Shown: in pieces, positions 1-25,397 of the stretch
Layout of the letters: each line of letters opens with the position of its first letter
How positions within the stretch are numbered: the stretch's first letter is position 1
Source of the DNA: a virus
Length of the DNA: 25,397 nt
Virus record (IMG/VR): IMGVR_UViG_3300049156_000033
Coordinates: 1-25,397 of that record
Direction: 5' to 3' (one strand)
Translations under genes and position numbers: made by a program
Notes under the pieces: model-generated
What the model saw: only the letters and a program-made list of their open reading frames with translations
What the model was told of the DNA's origin: nothing
Databases searched by the model: none

Positions 1-21
1 GCTTCGCGGGCTGAAGCTGTG

Positions 22-171
22 TCATCGCTTCGGCTTCCAGTCCGCGGCGATCCACGAGCCACGACCGCGGCGGGTGAAGTCCCGCAACAGCTCGACGGCG
101 ATGCTCGACGCCAAGACGCCAAGCAAGAGGCAGAGAATGGAAAGGTAGGCGGCGGCATAAAGCTCGGTCAT
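22..171 (-). CDS. Small single-pass membrane protein (hypothetical)
   Basis: A 49-residue protein reads leftward from an ATG at 171. A Shine-Dalgarno-like GGAGG lies about 8 bases upstream, which favours this start over longer in-frame starts. Residues 6-28 are almost all hydrophobic (Ala, Leu, Ile, Val, Cys), followed by a positively charged tail with RRGRGSW and KPKR, so the N-terminus is probably outside and the basic tail cytoplasmic. It is the only supported minus-strand gene here and diverges from the phage block. I do not recognise a family; a small holin, immunity or exclusion protein are all possible. Confidence is moderate because it is short. Confidence 0.5.
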   Translation of the reverse strand: MTELYAAAYLSILCLLLGVLASSIAVELLRDFTRRGRGSWIAADWKPKR

Positions 172-221
172 AGGTTGGGCCTCCGGTCGCCGTCCCGGTG
201 TAGTCCGGGGTCGGCCCGTAC

Positions 222-240
222 AGTGTACACTACTTAGTGT
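222..240. promoter_or_regulatory. Overlapping palindromes, operator-like
   Basis: AGTGTACACT (222-231) is a perfect 10-base palindrome. It overlaps a second one, ACACTA-CT-TAGTGT (227-240), so the half-site AGTGT/ACACT appears three times in 19 bases. The cluster covers the -10 and spacer of the candidate minus-strand promoter. That placement suits a dimeric repressor, but no repressor gene is in the window. Confidence 0.4.
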
Positions 241-250
241 CAATTGTCTA
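222..250 (-). promoter_or_regulatory. Candidate promoter for the 22-171 gene
   Basis: On the minus strand, TAGACA (250-245) is followed after 17 bases by TACACT (227-222), a fair sigma70-type pair. An alternative TTGACA (243-238) has a perfect -35 but a poor -10 (TACGGG, 220-215). Either would start transcription about 35-45 bases ahead of the ATG at 171. This is based on motif inspection only. Confidence 0.4.
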
Positions 251-809
251 CTTCGGGGTGTGCTACCCTCGAAGGGAAGGCAGGGCGGGGGCGTGGGTCC
301 GTCAGTCTCTTGGGCCGCTCCCATCCTGCCGGCAGCCCGTCCCGAGATCCCGAGCGCCATGCCGGCAGCCAACACCCAACGCGATCGGAAGCTCCACCGC
401 CTCGGCGGCCAGGTGCTCCCGGTGGTGTCACTCTGTCACCTGTCCCGGTGGGGTGGCGGGCGGTCTCCGCTGCCTGTTCCCCTGTCTCCGGGCGTCCGTC
501 CCGGTTCCCGGCTAGGGTGGGGCGGTGGAAAGGCAGGGAAAAAGAGCCAGCGAGACGGCCAGCAGCGGCCAGCGCGGGCTACCTCAGCCCCGATCGGCGG
601 GTGGGTGGGCCATTCCTCTCTCTTTGTGTGCTCGGTGCCGGGGGGGCTCCCGGGCTGCCGGGCTGTGGTGGCTGCCGGGCTGCCGACAGCGCCGACCGCG
701 GCGACCGAGAAGGCAAGGGGGGGCGCCACCAGAAGAACGAAGTCAACAAGAGATGAAAATAACCCCCTCCTGGACCTGGGCCTCGCACGGAGGAAGGTAG
801 GCAACTGAC
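251..809. other. GC-rich stretch with no convincing gene
   Basis: Several open frames run through here on both strands. Their products are Arg/Pro/Gly/Ala-rich low-complexity sequence of the kind produced by GC-rich noncoding DNA, and none has a clear ribosome binding site. The stretch holds a 12-base direct repeat (GCTGCCGGGCTG at 654-665 and 671-682) and several scattered copies of GTCCCGG. A 15-codon mini-frame (753-800) ends just before the first phage gene. I see no tRNA or strong sigma70 promoter. It may be an untranslated leader, a replication or packaging-related region, or the edge of a module. Confidence 0.4.
654..682. repeat. 12-base direct repeat, two copies
   Basis: GCTGCCGGGCTG occurs at 654-665 and again at 671-682, separated by 5 bases, inside the GC-rich gene-free stretch. 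Two copies in such sequence could be chance. Confidence 0.35.
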
Positions 810-1223
810 ATGTTTTTCTTCAATCCGGGTTCCAATCCCCTATTGGCCTTTCTCCAGGGCGGGACGGTAAGCAGCATGGGTATGGGGAACGCTCAGCCTC
901 CCTGGCGTCCGGGTCAGCAGGAGTTATTGTCGATGCAGATGCAGCAATCGCAGTACATAGCGGGGCTCAATGCCCAACGCGCCGCGATGCAGGGGCAGAT
1001 CATGTTTGGTCCACGCCCGGAGGACGTTGTGAGGTCGGACGTGATCGCCCAGACGCCGTTTGTGGGGCCGCGGGAGCCGGCAAAGGTGGCTCTCGAGCAG
1101 TTCAAGCCTCCTGAGAAGGACATAACGCCCGATCCCGAGTTTGAGTGTGCTCAATGCGGTCATCCTGGTCCGAAGGACCGTCTCAACGGCTGTCAGGTCT
1201 GTGGTGGGATGGTTTGGAAATAA
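810..1223 (+). CDS. Zinc-ribbon-ended small phage protein (hypothetical)
   Basis: A 137-residue protein. The N-terminal two thirds is rich in Gln, Met and Pro, with MQMQQSQ near residues 42-48. The C-terminus carries CAQCG (C113, C116) and CQVCGG (C128, C131), a CxxC-x11-CxxC zinc-ribbon pattern that ends four residues before the stop. GGAGG at 789-793 is rather far (16 bases) from the ATG at 810, so a start at a later Met around codon 23 or 25 is possible. It opens the plus-strand block and is followed after 19 bases by the lipoprotein gene. The fold is inferred from spacing; the function is unknown. Confidence 0.65.
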   Translation: MFFFNPGSNPLLAFLQGGTVSSMGMGNAQPPWRPGQQELLSMQMQQSQYIAGLNAQRAAMQGQIMFGPRPEDVVRSDVIAQTPFVGPREPAKVALEQFKPPEKDITPDPEFECAQCGHPGPKDRLNGCQVCGGMVWK

Positions 1224-1242
1224 CCCAAAGGAGAGAGACGAC

Positions 1243-1917
1243 ATGGCGAACTACCAGAGAGGAATGAACATGCGGAAGCTGTTGTGGGGCGGATTCGGGG
1301 TATTGGTGCTGATCCTGATAGCGGTGGGCATCTGGGGGTGTACGGAGGAGGGCGACACGTACAATCGGGTGACGAATCCGTGTTGCGACGACACCTGTTA
1401 CCCCATTCACACCTGCGACGACGCGACAGGCTGCACCGACCCGTGCGCCAAATACGAGATTTGCTTCGAGGGCAGGACGTTCAAGATCCTGAAGAGCGAG
1501 TGGGAGGACTACAAGGCCCGCGGCGCAGTGAAGGGCAAGTGCCCCAAGGGCGATGATGACGATGACGACAACGGGGACGACGACGATGATGATGGGGACA
1601 TGGTGCTCGTTTGTCACTTTGGCCAGAACATCTGGGTGCTCGAGTCGTTGCTCCAGGAGCACCTGGCGCACGGGGACACCCGGGGCAAGTGCCCGATCGG
1701 TGACGACGACGATGATGACGATGACGAATGCGATCCAGCGGTGGAATGCTGCGTGGTAGATGGCAAGACCTTCATCTGTCACTTCCCACCGGGGAACCCT
1801 GGGAACTACCACACGCTGCACATTGGCTCGAGCGCGGTGCCGGCGCACCTGTCGAACCACCCGGGCGACCATTGTGGATACTGCTTGGATCCGGAGCCGT
1901 GCTTCTGGTGTGACTGA
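1243..1917 (+). CDS. Cys-rich three-repeat lipoprotein-like secreted protein with poly-Asp linkers
   Basis: A 224-residue protein. The ATG at 1243 follows AAAGGAG by about 9 bases. Residues 10-32 form a membrane segment ending in GIWGC, so Cys33 could be lipidated, although Trp at -2 is unusual for a lipobox. The mature part has about 19 Cys. Three related units follow: YEICFEG...GKCPKG (71-103), VCHFGQ...AHGDTRGKCPIG (123-153) and ICHFPPGNP...VPAHL...HCGYC (178-214). They are separated by runs of 6, 6 and 8 Asp (104-109, 112-117, 154-161) coded by mixed GAC/GAT. CHxPPGN with a later AHL motif recurs in secreted bacterial proteins, but I cannot name a family. A metal-binding or surface role is inference. 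It overlaps the next frame by 8 bases. Confidence 0.75.
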   Translation: MANYQRGMNMRKLLWGGFGVLVLILIAVGIWGCTEEGDTYNRVTNPCCDDTCYPIHTCDDATGCTDPCAKYEICFEGRTFKILKSEWEDYKARGAVKGKCPKGDDDDDDNGDDDDDDGDMVLVCHFGQNIWVLESLLQEHLAHGDTRGKCPIGDDDDDDDDECDPAVECCVVDGKTFICHFPPGNPGNYHTLHIGSSAVPAHLSNHPGDHCGYCLDPEPCFWCD

Positions 1918-2482
1918 GGAGCTCAGGAAGAAGATCGAGCGATGCGTGGACGAGCTCGAGCCCGGGACGGTGACCCGTCTCGACTGGATGACGCCGACCG
2001 AGTTCATGCTGTTTATGCAGGAGTTGGCCAATGAGAGGAACCAGGGCAAAGGCGATCCGGAGGGAGGCGACGAGCCTGTACGGGGCAGCCCGGACGATGA
2101 TGAAAGACTGCCCGCCGCAGAAGACGATCTACATGCGGCTGAAGAAGATGCACACAGGCCGGATGCCACTCTCGAGAGACCTTCTCTACCGGCCGGTGCG
2201 GCCGATGCGGATATATCAGTTCAACTGGTCCAGGCGCAAGGCCTGGCTCCAGGAATTCTTCAACAACCTCAAGGAGAAGAGACGATGAAGGCTGGTGTCA
2301 AGACAACCGAATTCTGGATGACCATTGGTGCCGCGGTGCTCGGGCTCCTGGTGAGCCTGGAGGTCATCGGCACCGAGGACATGGACGCGATCCTCAAGGT
2401 GATCGCCCTGATCCTGGGTCTGCTGCCAGCAGCGGCCTACAATCTGAGTCGTGGCCTAGCAAAGATGGGCCGTGACGACTAA
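1910..2482 (+). CDS. Long open frame overlapping two shorter genes (uncertain)
   Basis: From a GTG at 1910, overlapping the previous stop as GTGACTGA, this frame stays open to 2482. Its first 40 codons look coding (charged helix, then DWMTPTEFMLFMQELANE). The middle (about 2035-2280) becomes Asp/Glu/Pro/Ala-rich and is weaker, because the +1-offset frame there is more gene-like. The last 65 codons equal the holin-like gene. It could be a short gene disrupted by a frameshift into the 2031-2288 frame, a real 190-residue fusion, or an N-terminal fragment with no stop of its own. Confidence 0.35.
   Translation: MTEELRKKIERCVDELEPGTVTRLDWMTPTEFMLFMQELANERNQGKGDPEGGDEPVRGSPDDDERLPAAEDDLHAAEEDAHRPDATLERPSLPAGAADADISVQLVQAQGLAPGILQQPQGEETMKAGVKTTEFWMTIGAAVLGLLVSLEVIGTEDMDAILKVIALILGLLPAAAYNLSRGLAKMGRDD
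2031..2288 (+). CDS. Basic hypothetical protein
   Basis: An 85-residue, strongly basic protein whose ATG at 2031 follows AGGAG by about 8 bases. The C-terminal half looks real, with LLYRPVRPMRIYQFNW and KAWLQEFFNNLKEKRR, and its third codon positions are mostly G or C. Its TGA overlaps the next ATG (ATGA at 2285-2288), typical of coupled translation. It lies wholly inside another open frame, and a frameshift could join it to the codons starting at 1910. No family recognised. Confidence 0.6.
   Translation: MRGTRAKAIRREATSLYGAARTMMKDCPPQKTIYMRLKKMHTGRMPLSRDLLYRPVRPMRIYQFNWSRRKAWLQEFFNNLKEKRR
2285..2482 (+). CDS. Small hydrophobic protein, holin-like
   Basis: A 65-residue protein starting MKAGVKTTEFWMTIGAA, with AAGGAG about 9 bases before the ATG. 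There are two hydrophobic segments, about residues 11-26 (ending LLVSLEVI) and 36-52 (ILKVIALILGLLPAAAY), with a short acidic turn between them and a charged C-terminus (KMGRDD). Small two-segment proteins that begin with a KTTEFW-type stretch are common in phages and are often guessed to be holins. No endolysin gene is in the window, so a lysis role is inference. It may also be read as the C-terminal part of the frame opening at 1910. Confidence 0.6.
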   Translation: MKAGVKTTEFWMTIGAAVLGLLVSLEVIGTEDMDAILKVIALILGLLPAAAYNLSRGLAKMGRDD

Positions 2483-2519
2483 ACGCAGGCGGAACCTCCG
2501 CAAAAGGAGAAAGAAGAAG

Positions 2520-2876
2520 ATGGATACCATCGAAGAAGAAGCTGCGAAGACCCAAAGCCATGCCACGACAGGGGATCCGGTCATGGAGACCGAGGAGCCC
2601 ATGACGGTCGAGACGGTGCTCCCGGAGCCCCAGGGCCACGTCGGGGGCCCCCCTGTGGGCAACAACGTGGGCAACGGGCCCTTCGTACCCGAGTCTGGGT
2701 ACATCCGGGGCCAGATCATGCGTCAGGCGGCGGTCTTGAGCGAAATGTCGGCGTTCTGCAAGCAGAATCACCCATTTCTGACTGGCGGATCGCTTGGTGC
2801 GCTCGAGAACGCCGAGAGAGAGATAACCGCCGCGTGGAAGTCCCTTTTGGTCTCCGCGGCACGACTCGAGGAGTAA
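2520..2876 (+). CDS. Hypothetical phage protein
   Basis: A 118-residue protein. The ATG at 2520 is preceded by AAAGGAG (2503-2509), which decides the start. A GTG at 2472 would add a very basic N-terminus (RRRNLRKRRKKK) and overlap the previous stop, and cannot be excluded. Residues 1-60 are acidic and probably disordered, with PGGPP-type loops. The C-terminal half (GYIRGQIMRQAAVLSEMSAF onward) is predicted mostly helical with one Cys. No family recognised. It sits 3 bases before the next ATG. Confidence 0.6.
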   Translation: MDTIEEEAAKTQSHATTGDPVMETEEPMTVETVLPEPQGHVGGPPVGNNVGNGPFVPESGYIRGQIMRQAAVLSEMSAFCKQNHPFLTGGSLGALENAEREITAAWKSLLVSAARLEE

Positions 2877-2879
2877 AAT

Positions 2880-3089
2880 ATGGCATTTGGCAAGAAAAAG
2901 GCGGTTCCCACGCCGGAACCGGCCAAAAAGGCCAAAAAGGCCGCAAAACCGGCGAAAAAGCGCGTTCCGTTCGATCCGGGGCTCAAGATCGCCGGCAAGG
3001 CCTCCGCGGCGCAATTGCGGGCCCGTATCGCCTTCCTGGAGGACCAGGTGAAGTTCCACGAGGGCAGGAAGGGGCGCCGTGGAAGATAA
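2880..3089 (+). CDS. Histone H1-like Lys/Ala/Pro-rich small protein
   Basis: A 69-residue protein in two parts. Residues 4-28 are a Lys/Ala/Pro tail (PAKKAKKAAKPAKKR) like histone H1 or bacterial HC1-type tails. Residues 40-62 form an amphipathic helix (AAQLRARIAFLEDQVKFHE) able to make a short coiled coil, followed by a basic end (RKGRRGR). Such tails bind DNA without sequence preference, so a DNA-condensing or packaged role is plausible but inferred. GAGGAG of the previous gene's end serves as ribosome site. It overlaps the next gene by 11 bases. Confidence 0.6.
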   Translation: MAFGKKKAVPTPEPAKKAKKAAKPAKKRVPFDPGLKIAGKASAAQLRARIAFLEDQVKFHEGRKGRRGR

Positions 3090-3300
3090 ACCGAAAGTCC
3101 CCAAAACCCGAATGGGGCTCGGTAAGGAAGAGGATCTCGACGATCCGAAGACCTGGCACTACTGGATGGCTGAAATGGGTCACCCGCGGGTTGAGCGTCT
3201 CTACGAGCTTCGACGAGACGTGGACGAGCTCAAGACAGCTCTCGAGGGGATGCTCAAGGTACTCGAGAACCTGACCAACGCGGTCATGCCACAGCGATGA
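3079..3300 (+). CDS. Small helical hypothetical protein
   Basis: A 73-residue protein with a GTG start at 3079, placed by AGGAAGG upstream and overlap with the previous gene. The N-terminus is polar (PKVPKTRMGLGKEEDLDD). Residues 40-68 have a heptad-like pattern (LYELRRDVDELKTALEGML), suggesting a coiled coil and oligomer. Its stop overlaps the next start as ATGA. The function is unknown. Confidence 0.55.
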   Translation: MEDKPKVPKTRMGLGKEEDLDDPKTWHYWMAEMGHPRVERLYELRRDVDELKTALEGMLKVLENLTNAVMPQR

Positions 3301-3566
3301 TCTCACCGGGCGAGCATAAGGATGTGCTCGAGGTCCAGCCCCAGAAGAAGGCGGCCTGGTGCGTCGTCTGGAAGCGGAATGGCACTGCCGAGTTTCGGGA
3401 CTGCCTCATGTCTTTCGGCATCTCCGATTCGCCGGAGCAGGCGATGGAGAAGGTCTTGCGGAAGCTGAGAGGCGATAGTAAATTTGCGCTCCTGATGGGG
3501 GACGGGATTTTCTACCCGATCCCAACCCACATGGGGGTGCTCAACAAGAAAGTGGCAGGTGTGTAA
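3297..3566 (+). CDS. Hypothetical protein
   Basis: An 89-residue protein starting in an ATGA overlap with the previous stop. It appears compact and soluble, with a WCVVWKRNGTAEFRD strand region followed by a helix (SPEQAMEKVLRKL) and a final YPIPTHMGVL segment. No domain was recognised. Its TAA overlaps the next ATG (TAATG), so translation is likely coupled on both sides. Confidence 0.6.
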   Translation: MISPGEHKDVLEVQPQKKAAWCVVWKRNGTAEFRDCLMSFGISDSPEQAMEKVLRKLRGDSKFALLMGDGIFYPIPTHMGVLNKKVAGV

Positions 3567-3853
3567 TGGTGGAATACGGTATGGATCTGAAAAGGAAGCA
3601 CCGCCTCGAGCAAGAGTTTGCCGATGAGGCGCACGTCCACAAAGGACGGGTCATCGCCTCCTTTGACCAGGGGACCATCTCTCCCCTCGATGAGAATAAA
3701 GTGGTCGTGGACCACGAGGCCGGCTGTGAGTCGATCCTGAAGGCGGGGGACGAAATCTGCGACTGCGATCCGGACATCTACATCGCCAACCGTGCCGTTG
3801 GCGAGGGCCGGCCTACCGAGCTTCAAATCGACGCCAATGGAGATCCAATCTGA
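3566..3853 (+). CDS. Hypothetical acidic protein
   Basis: A 95-residue acidic protein starting in a TAATG overlap. The C-terminal half has CESILKAGDEICDCDPDIYI, with three closely spaced Cys amid Asp/Glu, possibly a metal site, though the pattern fits no family I know. It ends in a TGATG overlap with the next gene. The start depends on coupling more than on a ribosome site, which is weak. Confidence 0.55.
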   Translation: MVEYGMDLKRKHRLEQEFADEAHVHKGRVIASFDQGTISPLDENKVVVDHEAGCESILKAGDEICDCDPDIYIANRAVGEGRPTELQIDANGDPI

Positions 3854-3996
3854 TGCCAGCAAAGAGCAAGAAACAGCAGCAATTCATGGGAGCCGAGCTC
3901 GCCCGGAAGCGGAAGCGCAAGAAGACCAAAACCGACATGAGCGAGGCTGAGCTCAGTAGGATGGCCTCTAAACCCCGCAAGCGGAGGAAAAAGTAA
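3853..3996 (+). CDS. Very small basic protein resembling the N-terminus of DUF3008 proteins
   Basis: A 47-residue protein overlapping its neighbours at both ends (TGATG at the start, TAATG at the stop). It begins MPAKSKKQQQFMG, which matches the PAKSKxQQxxMG start typical of DUF3008 small proteins found in phages and bacteria. The rest is strongly basic (ARKRKRKKTKT, PRKRRKK). It is shorter than usual for that group. The role of the family is unknown; nucleic-acid binding is inferred from charge. Confidence 0.65.
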   Translation: MPAKSKKQQQFMGAELARKRKRKKTKTDMSEAELSRMASKPRKRRKK

Positions 3997-4358
3997 TGGC
4001 AAACGAACTAGCAATCACGGCCTCGTTCGCGTACACCAAATTCACCACGGCCGAGTCACAGTCCTTCGCGGCCTCGAGGGATGTGGTCGGTAACAACTTC
4101 ATGCACCACGTCCAGAACGTCGGCTTCGCGTCCGACGAGGTGCTCGTGCTCGGGGATGTCACCGTAGGCGGGTATTTCTTCGGCATCAACCGGGATGGGG
4201 ATAACTTCGTCCAAATCTTCGGCAATACCGGGGACCAGGCGCTCGCCAAGCTGCTGCCGGGCGACTTCTGCATGTTCCGGGTCGATACCGGCGCCACCGT
4301 CTACGTCCAGGCCGACACCGACGCCGTTCTCCTGGAGTATTGGATCTGGGAGGAGTAG
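3996..4358 (+). CDS. Small beta-rich phage protein, possibly virion-associated
   Basis: A 120-residue protein starting MANELAITASFAYTKF. It has alternating hydrophobic strands (DEVLVLGDVTVGGYFFGI, GDFCMFRVDTGATVYVQ) and an aromatic end (LLEYWIWEE), suggesting a beta-sandwich. Similar small beta proteins are frequent among uncharacterised phage proteins and are usually suspected to be structural. It stops with TAG immediately before the next TTG start. The structural role is inference. Confidence 0.6.
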   Translation: MANELAITASFAYTKFTTAESQSFAASRDVVGNNFMHHVQNVGFASDEVLVLGDVTVGGYFFGINRDGDNFVQIFGNTGDQALAKLLPGDFCMFRVDTGATVYVQADTDAVLLEYWIWEE

Positions 4359-4907
4359 TTGCGGCGGATCGAGCGAGACGATCTCGCTTATTGGATCTGG
4401 ATGTCCCGGGAGGAATGGGAGCTCGTCTATGCGCTCTCCCAGGCCTTACAGGAGTCTGACCTCCTCCCCCGGGACATAGGGCTGAATTTCGCCTTCTACA
4501 ATACGATTTTTGGCCTCCAGAAGAACGGCTTCCATTTCAAGCAGATCCGGCTGTCTGATGACGGCTGGATGTACTTGTTGGGCGATCAACCCCGCGAGCG
4601 CCGAAACGAGCTCTTTGTCCGGATGTTCGAGCGCAACGTGGCGCCCGACTACGAGGTACACCTCAAGGTGGCCCTGAGAGTCGCCAGGGAGCACGAGCTC
4701 CCCGACCAGATCATCCAGACCCTCGAGACCGCCCAGGACCGCACAGACCGCCGCCTGAAGCAGCGCAAGCAGGCCTGGGCCTCAGTGCCGAAGGAGCAGG
4801 TCAAGATACTGATGGACGAGTTCTACGAGCAACACGCAGCCCGAGAGAAGTCCATAAAGGGCCTGAGACCGATCATCCAGCAGATCGACAAGGAGACCAT
4901 CAATTGA
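4359..4907 (+). CDS. Hypothetical helical protein
   Basis: A 182-residue protein with a TTG start directly after the previous TAG, placed by GGAGGAG just upstream. An alternative ATG lies 42 bases inside (MSREEW). The sequence is helical, aromatic and charged (LAYWIWMSREEWELVYALSQ). Its C-terminal third is a long basic/acidic helix from about residue 125 (DRRLKQRKQAWASVPKEQV). No family recognised. It overlaps the GroES-like gene by 4 bases, so it may be co-translated with it. Confidence 0.6.
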   Translation: MRRIERDDLAYWIWMSREEWELVYALSQALQESDLLPRDIGLNFAFYNTIFGLQKNGFHFKQIRLSDDGWMYLLGDQPRERRNELFVRMFERNVAPDYEVHLKVALRVAREHELPDQIIQTLETAQDRTDRRLKQRKQAWASVPKEQVKILMDEFYEQHAAREKSIKGLRPIIQQIDKETIN

Positions 4908-5200
4908 CTGAAATAACCCCCCTGGGGACGCTGATTCTGGTGATCCCCGACGCGCCCGAGGAGCTCAGTGGCGGGCTGGTGAAGCCCGACAACCTACGTG
5001 AAGAGAGACCCGAATCCGGGATCGTCAAATCCACCGGGCCGCTCATAGGTGATAACCGCATCTTGGTCGGCTCTCGAGTCGTCTTCCCCCCCTACGCCGG
5101 CCACGACTATCGGCTCGACGGAACGCTCCTGAAGCTACTCGATGCCTCCGAGGTCTATGGAGTGGTCAAGGACGAAGGTGATCCCGTTGCTGCGGCCTGA
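4904..5200 (+). CDS. GroES-like co-chaperonin (first of a tandem pair)
   Basis: A 98-residue protein, the usual GroES length. The TTG start overlaps the previous TGA (TTGA) and has AAGGAG 8 bases upstream. It shows the GroES layout: PLGTLILV strand (6-13), a mobile-loop region with SGGLVKP (22-28, compare GGIVL in bacterial GroES), SGIVKSTGP (38-46), VGSRVVF (55-61, compare VGDIVIF) and a closing LLKLLDASEVYGVV (75-88). GroES caps the GroEL ring and the loop hydrophobic residues contact GroEL. No groEL is in the window, so it presumably works with the host chaperonin, as T4 gp31 does for capsid protein. That role is inferred. Confidence 0.8.
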   Translation: MTEITPLGTLILVIPDAPEELSGGLVKPDNLREERPESGIVKSTGPLIGDNRILVGSRVVFPPYAGHDYRLDGTLLKLLDASEVYGVVKDEGDPVAAA

Positions 5201-5585
5201 ATGGATCGACAGGATCTCCCCTGCCAATATGCGCCTGTTCGTCGAGCGGGACGAGCAGCCCAAGACCTACGGCACCTTCATCATCATCCCCGACCGCTAC
5301 CGCCAGGGCACCAGAACCCACATGGGCACCGTCCACTCCACCGGCTTCGGGGTGCGACACGTCCGCAAAGGCGACCGGGTGGTGATCTCCTCCGGCGTCG
5401 GCCGGAAGATCGTCTTCGGTGACCGGGCCCTGTATGTCTGTTTCGAGAGCGAGCTCTTAGCCACAATCACGGGCGAGAAGCTCGAGGATCTAGGGGAGGC
5501 GAAAGAGGGCAGGTTTCCCGTGGAACATCCGATGGGAGACGAGATTGTGGCGGACGAGGGCCGAGTCTGGGGCAAGGAGGACTGA
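5178..5585 (+). CDS. Second GroES-like co-chaperonin with C-terminal extension
   Basis: A 135-residue product from a GTG at 5178 with AGGA upstream; an ATG at 5229 (MRLFVERD) is the alternative and would give 118 residues. The core matches GroES: MRLFVERDEQPKTYGTFIII (18-37) with a mobile-loop-like GTFIIIP, HMGTVHSTGF (48-57), VRKGDRVVI (62-70) and ALYVCFESELLATI (84-97). An acidic tail of about 38 residues follows that GroES lacks. It overlaps the first copy by about 23 bases but is clearly diverged from it, so this is not a recent duplication. The second loop differs (FII versus LVK), so the two may form mixed rings or serve different partners; this is inference. Confidence 0.65.
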   Translation: MIPLLRPEWIDRISPANMRLFVERDEQPKTYGTFIIIPDRYRQGTRTHMGTVHSTGFGVRHVRKGDRVVISSGVGRKIVFGDRALYVCFESELLATITGEKLEDLGEAKEGRFPVEHPMGDEIVADEGRVWGKED

Positions 5586-5983
5586 TGCCCAACGCCTGCT
5601 GGTTCGACGGCTATATCGCCAAGGATCCGGTGGAGATCCCGCCCAAGCCGGCCAAGGGGAAAAAGCCTGTCCGCTACTGCTACTTCACCGTGGGGCACAA
5701 CCGGCTCCGTAGGCTCCCTGTCAACTGGATCCCTGTGTGCGCCTACGGCGAGCGGTGTAGGATCGTCATGGATGACCTCAAGTTGGTCAAAGGCGACTAT
5801 GTGGTGGTCCAGGGCGAGCTGATGAGTCGGTTCGAGACCAAGGACGGCGAGAAGCGTTCGATCCTCCAGGTGCGTCTCGAGAAGGCCCATCGAGTGCTCG
5901 CCTCGAAGACCGACGCCGATAGCCAGTACGAGGACGAGCCCGACCAACGCGAGAGGATCAGTGGCCACGACTCGATCATCTGA
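5585..5983 (+). CDS. ssb: Single-stranded DNA-binding protein (OB fold)
   Basis: A 132-residue SSB-like protein. The ATG overlaps the previous stop (TGATG) and follows AAGGAGG. The OB-fold pattern is visible: FDGYIAKDPVEI (7-18), VRYCYFTVGHNR (29-40), WIPVCAYGERCRIV (48-61), LVKGDYVVVQGELMSRF (67-83) and a following strand to about residue 105. SSB coats exposed single strands during replication and recombination. The C-terminus is acidic in part (DADSQYEDEP) but lacks the classical DDIPF tip, so partner recruitment may differ. Its end overlaps the next gene by 23 bases. Confidence 0.8.
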   Translation: MPNACWFDGYIAKDPVEIPPKPAKGKKPVRYCYFTVGHNRLRRLPVNWIPVCAYGERCRIVMDDLKLVKGDYVVVQGELMSRFETKDGEKRSILQVRLEKAHRVLASKTDADSQYEDEPDQRERISGHDSII

Positions 5984-6563
5984 TGTGGTCGCTGAGTACC
6001 GCGACCGGGAGCTCCGGGATCTCTTCCGCGAGATAGCTCAGTACGTCCGCTACCAAGACTTCGACCACCTGCCAGTCGAGCGGTTCCAGCAGCTCTCCGA
6101 CCTGGTGGTGTCCGACCTCTGGACCGACAGAACCGAAGGCCAGAAGGCCGCCAAGATAGGCTTCACCGAGGACGAGCTCCCGATCCTGCGGGCCACACCT
6201 GAGTATGAAGGTATCAAATTTGCGTACCGCGAGGCCTTCGATCGGCTGAAGGAGCCACAGCGTCTCGAGGATCACATGTCGGACATGATTATCCAGGATC
6301 GGGTGGCACGAGCCACTATCCGTACCGCGCTCCACCACAAGGACGGTCGAGTGCGGATCAAGGCGATGGAGCAGATCAACGACCGCGCCATGCCCCGGAT
6401 CACCAAGGGGGGCGACACCAAAATCGTAATGATTCGCTCAGAGGATCTGCACCTGCTTCAAGAGACCGAGAGGCAGCTACTCGAGGCGGACGTGAAGGTA
6501 CTCGATGTCGAATCTAGTGAGGTTCACACCAACAAAGCTGGCCGAATGGAAAAAGAAGGGTAA
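5961..6563 (+). CDS. Probable terminase small subunit (by position)
   Basis: A 200-residue protein with a GTG start at 5961, AGAGGA just upstream, overlapping ssb. It is mainly helical and charged. Residues 80-150 contain KEPQRLEDHMSDMIIQDRVA and HKDGRVRIKAMEQINDRA, and the C-terminus forms an alpha helix (LHLLQETERQLLEADVK). It overlaps the large terminase gene by 59 bases and lies directly upstream, the standard position of the DNA-recognising small subunit. No clear HTH was identified, so the call rests on context. Confidence 0.5.
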   Translation: MATTRSSDVVAEYRDRELRDLFREIAQYVRYQDFDHLPVERFQQLSDLVVSDLWTDRTEGQKAAKIGFTEDELPILRATPEYEGIKFAYREAFDRLKEPQRLEDHMSDMIIQDRVARATIRTALHHKDGRVRIKAMEQINDRAMPRITKGGDTKIVMIRSEDLHLLQETERQLLEADVKVLDVESSEVHTNKAGRMEKEG

Positions 6564-8169
6564 GCAGTCCTTCTACTACTTCGAGCGCGGCCTGTTGGGT
6601 GACGAAGACCTCAACCCCAAGACCCACCTAGACCTCTGCAATTTCCTCCAGTTCGATCCCTCCAGGCGTCGGGCGATCGTCGGGTTCCGTGGGTCTCTGA
6701 AGAGCTCGGTGCTGATTGCCTACCTCTGGTGGAAGGGCCTGTACAACGTCAACTGGTCGTCCATGCTGGTCGAGCAGCGGTTCGAGAATGCCAAGGCCCA
6801 CCACGATCGCCTCCAGGCCAAGTTCCGCTATGGGCCCAGGGCCGGGCTCCTCCAGGACATCTTCAGTGACAGGTTGCCACCAGGGATAGAGGGCTGGACC
6901 ACCGAGCGCACCCTCCTGGTTCGCACCGATCCCAACGCGGAACCCTTCGTCACCATCGGGTCACTCGATGGAAAGCTCGAGAGCGCCCATCGTAACTGTA
7001 TCGCCTGTGACGATCTCGAGGGAGCTGATGCCGACAAGTCAGACGTGCCCAATGAGGACTCAGAGCGGTTCGTCGTCGAGCGGGCCGAGCCACTGCTACG
7101 CAACCCCTCCGAGGACGAGATCATTGTCACCGGCACCCCCCACGGCAAGAACCCCCTGGTCCACAAGCTCCTCGAGAGCCCCGAGTGGACCTGTTGGTGG
7201 AAGCCCATCCTGGACAAGAACGGCAAGAGCCAATGGCCGGAGCGGTTCACCCCCGAGTGGATTGCTTCGAAGCAGGAGGCCATCAAGGTCTCGACCAAGG
7301 CCCGGCGCATGTGGGACATGCAGTACCTCCTGCTGAAATCGACCGCGGCGATGTCGGTATTCGACATGGTTTCGATCAATGGAAACCTGTACAAATTCCA
7401 GGGTGGCAGACTGATAACTTACCCCTGCTACGAGCGGGAGAAGAACCCCCGGACAGGTGAGGTCGAGCTCAACCGGAAGGAAAAGGCGGTCGATCTGTCG
7501 GCCTGCCGGATCTACCTCCACGGAGACCCCGGCCACAAGAGCCCTGACGAGCGCAAGAGCGACGATCGCCCCTCGATGTGGGCCTGGATAGTGGTGGCGA
7601 TCTCCCCGGACTTCCACGCCTTCGTCATGGAGACCTGGATGGAGTACACCTCCTACGACGTGTACCTGGCGACGTTCCTCCGGCTCTACAAGAAGTGGGC
7701 GCCCTACCAGTGGACCTTCGAGCAGATCGGAGCTCAGAGCTGGCTGCTGGCGCATCTCAGGATCCACGAGAAGAATATCGGCCCGATCGAGTCGCTCTCG
7801 AGAGTCTACGCACCAGGCACTCGCCGGCTCCCCAAACCCTCCACCCGGCTCAACGACGACCGGCCGCGGGAGCTCACCAAAGACAAGGAGGAGTGGATCA
7901 CCAGCCAGCTCGAGATCCCCGTCAATATGGCCTGGCTGCACCTGCACGAGTCGCAGACCACGCTACTCGAGATGTTCGAGATGCACCCCTCCGACCAGCA
8001 TCCCAATGACGGTATCGACGCTCTCGCCCAGGGCCCCGGGGTGTGGCAACCACCAACTTCCCCCGAAGCGATAAAGGCCATGAAGCGCCGCGAGGAGGAA
8101 ATGCGGCTGCTAAACCTGGTGGAGCCACTCACCGGATACCGTCGCCCTTGGAAAGATGTGGCCGCTTAA
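6505..8169 (+). CDS. terL: Terminase large subunit (packaging ATPase and nuclease)
   Basis: A 554-residue protein, a normal length for TerL. It pumps DNA into the prohead through the portal and cuts it. Walker A is GFRGSLKSS (60-68, with Lys66 and the phage-type RG before it; Leu replaces the usual Gly before Lys). Walker B is CIACDDLE (165-172, acidic 169/170/172). A coupling motif IIVTGTPHG sits at 206-214. The RNase H-like nuclease half shows IYLHGDPG (Asp341), WTFEQIG (Glu406) and PNDGIDALAQ (Asp502/505). The ATG at 6505 has AAGG nearby. It ends at a hairpin, and the portal follows after 110 bases. Confidence 0.92.
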   Translation: MSNLVRFTPTKLAEWKKKGKQSFYYFERGLLGDEDLNPKTHLDLCNFLQFDPSRRRAIVGFRGSLKSSVLIAYLWWKGLYNVNWSSMLVEQRFENAKAHHDRLQAKFRYGPRAGLLQDIFSDRLPPGIEGWTTERTLLVRTDPNAEPFVTIGSLDGKLESAHRNCIACDDLEGADADKSDVPNEDSERFVVERAEPLLRNPSEDEIIVTGTPHGKNPLVHKLLESPEWTCWWKPILDKNGKSQWPERFTPEWIASKQEAIKVSTKARRMWDMQYLLLKSTAAMSVFDMVSINGNLYKFQGGRLITYPCYEREKNPRTGEVELNRKEKAVDLSACRIYLHGDPGHKSPDERKSDDRPSMWAWIVVAISPDFHAFVMETWMEYTSYDVYLATFLRLYKKWAPYQWTFEQIGAQSWLLAHLRIHEKNIGPIESLSRVYAPGTRRLPKPSTRLNDDRPRELTKDKEEWITSQLEIPVNMAWLHLHESQTTLLEMFEMHPSDQHPNDGIDALAQGPGVWQPPTSPEAIKAMKRREEEMRLLNLVEPLTGYRRPWKDVAA

Positions 8170-8195
8170 TTCTGAGTAAGTAAGTTACCCAGAAT
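8169..8195 (+). terminator. Hairpin after terL, weak terminator or processing site
   Basis: An 11-base imperfect stem (ATTCTGAGTAA at 8169-8179 with TTACCCAGAAT at 8185-8195, one mismatch) has a 5-base loop. The following CATTTCTTTCC is only partly T-rich, and the stem is AT-rich, so it is a weak terminator at best. It starts at the last base of the terL stop codon. Confidence 0.4.
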
Positions 8196-8213
8196 CATTT
8201 CTTTCCCTATATA
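8185..8213 (+). promoter_or_regulatory. Possible promoter before the portal gene
   Basis: TATATA at 8208-8213 stands out as AT-rich in GC-rich DNA. The hexamer 17 bases upstream, TTACCC (8185-8190), matches only three of six -35 positions. It lies in one of the few true intergenic gaps of the block, 66 bases ahead of the portal ATG. Confidence is low. Confidence 0.25.
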
Positions 8214-8279
8214 GACGATAGTGGCGGCTGAGCACCTCTTTTTCTTGCCGGCGCCACCTTTCTGTGAATAATCGGCGGC

Positions 8280-10412
8280 ATGGAGACACCGGATCTATCC
8301 GATGTCGTGGTGCTGCCCTACGAGGATCCAGCAGAGCAACTCCCGTCAGACGAAGATGGCGAGATAAACCTCGCTCAGCGTGAGGGCACCATCCTCCCGC
8401 TCGAGGGTGAGCAGTCGATCAAGCTCACCAAGGAGAGCGAGGAGGAGCTCGTCCGGATGCTCGTGGACATCTGCCAGGCCTACGACATGTCGATGGGCGA
8501 CAGGCTGAAGCAGTGGGAGAGAGTCAACGACGCCTACAACATGATCCCCGACCCAAAGCGGCAGGGTCAGAAGCCCGACGCCTCCCGCCTGGTCTCGGAG
8601 ATGACCCGCTCACAGGTCAATATCGCTGCCTCCCGGATCACCGAGGGCATCATGGGGGTCCGCCCGTTCATGTCGGTCGAGGTGGCAGACGACCAGGCCG
8701 AAGATATGGACACCTCCGAGGCGGTCCTCAACGCCAAGGCGATCGAGGAGTGGTTCGACTCCTACTCCCACACCGAGCTCGACGCCGAGGGCTGGATCCA
8801 GCTCTCCGTCATCCGATCCGCGAAGCTCGGGGACGCGGTGCTCCGGATCCTCTGGGACAAGGAGAAGTGGAGCTACTTCTACCTCGACAAAGATGGCGAT
8901 GTCCAGGAGCAGTGCGAGACCAAGGGCAAGATCACGGCCGAGCTCATTCCCAACGACCAGATGATCGTGTGGCCCCTGACCCAGAACAACATCGAGAAGA
9001 TGGATGTATGTGGTCACCGGGCCTACCTGACACCCATGCAGCTCCGGGAGTACGCCAGGACCAAGAAGATCGACAAAGACCTGGTGAAAAAGCTCATCGC
9101 TGAAGCTCGAGCAGGCGGCGAGGAGAAGAGCACCGAGACCCAGGAGAAGGATCTCAGGGGCAAAGACATCGACACCAACGTAGCGAACCCCTACAAGGGC
9201 CAGGTGGAGCTCACCGAGCTCTGGTGCTACTGCGGCATACCCGGCCAGGAGGAGAAGGGACCGCAGCGATTCACCGCCGTCTTCAACGAGGGTCTCGAGA
9301 GGCTGCTGTGGATCGGCAATAACACGCTCCGGGCCAACCGGCACTGCTACTTCGACCTGCCCTACTGGCGCGAGGATGGCTCCTTCTGGAGCTCGGGCGT
9401 CGGCTTCGAGTGCATGTACCCCCAGGCGGCCGACTCCGCCCTGATGAACCTCCTGATCGACAACCTGAAAATCATCGCCAACCACCTCCGGATCATCAAG
9501 GCCGGCTCCCAGGCCGAGGCCATGCACGACCAGATCGCCCCTGGCTACGACCTGGTGACCGAAGACCCCCAGGAGGACGTGCGGATCGAGGCCCTGGGCG
9601 GGGATCTCTCCAATATCTACCAGGCGATCGAATCGTTTGACCGACGCAAGATGAACACCACGGGGATCACCATGCCACTCGGCGGCATGGGCGACCCGGT
9701 GCTGAAGTCAGGCGCCTCCCCGACCTCGATCGGGCAATTGATCGAGCAGGCCGGCAAGAAGTTCGGCCAAGTGGACGCCAACATACGGCGCAACCTCTCC
9801 CAGATGATGTTCTTCATGCTCGAGCTCGCGCAGCAGTATGCGCCCGAGGGGCTCTTCTACCAGTCGGCCTCACAGGGCACCGCCGAGCGGCTCTCCCAGA
9901 TGCGGTTCGTCCCCCCGAAGGGGGATCTGAGGAAGCTCCTCAGAATCACCGCTCGAGCACCCTCAGCGGCGACCTCCAAGGAGATGCTGAAGCAGAACCT
10001 CATGCTGGTGCTCCAGCAGACGATGACCTACATCCAGACCTTGATCCAACTGGCAGAGCTCACCTGGGGCGAGACCAACCCGGCCGGCCTACTGAAGCTC
10101 AAAGAGGACGCCATGCTCTACCAGCACGAGGTCTACGCCGCGGTCATCGAGCAGATCGACGTGCCGGGCCTGACCGCCAAGGTGCCGAAGCTCGGCCCAC
10201 CCACCGACTACGAGCAGTTTATGAACGACCTGATAATGCAGATTCAGCAGCTCGAGCAGGAGCTCGAGAAGGTGTCGCAGGAGAATGCGATGCTGAAAGG
10301 AGAAGAGATTGCCCCAGAACAAGGCGGACCACTTGCCGGAAACGGTGGGGGAGCCCCGATGGGACCGGCTGGCCCTGGACCCCAACTTCCAGGGGATGTT
10401 CCTATCGGATAA
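8280..10412 (+). CDS. Portal (head-tail connector) protein
   Basis: A 710-residue protein directly after terL. Twelve copies would form the ring through which DNA enters and leaves. Portal-like features are the helical start around 60-90 (VDICQAYDMSMGDRLKQWE), a conserved-looking QVNIAASRITEGIMG near 115-129 followed by RPFMSVEVAD, an alpha/beta middle, and a C-terminal helical region with coiled coil (QQLEQELEKVSQENAML, about 655-671). It ends in a Gly/Pro-rich tail (residues 676-710). It belongs with podovirus-type portals, larger than the siphovirus kind. No clear Shine-Dalgarno precedes the ATG at 8280. The final 104 bases overlap the next gene. Confidence 0.85.
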   Translation: METPDLSDVVVLPYEDPAEQLPSDEDGEINLAQREGTILPLEGEQSIKLTKESEEELVRMLVDICQAYDMSMGDRLKQWERVNDAYNMIPDPKRQGQKPDASRLVSEMTRSQVNIAASRITEGIMGVRPFMSVEVADDQAEDMDTSEAVLNAKAIEEWFDSYSHTELDAEGWIQLSVIRSAKLGDAVLRILWDKEKWSYFYLDKDGDVQEQCETKGKITAELIPNDQMIVWPLTQNNIEKMDVCGHRAYLTPMQLREYARTKKIDKDLVKKLIAEARAGGEEKSTETQEKDLRGKDIDTNVANPYKGQVELTELWCYCGIPGQEEKGPQRFTAVFNEGLERLLWIGNNTLRANRHCYFDLPYWREDGSFWSSGVGFECMYPQAADSALMNLLIDNLKIIANHLRIIKAGSQAEAMHDQIAPGYDLVTEDPQEDVRIEALGGDLSNIYQAIESFDRRKMNTTGITMPLGGMGDPVLKSGASPTSIGQLIEQAGKKFGQVDANIRRNLSQMMFFMLELAQQYAPEGLFYQSASQGTAERLSQMRFVPPKGDLRKLLRITARAPSAATSKEMLKQNLMLVLQQTMTYIQTLIQLAELTWGETNPAGLLKLKEDAMLYQHEVYAAVIEQIDVPGLTAKVPKLGPPTDYEQFMNDLIMQIQQLEQELEKVSQENAMLKGEEIAPEQGGPLAGNGGGAPMGPAGPGPQLPGDVPIG

Positions 10413-10653
10413 GGCGCAGGCCTTTCTCAAGCGCCGGGCGGATGTGCTCGCTGACCCTGCTGGCACGACCGACCTACACGAGATTGGCAAGGCTCGAGGC
10501 TGGATCGAATGCTTCAAATGGCTACAAGAGCTCCCAGGCGAGCAACTCAAGACGAAGCAGCGACAGGCCGTGCCACCACCCGAGGAAACAAAAGCGACGG
10601 GAGCCACGCGGTTCCCTTCCCGCTTTTTCAAACGACGGCCCTTCCCCTCGTAA
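10309..10653 (+). CDS. Hypothetical protein overlapping the portal end
   Basis: A 114-residue protein. The TTG start at 10309 is placed by AAAGGAG six bases upstream; an ATG at 10396 (MFLSDKAQAF) is the alternative. The middle looks structured and helical (MFLSDKAQAFLKRRADVLAD, then IGKARGWIECFKWLQEL), while the end is basic and Pro-rich (FPSRFFKRRPFPS). It lies between portal and scaffold, where short accessory head genes are common. No family recognised. Confidence 0.55.
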   Translation: MPQNKADHLPETVGEPRWDRLALDPNFQGMFLSDKAQAFLKRRADVLADPAGTTDLHEIGKARGWIECFKWLQELPGEQLKTKQRQAVPPPEETKATGATRFPSRFFKRRPFPS

Positions 10654-10676
10654 GAGGGCGGGCAGGGAGGTAGTAA

Positions 10677-11603
10677 ATGCCGGATGCAGTTCCATCCCTC
10701 GAAGAAGTCACAGCGACTCTTCAAGGCGGAGCCACACCACCTGATCCCGGTAGTGCCGATTACGCGCCCGACACTACCCAAGGCCCCGACACCGAGCCAG
10801 CCATCCCTTCGAGAGAAGGCGGCATCGAGCTCGTTGGCCCGGAGCCGGCCAAAGCACCGGAGGATCTGGACGATAAAAGTCGTCGAATAACGGCGCTCGA
10901 AGCCGAACTGGAAACTGAGAAGAAGAGGAGAACCGACACCCAGGCAAACTTCCACCGAGCCGATCAAACGGCTCAGTGGACCGACGCACAGATGCGGGCA
11001 TGGGAGACGATGCGACAGCGAGAGGCAGCTCTCGCGCAGCAGGCGCAACAGTCCGTGCCCCCGGGCTACGAGAAGCCGGATGAGTTGATCGAGGATCCGA
11101 AGAACATCGCGGATTTCGTCAACGCCAACGCCAATTGGGCGGTCGGGGCTGCGATGGCGCAGTTCTACCCGTACATGCAGGCCTTGAACGAGGCCTCTGT
11201 CCGCTTCGAGAAGATGGAGCACATGGCAGTCGAGACCTCGTTCGACAAGGCCGCGGCCAAGGTGAAGAAGATGGGCTACAAGGACTTCGACGAGAACCGG
11301 GAGGCGATCAAGGCTAAGTTCATGTCGGAGGGTGGAGAGCGCGGGCGCGAGCTCGCAATGGACCCCGAGATGGTCGTCAACGCATACCTCTTCAGCCGCA
11401 GGGCTCGAGGTCTGCCGATGAACACCGGGGAGACTCCTTCTCCCGATGTGTTGCCCACCACTCCATCTGTACGACCCGGAAGGGACGCCAGTGCAGTTCT
11501 CTCCAATCTCAGTCCCTACGCGCAAGAGATCACACGCCGTCTCGGCGTCGGTGGCATGAAGGTCACCGAAGAGGATCTCGAGCGGGTCGGGCTCCTAAAG
11601 TGA
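10677..11603 (+). CDS. Scaffolding protein (probable)
   Basis: A 308-residue protein from an ATG with GGGAGG eight bases upstream. It sits between portal and capsid, the usual scaffold position. The N-terminal 60 residues are acidic and Pro-rich. Residues 66-130 form a charged coiled coil (RRITALEAELETEKKRR, MRQREAALAQQAQQ). A helical middle follows (AVGAAMAQFYPYMQALNEAS). The C-terminus, ITRRLGVGGMKVTEEDLERV, is charged and helical, as in scaffolds that bind capsid protein. Scaffolds vary greatly in sequence, so this is from context and composition. Confidence 0.65.
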   Translation: MPDAVPSLEEVTATLQGGATPPDPGSADYAPDTTQGPDTEPAIPSREGGIELVGPEPAKAPEDLDDKSRRITALEAELETEKKRRTDTQANFHRADQTAQWTDAQMRAWETMRQREAALAQQAQQSVPPGYEKPDELIEDPKNIADFVNANANWAVGAAMAQFYPYMQALNEASVRFEKMEHMAVETSFDKAAAKVKKMGYKDFDENREAIKAKFMSEGGERGRELAMDPEMVVNAYLFSRRARGLPMNTGETPSPDVLPTTPSVRPGRDASAVLSNLSPYAQEITRRLGVGGMKVTEEDLERVGLLK

Positions 11604-11610
11604 GGCGTAT

Positions 11611-12126
11611 ATGACACTCAAAGCAGCCAACCGGCCGCAGCACCAGGGGTTCACAACGGTACCCCCAGAGATCAAGGATTGGTACGCATCCCAGGGGATG
11701 AGACTCTCCTGGCAGCGCAAGCACGACGATTCGTTGTCGCTCAAGTTTGGCATGGGCATCCAACCGATCGTCGTCACCGAGCTGGAAGTGGACCACCCCG
11801 AGATCGTGGAGGTGTTCAAGCGATTCAGGATGAAGATTACCCCCGAGGGATACGTCCAAAGGCAGGACGCGATACTTTGCTATCAGTCCCAAGAGGAATG
11901 GGAAGAGACAGAAGCGGCATTCCGTGATCGCTTGAAAGAGCGTGAGGACGGAGTGGCCGACATCGAGACCTTGGAGAAGTCAGTCCAGGATCTCGTCAAG
12001 GCCACAGGAAAGGGAAGTGGCAACCCGCTTCTGACCGGGATCATTCCGAAAACAAGGGAGGTCGTCTCCGTCTCGAAAAGCCTATCGACTCCTGGCGTCC
12101 AGGTTGGCTTAAACCCTGACGAATAA
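11611..12126 (+). CDS. Hypothetical head-region protein
   Basis: A 171-residue protein with GAGG seven bases before the ATG, just after the scaffold. Residues 15-75 alternate strands and turns (TVPPEIKDWYASQGMRLSWQ, IVVTELEVDHPEIVEVFK). Residues 95-130 form an acidic helix (SQEEWEETEAAFRDRLKERE). The C-terminus is Ser/Thr/Lys-rich and probably flexible. No family recognised. Its place between scaffold and capsid gene suggests a head role, which is inference. Confidence 0.55.
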   Translation: MTLKAANRPQHQGFTTVPPEIKDWYASQGMRLSWQRKHDDSLSLKFGMGIQPIVVTELEVDHPEIVEVFKRFRMKITPEGYVQRQDAILCYQSQEEWEETEAAFRDRLKEREDGVADIETLEKSVQDLVKATGKGSGNPLLTGIIPKTREVVSVSKSLSTPGVQVGLNPDE

Positions 12127-12141
12127 GGAGGCATTTCCATA

Positions 12142-12693
12142 ATGCCCAACACCTTCCCGAAGAGGACTCTCCGGATTCGCTATCCCGGCGACTCGGAGAT
12201 GTCCTATTGGATCCGGAATCAACCGGAAGGCGCGTCACAGGTCTTCATCGGTTCCGCTCCAATCGTTATCACGGGTGGGTATGTAGTCGCGGCACAAGCC
12301 GCTGTCGATACTCCTGTCGCTACGCTCTTTGGGTTCGCCCTGAGAGACGGCAGGAACGGCACGGCTGGCCAGTATCAGGCAGAGATCGTCGTCGCCTTTC
12401 CGGGCCTCGAGTTCTACGCCAACATGCTGTCGGCGGATGGTACGGGTGACCGTGCTCTCCTCATTACCGACATCGGCACCGTCTACGACATCGAGAAGAA
12501 CGCCGTAGGGGATGCCGGCCAGGACATCTGGCATGTTGCCGCAGCGAGCGTCCAGTCGGTAGCGAAGATGGTCAGCTTCGATCTCGACTATCACCTGCCC
12601 AACGTCGTTCAAAACACCTACGCCGAAGTAGGCGATCTGAACCCCAGGTGCTCCTTCAACGTGCCTGTGGCGAAGAACGACTACATCACCTAG
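12142..12693 (+). CDS. Probable head decoration or minor capsid protein
   Basis: A 183-residue protein with AAGGAGG before the ATG. The beta-rich sequence (SQVFIGSAPIVITGGYVVAA, PVATLFGFALRD, DRALLITDIGTVYDIEK) resembles small capsid-decorating proteins. It lies immediately before the capsid gene, 13 bases apart. No family was matched. The position and strand-rich, Gly/Ala/Val composition support decoration; direct evidence is lacking. Confidence 0.5.
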   Translation: MPNTFPKRTLRIRYPGDSEMSYWIRNQPEGASQVFIGSAPIVITGGYVVAAQAAVDTPVATLFGFALRDGRNGTAGQYQAEIVVAFPGLEFYANMLSADGTGDRALLITDIGTVYDIEKNAVGDAGQDIWHVAAASVQSVAKMVSFDLDYHLPNVVQNTYAEVGDLNPRCSFNVPVAKNDYIT

Positions 12694-12706
12694 AGGAGAG
12701 AAGAGA

Positions 12707-13633
12707 ATGCCAGATTTTGGTGGAAACGTCGCCAGAATGCAGGAGTTCTCGGCCCTTCTCGAGCTTGGCTTGAGCAAGGTGTTCAAGGACGACCTGCCCA
12801 CTCACCCGAAGCTGTATATGGACTGGATCACCACCAAGACGGCCAACGAGTTCATCGAAGATCAGCTCGTGACGACCGGCTTTGGCCCGATGCCTGCAAA
12901 GGCGATCGGTGGTCCAATTATCACCGACAAGCCCTTCATCTCCGCACCCAAGGACTTCGAGATCATTCCCTATGCTCTCGGGTTCGTCGCGGAGTACGAG
13001 CTCATTCGGTGGGACAAGTACGCAGTCTTCACTAACATCACCAAGAAGCTGACTCGGAGCGGCGTGGACCGTTGTAACGTGCTGGCGTATGCCATCCCGA
13101 ACAACGCTTTCTCCACCGCCGATCCCGTCTACACCACCTACGCAGGCGAGGCGCTGTGCGATACCGCCCACGTCCTGATGCGTGGTGGCACCGGGCAGAA
13201 CAGGCCCACAACCGATGTGGATGTGTCGTATCTCGGGATGCAGGAGGCGATCACCGACTTTGCCCTCCTGACCAACGAGGACGGCCTCTACATTAAGCTC
13301 ACCCCCAAGCGCGTCATGGTCCACCCGTCGAAGCGGTGGGAGGCGGTTACGCTCCTCGAGAGCGACTACCGACCCGACAACGCCAACATGGCGAAGAACA
13401 CGCTGCGCTCCGGGGGTCTGGGCGTTCACGATTCGCCCTACCTGGCCAACACGAATCACTGGTTCATGCTGGCCGACAAGTCAAAGCTCGAGATGAGCTT
13501 CGACACGGGCGATGCACTCACGTTCCGGCGTGATTTCCAGATGTCCACCTGGAACAACGTCTTCTCGATGTACGCGAGTTATCGAGTCGCCGTGCTCCAC
13601 TGGTACGGCTTCTGGGGAACGACCGGAACGTAG
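12707..13633 (+). CDS. Major capsid protein (HK97-fold, gpT-like)
   Basis: A 308-residue protein, typical capsid size, with GAGGAGAG before the ATG. Capsid-like features: an N-terminal arm with FIEDQLVTTGFG, an extended region PMPAKAIGGPIITDKP (55-70) that could be the E-loop, and the spine helix and P-domain region EYELIRWDKYAVFTN (98-112). The C-terminal part TPKRVMVHPSKRWEAVTLLE and NHWFMLADKSKLEMSFD is characteristic of Mu gpT-type head subunits. It would form the shell around the packaged DNA. No protease gene is in the window, so scaffold removal must occur another way or be encoded elsewhere. Confidence 0.82.
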   Translation: MPDFGGNVARMQEFSALLELGLSKVFKDDLPTHPKLYMDWITTKTANEFIEDQLVTTGFGPMPAKAIGGPIITDKPFISAPKDFEIIPYALGFVAEYELIRWDKYAVFTNITKKLTRSGVDRCNVLAYAIPNNAFSTADPVYTTYAGEALCDTAHVLMRGGTGQNRPTTDVDVSYLGMQEAITDFALLTNEDGLYIKLTPKRVMVHPSKRWEAVTLLESDYRPDNANMAKNTLRSGGLGVHDSPYLANTNHWFMLADKSKLEMSFDTGDALTFRRDFQMSTWNNVFSMYASYRVAVLHWYGFWGTTGT

Positions 13634-13646
13634 GAAGGGGTGACTC

Positions 13647-13937
13647 ATGGTTGACATGAAAACCCCGCAACCGACTCAGGTATGGAGCTCCAACCGCACC
13701 TCCTATCTCACTGGAGTTGTGGCAGGAGACGTTACTTTGCCGGGGATCGACAACACGGGGGCAGACAGACTCATCCGAGTTTGGCACCTAGCAGGAGCCA
13801 CCGCTGCCGATCTCACGTCGGAGTTCTCGATCACCGCCAACGACACCATCAACAATGCGGGCGGCACCAGCTCTGCTGGTGGAATGCTCGCAGTCGAGTG
13901 GTACGACGGTGATTACGGGACCACCATCGCTGAGTGA
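13647..13937 (+). CDS. Small virion-like protein
   Basis: A 96-residue beta-rich protein with AGGAAGG before the ATG. It starts with polar MVDMKTPQPTQVWSSNRTSY, then LTGVVAGDVTLPGIDNTG and a Gly/Thr/Ser-rich second half (NAGGTSSAGGMLAVEWYDGD). It is the first gene after the capsid and is followed by a UUCG hairpin. A capsid decoration role is plausible; no family recognised. Confidence 0.5.
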   Translation: MVDMKTPQPTQVWSSNRTSYLTGVVAGDVTLPGIDNTGADRLIRVWHLAGATAADLTSEFSITANDTINNAGGTSSAGGMLAVEWYDGDYGTTIAE

Positions 13938-13944
13938 CAACCCT

Positions 13945-13968
13945 GATGGGGGGCTTCGGCCCCCCGTC
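13945..13968 (+). terminator. UUCG-capped GC-rich hairpin
   Basis: The left arm GATGGGGGGC (13945-13954) pairs with GCCCCCCGTC (13959-13968) over ten bases with one G-U wobble. The loop is TTCG closed by C-G, the extra-stable UUCG tetraloop. It sits 8 bases after a stop codon and 18 bases before the next ATG. A T-run is absent, so it may attenuate or shield transcript ends rather than fully terminate. Confidence 0.65.
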
Positions 13969-13986
13969 AATCTCTAGGAGAGCTGT

Positions 13987-14343
13987 ATGGACTCTCGACT
14001 AGGATCACCGCGGCACACGATCGAGGTGCTCATCGACATCTCGGTGTCCACCACGCTGTCCGAGGTCATCGACCTGGGGCCCTGGAGGATCGCAGCTCTC
14101 CACCTGCCTGCTGCGCTCAGTTCGTCTTCTGTGGGCATCCAAGCGGCAGAGGCCGGCGACGGTACCTTCAACAACCTTTACGACGCTGACGGCGTTCTCG
14201 TGGCCATCGCGGTTGGTGCGGCTCGAACGGTCGGGATCACCGGCTCACAAGGCGGAGCCCTCGCGGCGTGTCGCTACATCAAGCTGCTGATGGGCTCGGC
14301 TGAAGGCGCAGACAGAACGATCAACCTCCTTCTGACGCAGTAG
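13987..14343 (+). CDS. Small beta-rich hypothetical virion protein
   Basis: A 118-residue protein whose ATG follows AGGAG by about 7 bases, just after the UUCG hairpin. It has alternating hydrophobic strands (TIEVLIDISVSTTLSEVIDL, WRIAALHLPAALSSSSVGI, LVAIAVGAARTVGI) and no charge clusters. It resembles the small beta proteins that bind capsids or tails, but no family was recognised. It may be co-expressed with the lectin-fold gene 3 bases downstream. Confidence 0.55.
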   Translation: MDSRLGSPRHTIEVLIDISVSTTLSEVIDLGPWRIAALHLPAALSSSSVGIQAAEAGDGTFNNLYDADGVLVAIAVGAARTVGITGSQGGALAACRYIKLLMGSAEGADRTINLLLTQ

Positions 14344-14346
14344 CCT

Positions 14347-15081
14347 ATGCCTGGTCAGGATCAGGTCTTCGAGATGCTGAGGACGGGGCACTTCGCCTGG
14401 GGCAGTTATGGTCCCGGGTTCGTCCCTTCCGATGTCTCAGGATTGGTGCTCTGGGTCGAGACCCTCATCGACCTCGAAACCGACATCGACGGTGTGTACG
14501 AGATCACCGATCAATCCGCCAGTGCGAATGATTTGGTGCAGGCGACCGGCGCACAGAAACCGGACGTGGTGACGGACCACTTCGGCTCAGGCGTCCCCGG
14601 GGTGCAGGGAGATGGGGCCGACGACAACTTAGGTCTCCAATCAAACCTAGTTCTCGCTGGCGACTTCTCGCTGTTTCTTGTTTGGGAACCAAAGAACATC
14701 GCCGGCAAGGAGTACCCCTGGTCGCTCGACGGCACCAATAAATTCATCGTCATCAGTGACGGCGCCGTGAGTGTCCAGCCACCGAGCGGCACCAACAAGA
14801 TCGCAGCCAATGGGAGTGTTGCCAACGACGTAAAGATGCTGCTCGAGATCCACCGAGACGGCTCCGACGACTACTCAGTGTTCGTCAATGGTGTGGATGT
14901 CTCGAGCTCTCCCAAGTTCAACGACAGCACCACCGTCACTCGCCGCTACCTCATGGTGCGTAACCCCGTCAGTGACCCGAGCACGATGATCTTCGGCGCC
15001 TCGTTGGCCTATAGCTCGATCGTCACCGGGGGCGATCTCATCAGCGTCCGCTCCTATCTCAACGGGAGGTACAACCTCTAA
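14347..15081 (+). CDS. Lectin/LamG-fold (concanavalin A-like) virion protein
   Basis: A 244-residue protein. From about residue 28, VPSDVSGLVLWVETLIDLE starts a pattern known from phage LamG-like (ConA-like beta-sandwich) proteins. It includes GVYEITDQSASANDLVQATG (49-68), the GVQGDGADDNLGL turn (86-98), GDFSLFLVWEPKN and DYSVFVNGVDVSSS, ending in a strand with LNGRYNL. Such domains bind sugars on the host surface or decorate heads. The sugar specificity is unknown. The start has no clear ribosome site, so coupling to the previous gene is likely. Confidence 0.65.
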   Translation: MPGQDQVFEMLRTGHFAWGSYGPGFVPSDVSGLVLWVETLIDLETDIDGVYEITDQSASANDLVQATGAQKPDVVTDHFGSGVPGVQGDGADDNLGLQSNLVLAGDFSLFLVWEPKNIAGKEYPWSLDGTNKFIVISDGAVSVQPPSGTNKIAANGSVANDVKMLLEIHRDGSDDYSVFVNGVDVSSSPKFNDSTTVTRRYLMVRNPVSDPSTMIFGASLAYSSIVTGGDLISVRSYLNGRYNL

Positions 15082-15452
15082 TGGCCAGGTCGTTGCGCTA
15101 CATCATCGTCAGGCAGTCGAAGGCCGCCGCGATCAACGCCTGGCTGCAAGATCATCCCGATCTCGACCCTCGTGGTGGTGGTGACCAGACCTTCGTACAC
15201 CTCACGCTGGCGCTCACCGCCGACCCAGACGACGGCTCGGTAGTCCGAGCCTATGGTGCATCGTGGGAGCTGCCGGTGTCCTGGTGGAACAAGATCCGCG
15301 ACAAGGTGATTTCGTTGGGCTGGAAGATCAACACCACCGACGCCGACAACGACATCTCTCACTACACGTCGGGCTCCTGGACAGTCCAGCAAGTGCTCAA
15401 CGACGTGACCCGTAAGCCGGCAGTGTTGAAAGTGGTACAAGCGGAGACCTGA
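15081..15452 (+). CDS. Hypothetical protein
   Basis: A 123-residue protein in a TAATG overlap with GGGAGG upstream. It contains RSLRYIIVRQSKAAAINAWL and a Trp-containing patch (WELPVSWWNKIRDKVISLGW), then an Asp/Asn-rich turn (TTDADNDISHY). The mix of alpha and beta segments suggests a compact soluble protein. No family recognised. Its stop overlaps the next start (TGATG). Confidence 0.55.
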   Translation: MARSLRYIIVRQSKAAAINAWLQDHPDLDPRGGGDQTFVHLTLALTADPDDGSVVRAYGASWELPVSWWNKIRDKVISLGWKINTTDADNDISHYTSGSWTVQQVLNDVTRKPAVLKVVQAET

Positions 15453-15736
15453 TGCCTGGACCCCACGGCTACCCACCCTCCCACCGCAACGTGGACGAGC
15501 CTCAGCCCGAGGTCTGCGATCTGTGCGGGATGCACGTCCCGGGCTCCCACCTGATGCTGGCGGAGGTTGAGGGCCTTCGGGGCTACTACGTCTGCGACCT
15601 CCAGGACGGGTGCAACCAATTCCGCGCCGCGATCTCCTACAAAGACCGACGCCGTTACAACGCTCGTGAGCACTCATCTATCGGCAGCTCGAGGATCTAC
15701 CCCGCGGGCGCCGACACCGAATGGGACACTGGCTAA
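15452..15736 (+). CDS. Small zinc-binding phage protein (hypothetical)
   Basis: A 94-residue protein that starts in a TGATG overlap. Cys22 and Cys25 (CDLCGMHVPGSH) with Cys48 and Cys54 (VCDLQDGCNQF) form a four-Cys set, probably one zinc site. The remainder is basic and polar (YKDRRRYNAREHSS). Small Cys4 proteins of this type are common in phage structural regions, but the function is unknown. It ends in a TAATG overlap with the adaptor-like gene. Confidence 0.6.
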   Translation: MPGPHGYPPSHRNVDEPQPEVCDLCGMHVPGSHLMLAEVEGLRGYYVCDLQDGCNQFRAAISYKDRRRYNAREHSSIGSSRIYPAGADTEWDTG

Positions 15737-16416
15737 TGGCTGTTCTGGACAGACGCACATGGGAAGAGCTCAAGGCCGAGCACATCGCTCGGATGGGCAG
15801 GGTGAGCGACACCAACTACGCCCTCCCGGCTGGCCGGGCGGAGCGGTTCCTCGAGACGGCCTACGAGGAGATTTGTCACACCTGGCACCATTACGAGCTC
15901 GACGGCACCGACTCCGATAAGGCCTTCGTGAAGACGGTCAACTCGCTCGACATCTCCTCGCTCACGGCCTACATCGTGGTCGCTGTGGCGCGGCTCGACA
16001 GGAATAATAAATTCGAGCAGTCCCTCGAGTACCAAGAGGCCAAGTTCTCCTTCCAGAGCTACGTGCCCTCGACCGGCACGGTGACCAAATACACGCGGTT
16101 TGGGGATCTGCTCTACTTCGATCGGCTCCCCAACACCACCAACAAGCTGGAGATCCGCTACTACAAGGAGCCGACCGCTCCGGACTACGATGCCGGGTCT
16201 CCGGAAATAGGGCGGGTGTGGGACGAGGCGATCTTAAACCTCTCTCTCGCCCAGGCCCACACCGCCCTGTGGCGCTACGACATCGGCCAGTCCCACGAGG
16301 CCCGCTACGAGAAGCTGGCCAACGCTCTGCCGCAGCCCAGGCTGCTAGATGTGTTCCAGCACCAGATCCCGGAGAGGCCCACCAGGACCAGGCCGCACGG
16401 AGGAGCTCAAGGATGA
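15736..16416 (+). CDS. Head-tail adaptor-like protein 1
   Basis: A 226-residue protein; the ATG at 15736 overlaps the previous TAA, so translation is likely coupled. A GTG/ATG slightly upstream (15721) is possible but would read through the neighbour. The N-terminal part is a helical bundle (WEELKAEHIARMGRVSD, ERFLETAYEEICHTWHHYEL). The middle is stranded, with KLEIRYYKEPTAPDYDAGSP and a helical end (LNLSLAQAHTALWRYDIGQ). This pattern and its place before the nozzle match podovirus adaptor proteins (T7 gp11 position) that join portal to nozzle. Confidence 0.6.
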   Translation: MAVLDRRTWEELKAEHIARMGRVSDTNYALPAGRAERFLETAYEEICHTWHHYELDGTDSDKAFVKTVNSLDISSLTAYIVVAVARLDRNNKFEQSLEYQEAKFSFQSYVPSTGTVTKYTRFGDLLYFDRLPNTTNKLEIRYYKEPTAPDYDAGSPEIGRVWDEAILNLSLAQAHTALWRYDIGQSHEARYEKLANALPQPRLLDVFQHQIPERPTRTRPHGGAQG

Positions 16417-17114
16417 ATTGGGGAGAGATACTCGACCTGTTTCTGCGGGTGTGCGAGAACACCCCCGACGCTCAGACCGAGCAGTGGCAGCATCTCAATT
16501 GGGCGCACGAGCACGTCTGCGGAATCATCGACCCCCCTGAGCTCCATGTGCCCAACGGGAGGCTCACCGCGGCCTACGACGCCGGCCCGCCGCCTGTCTA
16601 CCAGGACTGGCTGGCGACCCCGAGCTTCGTGTACCACGTCGATTGGATCGCCAACAAGGATGATGGCCGGAAGCTCGACCCTGAGCCGGATGGCTTCCGC
16701 GGCAGAGCTCGCTACTTCGAGGATGGAGAGAACCGTCCCCCGACCGGCACCCCTCAGTTCTGGGTGCGCCGCGGCAACCGCATCTGGTTCCGTGACACTC
16801 CCAACTCAGAGCTCGAGTTCATCTACTCCTACCGGCGTCACCCACCGAAGGCCTCGAACGACTCTCTCGAGACCTCTCCGCTGGCGCCACCGCAGTACCA
16901 CATGGCGCTGGTGAAGTTCGCAGGCGGCAACTTCTTCGACCTCCACCCACCGATGCTGCCCAACGGAGCTCTCGACTACCAACGGGCCCAGGGCCTACTG
17001 GACGGCGCCAGGGTGGACATGGGCGAGAAAGACGATCCCAAGGCCGAGGAGAACATGGATCGCCGGCAGTACGTCAAGCAGATGGGCTACGAGTTCTCGA
17101 TCGCGGGGAGATAG
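16413..17114 (+). CDS. Head-tail adaptor-like protein 2
   Basis: A 233-residue protein starting in an ATGA overlap with the previous gene, with GGAGGAG upstream. It shares a plan with the preceding protein: an N-terminal helix region (EILDLFLRVCENTPDAQTEQ), a Trp- and Tyr-rich stranded middle (RRGNRIWFRDTPNSELEFIY, SYRRHPPKA) and a helical end (KAEENMDRRQYVKQMGYEFS). Together the two would form the ring between portal and nozzle. Neither sequence matches a family I can name with confidence. Confidence 0.55.
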   Translation: MNWGEILDLFLRVCENTPDAQTEQWQHLNWAHEHVCGIIDPPELHVPNGRLTAAYDAGPPPVYQDWLATPSFVYHVDWIANKDDGRKLDPEPDGFRGRARYFEDGENRPPTGTPQFWVRRGNRIWFRDTPNSELEFIYSYRRHPPKASNDSLETSPLAPPQYHMALVKFAGGNFFDLHPPMLPNGALDYQRAQGLLDGARVDMGEKDDPKAEENMDRRQYVKQMGYEFSIAGR

Positions 17115-19451
17115 ATGCCCAACGGTGAAGAGAGCACAAGCCTCCGGAAGCTGACGATCACCCTGTCGGGTGGTCTGGACGTGACCGGACGTGACCGCGA
17201 CCGCCTGGTGGACGGCGGCCCCATGCTCCGGGACATGCGGAACGTAATGATCTCGAAGGGCCACATCGTCCCGATGCCGGAGCTCCTCGAGTCGCAGGAC
17301 ATTGGGATGCACGATTCCTTGGTTCCCTGGCCGTGGATAAGCACCGATTTTGACCTGGATGGTTACACCCCAGAAGAAGGCGAGCATGAGTGGGCCTACC
17401 AGTACGGCTCCCAAGCGGGGGAGATACCCGTATGGATCGACCACCTGATTGTCCCGGGGCAATTCGAGGAAACGCTACCGGAGGTTCCAGCACCGAATGG
17501 TGGGATCAACAGCGACGGCTTCAGGCAGAAGCTACTGCGTGTGGTGGTCACCAGCAAAAATGCGTACACCTACTGGGGTAAAATTGGCAACCCCCGCGAC
17601 GATCTCTGGAACCAAGCCAATCTGAATCTTTTTGGTCGCACTAGCGGTGCAACGCTCACCGTGACGAACGGCTCCGACATCGTTTCCTGCTCTGGGAGCC
17701 TCTTCCACACCCTCGTTACCATCCCAGATCGGGCGTCGGTGGCTGGTGGTTGGATCTTCCAAAAAGTAGACGTTGGGGGCGATATTCATGTCCATGAGGT
17801 CATGGAGATTCTCACCGATCACCAGCTTCGGATAGATCGTCCGTACACGGGTCCAAACGACACGGACCTGTGGTTTGGTGCCGGAGGAAACTTCCAGTAT
17901 CGCGGCGCCGGTGGCGCCTACATGAACGAGTTTTCACATCGCGTCGTCGCTACTACCGATGCCAGCCTTCAGTTCTTGTACAACGGTCCCACCGGGACAC
18001 GGCCAGCGACGGTCTATTGGGCTGGCCGAGCCGCTGGTGGTGGGCAGCAGATTTTCCAACCCTTCAGTGGCCCACAGAGGCTAACGGGCGGCTACAACAC
18101 GGCCATTCTCGCTGCCGACCTCGATCAAGACCTCAGCTATGCCTGTATCGTCTTCTCTCGCTACCCCCATGAGCACGATAGCCCGCCAGCCAGCGGCAAT
18201 CCTGGCCACGACTACGATCCACAGCTTTTCGACATCAACGGCATCGAGGTTCTGCCGTCAGGCCAAGTAATGATCGGCGGCTCGGCGCTCATCGACGAAA
18301 ACTTCTCCCCTATCTACGGCCTGTACTACAGCCGCCTCTGGCACTCTGACATTGGGCGAGCCTACCTTTGGAACAACGCCGCTGGTACCGGAGGGGCGCT
18401 CGATCTAATCACCCACCGCGGGGCGCTGCTCGCCTTCAAGAAATTTGGCAATCAGTACACCGCTCACTTCCCGCAGGGCATCGCCGTTGGCTACTTCACC
18501 GGAGATCCATACCAGCCCGTCGAGTGGCGCGAGACCTTCGCAGACGTTGGTGCTCTTTGCCCACGGACAATTCTGACGATCGGTGGGAACCAGTTCTTTC
18601 TCGGCACGGACTACCGATGCCATTTCTTCGATGGGCAAAGAACACGCCCGATCACCGAATCCCCGATCGAGGCGCTGGTCAAATTCCCCGTCAATGAGCT
18701 GCGCTACTCGGCCTCTGCCGTCTACGACAATGTGAACGAGCAGGTGTGGCTGCTGGTGTCCCCGTACAGCAAGACCCGGGCCGACACGGCGAGCGACAAT
18801 AACCGGGGGAAGAGCTTCGTCCTGGTGTGGGACATCAAGAGGGATCAGTGGTCGCGCCCGATCGACACCGATTGGGTGGTCGGGTGTCTGAGCGCCCCCT
18901 ACCGCGACTACGACATAGATGATTGGGTCATGGCTATGGGCATCTCCAGCGCGAGCCTGTCCGGTGCTCCAGCCCAACCGTCGAGCATGTATCAGGCGAT
19001 GCGCCTGGTGGACTCCTCCTGGTGGGCCAGCCCCTATCGCTTTGTCTCTCAACGCCGGCAGCAGTTTCACCGCGCCAGCAACGAGTCGAGCTTCACGCTG
19101 TCGGCCCTGGACTTCCAAGAGGTCGATGTCAAGAAGGTCATCGACCACATCGACGTGTACTTCGCCAGGTTCTACCTGCCGGCCGACGACGACATGACGG
19201 TGGAGCTCCGGGTCAACATCAACGGTGACCTCGAGAACTACGTAAACGACACCAAGACCCTGACCGAGACCGAGAACACCAGCACGGACCAGGAAGCGAT
19301 CGTCCGCTTCTTCTTCGATGCGGAGGGCTTCGAGCAGGCCACCCTCACCACGATCCTCGAGGGGGACAAGACCGACTTCAACATCTCCGGAGCGATCGAG
19401 AAGTACGTGATCTACTACCAAGTCTTGAGCGAAGACCAGGTGGCGAACTGA
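17115..19451 (+). CDS. Tail nozzle-like beta-propeller protein (T7 gp12/P22 gp10-like by position)
   Basis: A 778-residue protein with GGGGAG before the ATG. It starts with SLRKLTITLSGGLDVTGRD and LVDGGPMLRDMRNVMISKG, a start typical of short-tail nozzle proteins. The middle is a repeated beta pattern with propeller-like turns (AVYDNVNEQVWLLVSPY, GKSFVLVWDIKRDQW, RSMYQAMRLVD-type strands). The C-terminus is a beta-rich domain (DDDMTVELRVNINGDLEN, FFDAEGFEQATLTTILE). Such proteins form the distal tail tube and contact the host surface. The central third has a different base texture from its flanks, possibly a variable receptor-facing insert. Confidence 0.7.
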   Translation: MPNGEESTSLRKLTITLSGGLDVTGRDRDRLVDGGPMLRDMRNVMISKGHIVPMPELLESQDIGMHDSLVPWPWISTDFDLDGYTPEEGEHEWAYQYGSQAGEIPVWIDHLIVPGQFEETLPEVPAPNGGINSDGFRQKLLRVVVTSKNAYTYWGKIGNPRDDLWNQANLNLFGRTSGATLTVTNGSDIVSCSGSLFHTLVTIPDRASVAGGWIFQKVDVGGDIHVHEVMEILTDHQLRIDRPYTGPNDTDLWFGAGGNFQYRGAGGAYMNEFSHRVVATTDASLQFLYNGPTGTRPATVYWAGRAAGGGQQIFQPFSGPQRLTGGYNTAILAADLDQDLSYACIVFSRYPHEHDSPPASGNPGHDYDPQLFDINGIEVLPSGQVMIGGSALIDENFSPIYGLYYSRLWHSDIGRAYLWNNAAGTGGALDLITHRGALLAFKKFGNQYTAHFPQGIAVGYFTGDPYQPVEWRETFADVGALCPRTILTIGGNQFFLGTDYRCHFFDGQRTRPITESPIEALVKFPVNELRYSASAVYDNVNEQVWLLVSPYSKTRADTASDNNRGKSFVLVWDIKRDQWSRPIDTDWVVGCLSAPYRDYDIDDWVMAMGISSASLSGAPAQPSSMYQAMRLVDSSWWASPYRFVSQRRQQFHRASNESSFTLSALDFQEVDVKKVIDHIDVYFARFYLPADDDMTVELRVNINGDLENYVNDTKTLTETENTSTDQEAIVRFFFDAEGFEQATLTTILEGDKTDFNISGAIEKYVIYYQVLSEDQVAN

Positions 19452-20098
19452 TGGCTGTCATCCAAAATAAAATCTTCGGCAGAATCTCAACGGGCCAAAC
19501 CCTCGACACCTGGCAGATGGGGAACCCGGAGACGCTGCTCGATGTCATCAAGGAGCTTCGCCAACTCCAGCGCACCATCGAGAACAACAATCGTCTTATG
19601 CAGGTCTTCTTCGAGCATTTCCATAATCCCTTTCAAGCCGGCTTCCTCGTGGTTGGCCCACAGACGATGTTCTCTCTCGCCCAATCTCAAGTGGTGATCG
19701 AGAATGGAGCCATACAGGTCGGCCAGCATACGCGCAAGGATTTAGCCACGAGCAAAGGAAACTACGGTGGCTCGCGCCTGGAAGTCTATGCCGAGGGTAC
19801 AGACCCAACCGCGAATCCATCGGGCTCAGATGACCTTTACTACATCCGAGGCCCTGCTGACTGGAATGTTCAAAGGAGCACTGTCGAGACCTGCGAGCTC
19901 CTCTGGCTGGAAAGGGGCGGGAACTGTGACATTAGGGTGTATGAGACCTTTGGCCAGCCGGGGTCGATTCGGCTCGACCAAACCTCGCCTGGCTTTCGAG
20001 ACCTGATTGACTCCGGAGATACCCTGGTGTTAATGAAGACCGGCGTTGGCGTCGGTGGCATCGCTAGTTGGCATGAGGTTAGCTACTCATCGTTTTAA
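19451..20098 (+). CDS. Fibre- or spike-like virion protein
   Basis: A 215-residue protein starting in a TGATG overlap with the nozzle gene. Residues 23-55 form a helical segment (LLDVIKELRQLQRTIENNNR, LMQVFFEHFHNPF) that could be a trimeric coiled coil. The rest is beta-rich with Gly turns (AGFLVVGPQTMFSLAQ, DLYYIRGPADWNVQRST, FRDLIDSGDTLVLMKTG). This coil-then-beta layout resembles small fibre heads. No known enzymatic motif is visible. The family is unrecognised and the role inferred from place. Confidence 0.55.
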   Translation: MAVIQNKIFGRISTGQTLDTWQMGNPETLLDVIKELRQLQRTIENNNRLMQVFFEHFHNPFQAGFLVVGPQTMFSLAQSQVVIENGAIQVGQHTRKDLATSKGNYGGSRLEVYAEGTDPTANPSGSDDLYYIRGPADWNVQRSTVETCELLWLERGGNCDIRVYETFGQPGSIRLDQTSPGFRDLIDSGDTLVLMKTGVGVGGIASWHEVSYSSF

Positions 20099-20114
20099 GG
20101 AGACGACTATGGGC
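20096..20114 (+). repeat. Identical 19-base translation-start segment, copy 1
   Basis: TAAGGAGACGACTATGGGC at 20096-20114 contains the previous stop, AAGGAG, and the ATG at 20109. It is identical to 21011-21029, which has the same layout ahead of the ATG at 21024. The sharing goes beyond a simple ribosome site. Confidence 0.8.
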
Positions 20115-20642
20115 TCAGGATCGGAACCACAGATGGGCGACGAACAGATGCTTCGGCAGCAGCAGGCCTACGCCGGCCCCCCTGGGCATTGGGGCGAAGC
20201 TCCAGAGGGTAGCGGCTGGATGATGCCGCGTGGACCCAGGGGTGTGCCACTGCAAGACCCTAACAACTGGCAGCAGTACCGAGGGATCCAGGCTGGTGGT
20301 GGCTACATGCCGTTCGCGCCGGCCGACATCTCCGGCTTCATGTCGGGTGGGCAGACGCAGTTCAACCCCTTCCAGGCGCCACCACAGGGCCAGGGACCGG
20401 CGAACATCCAGTACCCCCAACTCCCCCCCTGGATCCTGGACATCGTGGAGGAGGCGATGGCTGGTGAAGGTGGTGCGGCCGCTGCTGGCATGGGCCCGGG
20501 TGGTGTACCGCCCCTGGGCGGGGGTGCCTTCGAGGAGAGGAACACCAACGCCGGCCCGAAGCTCGGCCTGGACTGGTACGGCGGCTACGGTGGCACCTAC
20601 GGCTTCGGCTCGAATCCACCGGGGAGCATCGCAGGCACATGA
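20109..20642 (+). CDS. Gly/Pro/Gln-rich low-complexity virion-like protein A
   Basis: A 177-residue protein; the ATG at 20109 follows AAGGAG by 6 bases (an upstream in-frame ATG lies inside the previous gene). Composition is Gly, Pro, Gln, Met and Trp heavy (GPPGHWGEAPEGSGWMMPRG, FMSGGQTQFNPFQAPPQGQ). The only likely structured part is PPWILDIVEEAMAGEGG (about 106-122). It is probably flexible, perhaps packaged inside the capsid. No family recognised. It overlaps the next gene by 4 bases. Confidence 0.55.
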   Translation: MGSGSEPQMGDEQMLRQQQAYAGPPGHWGEAPEGSGWMMPRGPRGVPLQDPNNWQQYRGIQAGGGYMPFAPADISGFMSGGQTQFNPFQAPPQGQGPANIQYPQLPPWILDIVEEAMAGEGGAAAAGMGPGGVPPLGGGAFEERNTNAGPKLGLDWYGGYGGTYGFGSNPPGSIAGT

Positions 20643-21013
20643 GCAAGGCGCTCGACTTCATCGACGAGAACCTCGACGCCGTGCTCGAGGTCTTCGTGGA
20701 TAACACCACCCACGAGGGGATGATGGGCCAGCTCCACAGAGGAGAGCTCGGCCACTCCCTCTTCGAGAGGGACGGGGAGCCGATTGGCTTCCTGATCTAC
20801 TCGCAGGTGAAGGACAATCTCTACCTCAACGCGCTGTGGGCCAACGTGAAGAGCACCGATGGCGAGCGGGAGGCTTTCATTCGCCATGTTCACGAGCTTG
20901 CCACGCAGCTCAAGTGTGTCCGGGTCGTTCTGGACACCTCGAGAGATAACCTAGCCCGCCGAGCCGAGAGCTTTGGCTTCAAGCGGCACTTCAGGATGAT
21001 TCTGGACCTGTAA
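20639..21013 (+). CDS. GNAT-like acyltransferase fold protein, divergent
   Basis: A 124-residue protein starting in an ATGA overlap. The order LIYSQVKDNLYLNALWANV, then helix REAFIRHVHELATQLK, strand VRVVLDTS and NLARRAESFGFKRHFRMIL matches the GNAT core: beta4, a substrate helix, beta5 and the final N-x-x-A...GF element (104-114). The classical acetyl-CoA loop (Q/R-x-x-G-x-G/A) is not evident, so it may be inactive or use another substrate. It sits between two Gly-rich genes that share a start segment. Small GNAT proteins occur near phage structural genes; their role is unclear. Confidence 0.5.
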   Translation: MSKALDFIDENLDAVLEVFVDNTTHEGMMGQLHRGELGHSLFERDGEPIGFLIYSQVKDNLYLNALWANVKSTDGEREAFIRHVHELATQLKCVRVVLDTSRDNLARRAESFGFKRHFRMILDL

Positions 21014-21029
21014 GGAGACGACTATGGGC
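21011..21029 (+). repeat. Identical 19-base translation-start segment, copy 2
   Basis: Identical to 20096-20114 and placed in the same way over stop codon, AAGGAG and ATG. Both copies lead into Gly/Met-rich genes, with the GNAT-like gene between them. Confidence 0.8.
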
Positions 21030-21398
21030 GGAATGATGGGCAGCGGTGGCACAGAGACCACCAACTACCCGGATCCCAACCAGCCTGCGGGCTACGGGTT
21101 CCAACAGAGTTTCTTCGACCAGATCGCGCCGATGCTGATGGGGGCTCAGATGCCCTCGTACCCAGGCTCGATCGACCCGGGCATGAGCCCGACCGCCCAG
21201 GCCGCTTTGCAGTTGGGGCAGGCCTACGGCTCGTCTCCCGCGCCGGCCATGATGGGGCAGGTCAGCGGGATGCTCGGTAACTACTTCGATGCGGTGAACA
21301 ATCCGTTCGCCAGTCAGACGCTCGGCTCGATGCAGCAGGCCCCCCCGATGTACTTCGGGCAGACCGGGCTCGGCCAAGCACCGCCACCACAGGCGTAG
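21024..21398 (+). CDS. Gly/Met/Pro-rich low-complexity virion-like protein B
   Basis: A 124-residue protein starting MGGMMGSGGTETTNYPDP. Met, Gly, Pro and Gln dominate (MLMGAQMPSYPGSIDPGM, MGQVSGMLGNYFDAV), with a short helix around GFQQSFFDQIAPML. It shares its start segment with protein A but the rest is not alignable at a glance. It is probably flexible. No family recognised. Confidence 0.55.
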   Translation: MGGMMGSGGTETTNYPDPNQPAGYGFQQSFFDQIAPMLMGAQMPSYPGSIDPGMSPTAQAALQLGQAYGSSPAPAMMGQVSGMLGNYFDAVNNPFASQTLGSMQQAPPMYFGQTGLGQAPPPQA

Positions 21399-21412
21399 AC
21401 AGGAGGCTAGAC

Positions 21413-22174
21413 ATGCCAATGACGTTCAAGCAAGGAAACCCGGCCGGTGGAGCTCCTGGGATGCGCCGGCCACAGCCCGGTCAGCCGGGGCCGCAGCAGG
21501 CGCCAGGCGCCATGAGGGGCAGACAGCTCTCTCCGCTGCGTCCCGGAGGCCCCTTCCAGCCCCCGGGTCAAGGTGGCGGCATGGGCACCTTCCCGGGTCA
21601 GGGCCCAGGCCCAGGAATGGGTCGGCGCCGCTTCAGACCACCCCCCTGGAGACGCCGACGCCCCGGCTTCCCTGGTGGCGACATGGGCCCCGGTGGTCCG
21701 GGACAGCCCCCGGGTCCGATGCCCACTAATCTCGACCAGGTGAACGCCTACGACGAGGAGCCGCTATACGCCGGCCAAGAGCCCCTTCCGGGGACGGCTC
21801 CTCCTCCGGTGTCCGAGCCGCTGCCGCCAGCACCCGGAGACTTCGGGCCTGGTGGTCCAGGCTTCCAGACCGGCGCCGATATTGTGCCCGGTCAGGGCAA
21901 CCTACCCCCGTTCATCCAGCAGATGTTCGGTGGTCCGGGTGGCTTCCAGAAGGCCATGATGAACAACCCCTGGATTCGCCGGATGATGATGCAGCGAAGG
22001 GGCATGGGTCCAGGGATGGGACCAGGAATGGGACCAGGGATGGGACCGGGTGGACCTCAAGGCCCCCCAGGTGGAGGCCAGGATCCGATGCAACTCCTGA
22101 TGCAGATGTTCGGTGGGGGTCAGCAAGAGGGGCCTGACCGTACCAGCCGTGCCGGCTACATGTGGAGCGGATAA
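21413..22174 (+). CDS. Gly/Pro/Met-rich collagen-like low-complexity protein
   Basis: A 253-residue protein with GGAGG before the ATG. The first 110 residues are Gly/Pro/Arg/Gln-rich with a basic patch (GRRRFRPPPWRRRRPGFPGG, about 70-89). A small folded part follows (LPPFIQQMFGGPGGFQKAMM, MNNPWIRRMMMQRRG). Four tandem GMGP units then lead to QDPMQLLMQMFGGGQQ. The Met content is striking. It may be a flexible internal virion or membrane-active protein; this is inference. The stop TAA overlaps the next ATG. Confidence 0.6.
   Translation: MPMTFKQGNPAGGAPGMRRPQPGQPGPQQAPGAMRGRQLSPLRPGGPFQPPGQGGGMGTFPGQGPGPGMGRRRFRPPPWRRRRPGFPGGDMGPGGPGQPPGPMPTNLDQVNAYDEEPLYAGQEPLPGTAPPPVSEPLPPAPGDFGPGGPGFQTGADIVPGQGNLPPFIQQMFGGPGGFQKAMMNNPWIRRMMMQRRGMGPGMGPGMGPGMGPGGPQGPPGGGQDPMQLLMQMFGGGQQEGPDRTSRAGYMWSG
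22002..22049 (+). repeat. 12-base tandem repeat coding GMGP
   Basis: Four successive near-identical 12-base units of the form GGCATGGGTCCA/GGGATGGGACCA encode Gly-Met-Gly-Pro each time. Third positions vary slightly among copies, so the repeat is not perfectly fresh. It lies within the low-complexity gene. Confidence 0.75.
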
Positions 22175-22986
22175 TGACTGTCGGCAACCCGGACATGCAG
22201 CAGGGTGGCTACACGGACCTGCTCAACCAGACGGGGCAGGAGCCGACCGCTGATCCAACGTCGTTGGGGGGTGCCAACGTCTACGACGTGTATCAGTCTG
22301 CGCTCCCGGAGATGGAACACGCCCGGGACTGGAACATCAACCAGGCGCTCGGCAAGGCCGGTATTGGTGGCGGTCGCTTCTCCACCGCTACCGAGCGCAA
22401 CGTCATGGACATTGGTGCTCGAGCAGCCAACCAGCAGAATAAGATGCTGATGGATCTGCTCTACAACCAACAGCAGCAGGATCTCAACCGCGGTCTCCAA
22501 GCCTCACAGCTCGGGCTCCAGGAGGCGGGGCTCGAGGACCAGATGATGCAGGACCGGATCAACCAGATGTTCGGTATGGGCCAGTGGGAAACGGGTCGCC
22601 AGGACCAGTTCGCCAACATGGCCTACCAGGACTTCGAGCAAAACAAGCTCGGCTGGCTCCCTCTGCTTATGTCGTGGGCGGGTGGGGCAGCGCCACCGGC
22701 ACAGGGGGGCCCAAGCGGGAGCATGACCGAGGGTGGCCCGGGTGCGATGGACTACGCCATGCAGGCCGGAATGATGTACGCCATGATGAAGTCAGACGAG
22801 CGCCTCAAGGCCGACATCGTGCGGCACGAGCTCGAGGTCATCCCCGGTGTCAAGTTCGCCACCTGGAAGTGGAGGGCGACCGGACGACCCGGTGCTGGTG
22901 TCATCGCTCAGGACGTGGAGAAAGTGTTGCCGGCAGCGGTCGGTGAGATCGACAGCTACAAAGCAGTCAACTACGCGATGCTCTAG
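22174..22986 (+). CDS. Gln/Met-rich virion protein with C-terminal Peptidase_S74-type chaperone domain
   Basis: A 270-residue protein; the ATG at 22174 overlaps the previous TAA, while a GTG four codons upstream is the alternative. Residues 40-160 are helical and Gln/Met-rich (NQQNKMLMDLLYNQQQQDLN). A Gly-rich linker (170-192) leads to KSDERLKADI (206-215), GVKFATWKWR (225-234), GAGVIAQDVEKVLP (240-253) and YKAVNYAML (262-270). These match the intramolecular chaperone that folds and cleaves itself off trimeric phage fibres. Ser207 and Lys212 have the Ser-x4-Lys spacing of the dyad. The chaperone usually sits on fibres, so its place on this small protein is odd. Confidence 0.7.
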   Translation: MTVGNPDMQQGGYTDLLNQTGQEPTADPTSLGGANVYDVYQSALPEMEHARDWNINQALGKAGIGGGRFSTATERNVMDIGARAANQQNKMLMDLLYNQQQQDLNRGLQASQLGLQEAGLEDQMMQDRINQMFGMGQWETGRQDQFANMAYQDFEQNKLGWLPLLMSWAGGAAPPAQGGPSGSMTEGGPGAMDYAMQAGMMYAMMKSDERLKADIVRHELEVIPGVKFATWKWRATGRPGAGVIAQDVEKVLPAAVGEIDSYKAVNYAML

Positions 22987-22995
22987 GAGCTCGAG

Positions 22996-24267
22996 ATGCC
23001 GAGCACTGTAACAAGGTCTTCCAACCCCAACTGGAAGTGGGACCAGTTCGATCGCTGGACCAAGATGGGCGCGGTCACTGCCGGGAATCTCAAACAGGCC
23101 CGTCTGGACCGCCGCTTGGGCAACGCATGGGGATACGTCGAGCAGGCCCGGCGTGGGGAGATCCCTCTCGACTCGATGGAGCTCCATCAGGCGCTCGATA
23201 AGGTCAAGAAGCAAAACCCCAACGGCTACCGTGAGCTCAATGCTCACCTGTATCAGATCGGACAGGAGCAGGGAGCAGAGAACACCCTGTCGGAGTGGTT
23301 CGGCAATCAAGCTCTCGAGGACATCGAGCCAGAAGAAACAGACCAACAGCTACTTGGAAGAATTTTTGGCGCACCGCAGGAGCAGACTCCCGGGCTTGGG
23401 TCACCCGAGCAGTTGGGCCCTCCCGGGGGAGGCATGGGTTTATCTCCTTCTCCTGCGCCGGCTGGACCTCCGGGTGAGCTCCCTGCGGTGGGCCAACCTA
23501 CTCCGCAAGAGCTCGGCATCGGCCGTGGGCTCGAGCGCCCGAAGGACGTGGATCTCCTCTCGATTCTGAAGCCAGAGAAGCAGCCAGCGCAGCCCCAGGA
23601 CTTCGGCACACAGCTCTCCAACTTCCTTGGCGACACCAAGGTACCGATCGCTGATCGGATGGATGTCTGGAAGAACCTGAGCCAAATCAAGGCCACGGGG
23701 ATGATCCCCAAGACGATCGAGAGCCAGAGGGTCGGCATCGCTCAACAGCAGCTCGAGCAGAATGCCCAGAAGATTGTCCAGGGCGCACGGGCCCTCGAGT
23801 TGAGGGGTGAAAGCCAAGAAAGCATCGCGGCCTACCGCAAGTCAATGATCGAGCACTACTCCACGGGTAGCGAGCTCTCAGCGAAGCAGTACGAGCTCGC
23901 CGTCGATAAATTAGAGTTGGACCAGCGAGAGCAGGATCGCAGGACTTGGGAGACCTTCCAGGGCAGTTGGGCCGACCGTAATCGACCGCCGAGCGGTGGT
24001 CGGGTTGGTGGCTTCCCGGGCCGCGGGACGATGGGCGACCACGACAAGGCGATGAAGTGGCTGGCCGAGCAGAATCCGGAGACAGCGGACCTCTACAAGC
24101 CGAAGGGTGCCGAGTACGTCAAACTGAAGAAGATGATCGAGGAGTCGGTCGAGCAGTACCAGAGAGAGACCGGCGCTCCCAAGTCTGAGGCCGAGTCGTA
24201 TGTCCGCCAGATGCTCCGAGAGAAATGGCCGGAGGCCTTTGAGGAAAAGAGTGGGATGCCGTTCTGA
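22996..24267 (+). CDS. Helical internal virion protein candidate
   Basis: A 423-residue protein with AGGAG close to the ATG. The first 115 residues are helical and aromatic (NPNWKWDQFDRWTKMGAVTA, LDSMELHQALDKVKKQN). A Pro/Gly-rich hinge follows (about 130-185, GPPGGGMGLSPSPAPAGPPG). A long helical part runs from 200 to 330, with Gln/Glu coil segments (AQQQLEQNAQKIVQGARALE), and a charged end at 345-423 (KLKKMIEESVEQYQRETGAP). It follows the S74 protein, where podovirus internal core or ejection proteins occur. No family recognised. Confidence 0.5.
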   Translation: MPSTVTRSSNPNWKWDQFDRWTKMGAVTAGNLKQARLDRRLGNAWGYVEQARRGEIPLDSMELHQALDKVKKQNPNGYRELNAHLYQIGQEQGAENTLSEWFGNQALEDIEPEETDQQLLGRIFGAPQEQTPGLGSPEQLGPPGGGMGLSPSPAPAGPPGELPAVGQPTPQELGIGRGLERPKDVDLLSILKPEKQPAQPQDFGTQLSNFLGDTKVPIADRMDVWKNLSQIKATGMIPKTIESQRVGIAQQQLEQNAQKIVQGARALELRGESQESIAAYRKSMIEHYSTGSELSAKQYELAVDKLELDQREQDRRTWETFQGSWADRNRPPSGGRVGGFPGRGTMGDHDKAMKWLAEQNPETADLYKPKGAEYVKLKKMIEESVEQYQRETGAPKSEAESYVRQMLREKWPEAFEEKSGMPF

Positions 24268-25397
24268 TGTCCGATCCGATCAGGGTTACTACTCGGCCAT
24301 ACGAAGAGGAGCCCGAGGAGCTGACCGGGCTGGATGCTCTGATGGCCTACGAGCCGGCAGAGGCGATCGCCGCTCCTCTGCCCCCGTCTGAGCCGGAACT
24401 ACAGCCAGAGCCACAGCCAGAGCCACAAGCGGAGCCACAGCCAGAGCTCTCGGGTCTCGATGCTCTCCAGGCCTACGAGCCTGACATCCCTGCACCAGCT
24501 CCACCTGTACAGCGCGAGGAGGCCAGGGGGCCCCTCCAGAGGCTCGGGGACTGGATCCAGGAGCAGCGGCCGGGCGGTGCCATGCCGGAGGAGGAGCCCG
24601 GGGAGGTTCCCCTGAGCGGCGACATGCTGATGGGCAAGGCGAAGGGCTGGCTGGTCGATTTTCTCGAGGCAGGGATGCGCGAGGATCCAGAGATGGCTCG
24701 GGCCCCGGTCGAGCCGACCGCAGCAGAGCCCACCCCAGAAGGCGAGCCGATCTACTCCGCCCAGGGAGCACTGTTGGGCTACCGCCCAACCGATGCCAAA
24801 GAGGCCTACAAGACCGAGCTCGAGGCCAAGGATGTTGGCCGGGCTCTCAAGGCCGGCGCTCTAGTCCAGGTGCCCCAGGCGGCAGGTGACTTCCTCCAGA
24901 TGCTCGGATCGTCTATCCAGGACATCCCGCGACAGATTTGGGGGGTAGAACGGGAGGAGAGAAAGCCCGCCATCGAGGGGTTCGACCCATTCGACTCGAT
25001 CGGGAACGTGGTCAGAGAGCTCGGTCTACCCTTCCAGGAGGTCGCCGCCAAAGAGCAGATCGACATGCAACTCCACGGCGCGGCTCACATCCTGGAGGAG
25101 AAGGAGTTTTGGGAGGCGATGGACGAGGATCCGATCGCCACCCTGACCCTGGGCGTGGCCCAGGCTGCTCCTCTCATGGGCATGATGATGTTGGGCGGCT
25201 ACGCTACCCACCCCATCGCCTCCGGTATGGCCGTCGAGGGCGCGATCGGCTATGGCGAGGCCGACCGGGGTGGAGCTACCGAGGAACAGAAGCTCGCAGC
25301 CGGATTCTGGCAGGGTCTCGTGGGCGGCACGATGGAGGGCTGGTCAGGCTTCAAGCTCCTCTCCCGCTTCCAGGGCTTCAACGAGCGCAAGTTCATC
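24267..25397 (+). CDS. N-terminal part of a long virion protein, cut by the window edge
   Basis: The ATG at 24267 (TGATG overlap) opens a frame with no stop through the last base: 377 codons, incomplete. It starts MSDPIRVTTRPYEEEPEEL. GLDALMAYEP (21-30) and GLDALQAYEP (63-72) are a repeated motif flanking a Pro-Glu-Gln run (LQPEPQPEPQAEPQPE). After an acidic Pro-rich region there are helices (KGWLVDFLEAGMRED, about 124-138) and a hydrophobic Gly/Ala/Met stretch (IATLTLGVAQAAPLMGMMML, near 291-310) that could enter membranes. Long proteins of this sort at the end of podovirus structural blocks are often ejected with the DNA; this is inference. Confidence 0.6.
   Translation, partial: MSDPIRVTTRPYEEEPEELTGLDALMAYEPAEAIAAPLPPSEPELQPEPQPEPQAEPQPELSGLDALQAYEPDIPAPAPPVQREEARGPLQRLGDWIQEQRPGGAMPEEEPGEVPLSGDMLMGKAKGWLVDFLEAGMREDPEMARAPVEPTAAEPTPEGEPIYSAQGALLGYRPTDAKEAYKTELEAKDVGRALKAGALVQVPQAAGDFLQMLGSSIQDIPRQIWGVEREERKPAIEGFDPFDSIGNVVRELGLPFQEVAAKEQIDMQLHGAAHILEEKEFWEAMDEDPIATLTLGVAQAAPLMGMMMLGGYATHPIASGMAVEGAIGYGEADRGGATEEQKLAAGFWQGLVGGTMEGWSGFKLLSRFQGFNERKFI
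24401..24446 (+). repeat. 12-base tandem repeat coding Pro-Glu-Pro-Gln
   Basis: Near-identical 12-base units (CAGCCAGAGCCA type) follow one another and encode PEPQ-like units. One copy carries an Ala substitution (QAEPQ). The run lies between two copies of the GLDALxAYEP peptide motif. Confidence 0.7.

Follow-up and report, generated by a model that had tools for sequence, protein, structure and literature searches.

Ltp of phage TP-J34, a superinfection-exclusion lipoprotein, is built from a lipid anchor, a spacer, and a repeat domain, and negative charges in its repeats are said to matter (PMC3952083). Lipoprotein-type signals also occur among the spanins of phages, and a Trp-containing lipobox, AWAC, has experimental support in a u-spanin (PMC6139136). 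The gene considered here encodes a small protein with a hydrophobic N-terminal anchor, three related units bounded by Cys, and Asp-rich spacers (Table 1). It was found in a window of 25.4 kb, by which we mean the whole stretch of DNA that was analyzed, a phage sequence from a virus record with genes for a terminase, an SU10-type portal and adaptor, a capsid protein, SSB, and Cpn10-like proteins.

The locus and its neighbors

The three-module ORF is real, with an intact reading frame and a ribosome-binding site that was rated good, and its stop overlaps the next ORF, which starts at position 1910. All of its recognizable neighbors lie on the same strand; these include the terminase, portal, and capsid genes, upstream of which the ORF is located and to whose structural set it does not belong. 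The weakly holin-like gene follows less than 400 bases downstream. No relative of the whole three-module protein was retrieved from viral contigs or deposited phages, and searches of viral contigs with the terminase, portal, and capsid proteins returned no close phage relatives. In deposited phage records, the terminase found distant matches only, in three records, and the portal found none.

Other features of the window were recorded along with the ORF. Upstream, positions 810–1223 encode a protein whose C-terminal CxxC...CxxC segment resembles a zinc ribbon (weak match to Pfam DUF7129, E = 0.0008), roughly the first 800 bases (1–800) contain no convincing plus-strand gene, and a short possible membrane protein is encoded on the minus strand at 22–171. 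Downstream are two overlapping co-chaperonin-like ORFs, of which the first (4904–5200) matches PHROG GroES (E = 0.0006) and the second (5142–5585) matches Pfam Cpn10 (E = 1e-7), and a protein (22162–22986) with a C-terminal Peptidase_S74 intramolecular chaperone domain, as in tail fibers.

Table 1. Positions, in the window, of the three-module gene, its parts, and nearby elements.
Feature	Position	Strand	Remarks
Shine-Dalgarno-like AAGGAG	1228..1233	+	9 nt before ATG; read from sequence
ORF, three-module anchored protein	1243..1917	+	224 aa, 19 Cys, 34 Asp; ATG start
Hydrophobic anchor / lipoprotein-type signal, residues 13-33, end IWGC	1279..1341	+	hydropathy 2.44; relaxed lipobox pattern
Cys-rich stretch CCDDTCYPIHTCDDATGCTDPC, residues 47-68, ahead of unit 1	1381..1446	+	no family match
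Unit 1, residues 74-100, CFEGRTF...GKC, short form, no His	1462..1542	+	closest in type to L043 His-poor units
Acidic spacer 1, D6-NG-D6	1552..1593	+	mixed GAC/GAT codons
Unit 2, residues 124-150, CHFGQNI...GKC, short form, full Cys/His/Asp set	1612..1692	+	profile match
Acidic spacer 2, D8	1702..1725	+	read from sequence
Unit 3, residues 179-214, CHFPPGN...HCGYC, long PPGNP form, HPGD variant	1777..1884	+	profile match
Small two-helix membrane protein, weakly holin-like	2285..2482	+	PHROG holin E = 0.008, 0.012; two hydrophobic segments

Anchor and spacers

The original prediction of a lipoprotein-like signal sequence stands in part. Residues 13–31 are strongly hydrophobic (Kyte-Doolittle mean 2.44), lie behind a basic MRK start, and run into the sequence AVGIWGC. 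The lipobox itself is less regular, with IWG preceding Cys33; the Trp at −2 caused the strict PROSITE pattern to fail, and the relaxed form passed. A C-terminal transmembrane segment is absent, the best 19-residue hydropathy past residue 40 being 1.06 and the value near the C terminus −0.16. The hydrophobic anchor and the secreted nature of the relatives indicate that the protein is probably exported and membrane-anchored, in agreement with the surface location first suggested.

The Asp runs that separate the Cys-bounded units are exactly 6, 6 (with Asn-Gly between), and 8 residues long, within the range of 6–8 given in the original prediction, in which they were also linked to calcium or metal binding. 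At like positions in relatives, the spacers are Pro-rich, Ser/Gly-rich, or Asp-rich, and often non-acidic; because they vary in type in this way, the Asp runs look more simply like flexible acidic spacers. The Cys cluster at residues 47–68 and the absence of His from unit 1 had both been overlooked.

Three copies of one domain

Units 1–3 are copies of one domain. This relationship, proposed from inspection of the sequence, was confirmed with a profile built from 23 outside relatives, from which the window's own units were left out. The profile found units 1, 2, and 3 at 14.7, 36.6, and 54.8 bits, far above the maxima of 6.0, 6.0, and 10.1 bits obtained with 1000 shuffles of each; all three units thus align in a profile comparison, with unit 1 clearly the weakest match. 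The domain signature can be written C-H-[PPGNPxNx]-HTI...AH-x2-HGD-x2-G-x-C. It occurs in a short form of 27 residues, CHKGRTITISASALKAHLNHGDVAGSC, and in a long form in which PPGNPxNx is inserted behind Cys-His, and measured from Cys to Cys, units 1 and 2 (27 aa) are of the short form and unit 3 (36 aa) is of the long one. The His/His/His/Asp set is found in units 2 and 3, with the third His of unit 3 shifted by its HPGD variant, and is missing from unit 1. The HPGD variant recurs in L071 and L077, and Haladaptatus has a similar NHPKD. Units 1 and 2 share the ending GKCPxGDDDDDD, and the 37-nt DNA repeat (81%) that runs across the join at these ends suggests that a unit was duplicated along with its spacer.

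Conservation was followed in 75 units, a sample biased by the retrieval of some units with patterns demanding the very residues counted. Of the two Cys, the first was kept in all 75 units and the second in 74 of them, the exception being a unit that is cut short, and the three His and the Asp were kept in 70, 71, 69, and 71, respectively. Both Cys were retained despite the loss of at least one His in unit 1 and in units of L043 (two), L032 (two), L050 (one), and L072 (one). From this retention we infer a structural disulfide and a separable His/Asp site: judged by this pattern, the Cys pair probably forms a disulfide, and the His/Asp set would be a site apart from it, possibly one that binds metal. 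If there is a metal site, the conserved His/Asp residues of units 2 and 3 are more likely to form it than the Asp runs. The order of the copies also recurs elsewhere, since two His-poor units precede a single complete one in L043, and, less strictly, a degenerate unit is followed by a complete one in G007 and G645, two genomes of one phylum, much as in the phage protein.

The domain was matched by no entry of Pfam-A, NCBIfam, PHROG, or PDB at a curated or significant score, and a literature search for the motif returned nothing relevant. A weak Pfam match to DUF2835 in a short-form relative extended to 1 of 39 units only and was taken as chance, and the PDB sequence matches to P0001 were artefacts of its acidic runs, leaving no meaningful sequence match. 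We know of no experiment on this Cys/His domain.

Predicted structure

AlphaFold2 models were made of unit 3 with 38 relatives and of the full-length protein with five sequences. In the unit 3 model, which has a mean pLDDT of 84.5 (~92 over residues 11–40), a helix follows two strands; the full-length model is weak overall (mean pLDDT 59.6). In the latter, strands are predicted at residues 70–75 and 78–83 with a helix at 84–92 for unit 1, strands at 120–125 and 128–133 with a helix at 134–142 for unit 2, and strands at 175–180 and 190–195 with a helix at 196–205 for unit 3. Each unit is accordingly modeled with the same β-β-α fold, a predicted hairpin followed by a helix. A structure search of PDB and BFVD yielded no significant match, metal proteins included; the best PDB chain of similar size, a BRK domain (E = 3.5), was not used.

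Distribution of the domain

A search with unit 3 retrieved haloarchaeal plasmid proteins, and pattern scans led to relatives in viral contigs and cellular genomes. Bacteria and archaea from scattered groups have the domain in their extracellular proteins, frequently in tandem copies and often adjacent to Asp-rich linkers, where it stands behind signal peptides, beside LPXTG-type anchors, or within lipoproteins. The earlier view that ICHFPPGN and VPAHL are motifs of secreted proteins is borne out by these exported bacterial and archaeal relatives. With a threshold of E ≤ 1e-5 per genome and a profile that took in the window's units, the domain was detected in 23 of 297 genomes of the phylum of G004 (a Rhodothermales MAG), 12 of 46 of that of G007, 3 of 201 of that of G008 (a Chloroflexi MAG), and 3 of 297 of that of G003 (a MAG labeled Desulfosudis). 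A profile of His-poor units only found nothing in the 297 genomes of G004's phylum, in a search that had no positive control.

About 30 uncultivated viral contigs of IMG/VR carry the domain, and there were no matches to it among 50,697 deposited phage records, so that its presence in a phage is indeed unusual, as had been remarked. Twelve domain-bearing IMG/VR records were tested for a terminase, of which three matched the model, two of them over the cut-off; some of the contigs that lack a match may be host DNA. Four IMG/VR contigs with four sample numbers (L029, L036, L040, and L041) share an identical 231-aa open frame, which contains a lipoprotein-like protein that has the domain and a stretch rich in Asp and Cys. 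In five further IMG/VR records (L002, L003, L007, L030, and L034), the domain is followed by collagen-like Gly-Pro-Pro repeats and then by another C-terminal domain.

Proposed role and alternatives

In the mechanism that we propose, the N terminus would be inserted into the host membrane or lipid-linked to one, and the remainder of the protein would be exported. Three small hairpin-helix modules would be carried on flexible Asp-rich spacers, and a disulfide between its two Cys probably closes each module. In units 2 and 3, the likely task of the His/His/His/Asp set is to bind a metal ion or other ligand; unit 1, from which the set has been lost, probably serves as structure or spacer. The infected cell would thereby make an envelope-anchored display protein that binds something at the envelope, like superinfection-exclusion lipoproteins such as Ltp. 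We give this explanation as a whole a probability of about 0.4. Its anatomy and the extracytoplasmic location are very likely to be correct; the exclusion-like role, proposed by analogy, is rather doubtful. No exclusion protein, Ltp included, was seen to be homologous, the off-consensus lipobox speaks against the explanation as a whole, and the holin-like neighbor suggests late, lysis-time expression, with which exclusion fits less well. A broader statement goes further: the hairpin-helix domain would be a widespread extracytoplasmic one that has not been described before, its His/Asp site, distinct from the Cys pair, would bind a metal or ligand, and phages would have taken it up for display at the envelope, in exclusion or lysis, with His-less copies as spacers. 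This statement is unlikely to hold in full.

The same holin-like gene favors an accessory role in lysis, in which the protein would serve as a periplasmic or outer-membrane member of the lysis cassette and, like an o-spanin, link or disrupt the outer membrane. o-Spanins are lipoproteins with periplasmic Cys, and Trp in the lipobox is known from spanins. In L032 and L038, an endolysin-like gene is found no more than ~1.5 kb from a domain gene, and the gene of a domain lipoprotein in L028 overlaps another that has a weak match of the tape-measure/transglycosylase type, although such neighborhoods are few and may be due to chance. However, no endolysin was recognized in the window, no i-spanin-like partner was seen among the neighbors by eye or with PHROG (spanins are very diverse), the C-terminal transmembrane segment of u-spanins is absent, and the domain is widely found in secreted cellular proteins unrelated to lysis. 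Taken together, a lysis function seems somewhat unlikely. Decoration of the virion, by the whole protein or by its modules, is improbable: the gene lies upstream of the terminase, portal, and capsid genes on their strand, and the domain gene of L025 is directly behind a Gly-rich ORF of unknown function, but the phage protein has a membrane or lipid anchor and its gene is outside the structural set. Lipoproteins are rare in the virions of tailed phages.

Two further explanations give the protein either a different task or none. Scavenging or storage of metal at the cell surface, with the Asp runs and His set acting as a buffer for Zn, Cu, or Ca, would suit the conserved Cys-His...His-x2-His-Gly-Asp set and the 34 Asp residues, but unit 1 is without any His, the spacers of relatives are often non-acidic, and the structure search brought up no significant metal protein; we regard this role as distinctly improbable. 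That the gene was recently captured from a host, or that the contig is chimeric, with no function for the phage in either case, might be supposed from the mainly cellular occurrence of the domain, but this is highly improbable in view of the intact reading frame, the overlap of the stop with the next ORF, the position of the gene within a same-strand array, and its codon usage. The ORF has a GC3 of 0.80 and a codon choice as expected from the window's other genes (z = 0.05), which offers nothing in favor of recent transfer, and the original suggestion of host gene capture is therefore not upheld for a recent event. An old acquisition, or a donor of like composition, is possible.

Envelope display, the reading preferred here, concerns a small exported domain that is common to bacteria, archaea, and phages and is unnamed in the libraries searched. 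The three-copy protein is a compact natural construct for testing the ligand of the domain, and with its His-complete and His-less copies, what the Cys pair does can be told apart from what the His set does.

Comparison with known systems

The cellular proteins that contain the same domain by profile (WP_248652440.1 of Halorussus limi, WP_227380007.1 of Haladaptatus halobius, L012, L015, and L016) resemble the phage protein in being exported and in having tandem copies, often with Asp-rich spacers. They are mostly larger proteins with single or paired copies, whereas the phage protein is small and anchored and has three. Protein P0004 of L043 (396 aa), encoded on a 119-kb IMG/VR contig that had no match to the terminase model and is thus only a possible phage sequence, also combines a signal peptide-like start with three tandem units, of which the complete one is last. 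It differs in its long N-terminal part, its Pro-rich spacers, and its exclusively short-form units; in the phage protein, the set is complete from unit 2 onward, and unit 3 has the long form.

With the o- and u-spanins, the phage protein shares a lipoprotein-type signal, and it has a holin-like neighbor; a Trp lipobox is known in u-spanins and Cys is usual in o-spanins (PMC6139136). Unlike these proteins, it is modular, and it has neither a recognized i-spanin partner nor a C-terminal transmembrane segment. The comparison with Ltp is one of plan alone, in that Ltp belongs to a Gram-positive host and has a single Ser-rich spacer, and its repeats are not expected to be related to the units described here. 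Within that limit, both proteins follow the same design, in which an anchor and low-complexity spacer sequence carry repeated small domains.
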